From contig CACHIV010000003.1 of the NCBI GenBank assembly GCA_902579985.1, positions 51,194 to 115,193 on the forward strand: a stretch of 64,000 bases of DNA, given 5' to 3'. Below, piece after piece: positions 1 through 64,000 of this stretch. This DNA comes from an uncultured Pelagibacteraceae bacterium. GTDB lineage: Bacteria > Pseudomonadota > Alphaproteobacteria > Pelagibacterales > Pelagibacteraceae. Position 1 is the stretch's first letter. Each line of letters starts with the position of its first letter. Below the pieces are notes generated by a model. That model did no database searches. It was not told the DNA's origin and saw only the letters and a program-made list of their open reading frames with translations. Both the position numbers and the translations under genes were made by a program.

Positions 1-1216
1 TAGTTCTCTAGAAATTTTGCTTAAAATAAAAAATACTAAAGAATATATGATTAGACCAGATAAATGGTGGAAAGAAAGATCTATAATAGCAAGATCATTA
101 ATTTATAAAAAACGATATGCGACAGCTTACAAGATAACTAGTAAACACGCCCTTGAAAATGGACCTGAATTTGCTGAAGCTGAATGGATGAGTGGATGGA
201 TTGCTTTAAGTTTTTTAAATGATCCAATTTTGGCAATTGATCATTTTAATAATTTTTATAAAAATGTTGGGTATCCTATTAGTTTATCAAGAGGAGCATA
301 TTGGCTTGGAAGATCTTATGAAAAAATTGGTGACAACAATAAATCTCAGGAATGGTATGAAGAAGCTACAAAATATTTAACCACATATTATGGTCAATTA
401 GCTCATTTAAAGATTAAACCAAACGAAAAATTTGAACTTGAAGAACAAAAAAAAGTAAATGAAGAATATAAAAAATATTTTTATAAAATTGATCTTGTTA
501 AAATTGTTCATTTATTAAATGAATTGAATAAAGACAAATATGCAAAAAATATTTTAAAATATCTTGCTAACGACAATGTTGATAATGGAAGTGAAATATT
601 AGCTGCAGAACTTTCAACTAATATTTCAAGATATGATTTTGCAATTCAGATTTCAAAACTAGCTTCTTATCAAAAAAGATTTCATAATGATTTTAATTAT
701 CCAATAATAAGTACTCCTAATTATGTTGATGGTCGAAAAATACCTGAAGCAGCATTTATTCTTTCTATTATTAGACAAGAAAGTGAATTTGATATGAAAG
801 CTAATAGTCGTGTTGGAGCTCAAGGTTTAATGCAGTTGATGCCTTATACTGCTAAATTAGTTGCTAAACAAGCTAAACTACCCTATTCAAAATCTAGATT
901 AACTGCAGACCCTGAATATAATATTAATTTAGGATCTCATTATATAGCTGGATTAATATTACAATATGAAGGTGCATATCCATTTGCAACAGCTGCTTAT
1001 AATGCTGGACCAAAAAGAGTCAAGTATTGGAAAAAATTAAATAAAGATCCCCAAAAAAAACAAGTCGATTATGTAGACTGGATTGAATTAATTAAATTTA
1101 AGGAAACAAGAAATTATGTTCAACGTGTTTTAGAAAATTATAATGTATACAGATACATTTTAGAGAAAAAACCAATTGAAATGAAGAACTTTTTTAAAGA
1201 TCAGCCTCTTTATTAA
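1..1216 (+). CDS. Lytic murein transglycosylase (Slt-like), 5'-truncated by window edge
   Basis: SLT motifs 'ILSIIRQESEFDMKANSRVGAQGLMQLMP' and 'ATAAYNAGPKRV'. The frame is open upstream of the listed TTG start to base 2, so the gene starts outside the window. Confidence 0.88.
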   Translation, partial: SSLEILLKIKNTKEYMIRPDKWWKERSIIARSLIYKKRYATAYKITSKHALENGPEFAEAEWMSGWIALSFLNDPILAIDHFNNFYKNVGYPISLSRGAYWLGRSYEKIGDNNKSQEWYEEATKYLTTYYGQLAHLKIKPNEKFELEEQKKVNEEYKKYFYKIDLVKIVHLLNELNKDKYAKNILKYLANDNVDNGSEILAAELSTNISRYDFAIQISKLASYQKRFHNDFNYPIISTPNYVDGRKIPEAAFILSIIRQESEFDMKANSRVGAQGLMQLMPYTAKLVAKQAKLPYSKSRLTADPEYNINLGSHYIAGLILQYEGAYPFATAAYNAGPKRVKYWKKLNKDPQKKQVDYVDWIELIKFKETRNYVQRVLENYNVYRYILEKKPIEMKNFFKDQPLY

Positions 1217-1308
1217 TGGCGGAAGAGGAGGGATTCGAACCCTCGGTACAAGTTTCCTCGCACGGTCATTTAGCAAACGACTGGTTTAAGCCTCTCACCC
1301 ACTCTTCC
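1217..1308 (-). tRNA. tRNA-Ser (anticodon GCT), long variable arm, encoded CCA
   Basis: Reverse complement GGAAGAG...TTGCTAA...GGTTCGAATCC...CTCTTCCGCCA; class II variable arm. Confidence 0.93.
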
Positions 1309-1319
1309 ACTGCGACATT

Positions 1320-1347
1320 GATATATCTGATTGTATTGAATATTCAA
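1320..1347 (-). promoter_or_regulatory. Putative tRNA-Ser promoter (TTGAAT-N16-TATATC)
   Basis: Minus-strand -35 at 1342-1347 and -10 at 1320-1325, 12 nt before the tRNA 5' end. Confidence 0.45.
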
Positions 1348-1349
1348 TA
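1334..1349. repeat. 16-bp perfect palindrome TATTGAATATTCAATA
   Basis: Self-complementary; lies between divergent tRNA-Ser and soxB. Confidence 0.8.
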
Positions 1350-1376
1350 TTTATAAAGTAATTATTGTTTATTGTT

Positions 1377-2630
1377 ATGAAAAATCGATATTCAATATTT
1401 TCACTGATTAAAAATGCATTTTCACATCATGAAAATTGGCAAAAAGCTTGGAAAGATCCATCTCCTAAAAAAGAATATGATGCTTTAATAATTGGTGGTG
1501 GCGGGCATGGATTAGCTACAGCTTATTATTTGGCGAAAAAACATAATATGAAAAATATTGCTGTTTTAGAAAAAGGTTGGATCGGTGGGGGTAATACTGG
1601 AAGAAATACTACTATAATTAGATCAAATTATTTATGGGACGCTAGTGCACGATTATATGATCATGCTTTAAAAATTTGGGAAGGTTTAACACAGGAACTT
1701 AATTATAATATAATGTTTAGTCAAAGAGGTGTTATGAATCTTGCTCATAACCTTCAAGATGTAAGAGATTTAAAGAGAAGAACACATGCTAATAGATTAA
1801 ATGGTATAGATGCAATTTATTTAAATACAGAAGAAATTAAAAAATTTTGTCCAATTATAAATACTTCACCAAATATTAGATATCCAGTACTAGGAGGAAC
1901 ATTACAAAAAAGAGCTGGTACAGCTAGACATGACGCTGTTGCTTGGGGTTATGCTCGTGGTGCTGATGAAATGGGTGTTGATATAATACAAAATTGTGAA
2001 GTGAAAGGAATAAAAAGAGAAAATAATGAAGTAAAAGGTATAGAGACTACAAAAGGATTTATTAAAACTAAAAAAATTGGGGTAGTGGCTGCTGGTCATT
2101 CAAGTGTTATTGCTAACATGGTTGATTTAAAATTACCTTTAGAAAGTAAACCATTACAAGCTTTAGTGTCTGAACCTGTAAAACCAATTATTGATACCGT
2201 TATAATGTCTAATGCAGTTCATGCATATGTAAGTCAATCTGACAAAGGTGAGTTGGTAATTGGAGCTGGTACAGATGACTATATTTCCTATTCCCAAAAA
2301 GGAAGTCATGATATTGTAGAAGGAACTTTGAATGCAATATTAGAATTGTATCCAATATTTAGTAGAATGAAAATGCTAAGACAATGGGGAGGAATTGTCG
2401 ATATATGCCCTGATGCAAGTCCAATAATAAGCAAAACATCAATTAAGGGTTTATATTTTAATTGTGGTTGGGGAACAGGAGGTTTTAAAGCAACTCCTGG
2501 CTCAGGTGATTTATTTGCCCATACTATAGCAAATGATGAGCCTCATAAATTAAATGCTGCATTCAATATTAATAGATTTGTTAGTGGTGACCTTGTTGAC
2601 GAACACGGTGCTGCTGCTGTAGCTCATTAA
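1377..2630 (+). CDS. soxB: Sarcosine oxidase beta subunit (FAD oxidoreductase)
   Basis: '[51 protein letters not shown]' SoxB signature, followed by D, A, G genes. The ATG at 1377 is preferred over the ORF-track TTG at 1365. Confidence 0.95.
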
Positions 2631-2906
2631 ATGTTTTTAATTAATTGTCCTTTTTGCGGTGAAAGAGAACAAAGTGAATTTAAAGCTGGTGGTGAGGCAC
2701 ACATAGTTAGACCTAAACAACCAACAGAATTAAGCGATGATGAATGGGCTGAATATCTTTTTATGAGAAAAAATATTAAAGGTATTCAATTTGAGAGATG
2801 GAATCATGTTCATGGTTGTAGAAAATGGTTTAATATAGTTCGAGACACGTCTAATGATGAAATTAAAGTAGTTTACAAAATGGGCACAAAACCACCAATA
2901 AAATAG
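2631..2906 (+). CDS. soxD: Sarcosine oxidase delta subunit
   Basis: 'CPFCGEREQSEF' and 'GCRKWFNIVRDTSNDEI'; operon position. Confidence 0.95.
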   Translation: MFLINCPFCGEREQSEFKAGGEAHIVRPKQPTELSDDEWAEYLFMRKNIKGIQFERWNHVHGCRKWFNIVRDTSNDEIKVVYKMGTKPPIK

Positions 2907-2909
2907 TAA

Positions 2910-5900
2910 ATGACAAAAAATTTAAGAGTTAAAACTAGTAAATTTATTGACGAAACATATAGAATTTCATTTAAGTTTAATGGAAAAATATATTATGGGT
3001 TTAAAGGAGATACTTTAGCCTCTGCTCTTTTGGCTAATAATATTCATTTAGTCGGAAGAAGTTTTAAATACCATAGACCTCGTGGAATTATGACAGCTGG
3101 CTCAGAAGAACCTAACGCTATAGTTCAACTTCACAATAAAACCGCTAGAACAGAACCAAATGTAAGAGCTACTGAGGTTGAAATTTATGAAGGTTTAGAG
3201 GCATCAAGTCAAAATTGTTGGCCTAGTGTTAATTTTGATATTGGTGGAATTAATAATTTCTTATCTCCCTTTTTACCAGCAGGTTTTTATTATAAAACTT
3301 TTATGTGGCCTGCTAGTTTTTGGGAAAAATATGAATATTTTATCAGAAAATCTGCAGGTCTGGGTAAATCTCCTACAAAATCTGATCCAGATATATATGA
3401 ACATAAATATATTCATTGCGATGTTTTAGTAATTGGATCAGGTATTTCTGGAATTATGGCTGCCAAAACAGCTGCCAAAAATGGTTTAAAAACACTTTTA
3501 GTAGAAGAAAAACCAAATCTAGGTGGATCAACTATTTATCAAAAATCAGAAATTTTTAAAATAAATAATCAATTCTCAGGTTCATGGTTAGAAAATGAAA
3601 TAAATGAATTAAAAAAATTAAAAAATCTTGAAATTAAAATTAGAACAACTGTAGCAGCTTTTCATGGTTATAATTTTTTATTAGCTCGACAAAATCTTAC
3701 TGATCATTTGCCTATTGAACATAGAAAAGGCAAAATAAGACATAGATTACTCAAAATCAGAGCAAAAAAAGTAGTTTCAGCTACAGGATCTATTGAGAGA
3801 CCATTAATATTTGATAATAACGACCGACCTGGAATTTTACTTTCCTCAGCAATTAAAAGATATGTAGATTTATTTGGTGTTGCCTGTGGTGAAAAAAATA
3901 TATTTTTAACAAATAATGATACTGCTTATGAAACCGCAATAAGCTTAATTCAAAAAGGTATAAATGTAGAAGCAATAATAGATAATAGAGAGAATATTGA
4001 TTCAAAATTACTTTATGATTTAGAAAAAAATAATGTTAAAATTTATAAAGGTTTTACTGTTGTTGGAACTGAAGGATATAAAAAGATAAATAAAATTTTA
4101 GTTATGCAGCTCTCTAAAGATGGACAAAGAGTTGTTGGATCTAAAATAAAACTTTCTTGCGATTGTTTAGGTGTATCTGGCGGTTGGACTCCTGCAGTAC
4201 ACTTATTTACTCAATCTGGTGGTAAGTTAAAGTTCAGAGATGATGATCAAATATTTATTCCTAGTAATTATCCTTCAGAACAAATCTGTATTGGCTCTTG
4301 TAATGGTGATTTTACTTTAAATGATATTTTTATAAATGTACCTAAATCATTAAAAAAATTCTTAAAAATTAAAAAAACAGAATATGAAAATTTTGAAATT
4401 TTATCTGAAATTAATAAGTCTAAAAGAAATATTTGGCTTCTTCCCTCAGATAAAATTTTAGGTAAAACTAAATCATTTGTGGACTATCAAAATGATGCAA
4501 CTTCAAAAGATATAAAGTTGGCTTTAAGAGAAGGTTTTCGTTCAATAGAACATGTTAAAAGATACACAACAACTGGTATGGGTACTGATCAAGGTAAGTT
4601 AGGCAATATGCATGCTTTAGGAATTATCTCTGAAACTGCAGGTACAAAAATGGGTGAGCTTGGAACAACAACATTTAGACCACCTTATACACCATTAACT
4701 TTTGGTACTATAGTTGGAAGAAATGTTGGTGAGTATTTTGATACATTTAGAAAAACTCCAATTCATGAATGGCATATTTCTAACAATGCAAAATTTGAAA
4801 ATGTGGGACAATGGAAAAGACCTTGGTATTATCCAAAAAATAATGAAGATATGTACCAAGCCGTACAAAGAGAAAGTAAAGCTGCTAGAGATAGTGCTGG
4901 CATTTTAGATGCCTCTACTTTAGGTAAAATTGATATTCAAGGAACTGATGCATCTGAATTTTTAAATCGTGTTTACACTAATGCTTGGTCTAAACTTGCT
5001 GTGAATAGATGCCGATATGGATTAATGCTTAATGAAGATGGAATGGTGTATGACGATGGAGTTACAACTCGACTAGCTGAAAATCATTACATTATGACAA
5101 CAACTACTGGAGGTGCGGCCAATGTTATGGGTAAATTAGAAGATTACCTTCAAACTGAATGGCCAGAGCTAGATGTTTATTTAACATCAGTTACAGATCA
5201 TTATTCAACAATAAGTGTTTGTGGTCCAAATAGTAAAAAAATTGTGTCAAAAATTTTTGCAGATTTAGATTTTTCAGATGAAAAGTTTCCTCATATGTCA
5301 TTTAAAAATACAAAAATTGGACAAATAAATTGCAGAATAATGAGAATTAGTTTTACTGGTGAACATAGTTATGAAATTAATGTACAAGCTAATTATGGAA
5401 AATCAATTTGGGAAAAGTGTATGGAGGTTGGCAAAGATTTTAATATCACTCCTTATGGAACAGAGACTATGCATCTTCTTAGAGCTGAAAAAGGTTTTAT
5501 AATTGTTGGTCAAGATACGGATGGATCAATGACACCTATTGATTTACAAATGGATTGGATAGTGAGTAAAAAAAAATATGATTTTATTGGAAAAAGATCT
5601 TTATATAGATCAGACACAATCAGAGAAGATAGAAAACAATTAGTGGGCTTATTAACTGATAACCCTGAAGAAGTATTAGAAGAAGGAGCTCAAATAATTG
5701 CCAATGTAAAAAAAACACCTATAGAAATGTTGGGTCATGTAACTTCAAGCTACTACAGTCCCAATTTAAAAAAATCTATCGCTCTAGGTGTTGTTAAAGG
5801 TGGAAAAAAAATGATGGGACAAAAATTAATTGTACCTATGGAAAATAAATTAATTAATGTAACTATATCTGATCCAGTTTTTTTAGATAAGGAGAATAAA

Positions 5901-5915
5901 AAATTAAATGCTTAA
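2910..5915 (+). CDS. soxA: Sarcosine oxidase alpha subunit
   Basis: 1001 aa; 'GFKGDTLASALLANNIHLVGRSFKYHRPRGI', NAD-binding and C-terminal GcvT-like domains. Confidence 0.95.
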   Translation: MTKNLRVKTSKFIDETYRISFKFNGKIYYGFKGDTLASALLANNIHLVGRSFKYHRPRGIMTAGSEEPNAIVQLHNKTARTEPNVRATEVEIYEGLEASSQNCWPSVNFDIGGINNFLSPFLPAGFYYKTFMWPASFWEKYEYFIRKSAGLGKSPTKSDPDIYEHKYIHCDVLVIGSGISGIMAAKTAAKNGLKTLLVEEKPNLGGSTIYQKSEIFKINNQFSGSWLENEINELKKLKNLEIKIRTTVAAFHGYNFLLARQNLTDHLPIEHRKGKIRHRLLKIRAKKVVSATGSIERPLIFDNNDRPGILLSSAIKRYVDLFGVACGEKNIFLTNNDTAYETAISLIQKGINVEAIIDNRENIDSKLLYDLEKNNVKIYKGFTVVGTEGYKKINKILVMQLSKDGQRVVGSKIKLSCDCLGVSGGWTPAVHLFTQSGGKLKFRDDDQIFIPSNYPSEQICIGSCNGDFTLNDIFINVPKSLKKFLKIKKTEYENFEILSEINKSKRNIWLLPSDKILGKTKSFVDYQNDATSKDIKLALREGFRSIEHVKRYTTTGMGTDQGKLGNMHALGIISETAGTKMGELGTTTFRPPYTPLTFGTIVGRNVGEYFDTFRKTPIHEWHISNNAKFENVGQWKRPWYYPKNNEDMYQAVQRESKAARDSAGILDASTLGKIDIQGTDASEFLNRVYTNAWSKLAVNRCRYGLMLNEDGMVYDDGVTTRLAENHYIMTTTTGGAANVMGKLEDYLQTEWPELDVYLTSVTDHYSTISVCGPNSKKIVSKIFADLDFSDEKFPHMSFKNTKIGQINCRIMRISFTGEHSYEINVQANYGKSIWEKCMEVGKDFNITPYGTETMHLLRAEKGFIIVGQDTDGSMTPIDLQMDWIVSKKKYDFIGKRSLYRSDTIREDRKQLVGLLTDNPEEVLEEGAQIIANVKKTPIEMLGHVTSSYYSPNLKKSIALGVVKGGKKMMGQKLIVPMENKLINVTISDPVFLDKENKKLNA

Positions 5916-6471
5916 TTATAATCCAGCACTTACAGAAGAAAAATTATATCAAGATCTTCAAATGAAAGAAATTAAACCTGTAATGAAATTAATTTTAAGA
6001 GGTAAAAAAAGAGAATTTTTTTCTGCTATTGGTAAGTCCCTAAATATACTTTTACCAACAGAAGCTAATACATCATCTCAAAGTGAAAAATTGACTGCTT
6101 TGTGGTTGAGCCCTGATGAATGGATGATTTTTTCTAATAAAATTATCGATGAAAATTCCAATGAATATCAAGTAGAAAAATTATTAAATAAGAATATTTC
6201 CAATATCAATTTGGGTGCGATAATAGACGTAACTGATCAATTTGTGTTAATAAATCTTAAGGGAAACAAGATTTATGACTTATTTCAAACAGGGTCTCCC
6301 TTTAACTTTAATAATTTTAGAGACAAAAAGGGCTCTGTTACTCAAACAATTCTTGCCAAAATTGATGTGATTATTCAAAATGAAAATAAAAACGAAGTAA
6401 ATCTCTTTGTTAGACGCTCATTTTCACAACATTTATTTTCGTGGATGAATGATAGTGCGTCAAGATTATAG
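5908..6471 (+). CDS. soxG: Sarcosine oxidase gamma subunit
   Basis: Position after soxA with 8-nt overlap; 'LWLSPDEWMIF', 'DVTDQFVLINLKG'. Confidence 0.85.
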   Translation: MLNYNPALTEEKLYQDLQMKEIKPVMKLILRGKKREFFSAIGKSLNILLPTEANTSSQSEKLTALWLSPDEWMIFSNKIIDENSNEYQVEKLLNKNISNINLGAIIDVTDQFVLINLKGNKIYDLFQTGSPFNFNNFRDKKGSVTQTILAKIDVIIQNENKNEVNLFVRRSFSQHLFSWMNDSASRL

Positions 6472-6506
6472 TCACATTTAGTTTTTAAATAAGTTAATAC
6501 GTTAGG

Positions 6507-7274
6507 ATGAAAAAAACATTATTTATAGCATTATTCGCTCTTTTACCCTTTTCTTTAAATGCAGATTCAAATCTAGATAAAATTTTATCTTCAGGCTTAT
6601 TAAAAGTTGGTACAACTGGAGATTGGGATCCAATGACAATTAAAGATCCTGCAACTAATAAATACAAAGGATTTGATATTGATGTTATGAATGAATTGGC
6701 TAAAGATATGGGTGTTAAAATTGAATTTGTACCTGCTGAATGGAAAACTATAGTCTCAGGCATCACATCTGAAAGATATGATATTTCAACAAGTGTAACT
6801 AAAACACCTAAGAGAGCTGAAGTAGCTGGATTTACTGATACTTATTACAAATATGGAACTGTACCATTAGTTTTAAAAAAAAATTTGAAAAAATTTTCAA
6901 CTTGGAACTCACTTAATAATTCAAATGTAACAATAGCTACTACTCTTGGTACTTCACAAGAAGAAAAGGCAAAAGAATTTTTCCCAAAATCTAAATTAAA
7001 TTCAGTTGAAGCTCCTGCAAGAGACTTTCAAGAAGTTTTAGCTGGAAGAGCTGATGGAAATATAACTAGCTCTACTGAAGCTAATAAACTAGTAATCAAA
7101 TATCCACAATTAGCAATAGTTCCTGATGGGGAAAAAAACCCAGCCTTTTTAGCAATGATGGTTCCAAAAGGTGATGATAAATGGAATGATTATGTTAATG
7201 ATTGGATAAAAAAGAAAAAATCATCTGGATTTTTTACTAAGTTACTAGCTAAATATAATCTAAAGAGCTTATAA
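6507..7274 (+). CDS. Periplasmic solute-binding protein, amino-acid / cyclohexadienyl dehydratase (PheC)-like
   Basis: Signal peptide; '[49 protein letters not shown]' SBP family 3 motif. Confidence 0.8.
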
Positions 7275-7314
7275 TCAATTAGTAATTAATTTTTAATTCT
7301 TTATAACTTTAAGA

Positions 7315-8046
7315 GTGAGAAATTTATTTTTTTTACTTTTAGTTTTGCCTTTAACTTCATGTGGGAAGAGTGAATTAAATTGGTTAATCTTATCACCAAA
7401 TAATATAGAGGGACTAACCAATCTTAAATTTTTATTAAGTGGTTTAACTACAACTATATTTATCTCAATTGTTTCAATAATTATCTCTATTTTTCTGGGA
7501 CTTGTTGTTGCAATACCATCTTTAGCTAAAAACAAATTTCTAACTTATATAAATATAGGTTATGTGGAAATTGTAAGAGCTATCCCATTATTAGTTTTAA
7601 TTTTATGGATTTATTATGGTTTACCTATAATGACCGGTATAAGCTTTAGCCCATTTGTATCTGGTATCATCGCATTATCTATTAGTGAGAGCGCTTTTCA
7701 AGCTGAAATTTTTAGAGCAGGTATAAACTCAATTAAAAAATCTCAATGGGAAGCGGGAAGTTCATTAGGACTAAATTTTTTTAGAAAATTAAAGTTAGTT
7801 ATTCTCCCGCAAGCAATTAAAAATATTTTACCTGCTATTGGAAATCAATTTGTTTATGTTTTAAAAATGTCTTCGTTAGTATCAATTATTGGTATTGGTG
7901 ATTTAACTAGAAAAGCAAATGAACTTGTTGTTACAACTTATCGACCTTTGGAAATATATACATTTTTAATTTTAGAGTATTTGGTTTTAATATTAATTGT
8001 TTCTTATTTGGTAAGGAAATTAGAAAAAAAATTACAAAAAGACTAA
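7315..8046 (+). CDS. Polar amino acid ABC transporter permease with lipobox-like N-terminus (GTG start)
   Basis: 'YVEIVRAIPLLVLILWIYYGLP' and EAA loop 'EAGSSLGLNFFRKLKLVILPQA'; N-terminus 'MRNLFFLLLVLPLTSCGKS'. Confidence 0.85.
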   Translation: MRNLFFLLLVLPLTSCGKSELNWLILSPNNIEGLTNLKFLLSGLTTTIFISIVSIIISIFLGLVVAIPSLAKNKFLTYINIGYVEIVRAIPLLVLILWIYYGLPIMTGISFSPFVSGIIALSISESAFQAEIFRAGINSIKKSQWEAGSSLGLNFFRKLKLVILPQAIKNILPAIGNQFVYVLKMSSLVSIIGIGDLTRKANELVVTTYRPLEIYTFLILEYLVLILIVSYLVRKLEKKLQKD

Positions 8047-8522
8047 TTTTTTTTTCTCCAATCCCAAGGATATTCAAAGCTCATAGACCATAATCCTAAA
8101 TTATTAGATTTTGCAAAATCTTCATCAGCAATAAATTTATTAGAATACTTTCTATATGCAAAAGCATATCCGTTTTTCACTAAATAACTTGATAAGCTAA
8201 GATTATTTACAAAACATTCAGCCAATGTTCTGTTGTATTGATCTTTACCTTCTCTGATACAATTTATTTCATTATTTTCAATTATCTTAGCTAGGAATTC
8301 TTTTGCTTGAATGCCACATTCAATGACCTCATTATTCTTTTTGCAAGTTTGTTTAATTTCAGGAGTATCAATACCACTAAAGCGAATCTTTTCATCGTTT
8401 AAATGAATAGTGTCACCATCAATAATTTTTATTTCTTTTGATTTAACATCAAAATAAGTAAGAAAAAAAAATATTAGACAGATACTAATAGCTAAAAATA
8501 AGTTTGTTTTGTTTAAATACAT
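8043..8522 (-). CDS. Thermonuclease-family (SNase-like) secreted/anchored nuclease
   Basis: 'IIDGDTIHLNDEKIRFSGIDTPE' and 'DQYNRTLAECFVNN' SNase motifs. Confidence 0.85.
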   Translation of the reverse strand: MYLNKTNLFLAISICLIFFFLTYFDVKSKEIKIIDGDTIHLNDEKIRFSGIDTPEIKQTCKKNNEVIECGIQAKEFLAKIIENNEINCIREGKDQYNRTLAECFVNNLSLSSYLVKNGYAFAYRKYSNKFIADEDFAKSNNLGLWSMSFEYPWDWRKKN

Positions 8523-9852
8523 TATTTAGAAAATAACCAATAAATATTAAAACAGCAATTCCCATTATCCAATTTGTAGCCATAATTGTATAAAAAATAT
8601 CCTCATAATCACCGCCCCTAATATTAATTACATACCATAAGCTTAGAAAAGGAAATGCTGTTAACCTTAAGATGCTTAAATAAAGACTATAAAGAGGTTT
8701 TTTAACAGCTTGAAATACCGCTGTGGTAATAAAGAACACTGGATAAATTGGTCCAATTAATGCTGCGACTTTTAAATAAATAACTCCACTCATAACTGCT
8801 TCTTGGTTATCAGTAAATAAAGAAACAAAAAATTCTGCACCAAAAAAAATTATTATTCCAGCAATTGCCATGAATGAAGAGCCGAATAATAGAGCCTTAG
8901 TGTATAGTTCTCTAATTCTATCATAAGCTTTAGCGCCAAAATTTTGTCCACCAATTGAAAGAACTGCTGTATTTAATCCAATAACTGGTAGTAAAAAAAC
9001 TTGCTCAACTCTTAATGCGGCCCCATAACCAGCTGTAGCGAGTTCACCAAACTGCCCAATAAAATATAAGATATTGAATATACCTACTCCAATAAATAAC
9101 ATGCTGAACATAATAGGAACCGCTTGTGTCGTTAACGGTTTTAAATATTCAAGCTTGGGAATGAAGCATTGTAATTTTAAATACTCTCTAATTTTGCAAT
9201 CATTAACTTTGTAAGCTAAGTAAATTGTTCCAATTAATTGTGAAATTACTGTAGCTATCGCTAATCCAGCAATACCAAATCCAGGAATAAAACCATATCC
9301 CCATATAAAAAGAGGATTTAAAAAAATGTTTAGAAAAAAACTAAAGATTAAAACATTTCTATAACTTTTTGTATCACCTTGGGCATTTAGGGTTCCATTT
9401 AACGAAATTTGTATCAATACAATAAAAGTTCCATAAAAAATAATATCTAAATACTCTCTAGTTAAAACTATACCTACAGCATCAGATCCCATAATACCCA
9501 ATAGATAATTTGATGAGTTCAAACCAAATAAAGTTACAAATATTGATATTGCTAAAGCAAAAATTAAAGACTGAGCAATAAACATAGAGGCAACTCTTAC
9601 TTTTTTTTCACCTATAGAATTACCAATTAAAGCATTTGTTGCAGCACCTAAACCAACGCCAACAGCAATAATAGTAAAATAAATGGGGAATGATTTTGCT
9701 ATAGCACCTATTGCCTCTGCAGAAATTCTACCTGCAAACCAAGTGTCAACTAAATTATAAAAAGTCTGAAATAAAGATCCTGTACTTGCAGGTATTGTAA
9801 CTTTTCTTAGTAACGTCCATATAGGATCTTTAGTTAACTTAATTGACTTCAT
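8485..9852 (-). CDS. MATE family efflux transporter
   Basis: 'TIPASTGSLFQTFYNLVDTWFAGRISAEAIGA' and 'NTAVLSIGGQNFGAKAYDR'. Confidence 0.9.
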   Translation of the reverse strand: MKSIKLTKDPIWTLLRKVTIPASTGSLFQTFYNLVDTWFAGRISAEAIGAIAKSFPIYFTIIAVGVGLGAATNALIGNSIGEKKVRVASMFIAQSLIFALAISIFVTLFGLNSSNYLLGIMGSDAVGIVLTREYLDIIFYGTFIVLIQISLNGTLNAQGDTKSYRNVLIFSFFLNIFLNPLFIWGYGFIPGFGIAGLAIATVISQLIGTIYLAYKVNDCKIREYLKLQCFIPKLEYLKPLTTQAVPIMFSMLFIGVGIFNILYFIGQFGELATAGYGAALRVEQVFLLPVIGLNTAVLSIGGQNFGAKAYDRIRELYTKALLFGSSFMAIAGIIIFFGAEFFVSLFTDNQEAVMSGVIYLKVAALIGPIYPVFFITTAVFQAVKKPLYSLYLSILRLTAFPFLSLWYVINIRGGDYEDIFYTIMATNWIMGIAVLIFIGYFLNNVFKQNKLIFSY

Positions 9853-9861
9853 TAAAATTTC

Positions 9862-10770
9862 CTATTTATATTCTTTTTGAAAAATGTATTTTTTTCCAGA
9901 TTGTTTAGCTTTATATATCTGACTTTGTCTCATTCTAAAACGTGATTTTTGAGTTTCTGTTATTTTGTCATAACAATTAGGGCAAGAAACACCTTCCTCG
10001 TACTTCTTCGATCTTTTATCTTTTATAGATATGGGCATTCTACATCCGCTACACATAGAATAAGAACCTAATTTTAATCCATGTTTAAGACTAATTCTGT
10101 TATCAAAAACAAAACACTCCCCTTTCCATAAACTTTCTTTTTTTTTTATCTTTTTGAGGTAATTTAAGATACCTCCATTTAGTTGATAGATATTTTTAAA
10201 TCCTTTGTTTTTTAAGTATACTGAAGTTTTTTCACAGCGTATTCCGCCAGTACAAAACATTGCTACGGATTTATTTTTATTGAGTTTATTTAGATATTTA
10301 GGAAAATCCCTAAAATTATTTACATTTGGATTTACTGATTTTTTAAAAGTTCCAATCTTATATTCAAAAGGTTTTCTAGTATCAATTATATGAGTATTTT
10401 TATTTTTAATAAGCTTATTCCATTCTTTTGGTTCTAAATGAGCTTTCGTATTTCTTTCTTTAGAATTTATAGTTAAATTCATTGGAACAATTTCATTTTT
10501 AATCTTAACTTTAGATTTGTGAAATGGCTGAAATTTAGATTTAGATTCATTGCTACTGTCAAATTGTTTAAATGAAAATAAAGATTTTAATTTTTTTGTC
10601 GTTTTATCAATATCTTTTAAACGGCCAGAAATAGTTCCATTTAATCCTTCTTTAGCAATAATTATAGTCCCTCTTATATTGATTAAGTTTAAAAACTTTT
10701 GTAAAAAATATTTATTTTTTTTTAAAGATTTAATCTTTATAAATTTATAAAAACCTAAAACTTTAAACAT
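9862..10770 (-). CDS. trhO: tRNA uridine(34) hydroxylase / rhodanese-related sulfurtransferase
   Basis: 'AKEGLNGTISG', rhodanese 'FCTGGIRCEKTSVYLKNKGFKNIYQLNGGILNY'. Confidence 0.88.
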   Translation of the reverse strand: MFKVLGFYKFIKIKSLKKNKYFLQKFLNLINIRGTIIIAKEGLNGTISGRLKDIDKTTKKLKSLFSFKQFDSSNESKSKFQPFHKSKVKIKNEIVPMNLTINSKERNTKAHLEPKEWNKLIKNKNTHIIDTRKPFEYKIGTFKKSVNPNVNNFRDFPKYLNKLNKNKSVAMFCTGGIRCEKTSVYLKNKGFKNIYQLNGGILNYLKKIKKKESLWKGECFVFDNRISLKHGLKLGSYSMCSGCRMPISIKDKRSKKYEEGVSCPNCYDKITETQKSRFRMRQSQIYKAKQSGKKYIFQKEYK

Positions 10771-11420
10771 TATAAAACCCTACAAACAGTCATTCCATCA
10801 CCTAATGGAATAATGATTTGCTCTACTCTTTTATCTTCAGATAAAAACTTATTAAATTTTCTAATATTTATAGTAAATTTATCATTATTTTTTTCATCAG
10901 CGACTTCACCATGCCATAAAACATTATCAATAATAATTAACCCACCTTTATTTAAAAGCTCTAAAGAATTTTCATAATATTTCTTATAATTCATTTTATC
11001 AGCATCAATAAATACCATATCAAATTTATTATTTTTTAATTCTTTCAAACTTTCAAAAGCTGGTTTAATTATTGTTTTAATTTTATGCTCTTGATTAGCT
11101 TTTTTGAAAAAATCTAATGCTATTTTGTTTGTCTCTTCATTTTTATCCAGAGCAATTAGTTTTCCATCATCAGGTAATGCAAGTGAAATTGAGAGAGCAC
11201 TAAGTCCTGTAAAAGTTCCAATTTCAAGAACATTTTTGATATTTGAAACTTTTATAATTAGATGAAGAAAATGACATTGAGTAGGATCAATCTGCATTCT
11301 TTTGATGTCACCTAGAGTTTTATTGTAATTAATTATCTCTTTTTGAATTGGATGCAAATTTAAACTAAAATCATTAATATAATTTTGCAACTTTTCGGTA
11401 ATATCAAGGTTTGCACCCAT
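10770..11420 (-). CDS. O-methyltransferase (caffeoyl-CoA OMT-like)
   Basis: 'VLEIGTFTGLSALSISLALP', 'DMVFIDADKMNYKKYYE', 'GGLIIIDNVLWHG'. Confidence 0.88.
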   Translation of the reverse strand: MGANLDITEKLQNYINDFSLNLHPIQKEIINYNKTLGDIKRMQIDPTQCHFLHLIIKVSNIKNVLEIGTFTGLSALSISLALPDDGKLIALDKNEETNKIALDFFKKANQEHKIKTIIKPAFESLKELKNNKFDMVFIDADKMNYKKYYENSLELLNKGGLIIIDNVLWHGEVADEKNNDKFTINIRKFNKFLSEDKRVEQIIIPLGDGMTVCRVL

Positions 11421-11421
11421 T

Positions 11422-12900
11422 CTATTGAAGTTTTTTCTTTAATATCTCATTTATAAGTTGAGGATTAGCTTTACCTCCAGAGGCTTTCATTGCTTGCCCA
11501 ACAAAAAAACCAAATAATTTTTCTTTACCTTGCTTATATTCAATAGCTTTTTCTCTATTATCATTAATTATTTTATCTATTAAAGACTCTATAGCTTTTG
11601 GATCACTTTGTTGTTTTAATCCTTTTTCTTCAACAATTTTTTGAGGATCTTTATCCCCATCCAACATTAATTCAAATACAGTCTTTGCTATTTTTCCTGA
11701 AATTGTTCCATTCTTAATTAAGTTAACTAGTATGGCTAAATTCTTTGCGCTTACAGGACTTTGAGAGATTTCTAGGTTTTTATTATTTAAAACTGCAAAT
11801 AATTCACCTGTAATCCAGTTAACAGCTAATTTAATATCTTTGTTCTTACCCATCTTAGCTACAACTTCTTCAAAATATTTTGCTATATCAATATCTGAAA
11901 CTAAGATTGTCGCCTCATATTGCGACAGCTTAAATTCATCAATAAATCTTTTCTTTTTATCATCTGGTAATTCTGGAACATTATTCTTAAGATCATTAAT
12001 GAATTCATCAGAAACCTCTAAAGGTAATAAATCAGGATCTGGAAAATATCGATAATCGTGAGCATCTTCTTTTGATCTCATTGATCTTGTTTCATTTTTT
12101 TTAGTATCAAATAATCTTGTCTCTTGATCAATAGATTTACCTTCTTCGATTAAATCAACTTGTCTATTTGCTTCATATTCAATAGCCATTTGCATAAATT
12201 TGATAGAATTTACATTTTTAATTTCACATCTTGTTCCAAAATCTTTTGAACCTTTTGATCTAACAGAAACATTGACATCTGCCCTTAATGATCCCTCCTG
12301 CATATTTCCATCACATGTACCTAGGTATCGCATAATTGATCTTAATTTTTTTATATATGCACTAACTTCATCTGGTGACCGAAGGTCCGGTTTGCTTACA
12401 ATTTCCATCAAAGCTACACCTGATCTATTTAAATCTACAAATGTATTTTGTGGATCAAGATCGTGAATACTTTTTCCTGCATCTTGTTCTAAATGCAATC
12501 TCTCTATACCTACTTCTTTTTGTCCACTTGGCATATCTAAAATTACTTTACCCTCACCTATTATAGGATATTTAAATTGTGAAATCTGATATCCTTGAGG
12601 TAAATCCGCGTAAAAATAATTTTTTCTATCAAATACTGAACGTTTATTAATTTTTGCATTAAGGCCTATTCCAGTCTTAATTGCTTGTTTAACACAAAAT
12701 TCATTTATCACAGGTAACATTCCTGGAAATGCTGCATCAACTAAACTTACTTGTGTATTTGGTTCAGCTCCAAATTTAGTTGATGAGCTAGAAAATAACT
12801 TTGATTCAGATAATATTTGTGCATGAACTTCTAAACCAATTACAACTTCATATTGATTATCTTTTCTATTAATTAAGTATTCTAAATCTTTTTTGCTCAC
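11422..12900 (-). CDS. gatB: Asp/Glu-tRNA amidotransferase subunit B
   Basis: '[24 protein letters not shown]', '[14 protein letters not shown]'. Confidence 0.97.
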
Positions 12901-14354
12901 TTAATCCACCAGTCAGTAATTTTGTTTTTAAAATTTATCTTCTCTTCCATTGCATATGCTATATTCAATATATTTTGTTCATCAAAAGCTTTACCAATAA
13001 TTTGTAGACCTAAAGGATAACCTTTTGAGTCATGACCTGCTGGGATTGAAATTCCTGGAAGTCCTGCAAGATTAACTGGCACTGTAAATATATCATTAAG
13101 ATACATAGAAACTGGATCGTTTGTTTTTTCACCTATTTTAAATGCTGAGCTTGGTGTAGATGGAGTTAAAATTGCATCAACTTTTTTATAAACCTCATCG
13201 AAATCATTTTTAATCAGTTTTCTTACTTTTTGTGCTTTGAGATAATACGCATCATAATAACCTGATGATAATACATAAGTTCCAATCATAATTCTTCTTT
13301 GTACTTCTGCACCAAAACCTTCAGATCTAGTTTTTTCGTACATATCGATTAAGTTTTCACCCTTAGCTCTAAATCCATACTTAACACCATCATATCTTGC
13401 TAAGTTTGAAGAAGCTTCAGCAGGAGCTACAATATAATAAGTTGGTAAAGCGTAGCTTGTATGTGGAAGAGAAATATCGATTGTTTCGGCACCACAGTCT
13501 TTCACATATTGGATTCCCTTTTGCCAAAGATCCTCTATCTCTTTTGACATCCCATCAACTCTATATTCTTTAGGAATTCCAATTTTTTTTCCTTTTATGT
13601 TGTTAGTAAGTTCTTTGCTATATTTATTTCTTTTAAAATCTATTGATGTAGAGTCTTTTGTATCATAAGAACTAATTACTTCTTGTAACAAAGCACAATC
13701 CTTCACATTTTGAGCCATCGGTCCCGCTTGATCCAATGATGAAGCGAATGCAACAATTCCATAACGTGAACAACTTCCATATGTTGGTTTTAAACCGACT
13801 GTTCCTGTAAATGAAGCTGGTTGTCTAATTGATCCACCAGTATCTGTTCCAATTGTAATTGGTGTTAATTGTCCAGCGACTGCTGAAGCAGATCCACCAG
13901 ATGAACCACCTGGAACTAAATCTTTATTAATTGGATTTTGCACATTGCCAAAAAAACTAGTTTCATTTGATGAGCCCATAGCGAATTCATCGCAATTTAA
14001 TTTACCGAGAAGAATTGCACCCTCATTCCAAATATTTTCAGTTACTGTTGACTCGTAAGTTGGTACAAAATTATTTAAAATTTTACTACCAGCAGTTGTT
14101 TTAATATTTTTTGTACAAAATAAATCTTTTACTGCTATTGGAATACCAGGTAATTTTAAATCCAAATTAGGTTTTTGATCAAATTTTTTTGCTTTATCTA
14201 AAGCTGATGTGAAGTCATCTGTAATATAAGCATTTAGTTCTTTAGACTTTTCAGATCTTTCAATAAATGCCTTAGTTATGTCCGTTGAAGAAAGTTTTTT
14301 AATTTTAATATTTTCAACTAGTTCTGTTAAAGATTGTTTTGTTATATCTGACAT
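12897..14354 (-). CDS. gatA: Asp/Glu-tRNA amidotransferase subunit A
   Basis: Amidase signature '[34 protein letters not shown]'. Confidence 0.97.
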
Positions 14355-14641
14355 TATTCAATTACCTTTGGTACAACAAAATAATCTTCATTATCTTGAG
14401 GAGAATTTTTAATAATTTGTTCCCTGATATTTTTACTTTTTACTTCATCAGACCTTAATTTTAGAGTTGTTTCGGCAATAGAAGTTAAAGGTTTAACTTT
14501 GTCTGTTTTTAATTCATTAAGTTTTTCAATAAAATCAAAAATTGAATTTAAATCACTAGCTAATTTTTCAGCCTTTCTTTCATCAACTGAAATTCTTGAT
14601 AATTTAGAGATATGTTTTATTGTTTTAAGATCTATACTCAT
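14354..14641 (-). CDS. gatC: Asp/Glu-tRNA amidotransferase subunit C
   Basis: Upstream of gatA; GatC-like 'IKHISKLSRISVDE'. Confidence 0.93.
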   Translation of the reverse strand: MSIDLKTIKHISKLSRISVDERKAEKLASDLNSIFDFIEKLNELKTDKVKPLTSIAETTLKLRSDEVKSKNIREQIIKNSPQDNEDYFVVPKVIE

Positions 14642-14691
14642 ATGCTATTTTAATATGACGCAAACTACCATTTAAGCTTAAAATATACAAT

Positions 14692-15147
14692 ATGATCACT
14701 TTAGAAGAATTTAAAAAAAAATACTCAGATAAGTGTAGATTGATAGGTCTAGACCTTGGTTCTAAAAGAATCGGGGTCTCAATTTGTGATGAAAAACAAT
14801 TAATTGCTACTCCTTTAAAAACAATTATTAAAAATTCCCAAGAAGAGTTGATTAAAAAGCTTAAGGAGATTATTAATGAAAATAATATTAAGGGAATAAT
14901 TATTGGAAATCCTCTAAATATGGATGGCTCATTTGGCCGATCCGCACAATCTATTAAAGATTCAGCTCAAAACATTGAAAAAAACATCAATATTCCAATT
15001 TGTCTATGGGATGAGAGGTTATCAACAGTTGGAGCTTTTAATTTATCCAGTCAATTAGATATCAATGTTAGTAAAAGAGAAAAGAAAATCGATGAAAATG
15101 CTGCTGCTTTTATATTGCAGGGAGCAATAGATTTTTTAAATAATTAA
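14692..15147 (+). CDS. ruvX: RuvX/YqgF Holliday-junction resolvase-like protein
   Basis: 'LIGLDLGSKRIGVSICDE', 'IPICLWDERLST'. Confidence 0.92.
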   Translation: MITLEEFKKKYSDKCRLIGLDLGSKRIGVSICDEKQLIATPLKTIIKNSQEELIKKLKEIINENNIKGIIIGNPLNMDGSFGRSAQSIKDSAQNIEKNINIPICLWDERLSTVGAFNLSSQLDINVSKREKKIDENAAAFILQGAIDFLNN

Positions 15148-15150
15148 TAC

Positions 15151-15179
15151 TTGCTATTGTAGTGGTTTATAGCTATAGA
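15151..15179 (+). promoter_or_regulatory. Putative pyrB promoter (TTGCTA-N17-TATAGA)
   Basis: -35 15151-15156 and -10 15174-15179, about 10 nt before the ATG at 15190. Confidence 0.4.
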
Positions 15180-15189
15180 GTTGGTTTTA

Positions 15190-16131
15190 ATGGCAATTAA
15201 AACTAATAAAGCTATTAAAATTTCCCAAAAACATTTGTTAGGTATTCAAGATTTATCAATTAATGATGTTAATTTAATTCTTGATGAAGCGCATAGATTT
15301 ATAAAAGTTAATCAAAGTAAAAATAAAAAAAATGATGTTTTGAGAGGAAAAACTCAAATCAATCTATTCTTTGAGCCATCTACAAGAACACAAAGTTCAT
15401 TTGAATTAGCTGGCAAAAGACTTGGGGCAGATGTTATGTCAATGAACATCAGTAATTCTGCAATCAAAAAAGGTGAAACATTAATAGATACAGCTATGAC
15501 TTTAAATGCAATGCATCCTGATATTATTGTAGTTAGACACCAAGACTCAGGAGCATGCAACTTGCTGTCTCAAAAAGTTAATTGTGCTGTTTTAAATGCT
15601 GGTGATGGCAGAAGAGAACACCCGACTCAAGCTTTATTAGATGCTTTAACTATCTTAACACGCAAAGATAAAATTGAGGGTTTAAAAATTGCAATATGTG
15701 GAGATATACTTCATTCAAGAGTAGCCAGATCAAACATTTATTTATTAAATATGTTGGGAGCTGAAGTAAATATAATTGCTCCAACAAATCTTATGCCAAA
15801 TGAAATTGAAAAATTTGGTGTTAACACTTTTACCGATATGAAAAAAGGTTTAAAAGACTGTGATATTGTAATGATGTTAAGATTACAAAATGAAAGAATG
15901 GCAAGTTCATATCTTTCATCAAATAGAGAATATTATGAATATTATGGATTAACACCTGACAAATTAGAACATGCTAAATCTGATGCATTAATAATGCATC
16001 CTGGTCCAATGAACAGAGGCATAGAAATAGATACAATGCTAGCGGATGATATAAATAAAAGTGTTATAAAAGAACAAGTTGAGTTAGGTGTGGCTGTAAG
16101 AATGGCGTGCTTAAAAATATTTTGTACATAA
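15190..16131 (+). CDS. pyrB: Aspartate carbamoyltransferase catalytic subunit
   Basis: '[25 protein letters not shown]', 'MHPGPMNRG'. Internal ATG at 15190 preferred over the TTG at 15181. Confidence 0.95.
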
Positions 16132-17418
16132 ATGAAAAAACAATATTTTATAAATGCAAATATAGTAGACCCTCATAATTCAATAAATGAAATTGGAGGG
16201 TTGATAATAAGCGAAGATGGTAAAATAGAAGCCATAGGAAAAAAGGTAAATACCAATAATCTACCAAGTAGAGAAAAAACAACTGACTTAAAAGGAAAAC
16301 ATGTTTTTCCAGGATTAGTAGACATGAGAGTTTTTGTTGGTGAACCCGGATATGAATATAAAGAGAATTTTAGAACCTTAAGTAATGCCGCTTTATCTGG
16401 AGGAGTTACTTCTGTAGTTACAATGCCTAATACAGATCCAATAATAGACAATGTATCTATAGTTGATTTTTTAAAAAGAAGAGGAAGAGATAAATCAAAA
16501 ATAAATATATTCCCATGTGCCTCTCTTACAAAAAATGTTGAAGGTACAAACATGACAGAATTCGGCCTTTTACAAAATAAAGGAATAATCGCTTTCACGG
16601 ATGGAATAAAAACAATTCAAAATCCTAGATTAATGTCAAGAATAATGAATTCAGCAAAAGATTTAGGTTGTTTAATAATGCAACACGCTGAGGATTATGA
16701 GCTGGCGAAAAATGGTATGATAAATTCTGGTATCATTGCTTCTAAATTAGGATTATCTGGTATCCCAGAAATTGCTGAAAGAATTTTAATTGAAAGAGAT
16801 CTGACATTACTAGAAAAAGTTAAATGCAGATATCATATATCTCAGATATCATCACAAAAATCAATCGAGGTAATAAAATATAGAAAAGAAATTGTTAAAT
16901 TTACTTCTGGAGTTTCTATTAATAATCTTTCTTTGAATGAAAATGATATAGGAGATTTTAGAACCTTTTTGAAACTATCTCCCCCTTTAAGAAGAGAGGA
17001 GGATAGATTAGCTTTAGTTCAAGGATTAAAAGATGGATTAGTCGATGTCATTGTTTCGGATCACAAACCTGAAGATGAGGAGTCAAAAAGATTAACATTT
17101 GCACAAGCTGCTACTGGTGCTTCAGGAATTGAAACACTATTATCTCTTAGTTTAGAATTATATCACAATGAGTCACTTAAACTAGAAACAATAGTCAAAG
17201 CACTAACTTCTAATCCAGCAAAAATACTTAAAATAAATAAAGGAAATTTATCTGTAGGAAATGATGCGGATATGTGTTTTGTTGATATAGATAAACCATG
17301 GATTGTAAAAAAAGAAAAATTAATTTCAAAATCAAAAAATACCTCTATTGAAGATAGAAAACTTCAAGGAAAAGTAACAAATACATTTGTAAAAGGTAAA
17401 GAATTATTTAAGCTGTAG
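16132..17418 (+). CDS. pyrC: Dihydroorotase-like protein
   Basis: 'HVFPGLVDMRVFVGEPG', 'DVIVSDHKPEDEE'. The first metal motif reads DMRVFVG rather than canonical DxHxH. Confidence 0.88.
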   Translation: MKKQYFINANIVDPHNSINEIGGLIISEDGKIEAIGKKVNTNNLPSREKTTDLKGKHVFPGLVDMRVFVGEPGYEYKENFRTLSNAALSGGVTSVVTMPNTDPIIDNVSIVDFLKRRGRDKSKINIFPCASLTKNVEGTNMTEFGLLQNKGIIAFTDGIKTIQNPRLMSRIMNSAKDLGCLIMQHAEDYELAKNGMINSGIIASKLGLSGIPEIAERILIERDLTLLEKVKCRYHISQISSQKSIEVIKYRKEIVKFTSGVSINNLSLNENDIGDFRTFLKLSPPLRREEDRLALVQGLKDGLVDVIVSDHKPEDEESKRLTFAQAATGASGIETLLSLSLELYHNESLKLETIVKALTSNPAKILKINKGNLSVGNDADMCFVDIDKPWIVKKEKLISKSKNTSIEDRKLQGKVTNTFVKGKELFKL

Positions 17419-17419
17419 T

Positions 17420-17998
17420 ATGGATATTTTTTTGATAGGTACAATTTCTTACCTAATGGGCTCCATTCCATTTGGATTTATACTAATTAAATTATTCTTA
17501 AAAAAAGATATTAGAGAAATTGGCTCTGGTAACATTGGGGCAACTAACGTCCTTAGAACTGGAAATAAAAGTATTGGCTACTTAACATTAATTCTAGATA
17601 TCTTAAAAGCTATAACTCCAGTTATCTATGTAAAAATTTTTTATCAAGATTTTTTATATATTGCTTCATTATGTGCATTCTTGGGTCATGTATTTCCAAT
17701 TTGGCTCAAATTTAAAGGTGGAAAAGGTGTTGCTACTTATGTTGGAATTTTATTTGCTATTAATATCTATTTTGGAATCATTTTTGCAATTACTTGGTTT
17801 ATAACTTTTTTCATTTCAAAATTTTCATCTCTTTCTTCTTTAATAGGTGCTGCTTCTATACCGATTTATTTATTAATTTTAACTCAATTCGATCAGGTAA
17901 TTTTTTTCATAATTATGTTTGTCTTAATATTTTTCACTCATAGAGAAAATATTAAAAGATTGAAAAATAAAGAAGAAACTAAGACAAAAATTTATTAA
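17420..17998 (+). CDS. plsY: Glycerol-3-phosphate acyltransferase
   Basis: 'YLMGSIPFGFI', 'GSGNIGATNVLRTGNK', 'FKGGKGVATYVG'. Confidence 0.95.
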   Translation: MDIFLIGTISYLMGSIPFGFILIKLFLKKDIREIGSGNIGATNVLRTGNKSIGYLTLILDILKAITPVIYVKIFYQDFLYIASLCAFLGHVFPIWLKFKGGKGVATYVGILFAINIYFGIIFAITWFITFFISKFSSLSSLIGAASIPIYLLILTQFDQVIFFIIMFVLIFFTHRENIKRLKNKEETKTKIY

Positions 17999-17999
17999 A

Positions 18000-18027
18000 T
18001 TGACTATCTAAGTCTTTTAAGTAGTTT
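18000..18027 (+). promoter_or_regulatory. Putative topA promoter (TTGACT-N16-TAGTTT)
   Basis: -35 18000-18005 and -10 18022-18027, 7 nt before the ATG at 18035. Confidence 0.35.
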
Positions 18028-18034
18028 GTAGCTT

Positions 18035-20620
18035 ATGAATTTAGTCATTGTAGAAAGTCCTGCTAAAGCTAAAACTATAAATAAATACTTAGGTAATGAC
18101 TATAAAGTTTTAGCAAGTTATGGCCATATTAGAGACTTACCATCAAAAAACGGCTCTGTTGATCCAGAGCAAGACTTTAAAATGGAGTGGGAAATAGACA
18201 GTTTTTCAAAAAAATATCTTAAAGAAATTACAGATGCAGCTAAAGACTCAGCTAAGATTATACTGGCTACTGACCCTGATCGTGAAGGTGAGGCTATTGC
18301 TTGGCATGTAAAAGAATATTTAAATGAAAAAAAACTTTTAAAAGATAAAGAAATTGAACGAGTTGTATTTAATGAAATAACTAAAAAAGCTGTTATCCAT
18401 GGAATTGAAAACCCTAGACAAATTGAACCATTATTAGTTGATGCATACATGGCAAGAAGAGCTTTAGATTACTTGGTTGGTTTTAATATTTCACCAATTC
18501 TCTGGACAAAGTTGCCAGGATCAAAATCTGCCGGAAGAGTCCAGTCAGTAGCTTTAAAACTTATTACAGAAAGAGAACATGAAATTGAGTCATTTAAACC
18601 TGAGGAATTTTGGACTTTAAATATTACTTTTGCAGATCAAAAAAAACAAAATATTACTGCAAATATCAGTCAATTAAATAATAATAAGATTGAAAAACTT
18701 TCATTTAAAAACAAAGATGAGATTAATAAAGCTATATCAAGTATCAAAGAAAAAAAATTTAATATAACTGATATATCAAGCAAAGTAATTAATCGTAATC
18801 CATCTGGCCCCTTCACTACATCTACCCTTCAACAAACAGCTTCAAGTAGATTGGGTTTTGGAGCATCGAGAACAATGCAAATTGCACAAAAACTATATCA
18901 GGGTATAGAGATAGAAGGTGAAACAATTGGTTTGATTACTTATATGAGAACTGATGGAACTAATTTATCTAAAGATGCTGTGTCAACTTTCAGAAATTAT
19001 ATCCAAAAAGAAATTGGAAGTGAATATTTACCTAAAGATGCTTTAAATTATTCTGGTAAAAAAGCTAAAAATGCTCAAGAAGCTCATGAGGCAATTAGAC
19101 CCACAGATATTATTAGAACTCCTCAAAATGTTAAAAAATATTTAAGTACAGATCAAAATAAACTTTATGACCTTATTTGGAGTAGAGCTTTGTCTTCTCA
19201 AATGGAATCTGCTAAGTTTGATAGAAATACTATTACAATAACTTCTGATAATAATGATACCATTTGTAAAGCTAGTGGATCAGTTATTAAATTTGATGGA
19301 TTTTTAAAAATTTATAATAATCAAAGTAAAGATGATGATGAAAGTATTTTACCGGTTGTGTCTAAGGGAGCTGTTAATATTGAGGCTTTATTAGATGAAC
19401 AGCATTTTACACAACCACCACCAAGATATTCAGAAGCTAGTTTAGTTAAAAAACTCGAGGAACTTGGTATTGGAAGACCTTCTACTTATGCAAGTATAAT
19501 TTCTACTATCACTAATAGAGGATATGCAGAAATATTGAATAAAAGGTTTTTTCCTACTGATAGAGGTAAATTAATTTCTGCCTTTTTGGAAAAATTATTT
19601 TCAAAATATGTAGATTATAATTTTACAGCAGGGTTAGAAGATCAACTTGATGAAATTACCACTGGCAAAGAAAGTTGGATTAAAGTTTTAGAGCTTTTTT
19701 GGAAAGATTTTTATAACAATGTTTCAAAAGTTAAAGAAAAAAGAACAAGAGAAGTCTTAGATTTGTTAAATGACAGTTTGGGGGATCTAATTTTTGATAA
19801 AGATAGAGAAGGAAATATAGTTAGAAAATGCCAATTATGTAGTTCTGGAACATTAAGCTTAAAAAATAGCTTCAGAGGTGGTGCTTTTATAGGATGTTCA
19901 AATTATCCAGAATGCAAATTTACAAGACCATTATCAAAAGCAAAAGCCGCGGCTCAAGCACAATTAGCTGAACCAAAGTTTATTGGAAAACATGAAAACG
20001 GAAATGATATATATTTAAAAAATGGAAGATTTGGTCCCTACCTCCAATACGAAAAAATCCCTAGTGATATTGAGATTGAAAAAACCACTAACAAAAAGAA
20101 AAAAAATAAAAAATCTAAATCAAATATTAATGAACTTTTAAAAAATGTTTCAATACCTAAAGGGTTAGAATTAAAAACTATTGATTTAGAAAAAGCTCAA
20201 TTTTTATGCTCGTTACCTAAATCTTTAGGAATAAACCCAGATAATCAAAAAGAAATTACACTAAATGTAGGAAGGTTTGGTCCATACCTAAAATGTGAAA
20301 ATAAATCTGCAAGAATAGAAAATGTAGAAGATATATTTTCTATAGGTTTAAATAGAGCAATTGCACTAATAGCAGAAGCTAAACCTGGTCGAATATCTTC
20401 ATCAATGATAAAAAATTTAGGAGAACATCCAGACGATAAAAAACCAGTCAGAATTATGAAAGGACAGTATGGACCTTACATTAAGTATAAATCTCTAAAT
20501 GCAACGATACCAGAGGAAAAAGATCCAACAGAAATAACAATGGAAGAAGCTTTAATTCTTATTGAGAAACGAAAAGAATACGATAAAAATAAAAAATCAA
20601 AAAAAAGGAAATCAAAATGA
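18035..20620 (+). CDS. topA: DNA topoisomerase I
   Basis: 'NLVIVESPAKAKTINKYLG', 'GLITYMRTDGTNLS', C-terminal zinc and repeat domains. Confidence 0.97.
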   Translation: MNLVIVESPAKAKTINKYLGNDYKVLASYGHIRDLPSKNGSVDPEQDFKMEWEIDSFSKKYLKEITDAAKDSAKIILATDPDREGEAIAWHVKEYLNEKKLLKDKEIERVVFNEITKKAVIHGIENPRQIEPLLVDAYMARRALDYLVGFNISPILWTKLPGSKSAGRVQSVALKLITEREHEIESFKPEEFWTLNITFADQKKQNITANISQLNNNKIEKLSFKNKDEINKAISSIKEKKFNITDISSKVINRNPSGPFTTSTLQQTASSRLGFGASRTMQIAQKLYQGIEIEGETIGLITYMRTDGTNLSKDAVSTFRNYIQKEIGSEYLPKDALNYSGKKAKNAQEAHEAIRPTDIIRTPQNVKKYLSTDQNKLYDLIWSRALSSQMESAKFDRNTITITSDNNDTICKASGSVIKFDGFLKIYNNQSKDDDESILPVVSKGAVNIEALLDEQHFTQPPPRYSEASLVKKLEELGIGRPSTYASIISTITNRGYAEILNKRFFPTDRGKLISAFLEKLFSKYVDYNFTAGLEDQLDEITTGKESWIKVLELFWKDFYNNVSKVKEKRTREVLDLLNDSLGDLIFDKDREGNIVRKCQLCSSGTLSLKNSFRGGAFIGCSNYPECKFTRPLSKAKAAAQAQLAEPKFIGKHENGNDIYLKNGRFGPYLQYEKIPSDIEIEKTTNKKKKNKKSKSNINELLKNVSIPKGLELKTIDLEKAQFLCSLPKSLGINPDNQKEITLNVGRFGPYLKCENKSARIENVEDIFSIGLNRAIALIAEAKPGRISSSMIKNLGEHPDDKKPVRIMKGQYGPYIKYKSLNATIPEEKDPTEITMEEALILIEKRKEYDKNKKSKKRKSK

Positions 20621-21078
20621 ATTATGAAAATAATTTAAAAAAACATAATATAAAATTACCTGAGGCGAAAGCTCCAGTTGGAAATTATGTTGCAACCAAA
20701 ATTATTGGTAAAATGTTATTTATATCAGGCCAAATTTCAATAAATGAAAATGGTGAATTAATAAAAGGTAAAGTTGGAAAAGATTTAGATACTGAAGCGG
20801 GATATAATGCAGCGAAAAGATGTGCATTAAGTATTGTTGCTCAGGTAAAAAAAGCTTGCAACAATGATTTATCAAAAATTAAATCATGTATTAAATTAAC
20901 TGGATTTGTTAATTCAACTGATGATTTTATAGATCAACCAAAGGTAATTAATGGTGCATCTGATTTAATAGCGTCTATATTTGGAGATGCTGGAATGCAC
21001 ACAAGAGCAGCTGTGAGTACGAATAGTCTTCCATTGGGAGTTTCTGTTGAAGTTGATGCAATTTTTGAATTAAATTAA
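20617..21078 (+). CDS. RidA family protein
   Basis: 'KMLFISGQISINENGELIKGKVGKDLDTEAGYNAAKRCALSIVAQVK', 'HTRAAVSTNSLPLGVSVEVDA'. Confidence 0.85.
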   Translation: MNYENNLKKHNIKLPEAKAPVGNYVATKIIGKMLFISGQISINENGELIKGKVGKDLDTEAGYNAAKRCALSIVAQVKKACNNDLSKIKSCIKLTGFVNSTDDFIDQPKVINGASDLIASIFGDAGMHTRAAVSTNSLPLGVSVEVDAIFELN

Positions 21079-21085
21079 ATATCAG

Positions 21086-22384
21086 TTATCTACCAATGCT
21101 AAAATATTTAAAACCCTGAGCTTTTATTTTAGCTGGGGAATAAATATTTCGCATGTCATAAATTATAAATTTTTTTCCTTTTACTAAGTTTTTAAAATTT
21201 ATTGATTTAAAATCATTCCATTCGGTATGAATTATTACTAAATCTGAACCTTCTACAGATTTTTTTACAGATTTTTCATAAAAAACATTTTTATTTTTTT
21301 CAAATTCTATTTTATATCCAGTAGGATCAAAATATTTAATTATTGCACCTTTTTTTGATAAGGTTGGAATCATCTTAAGAGATGATGAATCCCTCATATC
21401 ATCAGTATTTGCCTTAAAGGTGACACCTAAAAAAGTAATCTTTTTATTTTTAATTTTTTTATTTAAAATTTCGTAAATTCTATTTAATAAAAGATTTGAT
21501 CTATTTTCATTAGATTTAATAACAGACTTTATTACGGATAAATTTGTTTTAAACTTATCTGAGGTTGAAATTATTGCTTTTGTATCTTTTGGAAAGCAAG
21601 AACCACCATATGCTGGTCCTGCTCTTAAAAAACGACTACCTATCCTTTTATCTAACCCCATTCCTATTGAAATATCTTCAATATTTATTCCTATTTTTTC
21701 ACATAAATTTGCCATTTCATTTATGAAGGTAATTTTTGTAGCTAAAAAAGAATTAGATGCATATTTAATTAATTCTGCTGCTCTTCTTGAAGTATGAATA
21801 TATTGAGCTCCTTTAGAGATTAAAGGACTATATAAATTTTTAAGTATACTATTAGATTTTTTATCATTAGAACCAATTACTATTCTATCTGGAAAAATAA
21901 AATCTCTAATAGCTTCACCTTCTCTTAAAAACTCAGGATTTGATACTATAGAAAATTTATTTTTATTATTTTTTTTAGATATAATCTTTTCGATTTCGTC
22001 ACCTGTTGTAACTGGTACTGTTGATTTAGTAATTATGATTTTAAATTTATTTATTGAAGAACTTATTTTATTTGCAACACTGTAAATTTGTCTTAAATCT
22101 GCAGAACTACTATTTTTTTTTGTTGGAGTACCAACACAAATAAAAATAATATCTGATTTTTTAATTGAATTATTTATATCAGTTGAAAATGTTAATCTTT
22201 TATTTTTATAATTTTTAATAACTAGTTCGGATAAACCAGGTTCATAAATTGGAATATTACCTTTTTTTAATTGATTAATCTTACTTATATCTTTGTCAAC
22301 ACAAATTACATCATTTCCTAAATCAGAAAAACAAACTCCACTAACTAGTCCCACATAACCAGTGCCTATCATACAAAGTTTCAT
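21086..22384 (-). CDS. UDP-glucose 6-dehydrogenase
   Basis: 'MIGTGYVGLVSGVCFSDLGNDVICVDKD', 'GPAYGGSCFPKDTKA'. Confidence 0.95.
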   Translation of the reverse strand: MKLCMIGTGYVGLVSGVCFSDLGNDVICVDKDISKINQLKKGNIPIYEPGLSELVIKNYKNKRLTFSTDINNSIKKSDIIFICVGTPTKKNSSSADLRQIYSVANKISSSINKFKIIITKSTVPVTTGDEIEKIISKKNNKNKFSIVSNPEFLREGEAIRDFIFPDRIVIGSNDKKSNSILKNLYSPLISKGAQYIHTSRRAAELIKYASNSFLATKITFINEMANLCEKIGINIEDISIGMGLDKRIGSRFLRAGPAYGGSCFPKDTKAIISTSDKFKTNLSVIKSVIKSNENRSNLLLNRIYEILNKKIKNKKITFLGVTFKANTDDMRDSSSLKMIPTLSKKGAIIKYFDPTGYKIEFEKNKNVFYEKSVKKSVEGSDLVIIHTEWNDFKSINFKNLVKGKKFIIYDMRNIYSPAKIKAQGFKYFSIGR

Positions 22385-23196
22385 AATTTTGAAATTTCTA
22401 TAGTTGATTTAATATACCCATTCAAACTGCCACAATCTAAATATTTACCAGAAAAAATATGAGCTATAAATTTTTCATTTTCTTTAATTAAAGATTGAAT
22501 TGAATCTGTAATATGAATTTCATTACTTTTGCCTGGTTTTTGTTTTAATAATTTAGAAAAAATTTTTTTTGGAAGTATATATCTTCCTATTACAGCCTTA
22601 TTAGAAGGTGCTTCACTCTTTGATGGTTTCTCAATAACATCTTCTATCAAAAAATTTTTTTTATCAATTTTTTTTTTTAGTTTATATATTCCCCATCTAG
22701 AAACAGTTTTTCTATTTATACTCATACTAGCCATTACTGAAGATTTATATTGATTATGAATTTTAATCATCGATTTAGAGCAATTATTTTTAATAATTAA
22801 ATCATCAGGTAGTAACATCAAAAAAAATTTACTTTTAATATATTTTTTTGTTTTCAAAACAGCATCTCCTGTTCCCAAAGGTTTATTTTGATAAACAAAT
22901 TTAATCATTTTTTTGTATTTTAATATCTTTTTATACTCCTTTATAATTCTAGGATCTTTTTTACTTTTAATAATATTTTTATAAAATTTATCATTATAAA
23001 AATAATCTTTAATCATCTTTTTTTTTTTAGAAATTATAAAAATTACCTCTTTAATTCCAGCATCAATGCATTCATCCAAAATATATTCAATTCCTGGTTT
23101 ACCATTTATTGGTAAAAGTTCCTTAGCAAAAACACTTGTAAGTGGCAATAATCTTGTACCTAAGCCTGCTAATGGAATAATTGCTTGTTTAATCAT
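22381..23196 (-). CDS. galU: UTP-glucose-1-phosphate uridylyltransferase
   Basis: 'AIIPLAGLGTRLLPLTSVFAKELLPINGKPGIEYILDE'. Confidence 0.94.
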   Translation of the reverse strand: MIKQAIIPLAGLGTRLLPLTSVFAKELLPINGKPGIEYILDECIDAGIKEVIFIISKKKKMIKDYFYNDKFYKNIIKSKKDPRIIKEYKKILKYKKMIKFVYQNKPLGTGDAVLKTKKYIKSKFFLMLLPDDLIIKNNCSKSMIKIHNQYKSSVMASMSINRKTVSRWGIYKLKKKIDKKNFLIEDVIEKPSKSEAPSNKAVIGRYILPKKIFSKLLKQKPGKSNEIHITDSIQSLIKENEKFIAHIFSGKYLDCGSLNGYIKSTIEISKL

Positions 23197-23230
23197 TTAA
23201 ATGTTTTACTTATAAAAATGTTTTATACAA

Positions 23231-24043
23231 ATGAAAATTTTATTAAACAATAATGATTTAAATGAGGCATTAAAAAATGTCTCTAATTTAGGTTTTGTCC
23301 CTACAATGGGGAGTCTTCATAAGGGCCATATATCGCTTATAAAGAAATCAAAAAAAATATGTAATAAAACAGTAGTTAGTATTTTTGTAAATCCGACTCA
23401 ATTTAATGATAAGAAAGATTACTTAAATTATCCAAGAAACAATAAGAAAGATTTGTCTATATTAAAAAAATTAAAAGTTAATTTTGTATATTTGCCAGAT
23501 AAAAATCAAATCTATAATAAAAAAAGAATTTCTAAAATCAAAATCAAAAAAAAAGATAAAATTTTATGTGCTAAATTTAGAAAGGGACATTTTGAAGGTG
23601 TAATCGATATTATGGATAGACTTACCAATCTAATTAAACCAAAGAAAATATTTATGGGTGAAAAAGATTTTCAACAATTACATTTGGTAAAAAAATATGT
23701 TGAAAAAAAATATATATGTAAAGTTATTCCTTGTAAAACTATAAGAAGTCCAAATAAAATAGCACTTTCATCAAGAAATTTACTTCTTACTAGAAAGGAA
23801 TTAAATATTGCTTCTAAATTAGCTCAAAATTTGATTAGATTTAAAAAAAATTTAAAAAATATTAATAAAATAAAAAAAATCTTAAATCAAAAAAAAATTG
23901 AGCTTAATAATAAATTTAAAGTTAATATTGAATATTTAGAATTAAGAAATATTTTTACTTTTAAAGAATCACTAAAAATTTCAAATTCTAAAATTTTTAT
24001 TTCATATTATTTAAATAATATAAGATTAATTGATAATTTTTAA
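23231..24043 (+). CDS. panC: Pantoate-beta-alanine ligase
   Basis: 'GFVPTMGSLHKGHISLIKKSK', 'VSIFVNPTQFND', 'ALSSRN'. Confidence 0.92.
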   Translation: MKILLNNNDLNEALKNVSNLGFVPTMGSLHKGHISLIKKSKKICNKTVVSIFVNPTQFNDKKDYLNYPRNNKKDLSILKKLKVNFVYLPDKNQIYNKKRISKIKIKKKDKILCAKFRKGHFEGVIDIMDRLTNLIKPKKIFMGEKDFQQLHLVKKYVEKKYICKVIPCKTIRSPNKIALSSRNLLLTRKELNIASKLAQNLIRFKKNLKNINKIKKILNQKKIELNNKFKVNIEYLELRNIFTFKESLKISNSKIFISYYLNNIRLIDNF

Positions 24044-24046
24044 AAT

Positions 24047-25420
24047 TTATAAAAAATAAGCACCTACTCCTAAAAATGATACAAATCCAATTACGTCAGT
24101 TATAGTAGTTACAAATACGCTAGAAGCAATAGCGGGATCTATATTTAATCTTTTTAATGTTACTGGAACTAAAATTCCAAATAAGCCTGCAATAATCATT
24201 GTCAAAATCATTGATATAGAAATAATAATTGATAACAAAGTATCTTGAAACCAAATTTGAACTATAAATGCACTTATTCCTGCAAAGATAAAGCCATTCA
24301 GTACACCAATTGCAAATTCTTTAATAACATTTGAGTTAAAATTATTTTTAGTCAAATCATTGGTAGCTATTGTTCTTATAGTAACAGCAAGAGTTTGCAT
24401 TCCAGCATTTCCTCCCATCGAAGCAACTATCGGCATTAAAAAAGCTAAAACAACCATCTGTTTAATTGTTGCTCCAAATAAACTAATACACCATGTTGCT
24501 AAAAAGGCTGTAAATAGATTTAATAATAACCAATTAAATCTTCTTTTTGTTTTAGTTAATACGCCATCAGTAATAGCTTCATCACCTACACCAGCTAATC
24601 TTAAAACATCTTCTTCTGCCTCTTCTTTTAATACAGTAAGGATATCATCATTTGTTATCATTCCTACTAATTTATTATTCTTATCAACTACACATGCAGA
24701 ATTTAAATTGTAATTTTCAAAAAGATTACCTACTTCTTCTTTATCCATATCAACTGGAATAAGTAATTGTGTTTCAGACATTATAGAATTCATTTTTGTA
24801 TCTCTTGAGGTTCTTAAAACCTTAGAAGATGGTACGTTTCCTATTGGTTTAAAATCTTCATTTACAATAAATATTTCTAAAAATTCTTCTGGAAGATCTT
24901 TATTTTCTCTCAAATAATCTATTGTTTGACCTACAGACCAATTGCTTGGTATAGCAGTAAATTCTCTTTGCATAATTCTTGCTGCAGAGTCTTCTGGATA
25001 ACTTAAACTTTCAAGTAATGCAAATCGATCTTTTGGAGGTAACGAGCTTAAAATTTCATTCTTATCTTTCTCATTTAAATTTTCTAAAATTTTTACTGCA
25101 TCATCTGACTCTAAATTTTTAAGTATCGTAACTATAGAATTAGATGATAAATAATTAATCATTTCTACTTGAATAGACTCATTCAATTCAACAAAAACTT
25201 CTGGATCAATTTTGAAATTATTTAGTTTAATTAAACCTTCTCTATCATTTTGATTTAAGTGCTCAATAATGTCAGCTGTGTCAGCAGGATGCATTTCTTT
25301 AAATGAATTGGTAATAAATAAAGCATCATTTTGAGCAATTTTATCAGTGACTACTTTTATATATTCTTTATTAAACTCAAAGTTTACTTTTTTATCTTTT
25401 ATTTTTTTTACTAAAGACAT
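24047..25420 (-). CDS. mgtE: Magnesium transporter MgtE
   Basis: MgtE-N, CBS pair, 'MPIVASMGGNAGMQTLAVTIR'. Confidence 0.95.
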   Translation of the reverse strand: MSLVKKIKDKKVNFEFNKEYIKVVTDKIAQNDALFITNSFKEMHPADTADIIEHLNQNDREGLIKLNNFKIDPEVFVELNESIQVEMINYLSSNSIVTILKNLESDDAVKILENLNEKDKNEILSSLPPKDRFALLESLSYPEDSAARIMQREFTAIPSNWSVGQTIDYLRENKDLPEEFLEIFIVNEDFKPIGNVPSSKVLRTSRDTKMNSIMSETQLLIPVDMDKEEVGNLFENYNLNSACVVDKNNKLVGMITNDDILTVLKEEAEEDVLRLAGVGDEAITDGVLTKTKRRFNWLLLNLFTAFLATWCISLFGATIKQMVVLAFLMPIVASMGGNAGMQTLAVTIRTIATNDLTKNNFNSNVIKEFAIGVLNGFIFAGISAFIVQIWFQDTLLSIIISISMILTMIIAGLFGILVPVTLKRLNIDPAIASSVFVTTITDVIGFVSFLGVGAYFL

Positions 25421-25480
25421 AAATTACCTATATTTCAACATGGCACTATTAATGTATAATTGATAATTTACAATTCTTAA

Positions 25481-26101
25481 ATGAACATAGAAATCAAAAA
25501 GTCAATAAAACCAGTAAAATATAAATATGCTATTGATTATTTAGAGAAAAGACTGCTCAAATTAAATAAAAAAAGAGCTAAAGAGCTAATTTGGGTATTA
25601 GAGCATGATGAAATTTATACTGTAGGAAAAAATTTCTTAAAAAATGAAGTTTTAAATAAAAATATTAAGATTATTAAAACAAATAGAGGTGGAAAAATAA
25701 CTTATCATGGACCAGGACAACTTATTTGTTATTTTGTCATAGATTTAAATAAAAGAAAAAAAGATATTCGTAGATTTATTAATTTAATCGAAAAATCAAT
25801 TATTGAAACTTTAAAAGAATTTAAAATTGAAACTTTTAGTGATAAAAAAAATATTGGGATTTGGCATAAAAAAAAAAATAAAATTATGAAAGTTGCCGCA
25901 ATAGGTCTAAGAATAAGTAAATGGATTGTATACCATGGTTTCAGCATAAATATTAATAATGATTTAAATAAATATAAGAATATAGTTCCCTGTGGTATTA
26001 AAAATAAAGGAGTTACTAATTTATATACTATTAAAAACCAAAATTATAAAAATTTAAAAGATAAAGTTATTAAAAACCTAATTAAAAATTTGGAAGTCTA
26101 A
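25481..26101 (+). CDS. lipB: Octanoyltransferase
   Basis: '[22 protein letters not shown]', '[23 protein letters not shown]'. Confidence 0.93.
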
Positions 26102-26996
26102 GACGTTTTTTCTTAAGAAATTTTTTAAAATAATCAGGTAATAAAGCTGTATAAGTATATTTTTTATTTTTTATCATAAACTTAATCTTATATGAGTGCA
26201 GCATTAAATTCTTATTAATACCTTTATCAATGTTATTTAATTTATATTTTTTATCGCCAAAAATTGAGTGACCAATATCAAAAAGTTGTTTTCTAAGTTG
26301 ATGTTTTCTTCCTGTAATAGGTTTCATTTCAACAAGTGATGCTAAAGAATTTTTATCCAAAATTTTATAAATAGTTTTTGCTTTTTCTATAATTTTTTTT
26401 TTATTTTCATATCTTGTTAAATCACTATTCCATTCACCTGAGTTATTTGATAATTCTCCATTACAAATAGCCAAGTAAGTTTTATGAACTTTTCTTAATC
26501 TAAATAGTGAAGTAAAAAATTGAGCAGTTTGTCTATTTTTTGCTAATATAAAAACACCAGAAGTATCTTTATCAAGTCTATGTACAGAGTAAGGCTTAGT
26601 GTTTTTAAAAATTTCACTTTTAGAGAAAATATCTACAAGATTTTTTTTAGATTTTGTTCCTCCCTGGACAGAAACTCCAGAACTTTTATTTAATACAATA
26701 AAATCATTATTATCATCAATTATTTGATCTTCATTAGCTTTAATTACTTCTTGAGATGGAATAAATTTTAATTTTTTTTGTACTTTGTTTTCTGAATAAT
26801 CAAAATTAAAGAGATCAATTATGTCTCCTGTTTTTACTTTTTGTGAGCTTTTTACTTTTTTTTTATTAAGTTTAATTTTTCCACTTCTTAAGGTTTTTTC
26901 AATTAAACTTTGAGGAATATTACCTAAATTATTTCTTATCCATCTATCAATCCGCATTTCGTTAAACGCTAGGTTAACGCTAAGTGACTTTTTCAT
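26082..26996 (-). CDS. RluA/RluC family pseudouridine synthase
   Basis: S4-like N-terminus and '[20 protein letters not shown]'. Confidence 0.92.
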
Positions 26997-27019
26997 GATG
27001 TCGTATTTTATATAAAAAA

Positions 27020-27457
27020 TTAAGCAGTAGCTAATTTTTTTTCCTCAGTTTTACCTTTAACTAGTTCTTTTTTTTTTCTATCTATTTTTTTTGCCTCTAC
27101 ATCTCTATCAACAAATTCAATTACAGCCATAGGTGCGTTGTCGCCATATCTAAATCCAGCTTTAATTATTCTTGTATATCCTCCATTTCTTTTCAGATAT
27201 CTTTTAGATAATGTTTTAGTAACTTTTTGTGTAGAACCTTTATTTTGTAATTTTGTCATTAACATTTTCTTTGTTTGTAAAGTTTCTTTCTTTCCTAAGG
27301 TAATAATTCTTTCAGCTTCAGGTTTTAAAAATTTAGCTTTAGGAAGTGTTGTAGTAATCTGCTCATACTTAATTAATGAATTTAACATATTCTTAAGCAA
27401 AGCTTTTCTATGTTCAGATGTTCTATTTAATTTCTTATTAGCAAAACCATGTCTCAT
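27020..27457 (-). CDS. rplQ: Ribosomal protein L17
   Basis: 'MRHGFANKKLNRTSEHRKALLKNML'. Confidence 0.97.
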   Translation of the reverse strand: MRHGFANKKLNRTSEHRKALLKNMLNSLIKYEQITTTLPKAKFLKPEAERIITLGKKETLQTKKMLMTKLQNKGSTQKVTKTLSKRYLKRNGGYTRIIKAGFRYGDNAPMAVIEFVDRDVEAKKIDRKKKELVKGKTEEKKLATA

Positions 27458-28486
27458 TTAAATTTGTTCCTCTAATTTTTTAGACATTTCTGCTATATTT
27501 TCTGGTGGCCAATTAGGTATCTCCATGCCAAGATATAAAGACATACTTGTTAAAACTTCTTTTATTTCATTTAAAGATTTTCTTCCAAAGTTAGGTGTTC
27601 TAAGCATTTCACCCTCAGATTTTTGAACTAAATCACCGATATAAATAATATTATCATTTTTAAGGCAATTCATAGATCGAACAGACAATTCTAATTCATC
27701 AACTTTTTTTAATAAGTTTTTATTAAACTCTGGTTCTGTTGATACTTCTTTAACCGGAACTTCAACTGGTTCATCAAAATTAACAAACATATTTAATTGA
27801 TCTTGAAAAATTCTAGCAGAGTATGCAACGGCATCTTCCGCTGAAATAGATCCATTTGTTTCAACTTCCATAGTTAATTTATCATAATCTAAAGCTTTTC
27901 CTTCTCTTGCTGTACTAATAGTATATGAAACTTTTTTAACTGGACTATATAAAGAATCAATAGCTATCAGTCCAAGAGGTGGTTCTTCTGGCTTGTTCAT
28001 TACAGCTGGAACATAACCTTTTCCTGTTCCAACATTCATTTCCATATGAAAATGAGTTTTTTCATCTAAATTACAAATAACTAAATCTGGATTTAAAATC
28101 TCAATATCAGTAACAGGAGTTATATCTGATGCTTTAATTTCACCTGGACCTTTAGCATCTAAAATAAGTTTTTTAACACTATCGGAAGAACTTTTTAAAG
28201 CTAGTGATTTTACGTTTAACACAATATCAGTAACGTCTTCTCTTACACCTTTTATAGATGTAAATTCATGTAACACACCATCAATTTGTATTGAAGTTAC
28301 TGCTGCACCTCTAATAGAAGAAAGTAAAATTCTTCTTAAAGAATTTCCTAAAGTTAAGCCATAACCTTTTTCCAAAGGTTCAGCAATAATTTTTGCATAT
28401 GATTTATCATCACTTATTTTTACATCTAGTTGGGCAGGTTTAATGAGTGCTTTCCAATTTTTTGAATTAACGTTTACGCTTTCCAT
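27458..28486 (-). CDS. rpoA: RNA polymerase alpha subunit
   Basis: '[24 protein letters not shown]'. Start set to the ATG at 28486, preceded by an AAGGAG-type SD. Confidence 0.97.
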
Positions 28487-28487
28487 T

Positions 28488-28940
28488 TTAAACTCTCCTT
28501 TTTTTTGGTGGTCTAACACCATTATGTGGCATTGGTGTAGTATCTTTAATTGATAAAATCTTGAATCCTTTAGCTTGTAAGGCTCTTAGGGCAGTTTCTC
28601 TACCTGAGCCAGGTCCTTTAACTTGAACAGTTAATGATTTCATTCCATACTCTAGGGCTTTAGAAGCAGCAGCATCTGCGGCTATTTGAGCAGCATAAGG
28701 AGTTGATTTTCTGGAACCTTTAAAACCTTTTTGTCCAGCTGAAGCCCAAGAAATAACATTTCCATTAGTGTCTGCAATTGAGATTATTGTATTATTAAAT
28801 GTTGATTGAACGTAGGCAATACCATTAAGTACATTTTTTTTAATTTTTTTTTTTTTAGAATATGTACTTTTTTTAATTTTTTTTTCTACTTTTTTATCAA
28901 TAACAGAGTCTTTATTGTCTACTTTTTCTACTTTAGCCAT
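28488..28940 (-). CDS. rpsK: Ribosomal protein S11 with lysine-rich N-terminal extension
   Basis: '[38 protein letters not shown]', '[15 protein letters not shown]'. Confidence 0.97.
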
Positions 28941-28947
28941 AAATTAA

Positions 28948-29331
28948 TTATTTCTTAAGTGGTGTTAATTTTTTTCCTGCAATTGCTATTGCTTTTCCTT
29001 TTCTTGTTCTAGCATTACACCTTGTTCTTTGACCTCTAACTGGAAGTTTTTTTCTATGTCTTGATCCTCTATAGCAAGCCAAATCCACTAATCTTTTAAT
29101 CGTTAAAGAATAGTCTCTTCTTAAGTCACCCTCTACTTTAAAATTTGCATCAATATATTCTCTGATTTTAAGTATGTCTTCATCTGTTAATTCACTTATT
29201 CTTTTTTTACTAGGAATGTCTAATGATGTACAAATCTGATTTGAAAATTTTTCACCTATACCGTATATGTATGTAAGTCCAACGTGGACAAGCTTATTTT
29301 GCGGAATATTTACACCTGCTATACGAGCCAT
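28948..29331 (-). CDS. rpsM: Ribosomal protein S13
   Basis: '[26 protein letters not shown]', '[25 protein letters not shown]'. Confidence 0.98.
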
Positions 29332-29355
29332 ATTTTTGAGAATAAATTTAGCCTT

Positions 29356-29383
29356 TTTATATAATAAGTTCTTCCAAAGTCAA
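29356..29383 (-). promoter_or_regulatory. Putative alpha-operon promoter (TTGACT-N16-TATAAA)
   Basis: Minus strand: -35 29378-29383 and -10 29356-29361, in the adk-rpsM gap. Confidence 0.55.
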
Positions 29384-29386
29384 CTT

Positions 29387-29950
29387 TTAAACCTTTAAAA
29401 TATTAAGAATTTTACTAGTAATTTCAGCAATTTCTAAGCTTCCATCTATTTCTTTAAAATTAGATTTAGTAGAGTAATATTTTAAGACAGGTTTAGTTGT
29501 TTCCATATAAGTATCAAACCTTTTAAGTATAGTATCCAAGTCATCATCTGATCTTTTTTCTAAAATTTTTCTTTTCTCAATTCTTTTTATCAATGTGTCT
29601 TTATTAACATTGAGAAAAAAAATAAAATCTATTTTTTGTTTTGAGTCTGATAACCATAAGTCCAAATTTTTTGCTTGTTCTATAGTTCTTGGATATCCAT
29701 CAAAAATCAACTTATCTTTTTTTTGTGGATCAAATATTACGTTTTTAATAATTTTGTTAACAATTTCATCATCAACAAACTTTCCTTCGTTCATATAATT
29801 AATTATTTTCTTACCTATTTCTGTATCTTTTTTAATCTCATCTCTTAACATATCGCCAGTAGAGACTTGATAATTATTTAATTTTTCTTCCAAATTTTTA
29901 GCTTGAGTTCCCTTTCCAGCACCAGGGGGACCAAATAAAATTATATTCAC
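29387..29950 (-). CDS. adk: Adenylate kinase
   Basis: 'MNIILFGPPGAGKGTQAKNLEEKL', 'IFDGYPRTIEQA'. Confidence 0.97.
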   Translation of the reverse strand: MNIILFGPPGAGKGTQAKNLEEKLNNYQVSTGDMLRDEIKKDTEIGKKIINYMNEGKFVDDEIVNKIIKNVIFDPQKKDKLIFDGYPRTIEQAKNLDLWLSDSKQKIDFIFFLNVNKDTLIKRIEKRKILEKRSDDDLDTILKRFDTYMETTKPVLKYYSTKSNFKEIDGSLEIAEITSKILNILKV

Positions 29951-29952
29951 TT

Positions 29953-31233
29953 TTACTTACCGAATTTAGTTTTTTTAATTAATTGCTCGTATTGAGAACT
30001 CATTAATCTTGTTTGAATTTGAGTGACCGTATCAATGGCTACTACCACAACAATCAAAATAGATGTTCCACCTAAATAAAAAGGTATTGGATAATTTGCA
30101 ATTAAAAACTCTGGCATTAAACATACCAACGTTAAATAAAGAGCACCAATTGTAGTTAGTCTAATAATAATTTTTTCTATGTACATAGCAGTATTTTCAC
30201 CAGGTCTAATACCAGGTATAAAGCCTCCGTATTTTCTCAAATTATCTGCAGTTTCTTTTGGATTAAAAGTTATAGAAGTATAAAAAAAGGTAAAAAATAT
30301 TATACCTGATGCATACAACAACATATAAAGAGGTTGACCTTGAGTAAAAAATGAACTGAAATTTAAAAATGTATCATTTTCAGAAAAACTAAAATTAGAA
30401 AATGTTACTGGTAATAATAATAATGCTGATGCAAAAATAGCAGGTATTACACCTGCTTGGTTAATTTTTAATGGTAAATGAGATGATTCACCGCCATACA
30501 TTTTATTTCCCATTTGTCTTTTAGGATAATTTATAAGAATTTTTCTTAATGCTCTTTCCATAAAAACTATAAACATAATCGTAATAACTAATAGAACAAA
30601 AATTCCTATAATCATTATAGTAGAAACTGCACCTGTTCTACCCAGTTCAAACGTAGTAACTAAAGCTCTAGGTATCTCAGCAACAATTCCAGCAAAAATA
30701 ATTAGAGAAATACCATTACCTATACCTCTTTGAGTTATTTGTTCGCCTAGCCACATAAGGAATATTGTGCCAGTGACTATAGTTGAAACTGTTGTTATCT
30801 TAAAAAATAAACCTGGATTAATAACTAGATTCGGTGATGACTCTAACCCAATTGATAAACCATAACCTTGAACAGTAGCTAATAAAACTGTTCCATATCT
30901 TGTGATTTGTGTAATTTTAGATCTACCTATTTCTCCTTGAGCTTTTAAGTTTTTGAAATAATCAGATACTCCAGTTAATAATTGAACAATAATAGATGAA
31001 GAAATATAAGGCATTATTCCTAAAGCAAAAATTGCCATTCTGCTTACAGCACCACCAGCAAAAACATTAAACATTCCCAGTAATCCTTTTTGATTACCAC
31101 TCATCATTATTTGTAATTGTTCTGGGTCTATACCAGGAAGAGGTACAAAAGTACCAAATCTATAAACTGCTAAAATAAATATTGTAAAAAGTATTCTATT
31201 TTTAAGATCGTTCGTCTGAGAAGATGAGCTCAT
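29953..31233 (-). CDS. secY: Protein translocase SecY
   Basis: 'FGTFVPLPGIDPEQL', ten-TM translocase sequence. Confidence 0.98.
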   Translation of the reverse strand: MSSSSQTNDLKNRILFTIFILAVYRFGTFVPLPGIDPEQLQIMMSGNQKGLLGMFNVFAGGAVSRMAIFALGIMPYISSSIIVQLLTGVSDYFKNLKAQGEIGRSKITQITRYGTVLLATVQGYGLSIGLESSPNLVINPGLFFKITTVSTIVTGTIFLMWLGEQITQRGIGNGISLIIFAGIVAEIPRALVTTFELGRTGAVSTIMIIGIFVLLVITIMFIVFMERALRKILINYPKRQMGNKMYGGESSHLPLKINQAGVIPAIFASALLLLPVTFSNFSFSENDTFLNFSSFFTQGQPLYMLLYASGIIFFTFFYTSITFNPKETADNLRKYGGFIPGIRPGENTAMYIEKIIIRLTTIGALYLTLVCLMPEFLIANYPIPFYLGGTSILIVVVVAIDTVTQIQTRLMSSQYEQLIKKTKFGK

Positions 31234-31239
31234 AATGTC

Positions 31240-31695
31240 TTAATTATTTTTTAAATGTACAGATCCACCAACTTTTATTAATTTTTCTTGCGCAGATTTT
31301 GATATTAAATCAGCCTCAATATTAACTTTATCTTTAATTTTTCCTGTCCCTAATATTTTTAATTTTTTTGAGTTTTTATTTATAAGTTTTAATTTTTTAA
31401 GTAATTCTGTATTTATTACTTCACTAGATTTAATAGTTTTTTTATCAATATAAGACTGGATCTTATCTAAATTCATTATTGCAATATTTTCTTTTCCAAA
31501 ATAATTAAAGCCTCTTTTAGGTAATCTTCTATATAATGGCATCTGGCCTCCTTCAAAAGAATTAATAGCCACTCCAGATCTAGATTTTTGACCTTTAACT
31601 CCTCGACCAGAAGTTTTTCCTTTACCAGATCCAATCCCTCTGCCAACTCTTATTTTTCTTTTTTTAATTTTTCCTATTGTATTTAATGTGCTCAT
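31240..31695 (-). CDS. rplO: Ribosomal protein L15
   Basis: 'RVGRGIGSGKGKTSGRGVKGQKSRSGV'. Confidence 0.97.
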   Translation of the reverse strand: MSTLNTIGKIKKRKIRVGRGIGSGKGKTSGRGVKGQKSRSGVAINSFEGGQMPLYRRLPKRGFNYFGKENIAIMNLDKIQSYIDKKTIKSSEVINTELLKKLKLINKNSKKLKILGTGKIKDKVNIEADLISKSAQEKLIKVGGSVHLKNN

Positions 31696-32207
31696 TGTTC
31701 TCTTTTTTCAATTATATCAGATATCTTTTTATTTCTTATTGTAGATATATATTTAGGCGAATTTTGTTTTGATAAAGCTTTCATAGTTGCTCTGATCATG
31801 TTATGAGGATTTGATGTACCCATAGATTTAGCAACTATATCTTTAATTCCTAAAACTTCACAAACAGCTCTAACTGGACCACCAGCGATAATTCCTGTTC
31901 CTTTAGACGCAGATCTCAAAATAATTTTTCCTGCACCATCTTTTGCGTAAACATCATGGTGAATAGTTCTTCCCTCTCTTAGAGGAATATGGATTAACTT
32001 TCGTCTGGCAGTTTCGTTCGCTTTTTTAATTGCATCAGGAACTTGTTTTGCCTTAGCATGGGCTATTCCTATTTTTCCTGCTTGATTACCAACTACAACT
32101 AAAGCAGAAAATCCAAATCTACGACCACCTTTTACAACTTTAGTAATCCTATTGATATGTACCAATTTTTCTAAAATATCGTCATTCTTTTTTTCTTTTA
32201 TATCCAT
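31692..32207 (-). CDS. rpsE: Ribosomal protein S5
   Basis: 'RITKVVKGGRRFGFSALVVVGNQAGKIGIAHAKA'. Confidence 0.98.
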   Translation of the reverse strand: MDIKEKKNDDILEKLVHINRITKVVKGGRRFGFSALVVVGNQAGKIGIAHAKAKQVPDAIKKANETARRKLIHIPLREGRTIHHDVYAKDGAGKIILRSASKGTGIIAGGPVRAVCEVLGIKDIVAKSMGTSNPHNMIRATMKALSKQNSPKYISTIRNKKISDIIEKREQ

Positions 32208-32209
32208 AA

Positions 32210-32566
32210 TTAAAATTCCATTCCATTTTTACGTAATGTTTCAGCAAAGGCTTTTACTCTTCCATGATACTTATAAACACCTCTGTCAAAATAGATTTTT
32301 GTTATTTTTTTTTCTTGAGCCTTTTTGGCTAATTTTTCTGCAACTATTTTTGATAATTCTGTTTTATTTACTTTATTTAGAGATCTGATATCTTTCTCAA
32401 TTGAAGAGCATGAAATAAGAGTAATATTTTTTATATCGTCAATTATCTGTGCAGAAATATTATTAGAAGACCTAGATATACTCAATCTCAATCTATCTGA
32501 GGAAGATACTTTTTTTCCCTTTTTTCTTACTCTGAATTTTTTTCTATCAACAGATTTTAATTTCAT
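32210..32566 (-). CDS. rplR: Ribosomal protein L18
   Basis: '[20 protein letters not shown]', '[20 protein letters not shown]'. Confidence 0.96.
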
Positions 32567-33105
32567 TATTTTTTCTTTCCCTCTTTTTTTAAGACATATT
32601 GTCCTTGTTCTCTAACTCCCTTGCCTTTATATGGTTCAATTTTTCTGAAAGTTTTTATTTTCGAAGCAGTAGTTCCTACTTGCTGTTTATCGGGTCCAGT
32701 TATTTTTAAAATTGTTTGCTTTTCTACAGTAATTTTTATTCCTTCAGGTATATCGAAATTTATGTCATGACTGTAACCAAGCTGTAAATTTAATTGTTTC
32801 CCTTTTAGGGCTGCTCTATATCCTACTCCTACTAGTTCTAAGGTTTTATGATAGCCAGTGCTTGATCCTATAACTGCATTATTAATTAAACTTCTGTTCA
32901 TTCCCCATAATCTTTTAGAATTTTCATTAATCTTAATTGGTTTTATTGATATATTTTTACCTTCTGTAATATCAATTTTAAACATGTCTAAATCTATATT
33001 TAAAGATTTTTTGCCTAACGGTCCTTCTATATTTAATACATTTCCAGTCAAGGCAGCTTTGACTTTATCAGGAATTGAAATATTAATTTTACCAATTTTA
33101 GACAT
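32566..33105 (-). CDS. rplF: Ribosomal protein L6
   Basis: '[15 protein letters not shown]', '[26 protein letters not shown]'. Confidence 0.97.
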
Positions 33106-33500
33106 TAAAATACCTTACAAATTATCTCTCCACCAACTTTTTGTTTCCTAGCATCAACATCAGTCATTACACCTTTTGGAGTTGATACTATTGCGATACC
33201 AAGTCCACCATTTATTTTTGGTAGGCTCGCAGCGCTAGAAAATATTCTTCTACCAGGTTTTGAAATTCTTTCAAAAGTACTTATAACAGGATTTCCTGAA
33301 TGGTACTTTAAATCTACTAATAGAATAGATTTATTTGTTTCATTATCAATCTTATAATCTTTTATAAAGCCCTCACTTTTTAAAATATCTGCAATTTTTA
33401 CCTTAAAATTAGATGAAGGCAGTGCAACTTTTTTATGATTTCTTACCTGTGCATTTTTAATTCTTGCTATCATATCTCCTATTGGATCACTTAAACTCAT
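33105..33500 (-). CDS. rpsH: Ribosomal protein S8
   Basis: 'DPIGDMIARIKNAQ', 'GLGIAIVSTPKGVMTDVDARKQKVGGEIICKVF'. Confidence 0.97.
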   Translation of the reverse strand: MSLSDPIGDMIARIKNAQVRNHKKVALPSSNFKVKIADILKSEGFIKDYKIDNETNKSILLVDLKYHSGNPVISTFERISKPGRRIFSSAASLPKINGGLGIAIVSTPKGVMTDVDARKQKVGGEIICKVF

Positions 33501-33510
33501 ATTTTCCTTT

Positions 33511-33816
33511 CTACCAGCTTGACTTAGTCATACCTGGAATTAATCCCTGTAATCCTAAGTCCCTTAAAGCTATTCTTGATATTTTTAATTTTCTATAAAC
33601 TCCATGAGGTCTCCCAGTAATTTGACATCTATTCATAACTCTATTTTTTGCTGAATTTCTGGGTAACTTAGATAATTTTTGTTGAGCTTTAAATCTTTCT
33701 TCTAATGAAATCTTTTTATTCATGACAATTTTCTTTAAAGCTTTTCTTTTTTTAAAAAGTCTGTCAGATAATTTAATTCTTCTATTATTTTTATTGATAG
33801 CACTAGCTTTAGCCAT
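33511..33816 (-). CDS. rpsN: Ribosomal protein S14
   Basis: 'NRCQITGRPHGVYRKLKISRIALRDL'. Confidence 0.97.
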   Translation of the reverse strand: MAKASAINKNNRRIKLSDRLFKKRKALKKIVMNKKISLEERFKAQQKLSKLPRNSAKNRVMNRCQITGRPHGVYRKLKISRIALRDLGLQGLIPGMTKSSW

Positions 33817-33818
33817 TT

Positions 33819-34373
33819 TTAATTATCTCCTTTTTTAATGAATGGAAAATTTAATTTTTCTAAAAGAGCTAAACTATGCTCTGTATTGATAGCTGAAATT
33901 ACGATAACTATATCTAAACCTCTTATTTTATCAATTCTATCAAAATTAACTTCAGGAAAAATTATATGTTCTTTAATTCCAAAAGTATAATTACCAAATT
34001 TATCAAATCCTTTTGATGACAAGCCTCTGAAGTCTTTAATTCGTGGTAAAGCTATATTTACCAACCTATCAATAAATTCATACATTTTATTACCCCTAAG
34101 TGTTACTTTTAATCCTGCATTTGCTCCTTTTCTTGTTTTAAAATTTGCAACTGATTTTTTAAATTTAGTAACAACTGGTTTTTGACCGGCAATTTTACTT
34201 AAATCTTCTTCTGTAGACTTAAGAATCTTTGAGTCAGCTCCATCTAGTCCAAGACCCATGTTAATTACTACTTTTTCTAATTTTGGGCCCATATAAAGAT
34301 TTTTAAAACCTAGCTTTTCTTTTAAAGATGGTTGAATTTCTTTATAATAAAGTTGTTTTAATCTTGGTGTCAT
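33819..34373 (-). CDS. rplE: Ribosomal protein L5
   Basis: 'KVVINMGLG', 'GQKPVVTKFKKSVANFKTRKG'. Confidence 0.97.
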   Translation of the reverse strand: MTPRLKQLYYKEIQPSLKEKLGFKNLYMGPKLEKVVINMGLGLDGADSKILKSTEEDLSKIAGQKPVVTKFKKSVANFKTRKGANAGLKVTLRGNKMYEFIDRLVNIALPRIKDFRGLSSKGFDKFGNYTFGIKEHIIFPEVNFDRIDKIRGLDIVIVISAINTEHSLALLEKLNFPFIKKGDN

Positions 34374-34621
34374 TATTTTTTATTTTCAATTTTTTTTATT
34401 TTTTTTTTTTCACTAACAATCGTTAGATTTGAAAGATGTATAAAACTTTCTTTAGATATTATTCCACCTTTTTTTTCTTTTGTTGTTTTAATATGTTTTT
34501 TCACAATATTAATTCCCTGAACCTTGGCTCTATTATTAGATTTATCAATCTCAATAACTTCACCTTCTTTTTTTTTATCTCTTCCAGTTAAAATTTTTAC
34601 TTTAATACCTTTTTTAATCAT
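34373..34621 (-). CDS. rplX: Ribosomal protein L24
   Basis: KOW '[37 protein letters not shown]'. Confidence 0.95.
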
Positions 34622-34990
34622 TTATAAAACCTCTGGAGCTAATGAAATTATTTTCATTTGCCCTCTATTTCTTAATTCTCTAGTTACTGGACCAAAAATT
34701 CTTGTTCCAACTGGTTCACCTTTATCATCAACTAAAACTGCAGCATTATTATCAAATCTAACTTTTGATCCATCATCTCTGTGAATTCCTTTTTTTACTC
34801 TAACTACTACAGCTTTATGAACACTTCCTTTTTTAACTTTTCCCTTTGGAATTGCTTCTTTTACAGCAATAACAATAGTATCTCCAATGCTTGCATATCT
34901 ACGTTTAGATCCACCTAAAACTTTAATACACTCTATTTTTTTTGCACCAGTATTATCTGCTACTAATAATTCAGTTTGTACTTGTATCAT
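34622..34990 (-). CDS. rplN: Ribosomal protein L14
   Basis: '[27 protein letters not shown]'. Confidence 0.98.
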
Positions 34991-35223
34991 TTAGAGCCAT
35001 CCATCACTTGAAATTTTTTATTTTTAGAAAAAGGTTTGCATTCAATTATTGAAACTTTATCACCTATTTTAAATTTATTATTTTCATCATGTGCACTATA
35101 CTTTTTTTTAACCTTAAGAACTTTTTTAAGAATTGGATGTGAATATTTTCTTTCTACAGAAACAGTTATTGTTTTATTAGGTTTGTCACTAGTAACTATC
35201 CCTGTTAATATTTTTTTAGGCAT
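34987..35223 (-). CDS. rpsQ: Ribosomal protein S17
   Basis: '[26 protein letters not shown]'. Confidence 0.97.
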
Positions 35224-35407
35224 TTAATTCTTTCTTTAATTTAGTTTTTAATCTTGCAATAGTTTTTTTTGTCTGTCCAATCTTTGAAGGATTAGTGATT
35301 TGTGAATTAATCTTCTGAAATCTAAAATTAAACAAATCTTTTTTTAACTTATCAATACTTTTAATAGCTTGATCTTTAGACAATTTTTTAATTTCTTGTT
35401 TTTTCAT
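35216..35407 (-). CDS. rpmC: Ribosomal protein L29
   Basis: 63 aa; position between rplP and rpsQ; 'LFNFRFQKINSQITNPSKIGQTKKTIARLKT'. Confidence 0.95.
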   Translation of the reverse strand: MKKQEIKKLSKDQAIKSIDKLKKDLFNFRFQKINSQITNPSKIGQTKKTIARLKTKLKKELNA

Positions 35408-35408
35408 T

Positions 35409-35819
35409 TTATGTAAATCTTTTAATAAATTTTGTTTTAATTGGTAATTTAGCTGAAGCTTTATAAAGAGCTTCTTTTGCTATAATCTCTGAAACTCCAT
35501 CAACCTCAAATAAAATTCTACCAGGTTTTACTCTACAAGCCCAAAATTCTGGAGCTCCCTTACCTTTTCCCATACGAACTTCTACAGGCTTTTTAGATAC
35601 TGGTATATTTGGAAATATTCTTGTCCATACTCGTCCCTGTCTTTTCATATGTCTCGTTAAAGCAACTCTTGCAGCCTCAATTTGTTTACCTATAACTCTT
35701 TCAGGTGCCATTGCTTTTAAAGCAAATGAGCCATAGTTTATTGTACTTGCTCTAGATGCTGTACCATGAATTCTACCTTTGTGAGCTTTTCTAAATTTTG
35801 ATCTAACAGGCTGCAACAT
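35409..35819 (-). CDS. rplP: Ribosomal protein L16
   Basis: '[19 protein letters not shown]', '[27 protein letters not shown]'. Confidence 0.98.
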
Positions 35820-35821
35820 AA

Positions 35822-36502
35822 TTATTCCTTAATTTCTTTTGAAGAAACTTTATTAGTTTCTTGATTAAATTCTTTTGCAAAAACCTCACCTTTATAAATC
35901 CAAATTTTAACTCCAATAATACCAAAAGTTGTTAAGGCTTCTGCTTCTGCATAATCTATATCAGCTCTTAATGTATGAGATGGAATACTTCCTTCTCTTA
36001 ACCATTCAGTTCTAGCTATTTCATTTCCACCTAGTCTACCACTTATTGAAACTTTGATTCCTTTTGCTCCAAGTCTCAAACATGACTGCATAGCTCTTTT
36101 CATTGCTCTTCTATATGAAATTCTTTTTACAAGTTGTTGTGCAATATTTTCTGCTACTAAAAAAGCATTTGTTTCTGGTTTTTTTACTTCTTTAATATTT
36201 AATGTTACATCATTATTTGTAAATTTAGATAAATTGTTTTTAATTTTATCAATATCACTACCTTTTTTACCAATAACAAATCCTGGTCTTGAAGTGTAAA
36301 TTGTAACAAAACATTTATTTGAAGTTCGTTCTATCATTACTTTAGAAACACCAGAATTAACTACATTTTTTTTGATATAATTTCTAATTTTAAAATCTTC
36401 AATTAAGTAATTCCCAAAGTCTTTCTTTTTTGCATACCAAACAGAATCCCAGCCTCTATTTACGCCAAGTCTAAAACCTACTGGATTAACTTTTTGACCC
36501 AT
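35822..36502 (-). CDS. rpsC: Ribosomal protein S3
   Basis: '[20 protein letters not shown]', KH domain. Confidence 0.98.
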
Positions 36503-36884
36503 GACTCTCCATTTTCTTTGTTTCAGCTAAAATAATTGTTATTGATGAATATGGTTTCAAAATTGGTGCTGCTCTTCCTTTTGCTCTTGCCCTAAATCTT
36601 TTCATAATAATTTTTTTTCCACAGTAAGCTTCTTTTATTACTAGTTTATCAATATCATACTGATTATTATTTTCTGCATTTGCTACAGCTGATGATACTG
36701 TTTTTCTGATTTCTTTTGTAATTCTTTTTTCTGAAAATAATAAATCTCTTATAGCTTCATCAACTTTTTTACCAACTATTCCTTTAAGTATAGGATTTAA
36801 TTTTCTAACACTAGATCTTATATTATTGTTAACTGATCTAACTGTATTTTCTCTCAATTTGTTTATTTTCTTTTTTTTACCCAT
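36486..36884 (-). CDS. rplV: Ribosomal protein L22
   Basis: Position; '[24 protein letters not shown]'. Confidence 0.95.
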
Positions 36885-36886
36885 AA

Positions 36887-37195
36887 TTATTTTTTACCGT
36901 CTGTTGTTTCTGTTTTCACTGCAGCTGCTTTTTTATCAGCTGGTGTATGCCCAAAAAATGTTCTAGTTGGTGAAAATTCACCTAGTTTATGACCTACCAT
37001 ATCTTCTGATATAGTAACCGGTATAAATTTCTTGCCATTATAAATTAAAAAACTTACTCCAACAAATTCAGGAATAATAGTTGATTTTCTTGACCATGTT
37101 TTAATAGGTATTTTTTTTGGATCAGTTTTTTGTTTTTCAGCTTTTTTTATTAAGCTCTCTTCAACAAAAGGTCCTTTCCACACAGATCTAGACAT
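36887..37195 (-). CDS. rpsS: Ribosomal protein S19
   Basis: '[15 protein letters not shown]', '[18 protein letters not shown]'. Confidence 0.98.
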
Positions 37196-38040
37196 TATTT
37201 CTTAGTATCCTTTCTTTTATTTCTTCTTTTAACTATAAATTTGTCAGTTCTCTTATTATCTCTAGTTTTTAATCCTTTCGCGGATTGACCAGTTGGAGAA
37301 ACAGGATGTCTTCCTCCTGCACTTTTACCTTCACCACCACCATGAGGATGATCAACTGGATTTTTTACAACACCTCTAGTGTGAGGTCTTCTGCCAAGCC
37401 ATCTTGATCTACCAGCTTTTCCAATTTTAATATTTTTTTGATCAGCATTAGATAAAACTCCAATAGTAGCCATACATCTAGAATCTATCTTTCTTACTTC
37501 TCCCGAAGTCATTTTTATTAATGAATAATTGCCATCTAAACCAGTTATTATAACGGATGTTCCTGCTGATCTTGCAATTTTTCCTCCTGCACCTGGTCTC
37601 AATTCGACATTATGAATATTAATTCCAACAGGTATATCTCTTAGAGGCATGCAGTTTCCTATTTTAATCTCTTTTTCTGTACCATTTTCAATTATATCTC
37701 CAACTTTAATTTTTTGAGGTGCTAAATAATAAAAATGCTGTCCGTCCTCAAACTTAACGAGCATGATGTAACAAGATCTATTTGGATCATACTCAATTCT
37801 TTCTACCTTTGCAGTCATGTCAATTTTTTTTCTGTAAAAATCTACAATTCTATACATTTTTTTATGTCCACCACCCGACATATTTCTTGATGTTATATGA
37901 CCATTATTGTTTCTTCCACGCATAGCATTTTTAGGTTCTACTAAAGTTTTAAAAGGTTTACCTTTCCATAAACCTGTTCTATCTACTAAGACAGTTCCTC
38001 TTGTTGATTTTGTATATGGTTTAAAAGTTTTTAATGTCAT
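37195..38040 (-). CDS. rplB: Ribosomal protein L2
   Basis: '[23 protein letters not shown]', '[27 protein letters not shown]'. Confidence 0.98.
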
Positions 38041-38043
38041 TCT

Positions 38044-38337
38044 TTAAATTCCAGTTGTTAGATCTATACTTTGACCTTTTTTAAGAGTTATAATAGCTTT
38101 TTTAAAACCTTGAACTTTCACTTTTCTTCCTCTAGTTTCTTTTATTCTATTTTGTTTATTAATTATATTAATTTTAATTACATTTACTTTAAAAATTTTT
38201 TCAATATTTTTTTTTAAATCATTTTTTGTAGCAATTCTTGGTACTTTAAAAACAATTTTATTTTGTTCAGAAAGATTTGTAGTTTTTTCTGTAACTATAG
38301 GAGATAAAATTTTATCGTATAAATGAATTTTATACAT
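38044..38337 (-). CDS. rplW: Ribosomal protein L23
   Basis: 'LSPIVTEKTTNLSEQNKIVFKV'. Confidence 0.96.
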   Translation of the reverse strand: MYKIHLYDKILSPIVTEKTTNLSEQNKIVFKVPRIATKNDLKKNIEKIFKVNVIKINIINKQNRIKETRGRKVKVQGFKKAIITLKKGQSIDLTTGI

Positions 38338-38338
38338 T

Positions 38339-38962
38339 TTATGAATATCTCTTTTCTAGTTCTTTTACTGAACTTTCAGTAAATACAACTTTCTTAAATT
38401 TTACTATATCAAAAGCGCTAAAATGATTTATATCTGTAACTTTAACGTTTGGAATATTTCTGATTGATTTTTCTATTTTTTCTTTTGAAGACTTATCTAA
38501 AATAATCAATGAATTTGTAATTTCAAATTTCTTTATAATTGAATACATTTCTTTTGTTTTTTTTATTACATTAGTAAAATCATTAAAAACTACTAAATGA
38601 TTAAGATTATTTTTTTCAGTAATTAATGAAGCAATGCTAAGTTTTTTTTCACTTTTATTTAATTTTCTTTTTTTATAAGCGAGTTCACCTTTCGGACCAT
38701 GAGCAACACCTCCGCCAACAAAAATTGGAGCTTTTCTACTTGCGTGTCTAGCACCCCCAGTGCCTTTTTGTGCATATATTTTTGACGTAGAACCAGTAAT
38801 TTCATTTTGTTGTTTAGTTTTTCCATGTCTACCTTTGTAATTTGCATTAGTTTTAAATAAAACGTTATCAACTAATTTTTTATTAATTTTTGCAGAAAAA
38901 ATTTTATCTAAAACTTCTATCGAAGTTTTTTTACCATCTAGATTGACTGAGTTTATTTTCAT
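38339..38962 (-). CDS. rplD: Ribosomal protein L4
   Basis: 'EITGSTSKIYAQKGTGGARHASRKAPIFVGGGVAHGP'. Confidence 0.97.
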   Translation of the reverse strand: MKINSVNLDGKKTSIEVLDKIFSAKINKKLVDNVLFKTNANYKGRHGKTKQQNEITGSTSKIYAQKGTGGARHASRKAPIFVGGGVAHGPKGELAYKKRKLNKSEKKLSIASLITEKNNLNHLVVFNDFTNVIKKTKEMYSIIKKFEITNSLIILDKSSKEKIEKSIRNIPNVKVTDINHFSAFDIVKFKKVVFTESSVKELEKRYS

Positions 38963-39672
38963 GATTTTTTCTTTTTATCTGGGGTTTTTTTTGCTTTTTC
39001 AGCTGCTTCTATTTTCTGACTAATTGTCATTTTATTTATATTTTTAATTGATTTTTTAACTAAAATTTCTGTATTTTTTGAACCAGGTATAGACCCTTTT
39101 AAATATAAAAGTTCATTTTCTAAATCTGTTTTAATAATTTCTAAATTTTGCATTGTTCTTATTTTATCACCCATATGACCTGCCATTTTTTTTCCTTTAA
39201 AAACTTTACCAGGATCTTGTCTTTGTCCAGTCGATCCATGTGATCTATGTGAAACAGAAACTCCATGTGTTGCTCTAAGACCACTAAAGTTATGTCTTTT
39301 CATTGCGCCTGCAAACCCTTTTCCAATAGTTTTAGATGTTGTATCAACAAATTTTACCTCTTTAAAAATCTCTAATCCAAACTCATTGCCTTCTTTATAG
39401 TCATCTGTGTTTTTAACTCTAAATTCTTTTAATTTTTTCTTTGCTTCAGTATTTTTTTTTGCATACATACCCTTCATGGCTTTTGTAATTTTTGAATTTT
39501 TAATTTTACCATAACCTAGTTGAACTGCTTTATAGCCACGCTTATCCTCTTTTATAACATTAATTACTCTAGCTTTTTCCATCTTAACCACCGTTACAGG
39601 AACTAGTTGACCAGTTTTATAAAACTCTCTAGTCATTCCTATTTTTTTTCCAATTAAAGCTATTTCAGTCAT
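38959..39672 (-). CDS. rplC: Ribosomal protein L3
   Basis: 'LIGKKIGMTREF', 'HRSHGSTGQRQDPGKVFKGKKMAGHMG'. Confidence 0.97.
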   Translation of the reverse strand: MTEIALIGKKIGMTREFYKTGQLVPVTVVKMEKARVINVIKEDKRGYKAVQLGYGKIKNSKITKAMKGMYAKKNTEAKKKLKEFRVKNTDDYKEGNEFGLEIFKEVKFVDTTSKTIGKGFAGAMKRHNFSGLRATHGVSVSHRSHGSTGQRQDPGKVFKGKKMAGHMGDKIRTMQNLEIIKTDLENELLYLKGSIPGSKNTEILVKKSIKNINKMTISQKIEAAEKAKKTPDKKKKS

Positions 39673-39674
39673 AA

Positions 39675-39983
39675 TTAAATCTTTATTTCCACATCAACTC
39701 CTGATGCTAAATCTAATTTCATTAAAGCCTCAACAGTTTGAGGAGTTGGTTCGATAATATCGATCAATCTTTTATGTGTTCTAGTTTCAAATTGTTCTCT
39801 ACTTTTTTTATCAATATGTGGTGATTTAAGAACAGTATATCTCTCAATTTTAGTTGGTAGTGGTATTGGTCCTTTAATTGTCGCTCCTGTTCTTTTAACA
39901 GTATTAACGATTTCTTCAGTAGATGTATCTAAAATCTTATTATCGTAAGCTCTTAATTTAATTCTAATATTTTGTTTTTCCAT
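39675..39983 (-). CDS. rpsJ: Ribosomal protein S10
   Basis: '[25 protein letters not shown]'. Start reset to the internal ATG at 39983, which removes the overlap with fusA. Confidence 0.97.
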
Positions 39984-39990
39984 AATAACT

Positions 39991-42069
39991 TTATCCTGCA
40001 ATTTTTTTTGTTACTTCATCCTGAACATTTTGTGGAACTTTTGAATAATGATCAAAGAACATTGAATATTGAGCTCTTCCTTGAGACATTGATCTTAAAC
40101 TATTAATATATCCAAACATATTAGCTAATGGGACCATAGCTGTAATTACTGTAGCATTTCCTCTTTGTTCTTGAGTGTTAATTTGTCCCCTTCGACTATT
40201 TAAATCTCCAATGACATCACCCATATAGTCTTCTGGAGTAACTACTTCAACTCTCATCACAGGCTCTAATAATTTTAATGTACCTTTAGTACAAGCTTCT
40301 TTAAAGCAAGCTCTACTAGCTAATTCAAATGCAAGTACACTTGAATCAACATCATGATGTAAACCATCAAGAATTGTAACTTTATAATCAATCATAGGGA
40401 ATCCAGCTAAGATTCCACCATCAGAAACTGTTTCAATTCCCTTTTCAACGCCTGGGATGAACTCTTTTGGGATAGCGCCACCTTTAATTTTACTTTCTAC
40501 TAATCTCCCTGCACCAGGTTCTTGAGGTTCTACTAAAAGTTTTACCTTAGCAAATTGTCCTGCACCTCCACTTTGTTTTTTATGAGTATATTCGACTTCA
40601 GAAGGATTTTGTAAAGTTTCTCTATAAGCAACTTGCGGTGCACCAACATTTGCTTCAACTTTAAATTCTCTTTTCATTCTATCTACGATAATATCTAAGT
40701 GAAGTTCACCCATTCCCTTAATAATTGTTTGACCAGATTCTTCATCAGAAGTTACTCTAAAAGAAGGATCTTCTTTTGCCAGTCTTCCTAAAGCTTCTCC
40801 CATTTTTTCTTGGTCAGCTTTTGTCTTGGGTTCAACAGCAATTTCAATCACTGGATCTGGAAATTCCATTGGTTCTAATAAAACTGGATTTTCTTCATCA
40901 CATAAAGTATGTCCAGTTATAGTGTATTTTAACCCTGCTAATGCTACTATATCACCGGCATTTGCTTCTTTAATATCTTCTCTAGAATTTGCATGCATTA
41001 AAAGCATTCTTCCAACTCTCTCTTCTTTTTCTTTAGATGAGTTATATATGCCTGTGCCAGTTTTAATTGTGCCTGAATAAACTCTAATAAATGTAAGTGA
41101 ACCTACAAATGGATCATTGGCAACTTTAAAAGCTAAAGCAGAAAAACCAGCTCCATCTTCGAATTTCATTTCAACTTCATCTTCTGAGCCTGGTTTAGTT
41201 CCTTTTATCAAACCAATATCTATTGGACTAGGAAGATAATTAATAACTGCATCTAATAATGGCTGAACTCCTTTATTTTTAAAAGCAGATCCTGTTAAAA
41301 CTGGTACAAAATCAAAATTTAGTGTTCCTTTTCTTATACACTTAATCAAATCTTCCTCTTTAATTTCTTCTCCATTTAAGTACGATTCCATTAATTTTTC
41401 ATCTTGCTCCACTGCCATTTCAACTAATTCAGTCCTATATTTTTTTGAAATCTCTTTAAGATTCTCCGGAATTTCTTTATATTCCCACTCTGCACCTAAA
41501 GCTTCATTTTTCCATACTTGAGCTTTCATTTTAACAAGATCAACAACTCCTGAAAGAGAGGACTCAATACCTATTGGAACTTGTATAATTAAAGGTTTAG
41601 CACCTAGCCTATCTTTAATCATATCAACACATCTAAAAAAATCTGCTCCAGTTCTATCAAGTTTGTTTACGAAACAAATTCTTGGAACTTTATATTTATC
41701 AGCTTGTCTCCACACTGTTTCTGATTGTGGTTCAACTCCAGCGACACCATCAAAAACTGCAACTGCCCCATCTAAAACTTTTAAGGATCTCTCAACTTCT
41801 ATAGTAAAATCTACATGACCAGGAGTATCTATTATATTGATTCTGTGGTCTTGCCAAAAGCAAGTGGTTGCTGCTGAAGTGATTGTAATTCCTCTTTCTT
41901 GTTCTTGTTCCATCCAATCCATAGTAGCTGCACCGTCATGGACTTCACCAATCTTATGACTTTTTCCAGTATAATATAAAATTCTTTCAGTAGTGGTTGT
42001 TTTTCCAGCATCTATATGAGCCATAATTCCAATATTTCTATATTTATCTAATGTATGCGTTCTAACCAT
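39991..42069 (-). CDS. fusA: Elongation factor G
   Basis: '[25 protein letters not shown]'. Confidence 0.99.
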
Positions 42070-42075
42070 AATTTA

Positions 42076-42546
42076 TTACCATCTAAAATGAGCAAAAGCT
42101 TTATTTGACTCTGCCATTTTATGAACATCCTCTTTTTTTTTAACTGCAGATCCTTTTCTTTCATAAGCATCATATAATTCGCTAAAAATTTTATCTGACA
42201 TATTTTTATCTTTTCTTTTTCTGGAAGCATCTATTAACCATCTTATTGCAAGAGCTTGGGCTCTTTTACTTTTAACTTCAACTGGAACTTGATATGTAGC
42301 ACCACCTACTCTACGAGATCTAACTTCTACAGTGGGCTTTATATTGTTTATTGCCTCATTAAAAACATTTATGGGTTCTTCCTTTGTTTTTGACTTTATC
42401 TTATTTATAGCTTCATAGACAATTTTTTCAGCAACTACTTTTTTCCCATCATACATTATAGAGTTGATTAATTTTGGAATAATAGTTGAATTATAAATTG
42501 GATCTGGAGTAACAATTTTTTTTGGTTGTGTTTTTTTTCTAGACAT
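42076..42546 (-). CDS. rpsG: Ribosomal protein S7
   Basis: 'VEVRSRRVGGATYQVPVEVKSKRAQALAIRWL'. Confidence 0.98.
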   Translation of the reverse strand: MSRKKTQPKKIVTPDPIYNSTIIPKLINSIMYDGKKVVAEKIVYEAINKIKSKTKEEPINVFNEAINNIKPTVEVRSRRVGGATYQVPVEVKSKRAQALAIRWLIDASRKRKDKNMSDKIFSELYDAYERKGSAVKKKEDVHKMAESNKAFAHFRW

Positions 42547-42551
42547 TATTA

Positions 42552-42923
42552 TTATTTACCTTTTTTAGTTCCATATAAAGATCTACGTTGTTTTCTGTTT
42601 GCTACTCCTTGGGTATCTAAATTTCCTCTAAGAATATGATAACGTACTCCAGGTAAATCTTTTACACGACCACCTCTAATTAAAACTACTGAGTGTTCTT
42701 GAAGGTTATGTCCTTCACCACCAATATATGCTGTCACTTCAAAACCATTTGAAAGTCTTACCCTTGCAACTTTTCTTAATGCAGAGTTAGGTTTTTTAGG
42801 TGTTGTTGTATAAACTTTAACACAAACACCTCTTTTCAAAGGTTGTTTTTGTAAGGCAGGAACTTTGTTCCTGGCAACCGGTTTAGTTCTCTTTTTTCTT
42901 AACAACTGATTTATAGTTGGCAT
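42552..42923 (-). CDS. rpsL: Ribosomal protein S12
   Basis: '[12 protein letters not shown]', '[20 protein letters not shown]'. Confidence 0.99.
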
Positions 42924-43034
42924 AAATATTTAAAATTAATTATTGTATTTTTGAAAGAAAATAACTGACAGGTTATTAAATGGCAGCGTTTAGTTCCGTA
43001 AATTAGGTACTACATTCCAACCAAAAACATCGCC

Positions 43035-43062
43035 AAAATACTATTAAATTTTACTTTGTCAA
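43035..43062 (-). promoter_or_regulatory. Putative str-operon promoter (TTGACA-N16-TATTTT)
   Basis: Minus strand: -35 43057-43062 and -10 43035-43040, in the 167-nt rpoC-rpsL gap. Confidence 0.6.
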
Positions 43063-43090
43063 ACTAAAACTACAAGTAAAACGCGCTTAT

Positions 43091-46000
43091 TTATTGATTT
43101 GCTTGAGATTCTGATGCTTGAGTAGGTTCTATTTTTTCTTGTTCAGATAAAAATTTACTATCATCTTCAATTGCTTTTTTGTTCCATCTATTTTTGATAT
43201 GTCCAGTTCCTGCAGGAACTAATCTTCCAACAATCACATTTTCTTTTAAACCATTCAATGGGTCAATTTTACCTTTAATAGCAGCATCAGTTAAAACTCT
43301 TGTTGTTTCTTGGAAAGATGCTGCAGAAATAAATGACTCTGTTTGAAGAGAAGCTTTTGTAATTCCCATTAAAACTCTTTCTCCAGAAGCAGGTTTTTTT
43401 CCTTCTGCAGTAAGTTTATCATTTGTATTATCAAATTTTAATCTATCAATCATTTCACCAGGTAAATAATTTGAGTCACCCGGATCTTTTACTTCTATTT
43501 TTTTAAGCATTTGTCTTAAAATTGTTTCTATATGTTTGTCATTTATTACCACTCCTTGTAATCTATAAACCTCTTGAACTTGATTAACAAAATACTCAGT
43601 TAAATCTTTAATGCCTAAAATTCTAAGAATATCATGTGGTAAAGGCTGTCCATCTAACAAATACTCACCTTTTTTAATTTTTTCACCCTGATTGAAGTTT
43701 ATATGTTTCCCTTTAGGAATTAAATAATTTGAAGGTTCGCCGTTTTCAGGTTGGATTGAAATTCTTTGTTTGCCTCTTACTTCTTTTCCAAATAAAACTT
43801 TCCCATCATTTTCTGCAATGATAGCACTATCTTTTGCTTTTCTAGCTTCAAATAATTCTGCTACTCTGGGTAGTCCTCCAGTTATATCTTTAGTTTTAGT
43901 TGTCTCTTTTGGTAATCTTGCAATCACATCCCCAGCAAATATTTTTTGTCCGTCTTTTATAGAAAGAATTGAGTCTGGTACTAAATAATATCTAGCTTCA
44001 TTATCGTCAGCTTTTTTTATAACATTTCCTTTTTCATCTCTAAGTGTAATTCTAGGTTTTAAATCAGTATTTTTAGATTGAGATCTCCAGTCAATTACAG
44101 ATTTCGATGAAATACCAGTTGCATCATCAGTTGTCTCTTGTATAGAAACGCCATCAATTAAATCAACAAAACTTGCTGTACCACTTTTTTCAGCAATTAC
44201 TGGGGTAGTATAAGGATCCCATTCACAAATTTTAGTATTTGCTTTAATCTTATCTCCATTATTAAAAAATAGTTTTGATCCATAAGCAACTTTATAAACT
44301 GCAATTTGAACTCCCTTATCATCCTCTATGGAAAGCTGAGTGTTTCTCCCCATAACAATTAAATTCTTTTTAGAGTCCTCTAGAATATTTGAATTAATTA
44401 TTTTTAAAACCCCATCACTTTTTGTAACAATTTGCGAGTCTTGCTTAACAGAAGCTGTTCCTCCGACGTGGAAAGTCCTCATTGTTAACTGTGTTCCGGG
44501 TTCTCCAATTGATTGAGCCGAAATCATTCCAATAGCTTCACCAACATGAACCATTTTGCCTCTAGACAAGTCTCTTCCATAACACGTAGCACAAACACCC
44601 TCTTTTGAACTACATGTCATTACTGAGTAAACTTTAATTGATTTAACACCAGCAGAATCAATTTTATCACATCCTGTTTCGTCAATCATTTCAGATTTTT
44701 TAATAATCACTTCACCGCTTAAAGGATTTTTGACCTCTGCAGCTGTAACTCTTCCAAGGGCTCTTTCAGATAAACTTACAACTACATTTCCACCTTCTAA
44801 AATTTCAGAAAGCTCAATAAATCCAGGATTATCGCATTTAACTTTTGTTATTGTTAAATCTTGAGCAACATCACAAAGTCTTCGAGTTAAATATCCGGAA
44901 CTTGCAGTCTTTAAAGCTGTATCAGCTAAACCTTTTCTAGCTCCATGAGTAGAATTAAAGTATTCTAGTGCAGTTAAACCTTCTTTAAAATTTGATGTAA
45001 TTGGACTTTCTATAATCTCACCTGAGGGTTTTGCTATTAAACCTCTCATTCCTGCTAATTGTTTCATTTGGGCTGCAGATCCTCTAGCACCACTATCTGC
45101 CATCATAAAAACAGAATTTATTTTTAATCCATCAGAAGTTTTTTCTGTAGCTGAAATTCCCTTCATCATTTCACCTGCAACTTTATCTGTACATTTAGAC
45201 CAAGCGTCTACTACTTTATTATATTTTTCACCTCTAGTAATTAAGCCCTCAGAATATTGAGTCTCATAATCTGAAATTAATTTTTTTGTATCCTCAATTA
45301 ATTGAGTTTTACTTTGAGGAATTATAAGATCATCTTTACCAAAAGAGATACCAGCTTTAAATGCATGTTTGAAACCTAAGTCCTTTAACTTATCACAAAA
45401 TATAACAGTAGTTTTTTGACCACAAAATCTAAAAACAATGTCAATAATTTCTGAAACTGTCTTTTTTGGTAACAATCGATCAATTAATGAAAATTTTATG
45501 TTATTATTTTTTGGTAATAAATTTGCTAACAAAAATCTTCCTGCAGTTGAAGTATATTTTTCATATTTTTTATTACCTTTTTCATCTAATGTTTCAAATC
45601 TAGATATAATAGTGCTGTGAACTTTTATTTGATCTGAAGATAAAGCAAATTCTATCTGATCAGCATCTAAAAAATATCCTTTAGGCTTGTCCGTTAATGG
45701 TTCTTGAGATAAATAATAAATACCTAATATCATGTCCTGACTAGGGACAATTATTGGTTTTCCATTTGATGGTGATAAAATATTATTTGTTGATAGCATT
45801 AAAATTCTAGCTTCAAGTTGAGCTTCTAAACTCAATGGAACATGAACCGCCATTTGATCTCCATCAAAATCTGCATTAAATGCTGCACAGGTTAGTGGAT
45901 GTAATTCTATTGCGTCACCTTCTATTAATTTTGGTTCAAAAGCCTGAACGCCTAATCTGTGAAGTGTGGGTGCTCTATTTAATAAGACTGGATGTTCTCT

Positions 46001-47260
46001 TACGATTAATTCTAAAGCATCCCATACTGCATTAGTTTCTTTTTCAACAAGTTTTTTTGCTTGTTTTATTGTCGAAGCTAAGCCCAATTTATTCAATCTG
46101 GCATATAAAAAAGGTTTAAATAATTCTAAAGCCATTTTTTTTGGTAATCCACACTCATGAAGTTTTAGATCAGGTCCAACAACAATTACTGATCTCCCTG
46201 AATAATCGACTCTTTTACCTAATAAATTTTGTCTAAATCTACCTTGTTTACCTTTTAACATTTCGGCTAATGATTTAAGTGGGCGTTTTCCAGTACCTGT
46301 AATAACTCTTCCTCGTCTTCCATTATCAAAAAGAGCATCGACGGACTCTTGAAGCATTCTTTTTTCATTTCTAACAATAATATCTGGAGCTTTAAGATCC
46401 ATTAATCTTTTTAGACGATTGTTTCTATTTATAACTCTTCTATAAAGATCATTTAAATCAGACGTAGCAAATCTTCCTCCATCAAGAGGAACTAGTGGTC
46501 TCAACTCTGGTGGTATTACTGGAATAACAGTCAGAATCATCCATTCTGGTTTCTGACCTGTTTCAATAAATGACTCAATTAATTTAAGTCTTTTAATAGA
46601 TCTCTCTTCATTTACTTTTGATTTTGTTTCCTTAATGGTATTAACTAAATTATCTCTTTCTTCTTCAAGATTCATTGATTTTAATATTGAAAGAATAGCT
46701 TCAGCTCCAATACCTGCTTCAAAAGCTTCCTCTCCAAATTCATCTTGATATTTAGCTAACTCTTCTTCATTCAAAAGCTGATTTTTTTGAAGACCGGTTA
46801 AACCTGGTTCAATAACTATAAAATTTTCAAAATATAAAACTCTTTCTACTTCTTTTAATTTCATATCTACTGCAAGTGAAATTCTGCTTGGTAAAGACTT
46901 TAAAAACCAAATATGAGCAACTGGAGTTGCTAAATTAATATGACCCATTCTTTCTCTTCTAACATTTGATTTTGTTACTTCAACGCCACATTTTTCACAA
47001 ATGATTCCTCTAAACTTCATTCTTTTGTATTTACCACAAAGACATTCATAATCTTTTATAGGTCCAAAAATTCTTGCACAAAATAAACCATCTTTTTCAG
47101 GTCGAAAAGTTCTATAATTTATTGTTTCAGGTTTTTTAATTTCACCATAAGTCCAAGACTTAATTTTTTCGGGGCTAGCAAGAGTAATCTTAATACTATT
47201 GAAGTTTTGAGCTTCTGAAATTTCAGTATTTTTAAATAAATCTGTTAATTCTTTTTTCAT
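43091..47260 (-). CDS. rpoC: RNA polymerase beta' subunit
   Basis: '[16 protein letters not shown]', zinc motif '[23 protein letters not shown]'. Confidence 0.99.
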
Positions 47261-47262
47261 AT

Positions 47263-50200
47263 TTAATTCAATTCTATGTTAAGCGCCAATGATTTGATTT
47301 CTTTTACTAATACGTTGAATGACTCAGGAATACCTGATTCAAAATTTTCTTCACCTTTAACAATGGTCTCATAAACTTTAACTCTTCCCGCAACATCATC
47401 TGATTTAACAGTTAAAATTTCTTGAAGTGAATAAGACGCGCCGTAAGCCTCTAAAGCCCAAACTTCCATTTCACCAAACCTTTGACCGCCTAATTGAGCC
47501 TTACCTCCTAAAGGTTGTTGAGTAACAAGGCTGTAAGGGCCTGTAGATCTTGCATGAATTTTATCCTCAACCAAATGATGAAGTTTTAACATGTAAATAA
47601 TTCCAACTGTCACTGGTCTATCAAACATCTCTCCGGTTCTTCCGTCCCATAGATATGCTTGTCCAGAAGTTGGAAGTTTTGCTAACTCCAACATTTTTGA
47701 AACATCCTTTTCTTTTGCACCATCAAAAACTGGTGTTGCAACAGCAACACCATTTTGTAAATTTTCACACAAATCTTTGAATTCAGTTTTATTTAATTTA
47801 TCAATACCTCCATCAAAAATTTCATTTCCATAAATAGATTTTAAAAATGATGATATTTTTTGAGTTTTTTCAAACTTTTTATTATTTTCATTTACTAATC
47901 TTTTAACTTCTTCACCAAATTCTTTACATGCCCATCCGAGGTGAGTTTCTAAAATTTGTCCAACGTTCATTCGGCTCGGTACACCTAATGGATTAAGCAC
48001 AATATCAACTGGTCTTCCATCTGCTTTGTAAGGCATGTCTTCAACTGGAACTATTTTACTAACTACTCCTTTATTGCCATGTCTTCCTGACATTTTATCA
48101 CCAGGCCTTAATCTTCTTTTAATAGCAACAAAAACCTTAACCATTTTCATAACACTTGGTAAAAGATCATCTCCACTTCTAATTTTTAAAACTTTATCTT
48201 CAAATCTTTCTAATATATCTTGTTTTGCCTTATTAAATTGATCTTTCAACTGGGCAATACTTGCCTCGGCATTATCATTTCCTACAGTTATTTTAAATAA
48301 ATCATTAATACTTATCTTGTTAATAGTTTCTAAATCTAGTTTACTTCCAACTTCAAGATCTTTAATTTTCTTTGTTAATGAAGATCCAGAAAGAATTTGA
48401 ATTGCTCTTTGTTTAATGCTTCTTTCTAAAATTTCTTCCTCAACTATTTTATCTTGTTGAACAGTTTCAATTTCAGCTCTTTCTATAGTTATAGATCTTT
48501 CATCTTTTTCTATTCCATGTCTATTAAAAACTCTCACATCAACAACAGTTCCACTGCTACCTCTAGACATTTTTAAAGACGTATCAGTAACATCAATAGC
48601 TTTTTCACCAAAAATTGATCTTAATAATTTTTCCTCTGGTCCCGAAGCTGAATCACCTTTTGGAGTAACTTTTCCAACTAAAATATCACCTGCTTTAACT
48701 TCAGCTCCAATATATACAATGCCTGACTCATCTAAATTTTTTAATGCTTCTTCATTTACATTAGGAATGTCTCTAGTAATTTCTTCTTCACCTAGTTTAG
48801 TATCTCTAGCCATTACCTCATATTCAACAATATGAACTGATGTAAAAACATCATCAGTCACACATCTTTCTGAAATTAGAATTGAGTCTTCAAAATTGTA
48901 TCCTTGCCATGGCATAAAGGCTACAGTAACATTTTTTCCTAAAGCTAATTCTCCTAATTTTGTTGAAGGGCCATCTGCAATAATATCTCCAGCCTTAACT
49001 TTATCACCAACTCTAACTAATGGTTTTTGATTAATACACGTATTTTGATTTGATCTTTTAAATTTTTGTAAGTTATATATATCAACACCAGATTTAGTAA
49101 AATCTGTTTCTTCTGTTGCTTTAATAACAATTCTTTTTCCATCAATTTTATCGACTATACCTTCTCGGTTTGCAACGATAGTAACTCCTGAGTCTAATGC
49201 TACATCACTTTCTATACCGGTTCCAACTAATGGAGACTCAGGTTTTAGTAAAGGTACTGCCTGTCTCATCATATTAGATCCCATTAATGCTCTGTTAGCA
49301 TCATCATTTTCTAAAAAGGGAATTAAAGAAGCAGCTACTGAAACTAATTGTTTTGGAGAAACATCTATATAGTCAATATTTTCTGGTTTAGACAATATAA
49401 AGTTTAAATTTTCTCTAGATGAAACAAGTTCTTCAATAATTTTACCGTTTTTATCTACTTTAGTATTTGCTTGTGCAATGGTGTACTTTGTTTCTTCCAT
49501 TGCTGACAAATATTCTACTTTATCTTCGACAACACCGTTTTTAACTTTTTTGTATGGACTTTCTATAAAACCATATTTATTAATTTTAGCATATGTGGAC
49601 AAACTGTTGATCAATCCAATATTTGGTCCCTCAGGAGTTTCTATTGGACAAATTCTTCCATAATGAGTTGGATGTACGTCTCGAACTTCAAAGCCAGCTC
49701 TTTCTCTTGTTAAACCACCAGGTCCCAATGCAGATACTCTTCTTTTGTGAGTTATTTCAGATAATGGATTTGTTTGATCCATAAATTGAGAAAGTTGAGA
49801 ACTAACAAAAAAATCTTTTAAAGAAACTGTCAACGGTTTAGCATTAATCAGATCCTGGGGCATTGCTGACTCAACGTCAAGAGTTGTCATTTTTTCTTTG
49901 ATTGCTCTCTCCATTCTATAAACACCTATACGCGCTTGATTCTCAACTAATTCACCAACAGATCTAACTCTTCTATTGCCTAAATGGTCTATATCATCAA
50001 CTTCATCTTTTCCATCACGTAAATCTAACATCTTATGAATTATAGCAATAATATCGTCATTTCTTAAAATAGTAACTTTATCTGAACAATCTAAATTCAA
50101 TCTTGAATTCATTTTAACTCTACCAACGTCAGATAAATCATATCTATCAGAACTAAAAAACAAATTATCAAAAATTTGTGTGGCAATTTCTACAGTAGGA

Positions 50201-51351
50201 GGTTCTCCTGGTCTTAGTACTTTATAAATTTCTGAAATAGCATCATTTTTATTATTATTTTTATCATTTAAAATCGTGTTTAATAAATAAGGTCCTTTAT
50301 TAATTGAATTGGTAATTGAAACTTCAATTGAAGATATATTACTTTCCAAAATTTTCTTGAGAATTGTATCGTTTAATTCTGTACCAATTTCAAAAGTTCC
50401 TCCGTCTTCATCATTAATCTTAATACTTTTATGAAGAAATTTTCCAAAAAGAGACTCCTGAGAAACAAGTATATCTTTTAATCCATCATTAGCTAATTTT
50501 TTGGCAGTTAAATAATTTACTTTATCTCCTAATTTAATTACAACTTTTCCATTTTTAGAATCAACAACTTCTTCAGAAAAATTTTTTGCTTTATAATTTT
50601 CTGGATTAAATTTTGTTTTCCATTTTTGTGTATTATGATCTAATGTATAAATTTCTTTATCATAAAATTCATCAGCTATTTCAGATTTAGTAAAACCTAA
50701 AGCCATAAGTAAAGTAGAAGCAAATATCTTTTTTTTTCTATCTATTTTAAAATATAAAAAATCTTTAACATCATATTCAAAATCTAACCATGACCCTCTG
50801 TTTGGTATAACTCTACAATTGAAAAGAAGCTTTCCACTTGCATGAGTTTTACCTTTATCATGATCAAAAAATACCCCTGGGCTTCTGTGCATTTGATTAA
50901 CTACAACTCTTTGAACTCCATTAGTTATAAAAGTTCCACTGTCGGTCATCATTGGAACTTCTCCCATATAAACTTCTTGTTCTTTAGCAGACAAAATATC
51001 TTTTGTATTATTTTCTTGGTCTATTTCATAAACAACTAATCTTAAAGTGCACTTGAGCGCTGAAGTATAAGATAACCCTCTTTGAATACATTCTTCAGTA
51101 TCAAATTTAGGTTTTTCTAAATTATAAGAAACATATTCTAGTGTTGCTTTATCATTTAAATCTTCTATTGGAAAAATACTTTTAAAAACTCTGTCAAAAC
51201 CTTTAGTTAATTCACCAGCCTGAGTCTCAAAATCAGTTAACTGTTTATATGAATTTTTTTGTACTTCAATTAAGTTTGGAATAGATAAACTTTCAGAAAG
51301 TTTACCAAAGCTTTTTCTAACATTTTTTTTTTCAGTAAAAGATAATTGCAT
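47263..51351 (-). CDS. rpoB: RNA polymerase beta subunit
   Basis: '[63 protein letters not shown]'. Confidence 0.99.
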
Positions 51352-51359
51352 TTATAGTC

Positions 51360-51389
51360 ATTTACTGATTAATAAATTAATCAGTAAAT
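51360..51389 (-). repeat. Perfect inverted repeat, 14-bp arms with AA centre, in rplL-rpoB gap
   Basis: Plus strand ATTTACTGATTAAT-AA-ATTAATCAGTAAAT. Confidence 0.9.
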
Positions 51390-51407
51390 AGGTTCTTTCT
51401 AATTAAT

Positions 51408-51776
51408 TTATTTAAGTTCTACTTTAGCCCCAGCTGCTTCCAGCTTAGCTTTAATTTCTTCAGCATCTTTTTTGTTAACGCCAGCCTTAACTTCCTTCGG
51501 AGCACCCTCAACTAGATCTTTTGCTTCTTTAAGACCTAATGATGTTGCAGCTCTAACTTCTTTAATAACGTTAATTTTTTTATCTCCTGCGGATACTAGC
51601 ATAATCGAAAACTCATCTTTAGTTTCCTCTGCTGCTCCACCTGCGGCAGCTGCTGCTGGAGCTGCTGCAGCCATCGCTGTAACACCCCATTTTTCTTCAA
51701 GTTGTTTTGAAAGTTCGGCTGCTTCAACAACAGTCAAACTAGATAAATCTTCAATAATTTTATTTAGATCAGGCAT
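51408..51776 (-). CDS. rplL: Ribosomal protein L7/L12
   Basis: '[39 protein letters not shown]'. Confidence 0.98.
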
Positions 51777-51790
51777 ATTTTTTGTTTTTT

Positions 51791-52306
51791 TTAGGTTGTT
51801 TTTTCAGAATTTTCTGCAGTCAAACTACTCATTTTTTTAGTTCGTGCAAGTAAAATACTTACAAATTTTGATGCAGGTGTAGCTAAAATTCCTGTAATTT
51901 TAGCTCTTGCCTCGTCTAGTGTTGGTGAATTAGCGACATTTTGAACTCCTGCTTGATCAAGAATCTCTTCACCCATCATTCCACCTAAAAGCTTTAAATT
52001 TTCATTATCTTTAGCAAATTTAGATAAAATTCTTGCAGAAATTATCGCATCGTCAGAAAAGGCTACAGCAGTTGCTCCACTAAATAAATTTGAAAGATCT
52101 TTACATCTTGTTTTTTCTAAAGCTAATTTTGTGATTCTATTTTTGGTAATTTTAAATTGTATTCCATGTTCTCTCATTTGAGATCTTAACTCATCTAATT
52201 GAGTCATTGTTAGTCCTTGATAGTGTGTCACCAAAATTGATTTATTATTCTCGAATTTTGCTTTCATTTCATTAATATAGTTATTTTTTTGTTCTTTATT
52301 CATCAT
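51791..52306 (-). CDS. rplJ: Ribosomal protein L10
   Basis: '[32 protein letters not shown]'. Confidence 0.97.
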
Positions 52307-52308
52307 AA

Positions 52309-52998
52309 CTAAATAGATTTTCCTAATTTAACTTTATAAGAAACTCCCATACTTGAGGTTATAAAAGTATTTTTAATTAACTCACCCTTTAAAGTAAGAT
52401 TCCCTTTTTCTTTTTCTAAAGTTTCTAAAATTGCATTAAAATTTTTTAATAATTTATCATCTTTAAAAGATTTTTTTCCTATACTTACTCCAATATTTCC
52501 ATCTTTATCATTTCGTATTTCAACTTGACCTGATTTTGCATCAGTAACTACTTGCTTTATGTTATTAGAAACTGAACCTAATTTAGGATTAGGCATCAAA
52601 CCTTTAGGTCCTAAAATTTTACCAAGTTTAGAAAGTTTAACCATCATGCCAGGAGTACAAATTAATTTTTCAAAATTTAATTCACCTGCTTTAATTTTTT
52701 CAATAAATTCATCGCTACCTACAATATCTGCACCAGCATCTTTTGCTTCTTGTGATTTAGAGTCTTCACATACAACTGCAACCTTGATTTTTTTACCATT
52801 ACCACCAGGTAAATTTACTATTGTTCTTATATTTAGTTCACCTTTTTTTTGTTTATTGTTTACTTGCAAACTTAAATCTATTGACTCATCAAATTTTGTA
52901 GTACAGTTTTTTTTAACTAAAGGTAATAGTTTATCTATTGTTTCTGAATCTAGCTCATTTGTTTTTTTTGATAATTGTTTAAATCTTTTTGATGCCAT
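52309..52998 (-). CDS. rplA: Ribosomal protein L1
   Basis: 'GKILGPKGLMPNPKLGSVS'. Confidence 0.97.
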   Translation of the reverse strand: MASKRFKQLSKKTNELDSETIDKLLPLVKKNCTTKFDESIDLSLQVNNKQKKGELNIRTIVNLPGGNGKKIKVAVVCEDSKSQEAKDAGADIVGSDEFIEKIKAGELNFEKLICTPGMMVKLSKLGKILGPKGLMPNPKLGSVSNNIKQVVTDAKSGQVEIRNDKDGNIGVSIGKKSFKDDKLLKNFNAILETLEKEKGNLTLKGELIKNTFITSSMGVSYKVKLGKSI

Positions 52999-53423
52999 TA
53001 GTCTTTAACCTCTATACCCATTGATCTTGCTGAACCTGCAATAATTTTTACTGCTTGTTCTAAATCATGAGCGTTTAAATCTTTCATTTTTTGTTTTGCG
53101 ATTTCTTCAGCTTGTTTTTTTGTAATTGATGCTACAATGTTTCTACCTGGCTCTTGTGAACCACCTTTTAATTTAGCTGCTTCTTTAATAAAATGTGAAG
53201 CTGGTGGTGACTTAATTTCAAAATCAAATTTTTTATCTTTATACACTGTAATTATTACAGGAATTGGTTTACCCATGAAAGCTTTTGTTTTTTCATTAAA
53301 TGCTTTACAAAATTCCATTATATTAATTCCCCTTTGACCTAAAGCAGGGCCAACTGGAGGAGCAGGGTTGGCTTGTCCTCCCAGAATTTGTAATTTTACA
53401 TATCCACTAATTTCTTTTGCCAT
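52998..53423 (-). CDS. rplK: Ribosomal protein L11
   Basis: '[28 protein letters not shown]'. Confidence 0.98.
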
Positions 53424-53953
53424 TAACTTACTTTCTCAACTTGGTTATACTCTAAATCAACAGGGGTAGGTCGCCCAAAAATTGAAACTGAAACTTTTAG
53501 TCTAGATTTTTCTTCGTCAACATCTTCAACCATTCCACTGAATGATGCAAAAGGTCCATCCACAACTTGAACTTTTTCACCAACACTGTACTCTATACCA
53601 GATTTTGGCTGCGCTACACCATCTTTTATTTGACCTAATATCATTTCTATCTCTTTATCTGAAACAGGCACTGGAATACCTTTTGAACCTAAAAAACCAC
53701 TTACTCTCTTTAAATTCTTAATTAAATGATAAAGCTCATTATCCATTTCACTTTTTATTAAAATATATCCAGGAAAATATTTCTTTTTTTTTTGAACTCT
53801 TTTTCCCCTTTTAACTTCAGTTACATCGTGTGTAGGAACAACTATTTCATCAATTTTATGAGATATCTTAGCTTTTTCAGCCTCTTCCTTAATCAGTCCT
53901 GCGACTTTATTCTCAAAATTTGAATGCGATTGAACTATATACCAATTTTTCAT
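53423..53953 (-). CDS. nusG: Transcription termination/antitermination protein NusG
   Basis: '[15 protein letters not shown]', KOW '[30 protein letters not shown]'. Confidence 0.97.
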
Positions 53954-54144
53954 TAAATACTTACCTTCAACAATGCTTCCAGCAAAAATTTAAGTACTTG
54001 ATCAAGAAGTAAAAAAAAGATTGACATTATAACCGCCATAGCAAATACCATTAATGCTCCTTGCATTGTTTCTTTAGCAGTAGGCCAAGAAACTTTGAAG
54101 GCCTCTTGTTTAACTTCTTGAATAAATTTAATCGGGTTTTTCAT
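53953..54144 (-). CDS. secE: Preprotein translocase subunit SecE
   Basis: 'FIQEVKQEAFKVSWPTAKETMQGALMV'; position before nusG. Confidence 0.95.
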   Translation of the reverse strand: MKNPIKFIQEVKQEAFKVSWPTAKETMQGALMVFAMAVIMSIFFLLLDQVLKFLLEALLKVSI

Positions 54145-54163
54145 AATATAAATTTAGTTTAAT

Positions 54164-54239
54164 TGGCAGGAGCGGAGGGACTCGAACCCTCAGCCTCCGG
54201 TTTTGGAGACCGGCGCTCTACCAATTGAGCTACACTCCT
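54164..54239 (-). tRNA. tRNA-Trp (anticodon CCA), encoded CCA
   Basis: Reverse complement AGGAGTG...CTCCAAA...GGTTCGAGTCC...CGCTCCTGCCA. Confidence 0.94.
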
Positions 54240-54246
54240 ATAGAGT

Positions 54247-55437
54247 TTACTCTATAATTTTTGTTACTACTCCAGCTCCAACTGTTCTACCACCCTCACG
54301 AATAGCAAAGTTCAATTTTTCACCCATAGCAATTGGTGTAATTAATTTAACAGTAAATTTAGCATCGTCACCTGGCATAACCATTTCTGTGCCAGCTGGT
54401 AATTCTACTTCTCCTGTTACATCTGTAGTTCTAAAATAAAACTGAGGTCTGTATTTAGTAAAAAATGGCGTATGTCTTCCACCTTCTTCTTTTTTTAATA
54501 CATAAGCCTGAGCTTCGAATTTAGTATGTGGAGTAATTGATGCAGGTTTACATAGGACTTGTCCCCTTTCAACATCATCTCTTTCTACCCCTCTTAAAAG
54601 AACACCAATATTATCTCCTGCTTCACCTGAGTCTAAAAGTTTTCTAAACATTTCAACACCAGTACAAACTGATTTTTTAGTAGCTCTAATACCTACTATT
54701 TCAATTTCTTCTCCAGTTTTAATTTGTCCTGACTCAACTCTTCCTGTTACTACAGTCCCTCTTCCCGAAATTGAAAAAACATCTTCTACTGGCATCAAGA
54801 AAGGTTTGTCGATCTCTCTAGTAGGTTGAGGAATAAATTCATCAACTGCCTTCATTAATTCCAAAATAGAATTTTTTCCGATTGCTTCATCCCTTTTTTC
54901 CACTGCCGCTAATGCAGAGCCTTTTATAATAGGAGTTTTATCGCCTGGATATTTGTAAGAGGTTAATAGTTCTCTAATTTCTTCTTCCACAAGTTCAAGC
55001 ATGTCTTTATCGTCTACTTGATCTACTTTATTTAAATAAACTACTATTGCAGGTATTCCAACTTGTCTTCCTAAAAGAATATGTTCTCTTGTTTGAGGCA
55101 TTGGACCATCAGCAGCATTAACTACTAAAATAGCACCATCCATCTGAGCAGCGCCAGTAATCATGTTTTTTACATAGTCAGCATGACCTGGACAATCTAC
55201 ATGCGCGTAGTGTCTTTTTTCAGTTTCATACTCTACGTGGGCAGTTGAAATTGTAATACCTCTCTCTTTTTCTTCAGGGGCTTTATCAATTTGATCATAA
55301 GCAACAGCTTTGGCACCACCAGCCTCTGCGAGAACATTTGTAATAGCCGCAGTTAAAGTTGTTTTGCCATGATCGACATGACCGATTGTACCAATGTTAC
55401 AGTGCGGTTTATTTCTTACGAATTTTTCTTTTGACAT
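54247..55437 (-). CDS. tuf: Elongation factor Tu
   Basis: '[22 protein letters not shown]'. Confidence 0.99.
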
Positions 55438-55485
55438 TTCTTTTTTTACCTCAGTTTTAGTTTTTCATTAATAATCTTTTTTATT

Positions 55486-55559
55486 TGGAGCGGGTAAAGA
55501 GAATCGAACTCTTACATCCAGCTTGGAAGGCTAGCGTTCTACCATTGAACTACACCCGC
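55486..55559 (-). tRNA. tRNA-Gly (anticodon TCC), encoded CCA
   Basis: Reverse complement GCGGGTG...CTTCCAA...AGTTCGATTCT...TACCCGCTCCA. Confidence 0.94.
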
Positions 55560-55603
55560 ACAAAATCAAGAATTACGCTCCATTGTTAAAAAGTCTTACT
55601 GAA

Positions 55604-55689
55604 TGGTGGAGGGGGAAAGATTCGAACTTTCGAAGACCGAAGTCAACGGGTTTACAGCCCGCCCCATTTGACCGCTCTGGAACCCCTCC
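55604..55689 (-). tRNA. tRNA-Tyr (anticodon GTA), encoded CCA
   Basis: Reverse complement GGAGGGG...CTGTAAA...AGTTCGAATCT...CCCCTCCACCA; long variable arm. Confidence 0.94.
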
Positions 55690-55694
55690 TTACT

Positions 55695-55708
55695 GGGGAA
55701 GTGTCCCC
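55695..55708 (-). repeat. GC-rich hairpin GGGGACACTTCCCC in tRNA-Tyr leader
   Basis: 5-bp stem GGGGA/TCCCC, loop CACT, ending 5 nt before the tRNA-Tyr 5' end. Confidence 0.7.
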
Positions 55709-55737
55709 TGTTCAATAAAGCTTCAAACAACATGCGT

Positions 55738-55765
55738 TTTATATATTTTTATTGTGCAAATGCAA
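55738..55765 (-). promoter_or_regulatory. Putative promoter of tRNA-Tyr-Gly-tuf operon (TTGCAT-N16-TATAAA)
   Basis: Minus strand: -35 55760-55765 and -10 55738-55743. Confidence 0.5.
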
Positions 55766-55819
55766 CACGAGATTTGCTGGGAAAACGTGATAAAATACGT
55801 ATAAAACAAGGATAATTTT

Positions 55820-56563
55820 ATGAATAAAAGGTCTTTTTTCATTGCAGGCCAGCACGCTGTTATAGAAGCACTTAAAAACCCTAACAGGAAGGTAATAAGG
55901 GTTTTTTTGACTGAAGATAGCAAAAAAAATATTCATAAGAAAAATCCAAAAAAAAATATACTAAAAGATGTAAAAATTTATTTTAAGTCAAAAAAAGAAT
56001 TAGATAAATATACTTCCAAAGATCAAATAATGCATGGTGGTTATGTTGCAGAGGTTGAACATCTAGAACAGCCAGTATTAAAGGAATTTATAAAAGGAAA
56101 AAAAAATTTAACATTTATTTGTATTGATGAAGTAACTGATCCCAGAAATATTGGTTCATTGATAAGAAGTGCAGTATGTTTTAATATAGATGGTTTAATT
56201 ATTAAAGACAGACACTTTCCATCTGATAGTAAATTGATGTATAAAGCAGCAAGTGGATGTATAGAACATCTAAATATATTTGAGGTAGCAAATATAAATT
56301 CTACACTCAAAAATTTAAGAGAAAAAAACTTTTGGGTGTATGGATTTGATACAGTAGGAACAAAAAACTTTACAGAAATTAAATGGGAAGGAAATAATAT
56401 ATTACTTTTTGGATCTGAGGGTTTTGGAATGAGAAAACATACTAAAAAATACACAGATTATTTTGTTCGAATAGATATAAATAAAAATGTTGAAAGTTTA
56501 AATATATCTAATAGTGCGGCTATTGTATTTCATCATATTAATTATTTAAAAAAATTATCTTAA
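55820..56563 (+). CDS. rlmB: 23S rRNA 2'-O-methyltransferase RlmB-like (SpoU family)
   Basis: 'GQHAVIEALKNPNRKVIRVFLTED', 'IDEVTDPRNIGSLIRSAVCF', 'LLFGSEGFGMRKHT', 'LNISNSAAIVFHHI'. Confidence 0.92.
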   Translation: MNKRSFFIAGQHAVIEALKNPNRKVIRVFLTEDSKKNIHKKNPKKNILKDVKIYFKSKKELDKYTSKDQIMHGGYVAEVEHLEQPVLKEFIKGKKNLTFICIDEVTDPRNIGSLIRSAVCFNIDGLIIKDRHFPSDSKLMYKAASGCIEHLNIFEVANINSTLKNLREKNFWVYGFDTVGTKNFTEIKWEGNNILLFGSEGFGMRKHTKKYTDYFVRIDINKNVESLNISNSAAIVFHHINYLKKLS

Positions 56564-56573
56564 TTAAAAAAAT

Positions 56574-57668
56574 TTAAACTTTATTTATAATATTTTCTAA
56601 TTCTACAAGCGTTTTTTTTTTATTAAATCTATTGAGTGAATTAAAACCTTTCTTCGCTTTATTAATTGCATGATTATAATTCTTTACAATATTTATTATT
56701 TGTTTTTTAAAACTTTTATCACTACCAGGTTTATATAAATAACCAAATTTTCCATTTTGAAAAATATAATCGCTTAAACCAACTTTTGTTGGTGCTAAGC
56801 AAGGTATCTTATAAGAGAGAGCTTCTCCTAAAATATTTGGTGTGCCATCATATTTTGATGTGACACAAACTAAATCGATTATCTTATGTAATTTAACAAG
56901 AGGATTTTCTACATATCCATAATATTTAATATTTTTAGAAAATTTTTTTGAAATTTTTTTCATTTCATTTAAACAATTACCTTTGCCAACAATATGAATT
57001 TTATATTTATCAAAATTATTTAGGTCAATTAAGTTTCTAATAAAAAAAATTGGATCTTTATCATAAACTAATCTACCTATGAAGAAAATATTATAACTCT
57101 TTTTAACTTTTTTTTTACCATAATTTTTTGGGAAAAAATTATAAACAACTTTTACATTTTTTATATTTAAATTCTTTTTAAAATGATTCTTATTATCTTC
57201 TGAAAAGGTAATTACCATATCTGAATATTTATAAAATTTAATAATAAATTTTTTAAAAAAATGTTTTTTATTTATGTATTTTGACTCGTATTTGTTCTTA
57301 GTATTTGAAATAGCCGTTGGTGTTCTAATAACCAACTTTTTTTTTAGTCCTAAAAATTTAAGTATTAATAAAAAGAAATGATCCTGAAGTGAAAAAATTA
57401 TAGTATCTTGTTTTAAAATTTTAAGTAATAATAAAGTACAAATTAAATTATTTAAAATTCTAAATCTATTTAGAAAATTAATTTTAAAATTAATTATTTT
57501 AACTTTTTTACTTATTAATCTTAATCTTTTTATATTAAAAGTATTAGTGACTAAAACTACTTCATTATTTATTGAAAAATGATTGAGATAGTTAATTAAT
57601 GTTTTTTCTATACCACCATCTGAAATTTGGGGACAAAAAAAAACTATTCTTTTTTTATTCTTACTCAA
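56574..57668 (-). CDS. Glycosyltransferase family 4-like
   Basis: 'NIFFIGRLVYDKDPIFFIRNLI', 'TSKYDGTPNILGEALSYKIPCLAP'. Confidence 0.88.
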   Translation of the reverse strand: MSKNKKRIVFFCPQISDGGIEKTLINYLNHFSINNEVVLVTNTFNIKRLRLISKKVKIINFKINFLNRFRILNNLICTLLLLKILKQDTIIFSLQDHFFLLILKFLGLKKKLVIRTPTAISNTKNKYESKYINKKHFFKKFIIKFYKYSDMVITFSEDNKNHFKKNLNIKNVKVVYNFFPKNYGKKKVKKSYNIFFIGRLVYDKDPIFFIRNLIDLNNFDKYKIHIVGKGNCLNEMKKISKKFSKNIKYYGYVENPLVKLHKIIDLVCVTSKYDGTPNILGEALSYKIPCLAPTKVGLSDYIFQNGKFGYLYKPGSDKSFKKQIINIVKNYNHAINKAKKGFNSLNRFNKKKTLVELENIINKV

Positions 57669-58660
57669 TTTTGCTTATAAATATTATTGTCTATCAAATA
57701 CTTAACGTATTTTTTTACACCAATTTTTAAACTATGTTTTGGACTAAAGTTTAAAAGTTTCTTAGCTTTATTAATCGACAAAGTTCCTCTACTAGGTTTT
57801 GTAATATCTCTTTTTTTTATTTTGAATTTTAAATTTGGAAACATTTTTTTTAAATTCATAACAAATGAATATAATGTTTGAGCTTTACCGTAAGTAATAT
57901 TAAATATTTGATTAACACCTTTATCCTTAGTTGCAGCTAAAACACACCCTTTTGCTAAATCCTCTATATAAGTAAAATCTAATTTTTCATTTTTTCCCTC
58001 TATTTTAATTAATTTGTCTGTAAAGGCATTTTCAATAAAAATTTGTGAAACCCTTCTATTCATATCAGTTGGTCCATAAACAGCTGAAGGTCTAATTATT
58101 GTGTAAGGAATTTTATTTAAAACACTTATTCCTTTAGTTATAATCTCACCTGCAAGCTTCATTGTTCCGTAAGCCTCCTTTGGATTTACAGGACTTGTTT
58201 CATTAACTTTATTAGAATTAAAATCTCCATAAACCATACTGGAAGATATGTATATAAATCTTTTGCATCTGTAATTCTTTTTTATCTTTTGAAGTAAAGC
58301 TATTGCATCAAGTAAATTTACTGTAGAATCAATAGATCCAATCTTTGCTTCATCAGTATTTAAATTATCAAGCTTAGCGAGAGGTAATGCAGCTGTATGA
58401 AATATAATTTCAGGTCTATGTTTTTTGATAATTTCAAATACTGATTTAAAATTATTAGTATCACATCTTTCAATTATTTTATTTTCGATAAGATCTAATC
58501 TTTTTTTTCTATAATCATAAAAATTTTTTTTTGAAGGATTCATATATCCACCAAAATTATCTAATAAAACGCATTTTTTAACTTTCTTTCTTCTTAATAA
58601 ATCGATAGCTATATGTGTTCCGATAAAACCCAGTCCGCCTGTTATTAATGCTGTCTTCAT
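57665..58660 (-). CDS. NAD-dependent sugar-nucleotide epimerase/dehydratase (extended SDR)
   Basis: 'ALITGGLGFIGTHIAIDLLR', 'YGTMKLAGE', 'IIRPSAVYGP'. Confidence 0.9.
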   Translation of the reverse strand: MKTALITGGLGFIGTHIAIDLLRRKKVKKCVLLDNFGGYMNPSKKNFYDYRKKRLDLIENKIIERCDTNNFKSVFEIIKKHRPEIIFHTAALPLAKLDNLNTDEAKIGSIDSTVNLLDAIALLQKIKKNYRCKRFIYISSSMVYGDFNSNKVNETSPVNPKEAYGTMKLAGEIITKGISVLNKIPYTIIRPSAVYGPTDMNRRVSQIFIENAFTDKLIKIEGKNEKLDFTYIEDLAKGCVLAATKDKGVNQIFNITYGKAQTLYSFVMNLKKMFPNLKFKIKKRDITKPSRGTLSINKAKKLLNFSPKHSLKIGVKKYVKYLIDNNIYKQN

Positions 58661-59769
58661 AAATTCAATGTTGAAATAAACTTTTTAATATTTGAAATGA
58701 CATAATTTACTTGTTTTTTTTTCATATCAGGAAATATAGGTAAAGTAACTATTTCTTTTGATAAAATATCTGTTTTTGGTAATTTTTTTTTATAATAAGA
58801 TTTTAAGTATTTTTGTTCATGAAGAGGTGGATCAAAGTGGACTGATACTTCAATATTTTTACGTCTCATAAAATCTAAAAAATTAGTACGATATTTTTTT
58901 GGAACTCTTACAGTATACATTTGATAAGAATGACTAAAATTTTTAGAAACTTTTTGTAAAATAAAAAAATTATTGAATTTAGATAGCTCTTTATCATAAA
59001 TTTTAGCTATTTTTCTTCTCTTTTTATTGAATAAATCTAATTTTTTCAATTGTGACAAACCAAGGGCTGCGAGGTGATTAGGTAACCTATAATTATGACC
59101 TGGTAATGATGACTCCCTATGCCAAAAATTTTTTTTTAAACTTTTATCTATTCCGTGAGCTATTATTTTTTTAGCTTTATCAAATAATTTTTTATCTTGG
59201 AAAGTTAACATTCCACCTTCTGTCGTAGTTATATTTTTTGTGGGAAAAAAAGAAAAACATCCTAGTCCAAAAGAGCCAGTATATTTATTTTTATATTTTG
59301 CACCTAAAGTTTCAGCGCTATCTTCAATTAATTTCAGTTTATATTTTTTACAGATTTTTATGATTTCGTTCATATCACACGGCAACCCTGCAAAATGAAC
59401 TATAATTATAGCTACAGTCTTTTTTGTAATATTTTTAACTATACTTTTAGGATCTATATTTCGTGAATTTAATTCAATATCTGCAAAGACTGGTTTACAT
59501 CCTGAATTAAGAATTGCATTAGCTGTTGAGACCCATGTAAAACTTGGAATAATTATTTCTCCCTTTAACTCTTGACATTTAATAGCACACTCTAAGGCAC
59601 TAGTGCATGAGTTCATTGATAACGAATAAGGTATCCTAAATTTATTACTAAACAATTTTTCAAATTTTATATTAAATGGTCCATGTGTTAACCATGGAGA
59701 TTTTAATGATCTTGAAATGATTTTAAGCTCATTACTGTCAATGCTTGGTTTGCATAAAGGGATTTGCAT
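58657..59769 (-). CDS. DegT/DnrJ/EryC1/StrS family sugar aminotransferase
   Basis: 'IIPSFTWVSTANAILNSGCKPVFADIE', 'LIEDSAETLGAKYKNKYTGSFGLGCFSFFPTKNITTTEGGM'. Confidence 0.92.
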   Translation of the reverse strand: MQIPLCKPSIDSNELKIISRSLKSPWLTHGPFNIKFEKLFSNKFRIPYSLSMNSCTSALECAIKCQELKGEIIIPSFTWVSTANAILNSGCKPVFADIELNSRNIDPKSIVKNITKKTVAIIIVHFAGLPCDMNEIIKICKKYKLKLIEDSAETLGAKYKNKYTGSFGLGCFSFFPTKNITTTEGGMLTFQDKKLFDKAKKIIAHGIDKSLKKNFWHRESSLPGHNYRLPNHLAALGLSQLKKLDLFNKKRRKIAKIYDKELSKFNNFFILQKVSKNFSHSYQMYTVRVPKKYRTNFLDFMRRKNIEVSVHFDPPLHEQKYLKSYYKKKLPKTDILSKEIVTLPIFPDMKKKQVNYVISNIKKFISTLNL

Positions 59770-59798
59770 AATTTATATATAAGTTTTTATTACTTTAA

Positions 59799-60896
59799 TT
59801 AAAAATTGTTAAGTACAAAATTTAAATATTGTTTACAATTGATTTTATAGTCAAATCGACCTAAGAATTTAGAGCCTATTTTGATCTTTTTGGAAATATT
59901 TTTTTTATTATTATAATAATTATTAATTAAATAAGCTAATTTTTTAGAATCACCAATCTTGATTAAGTCTCCAGCCATTCCATTCAATAATATTTCTTTT
60001 GGTCCAGTTGGGCAATCAGTAGAAATTATATATTTTTTTAAAAATTGAGCTTCAATAAGAATATTAGGTAAACCCTCAAATTTAGATGTTAATATTAAAA
60101 TATTTGATTGTTTAATATAAATATAAGGATTGTTTAAGTAACCAGTAAATTTAACAATTTTTTGTAATTTATTTTCAATAGTATAATTTTTAAGATCATT
60201 TAGATTATTTCCCTTTCCTACTATCATCAATCTAGGTTTTAGTTTTGGATTAATAAAATTTAAAGATCTTAATAAGGTTAGGTGATCTTTTTGATCTGTT
60301 AATCGTCCAACAGAAATTAAGTTTAAATTTTTTTTTTTAAAAAAATCTAATTTTTTTTTAATAAAAATTTTTTTTTTAATTAAAGACTTATCAAATGGAT
60401 TAAGAATACATTTTGTTTTTATTTTAAAAGTTTTTAAAAATTCTTTTTGAAAAGATTTTGAATTTACCATTATATCATCAGCTAAATTTAAAAAAAATTT
60501 ATAAAAAAACAATTTTATAGGATTTTTAGACCATCCTGAAGGGGATGTGTTTGATCTGGTAATAACTTTTGTATTTAATATTTTTGATAATATGATTGCA
60601 TAAATATTTGCTTGAAATGCAAAAACAAGTATTTTTTCTTTTTTAAATAATAAATTTTTAAATAAAATTGATAAGCAAACTAAGTATTTCAATTTTTTAT
60701 TACAATTTTGCCAAAACTTACTTTTTGTACCTATAAATTTAATATTTTTATTAAATTTATTATTATAATTATCATTACAAGTAAGAATTTGAATATTTTT
60801 AATTTTTTTACTAAGGTAATTTACAACTGTAAATAAATTTTTTTCTACACCTCCATCTTCTATTGAAGGAATAAAGATTATTAGTTTATTTTTCAT
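59799..60896 (-). CDS. Glycosyltransferase family 4-like
   Basis: 'LISVGRLTDQKDHLTLLRSL', 'TSKFEGLPNILIEAQFLKKYIISTDCPTGPKEIL'. Confidence 0.9.
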   Translation of the reverse strand: MKNKLIIFIPSIEDGGVEKNLFTVVNYLSKKIKNIQILTCNDNYNNKFNKNIKFIGTKSKFWQNCNKKLKYLVCLSILFKNLLFKKEKILVFAFQANIYAIILSKILNTKVITRSNTSPSGWSKNPIKLFFYKFFLNLADDIMVNSKSFQKEFLKTFKIKTKCILNPFDKSLIKKKIFIKKKLDFFKKKNLNLISVGRLTDQKDHLTLLRSLNFINPKLKPRLMIVGKGNNLNDLKNYTIENKLQKIVKFTGYLNNPYIYIKQSNILILTSKFEGLPNILIEAQFLKKYIISTDCPTGPKEILLNGMAGDLIKIGDSKKLAYLINNYYNNKKNISKKIKIGSKFLGRFDYKINCKQYLNFVLNNF

Positions 60897-60928
60897 TAAA
60901 AATTTAATATATATGAATTTTATTAATC

Positions 60929-60957
60929 TTGCTAAATTAATAAATTGTAATTATAAA
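60929..60957 (+). promoter_or_regulatory. Putative tRNA-Thr promoter (TTGCTA-N17-TATAAA)
   Basis: -35 60929-60934 and -10 60952-60957, 10 nt before the tRNA. Confidence 0.5.
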
Positions 60958-60967
60958 GTCGCATAAT

Positions 60968-61043
60968 GCCCTTGTAGCTCAGCTGGTAGAGCAATTGATT
61001 TGTAATCAATAGGTCCGCGGTTCGACTCCGTGCGGGGGCACCA
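60968..61043 (+). tRNA. tRNA-Thr (anticodon TGT), encoded CCA
   Basis: GCCCTTGTAGCTCAGCTGGTAGAGC...TTTGTAA...GGTTCGACTCC...GGGGGCACCA. Confidence 0.95.
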
Positions 61044-61787
61044 TCATTTTTTATTTCTGATAATCAAATTGTTGTAGGCAAAACTTGTAGTTCCAGTTTC
61101 ACCTATTCTATAAATTCCAATTTTTATATATGGTTTGGACGATCCATAAGGTCCATCAGTATTCTTTTTTAATAATGGAACATTTAGGTGTTGTGCAATT
61201 AGTTCATTATTCAAATAATATTTAACTGATAAGTTTTTTGCTTTTTTTTGATAATTAATATCAGCTTTAAATCTATATTTTGTATCAGGCTTTAAATATG
61301 ATTTTTTAAATACTTTACAATTATCTGATGAACATTCTCCTTTTGGAAACTTATATTTAATTTTCCAATCCATTCCAACACCTATCCATGATGGTGGAGC
61401 GCCTTTGTTTCTTCCATCATGAATTTGAAAAACAGTTGATCTATATTGCGGTGCTCCTACGATATAAATATCTGTTTCAAATATCGTTTGTCCTATCGGT
61501 AATCTATGAGTGATTTCTTGTCTTCCCGAGTAGTCATATTTATATGCAGGTTTTTTATCTGTGGGACAACTTCCTACATCACCTTTATCAAGTTTAAATA
61601 CTACACTTTCTAATTTAAATTCTTTTTTTTTAACAAAATTTGTTTTTGGCTTTCCATTAACTACTAAAGACTCTTTATCAACGATTCCACACGAAATTTT
61701 CCACTTATTTCTAACTTTCCAATCAGCTGCAAATGAGCTCACACTAAACAATAAACTCAGAACTACGATCCCTAAAATTTTTTCCAT
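61044..61787 (-). CDS. Secreted concanavalin-like jelly-roll protein, candidate polysaccharide lyase (heparin/alginate-lyase-like fold)
   Basis: Signal peptide 'MEKILGIVVLSLLFSVSSFAA'; 'TVFQIHDGRNKGAPPSWIGV' and 'YIKIGIYRIGETGTTSFAYNNLII' resemble QIH and YxKxGxY motifs of PL7/heparin-lyase-like folds. Confidence 0.55.
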   Translation of the reverse strand: MEKILGIVVLSLLFSVSSFAADWKVRNKWKISCGIVDKESLVVNGKPKTNFVKKKEFKLESVVFKLDKGDVGSCPTDKKPAYKYDYSGRQEITHRLPIGQTIFETDIYIVGAPQYRSTVFQIHDGRNKGAPPSWIGVGMDWKIKYKFPKGECSSDNCKVFKKSYLKPDTKYRFKADINYQKKAKNLSVKYYLNNELIAQHLNVPLLKKNTDGPYGSSKPYIKIGIYRIGETGTTSFAYNNLIIRNKK

Positions 61788-62989
61788 CTATCTAAAAGAT
61801 AATGAAATTCATTTAATATTTTTTCGTAATTAATCTTAAAATCTTCTTCATTACAAACTGATTTATAATATTCAAAATTTTTATTAGTTATTTTTTCTAC
61901 TTTTTCATTATCAAAACAAATATCTAATTTTTTATATAAGTCCTCAGGGGATGAAATGTCTATTTCAATTAAATGATTATTAATTTCATCATCTGGGATC
62001 AAATTTTTTGTATAAAATATTATTTTTTTGAAAAAAAATGACTCATAAATAGGTAAATTTGTAGGGCCACAAAAGGTTGGCATTACTACAGCATTACAAT
62101 TTGTGTATAAAGAAATAACTTCATCATCACTTAAAAAGTTAAATATCTTTATATAATTGTTTAATTCATTTTTTAATATTAACTCTTTTATATAATCATA
62201 ATTACCCTTATTTCCTCCACAAAAAATAAATAAATACTTTTCTTTTTTTTCAGATTTCAAAATTTTAGCAACATCAATTATATACTTATGATTTTTATGG
62301 GCCCAAAATTGAGCAGGATAAAAAATAATTTTTTTATGTTCAGGTATTTTAAACTTAAGAAAAATTTCTTTATATTTATGTAAATCATGTTTATTTTCTT
62401 TATAAATAGTAGGTAGCATTGGAATAAAATTTTGAATACATATTTTGTCATCTGGTGTTTTATAGAAATTTATTAAATCTTGTTTATTGGATTTATGTGG
62501 AACTATTATTTTAAAAGCTCTAGTAGTAATTTCTTTAAAGAGTTTCTCTTTAATTTCATAGGTATTATTTACATTATGTTCTGGAAACTGACTATTTTTC
62601 TTATGATCTAAATCCCAAATATTTGAAATAAATCCAACTTCTTTACAAAATTTAGACATTTGGGAAGGACCTAAAAATATTATTAGATCATACTTATTTT
62701 TTTTAATAAAATTATAAAAAGGGTGATTAATCTTAATTTTATTTAGAAAATCATTTAAAGAATTTATTTCAAATAACTGAGAAAAATAATTAGATAATTT
62801 ATTTTGTTCAAATAATCTATTTTTAATTTTTTTTTCTAAAAGATATTCTTTAGTTTTTTTCTTTGTAATAATTAATTCAATTTCATTATTATATTTTTTT
62901 ATATCAAAAAGTAATAAAGATGATTTAAGAGATTGAAAAAAACCTCCTCCCATATCTGGAGATCCCTCTAAATAGATACCAATTTTCAT
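61772..62989 (-). CDS. Glycosyltransferase (group 1-like)
   Basis: 'KKIIFYPAQFWAHKNHKYIIDVAKIL', 'VVMPTFCGPTNLPIYESFFFKKIIFY'. Confidence 0.82.
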   Translation of the reverse strand: MKIGIYLEGSPDMGGGFFQSLKSSLLLFDIKKYNNEIELIITKKKTKEYLLEKKIKNRLFEQNKLSNYFSQLFEINSLNDFLNKIKINHPFYNFIKKNKYDLIIFLGPSQMSKFCKEVGFISNIWDLDHKKNSQFPEHNVNNTYEIKEKLFKEITTRAFKIIVPHKSNKQDLINFYKTPDDKICIQNFIPMLPTIYKENKHDLHKYKEIFLKFKIPEHKKIIFYPAQFWAHKNHKYIIDVAKILKSEKKEKYLFIFCGGNKGNYDYIKELILKNELNNYIKIFNFLSDDEVISLYTNCNAVVMPTFCGPTNLPIYESFFFKKIIFYTKNLIPDDEINNHLIEIDISSPEDLYKKLDICFDNEKVEKITNKNFEYYKSVCNEEDFKINYEKILNEFHYLLDRWKKF

Positions 62990-64000
62990 TTATTTATTTT
63001 CAACATTTAACATTTTTTTTAGATTCAATAAATTTTGTTCAATTGATCTTTTAAAAAATTTGATTCTTTCAGATCGTAATAAGCTTATTTTATTTGAATA
63101 AAATTCAATTTGTTTATTAATAGAATAAATTTCTTCATTTAAATTGTCAATATTTTGAACAATCTTTCCTAATTTAACTCTATCTTTAAAAAAGAAAAGA
63201 TCATTAAAATTACTTTTTAAAAGATTATTTTCATTTTTTGAAAAAAATATAACTGGTCGTAATTTTGAAAAAGCATAAGTGTAGGCTGTGCCTGAAAAAT
63301 CAGTTACTAAAATCCTAGATTTCTTGTAACTATCTAAATAAGAAATATTAGAATCTAAACTAAAATTCTTATTATTTTTATATTTTTCATAAATATTATT
63401 AATAATAAAACTTTTCTTAATGTTTGCTCTATCTACTGGATGTGGTCTATAAATTATTTTAAAATGAGTATTATGTAATATTTCATTGATTAAACTATCT
63501 AAAACTTCATCTAAATTATATTCATATAACATAGAAGATAAGGTTGGGGCCAACAGTATTGAATCTTCTTGAGTTTTGTCATTTTTAAGTTTTTCGTACA
63601 CATGATCTAATTTTAAATACCCAGTGTTAATTAATAATGGTTTATTAATTTGAATATTAGATTCAGTGTATTGATTAAATTTTTTTTGAAGTGAAGAAAT
63701 TGCTATTTCTGAGGATAAAAAAATATAATTACATTTATTTAAAGCATTTATTAAATTTTTTTCTTTTTCAAGATTAACCATTGGAGTGTCATAAATATCG
63801 TGATTTATATATATTTTGTTTAGTGACTCTGGAAAGTCATAAACAACATAACTACTTAAAAAAATATCTATAGATTTTATAAATTTTAAATAACCAAGAT
63901 TTATAAAAAAAGCTTTTTCATAATTTTTAACTTCATTTGATGACCCAAGATTATAACCTAAAATCACTTCAATATTTTTTTCTTTTTTAATTTCATCAAT
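62990..64000 (-). CDS. CDP-glycerol glycerophosphotransferase-like (TagB/TagF-type) protein, truncated by right edge
   Basis: 'FKIIYRPHPVDRANIKK', 'SRILVTDFSGTAYTYAFSKLRPVIFFS'. The frame stays open past the GTG at 63967 to the window end. Confidence 0.72.
   Translation of the reverse strand: MDEIKKEKNIEVILGYNLGSSNEVKNYEKAFFINLGYLKFIKSIDIFLSSYVVYDFPESLNKIYINHDIYDTPMVNLEKEKNLINALNKCNYIFLSSEIAISSLQKKFNQYTESNIQINKPLLINTGYLKLDHVYEKLKNDKTQEDSILLAPTLSSMLYEYNLDEVLDSLINEILHNTHFKIIYRPHPVDRANIKKSFIINNIYEKYKNNKNFSLDSNISYLDSYKKSRILVTDFSGTAYTYAFSKLRPVIFFSKNENNLLKSNFNDLFFFKDRVKLGKIVQNIDNLNEEIYSINKQIEFYSNKISLLRSERIKFFKRSIEQNLLNLKKMLNVENK

Follow-up and report, generated by a model that had tools for sequence, protein, structure and literature searches.

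A polysaccharide lyase-like gene of SAR11 in a probable mobile cassette that begins with a shared 39-nt element

Introduction

A gene in a 1.16 Mb Pelagibacteraceae (SAR11) assembly probably encodes a secreted PF14099/PL7/PL20-like lyase within a mobile SAR11 cassette that starts with a shared 39-nt element. It was found in a 64,000-nt stretch of DNA, the window, whose end at 64000 is also the end of the contig. The leader element is shared by many genes and conserved as DNA, and computation establishes the fold family and the conserved residues of the lyase. The unusual part is the gene's setting: its joint element also encodes a signal peptide. This may, as a tentative proposal, represent a hitherto undescribed type of gene-cassette system in SAR11, in which a 39-nt joint doubles as start codon and signal peptide. 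No description of a joint element doubling as a signal peptide was found in the literature searched, which covered few subscription journals.

The gene and its neighbors

The original prediction described a signal-peptide open reading frame between a tRNA-Thr and a glycosyltransferase gene, and here ORF, translation and ARAGORN agree; the glycosyltransferase, aminotransferase and epimerase genes around it were likewise found by Pfam (Table 1). The overlap with the glycosyltransferase at 61772-62989 is exactly 16 nt, and the two motifs that had been pointed out, FQIH (residues 120-123) and YIKIGIYR (residues 220-227), are both present. At this junction the leader element contains the last codons and the stop (TAG) of the glycosyltransferase. 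The junction of the tRNA-Thr with the lyase was compared with six other genomes. The signal peptide ends in ...SVSSFA, followed by A. Homologues at 57-92% identity retain the same length and residues, and the reading frame is therefore taken to be a real gene.

Table 1. Features of the window, and related places and islands in other SAR11 sequences
Feature	Location	Strand	Basis or remark
Other glycosyltransferases	56574-57668 and 59799-60896		Pfam
Epimerase	57665-58660		Pfam
DegT aminotransferase	58657-59769		Pfam
tRNA-Thr (tgt)	60968..61043	+	ARAGORN; CCA end abuts lyase stop codon TGA
Lyase-like CDS	61044..61787	-	247 aa, ATG start, TGA stop; ORF and translation
Y220-R227 codons (YIKIGIYR)	61107..61130	-	Y226 is predicted catalytic tyrosine; strand 220-228
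Q121-I122-H123 codons	61419..61427	-	Predicted carboxylate neutralizer and base; strand 116-123
R89-Q90-E91 codons	61515..61523	-	R89 is predicted carboxylate-binding arginine; strand 87-95
Signal-peptide coding part	61728..61787	-	MEKILGIVVLSLLFSVSSFA; sequence and hydrophobic helix 2-26 in both models
Decayed leader element copy	61749..61787	-	5 mismatches in 39 vs. ATGAAAAAACTTTTAGGGATCGTGGTTCTGGGTTTGTTG; pattern search and shuffles
Glycosyltransferase upstream of lyase	61772..62989	-	ORF; Glycos_transf_1 E=5.6e-19
Glyphos_transf protein	62990-63967		Pfam
Lyase in hisH-hisA gap	L018, L020, L021, L022, L027
Lyase beside umuDC and GFA gene	L012, L016, L025, L029		Nearby in L023, L024, L026
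Lyase between purC- and purQ-like genes	L017
Lyase near rho- and hem-like genes	L014, L015
Lyase beside fumarase-like gene	L011
Lyase in island near pst-like genes	L010
Lyase elsewhere	L013, L019, L133
Small tRNA-Leu(taa) islands	L010:5953-10040; also L092, L119, L124, L125, L126, L128
Direct-repeat pairs, 11-12-nt period	L010 6147, 9923; L161 242, 1585; L128 2145, 5094; L019 11390-13459

Protein family and fold

In a Pfam scan the window protein matched PF14099 (Polysacc_lyase) with E=1.4e-4 and 22.2 bits, under the curated cut-off of 29.9 bits, and it is therefore named PF14099-like rather than filed as a member. PF14099 matched 16 of 16 close-family proteins tested (the window protein and 15 homologues), with a best E of 1.7e-7, and no other family matched these proteins consistently. 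The close family aligned by hhalign with a set of SAR11 PF14099 proteins at probability 94 and E 1e-7. A profile from a wide alignment that includes clear SAR11 PF14099 proteins (A2) matched the glucuronan lyase (PL20) 2zzj with an E of 1.3e-8 and, at 1e-4, heparin lyase I. Neither phmmer with the single protein nor the close-family profile (A1) found a match among PDB sequences.

The two AlphaFold models agree, with moderate pLDDT values of 75.8 and 74.5; adding divergent rows for the second of them brought no gain in confidence. After the signal peptide the models, of moderate quality, are all-beta and have the form of a beta-jelly-roll. Top Foldseek matches include the glucuronan lyase 7nde and PL7 alginate lyases (lyases among the matches were 7nde, 7w13, 3zpy and 1uai) at TM values of only about 0.5; lectins, carbohydrate-recognition domains, GH131 and other jelly rolls rank about equally high. 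The structural comparison that the original prediction called for thus returned lyases among the top matches but did not discriminate, since lectins score alike. On these models the fold alone cannot tell lyase from lectin: the fold says jelly roll, and the residues and profiles say lyase.

With PF14099, PL20 (2ZZJ), PL13 heparin lyase I (3IKW) and PL7, the window protein shares a predicted jelly roll and secretion. The RxE, QxH and YxKxGxY strand motifs of PF14099/PL7/PL13/PL20 lyases are common to it as well, and PL7 and PL20 lyases are of similar size. It differs from these enzymes in its Pfam score, in its identity to solved lyases of about 10-16%, and in being carried on a mobile SAR11 cassette. 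Profiles and models together point to a divergent, new lyase-like member of a known jelly-roll fold family. Some other SAR11 PF14099-like lyases (L007:1303-2232, L014:2743-3831) are extended at the C terminus by some 60 aa that look alike.

Predicted active site

Past the start, the only invariant residues in alignment A2 are F64, R89, E91, Q121, G224 and Y226. R89, E91, Q121 and Y226 are unchanged across relatives about 20% identical. Q121 is invariant in A1, A2 and A4, R89 and E91 in A2 and A4, and H123 in the close family (A1) and A4 but not in A2. The motifs noticed originally correspond to Q121-x-H123 and Y-x-K-x-G-x-Y226; a third strand motif, R89-x-E91, was absent from that list. In the models the conserved residues fall on predicted strands 87-95, 116-123 and 220-228, where PL7-type enzymes carry them. 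With the PF14099 matches of the close family and the profile matches to PL20 and heparin lyase I, the conservation of R, Q, H and Y upholds the view of the protein as a jelly-roll lyase-like one.

These residues bear on the possibility that the protein is a non-catalytic, lectin-like jelly-roll sugar binder whose lyase activity has been lost. Such a protein would fit the Foldseek list, in which lectins and carbohydrate-recognition domains come only just below the lyases, and the PF14099 score under the cut-off. It is nevertheless improbable, given that R89, E91, Q121 and Y226 are invariant at about 20% identity, on strands as in PL7-type enzymes, and that H123 is kept throughout the close family.

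As a lyase, the protein probably cuts acidic sugar chains, to judge from its sequence. The most likely reaction would be cleavage of a uronic-acid-containing polysaccharide by beta-elimination, in which R89 and Q121 would neutralize the carboxylate, and H123 and Y226 would serve as base and acid. This prediction is drawn from the known chemistry of jelly-roll lyases. The enzyme would be located in the periplasm or outside the cell.

Genomic placement of the lyase

The window lyase is rare, being present in 8 of 297 family genomes. Across the order, 120 of 297 genomes carry PF14099 genes of some kind (114 above the cut-off), and the earlier suggestion that such a gene is unusual for an oligotroph is thus not supported. 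The homologues occupy about nine unrelated places, mostly core operons or small islands (Table 1); their neighbors are often other PF14099 lyases and rarely glycosyltransferases. The his and umu/GFA neighbors were checked with Pfam, and the remaining neighbors were recognized by eye. The lyase gene often abuts its neighbors or overlaps them by 4 nt. In most genomes checked hisH and hisA are adjacent, with a gap of mostly 2-15 nt. A different PF14099 lyase was seen within this gap at G043:C1:595372-596061 (L059, L065), which indicates that the gap is a repeated insertion place for lyases. One lyase copy between hisH and hisA, L022:8001-8618 (AG-365-A04), has an early stop that leaves 205 aa, and may be broken.

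The tree of the lyase family, which is weakly supported and resolved, requires 12 changes for 11 places. The nearest relative of the window lyase is that of L010 (89.8% identity in mature DNA), which shares a tRNA-Leu island with a protease and a further pair of PF14099 lyases. In a comparison of the lyase with core genes, meant to look for transfer across genera, a TrmE-type protein was 73% identical and the lyase about 80%; the genome concerned, G010, has 8% contamination. No relatives of the lyase were found in viral contigs or phage records, and a phage-borne origin was dropped for this reason. The leader alone gave only a short chance match to phage records.

The original prediction raised the possibility that the protein is a dedicated periplasmic enzyme that trims or releases the neighboring surface glycan, as AlgL does in alginate export. 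AlgL itself is a PL5 enzyme with an alpha/alpha-barrel. The position of the window lyase among glycosyltransferase, aminotransferase and epimerase genes, with a 16-nt overlap with one of them, recalls AlgL-type lyases, and in L013 too a glycosyltransferase-like gene lies upstream. The likeness of a secreted lyase-like gene beside glycan assembly genes is confined to the window genome, and unlike AlgL-type lyases the window lyase has no conserved link to a synthesis or export operon across relatives. Nearly all other relatives adjoin his, umuDC/GFA, pur, hem/rho or pst genes or lyase cassettes. The gene's rarity in the family and the lack of any polymerase or export operon seen traveling with it also count against a trimming enzyme, and there is only a small chance that it is one. 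Homologues sit at about nine differing places, mostly inside housekeeping operons, so a dedicated glycan-cluster role is unlikely; this scatter comes close to the random placement in relatives that the original prediction had itself named as refuting. The window lyase is better described as a one-gene mobile cassette that belongs to the flexible gene pool of SAR11.

The leader element

The first 39 nt of the lyase gene match ATGAAAAAACTTTTAGGGATCGTGGTTCTGGGTTTGTTG with 5 differences. A search of the window allowing 3 mismatches in 30 nt found one copy, with 0 expected in shuffles, and this copy is the sole match to a loose leader pattern in its genome. It is a decayed copy, and there is no partner copy at the 3' end of the lyase. 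The same string starts many unrelated secreted-protein genes in SAR11 relatives. Its 33-nt core was found with at most 3 mismatches in 96 of 300 genus genomes, and the backwards control gave 0 hits. Another sample, overlapping the first in part, had the element in 55 of 198 family genomes and in five of nine genera, and a class-wide sample had it in 2 of 240 genomes, one of which was SAR11. After clustering of the mature parts, at least 51 unrelated families share it. In L122-L134 the cargo behind the element includes, besides lyases, proteins resembling alpha/beta-hydrolases and trypsin, lipoprotein-like leaders, and numerous small secreted proteins of unassigned family.

Rare codons are kept within the element: GGG in 45 of 47 copies (background 6.3%), ATC in 45 of 49 (8.4%), GTG in 37 of 41 (7.5%) and CTG in 42 of 51 (1.9%). 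Many of the copies behind these counts had been fetched by a DNA pattern, and the search was repeated with a fully synonymous-codon pattern. It gave 79 protein-level matches, of which 47 were letter-identical and 22 one base off. The expected letter-identical number, if codons were drawn by usage, is 3e-7, and the conservation is thus at the DNA level. An artefact of fetching by DNA pattern is ruled out by the fully synonymous search. Conservation begins sharply at the ATG and fades beyond base 39.

Joints and arrays

An ORF ends nearby upstream of 82 of 121 element copies. In 59 of these 82 the upstream stop overlaps the ATGA (35; an overlap of 4 nt), abuts the element (14) or overlaps it by one base (10). 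In L122 eleven copies within 10.7 kb separate unrelated genes. The element marks joints between cassettes in arrays, some within islands that end in half a tRNA-Leu.

A serious rival, though a less likely one, holds that selection on translation initiation or secretion, acting through the mRNA sequence or a rare-codon ramp, preserves the leader, which would then not be a recombination joint. It would account for the exact start of the conserved block at the ATG and for the fact that most copies are in frame with a plausible signal-peptide end, 96 of 121 being open for 60 codons or more. The other 25 run into an early stop after the element and encode no long protein; several of these, including some at array ends, are letter-perfect, which counts against this rival. 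The rival also fits poorly with copies that precede proteins with a start of their own (ammonium-transporter-like, isochorismatase-like), and most other secreted proteins of the same genomes do not use the element.

The window gene itself speaks against this rival, its leader and mature part having different nearest relatives. Against L013 the leader DNA is 90% identical and the mature part only 80.8%; against L010 the leader is 72% and the mature part 89.8% identical. By these comparisons the gene looks chimeric, with its leader closest to L013 and its mature part to L010, and we infer an exchange at or near the leader. Since the leaders of most homologues of the window lyase are unrelated to the element, the lyase can move without it.

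On the favored reading the element supplies an ATG and an export signal to the gene joined behind it, overlaps the stop codon of the preceding gene and marks the joint between cassettes. These may be exchanged by dedicated recombination at the element, via RecA or an unknown recombinase.

Islands, tRNA-Leu and repeats

The L010 block holds four genes: the nearest relative of the window lyase, a trypsin-like protease and two further lyases of the PF14099-like type. All but the lyase relative have strong element copies; its own copy is weaker. On the flanks of the block are half copies of tRNA-Leu, which cover the first 39-45 nt and break off in the anticodon loop, together with matching pairs of direct repeats whose period is 11 nt. 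Each of the small tRNA-Leu(taa) islands ends in a copy of the first 39-45 nt of the tRNA and its upstream region, and in some genomes such copies stand in tandem. Repeats with an 11-12-nt period stand just before (G)AGATAAA at island ends; 38 sites were counted, some of them due to chance, vs. 8 in the reversed sequence. The repeat sequence varies from block to block and tends to match at both ends of one (L010, L128, L161, L019).

A second integration place lies at L019:11160-13560, where truncated copies of the 5' end of a small conserved gene (NKENASKLWKIIQEAG...) recur between the inserted genes. A contig filed as viral, L162:270-360 (IMGVR_UViG_3300025425_002733), bears the element in near-perfect form together with 11-nt repeats and an array-end anchor; beside them are a 557-aa ORF without a Pfam match and a restriction-helicase.

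No recombinase was recognized among the array genes read, few of whose proteins were scanned with Pfam. For temperate pelagiphages, a putative attachment site made up of the first 34-46 nt of tRNA-Leu has been reported (PMC8163748, PMC3861242), so help from phage integrases is a possible route.

Relation to known systems

Integron cassettes and CALIN arrays also consist of tandem unrelated genes with one short site between them, and their gene content varies at fixed chromosomal places. On the strength of such arrays the element could be read as an attC site that an integron integrase moves, but this is very improbable. The SAR11 site is conserved in sequence, encodes an ATG and signal peptide, and overlaps the previous stop; no R'/R'' boxes (RYYYAAC / GTTRRRY) were seen by eye, and no integron integrase gene was recognized in the arrays read. 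A study of SAR11 hypervariable regions by Wilhelm et al. (2007; PMC2217521) detected no attC sites there.

Tycheposons and other tRNA islands of streamlined marine bacteria are likewise cargo islands at tRNA genes (PMC10872708), and half tRNA-Leu ends were found in L010, L092, L119, L124, L125, L126 and others. The SAR11 islands differ from tycheposons in being a few kb in size, without a recognized recombinase gene, in a duplicated tRNA-Leu 5' half that breaks off in the anticodon loop, and in a cargo of mainly leader-tagged secreted proteins. Filing the SAR11 cassettes with integron attC cassettes or with tycheposons was not adopted.

Implications for SAR11

SAR11 bacteria rank with the most abundant cells of the sea, and most mobile elements are believed to be missing from them. 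A 2007 study (PMC2217521) reported that individual genes occur between SAR11 core genes in some genomes and not in others, with no sequence signature or mechanism given, and their gain and loss has been left open since; for some of these single-gene insertions the present analysis identifies a joint element. A joint element with an exact sequence makes single-gene turnover testable by sequence search and experiment. If the proposed cassette system is real, any gene body joined to the 39-nt element would become an exported protein, and cassette arrays on small islands, some in tRNA-Leu, would feed single genes, the lyase among them, into core operons. It would show a streamlined cell sampling new secreted enzymes without keeping all of them, and since the enzymes sampled include polysaccharide lyases, this would bear on who degrades marine sugars.
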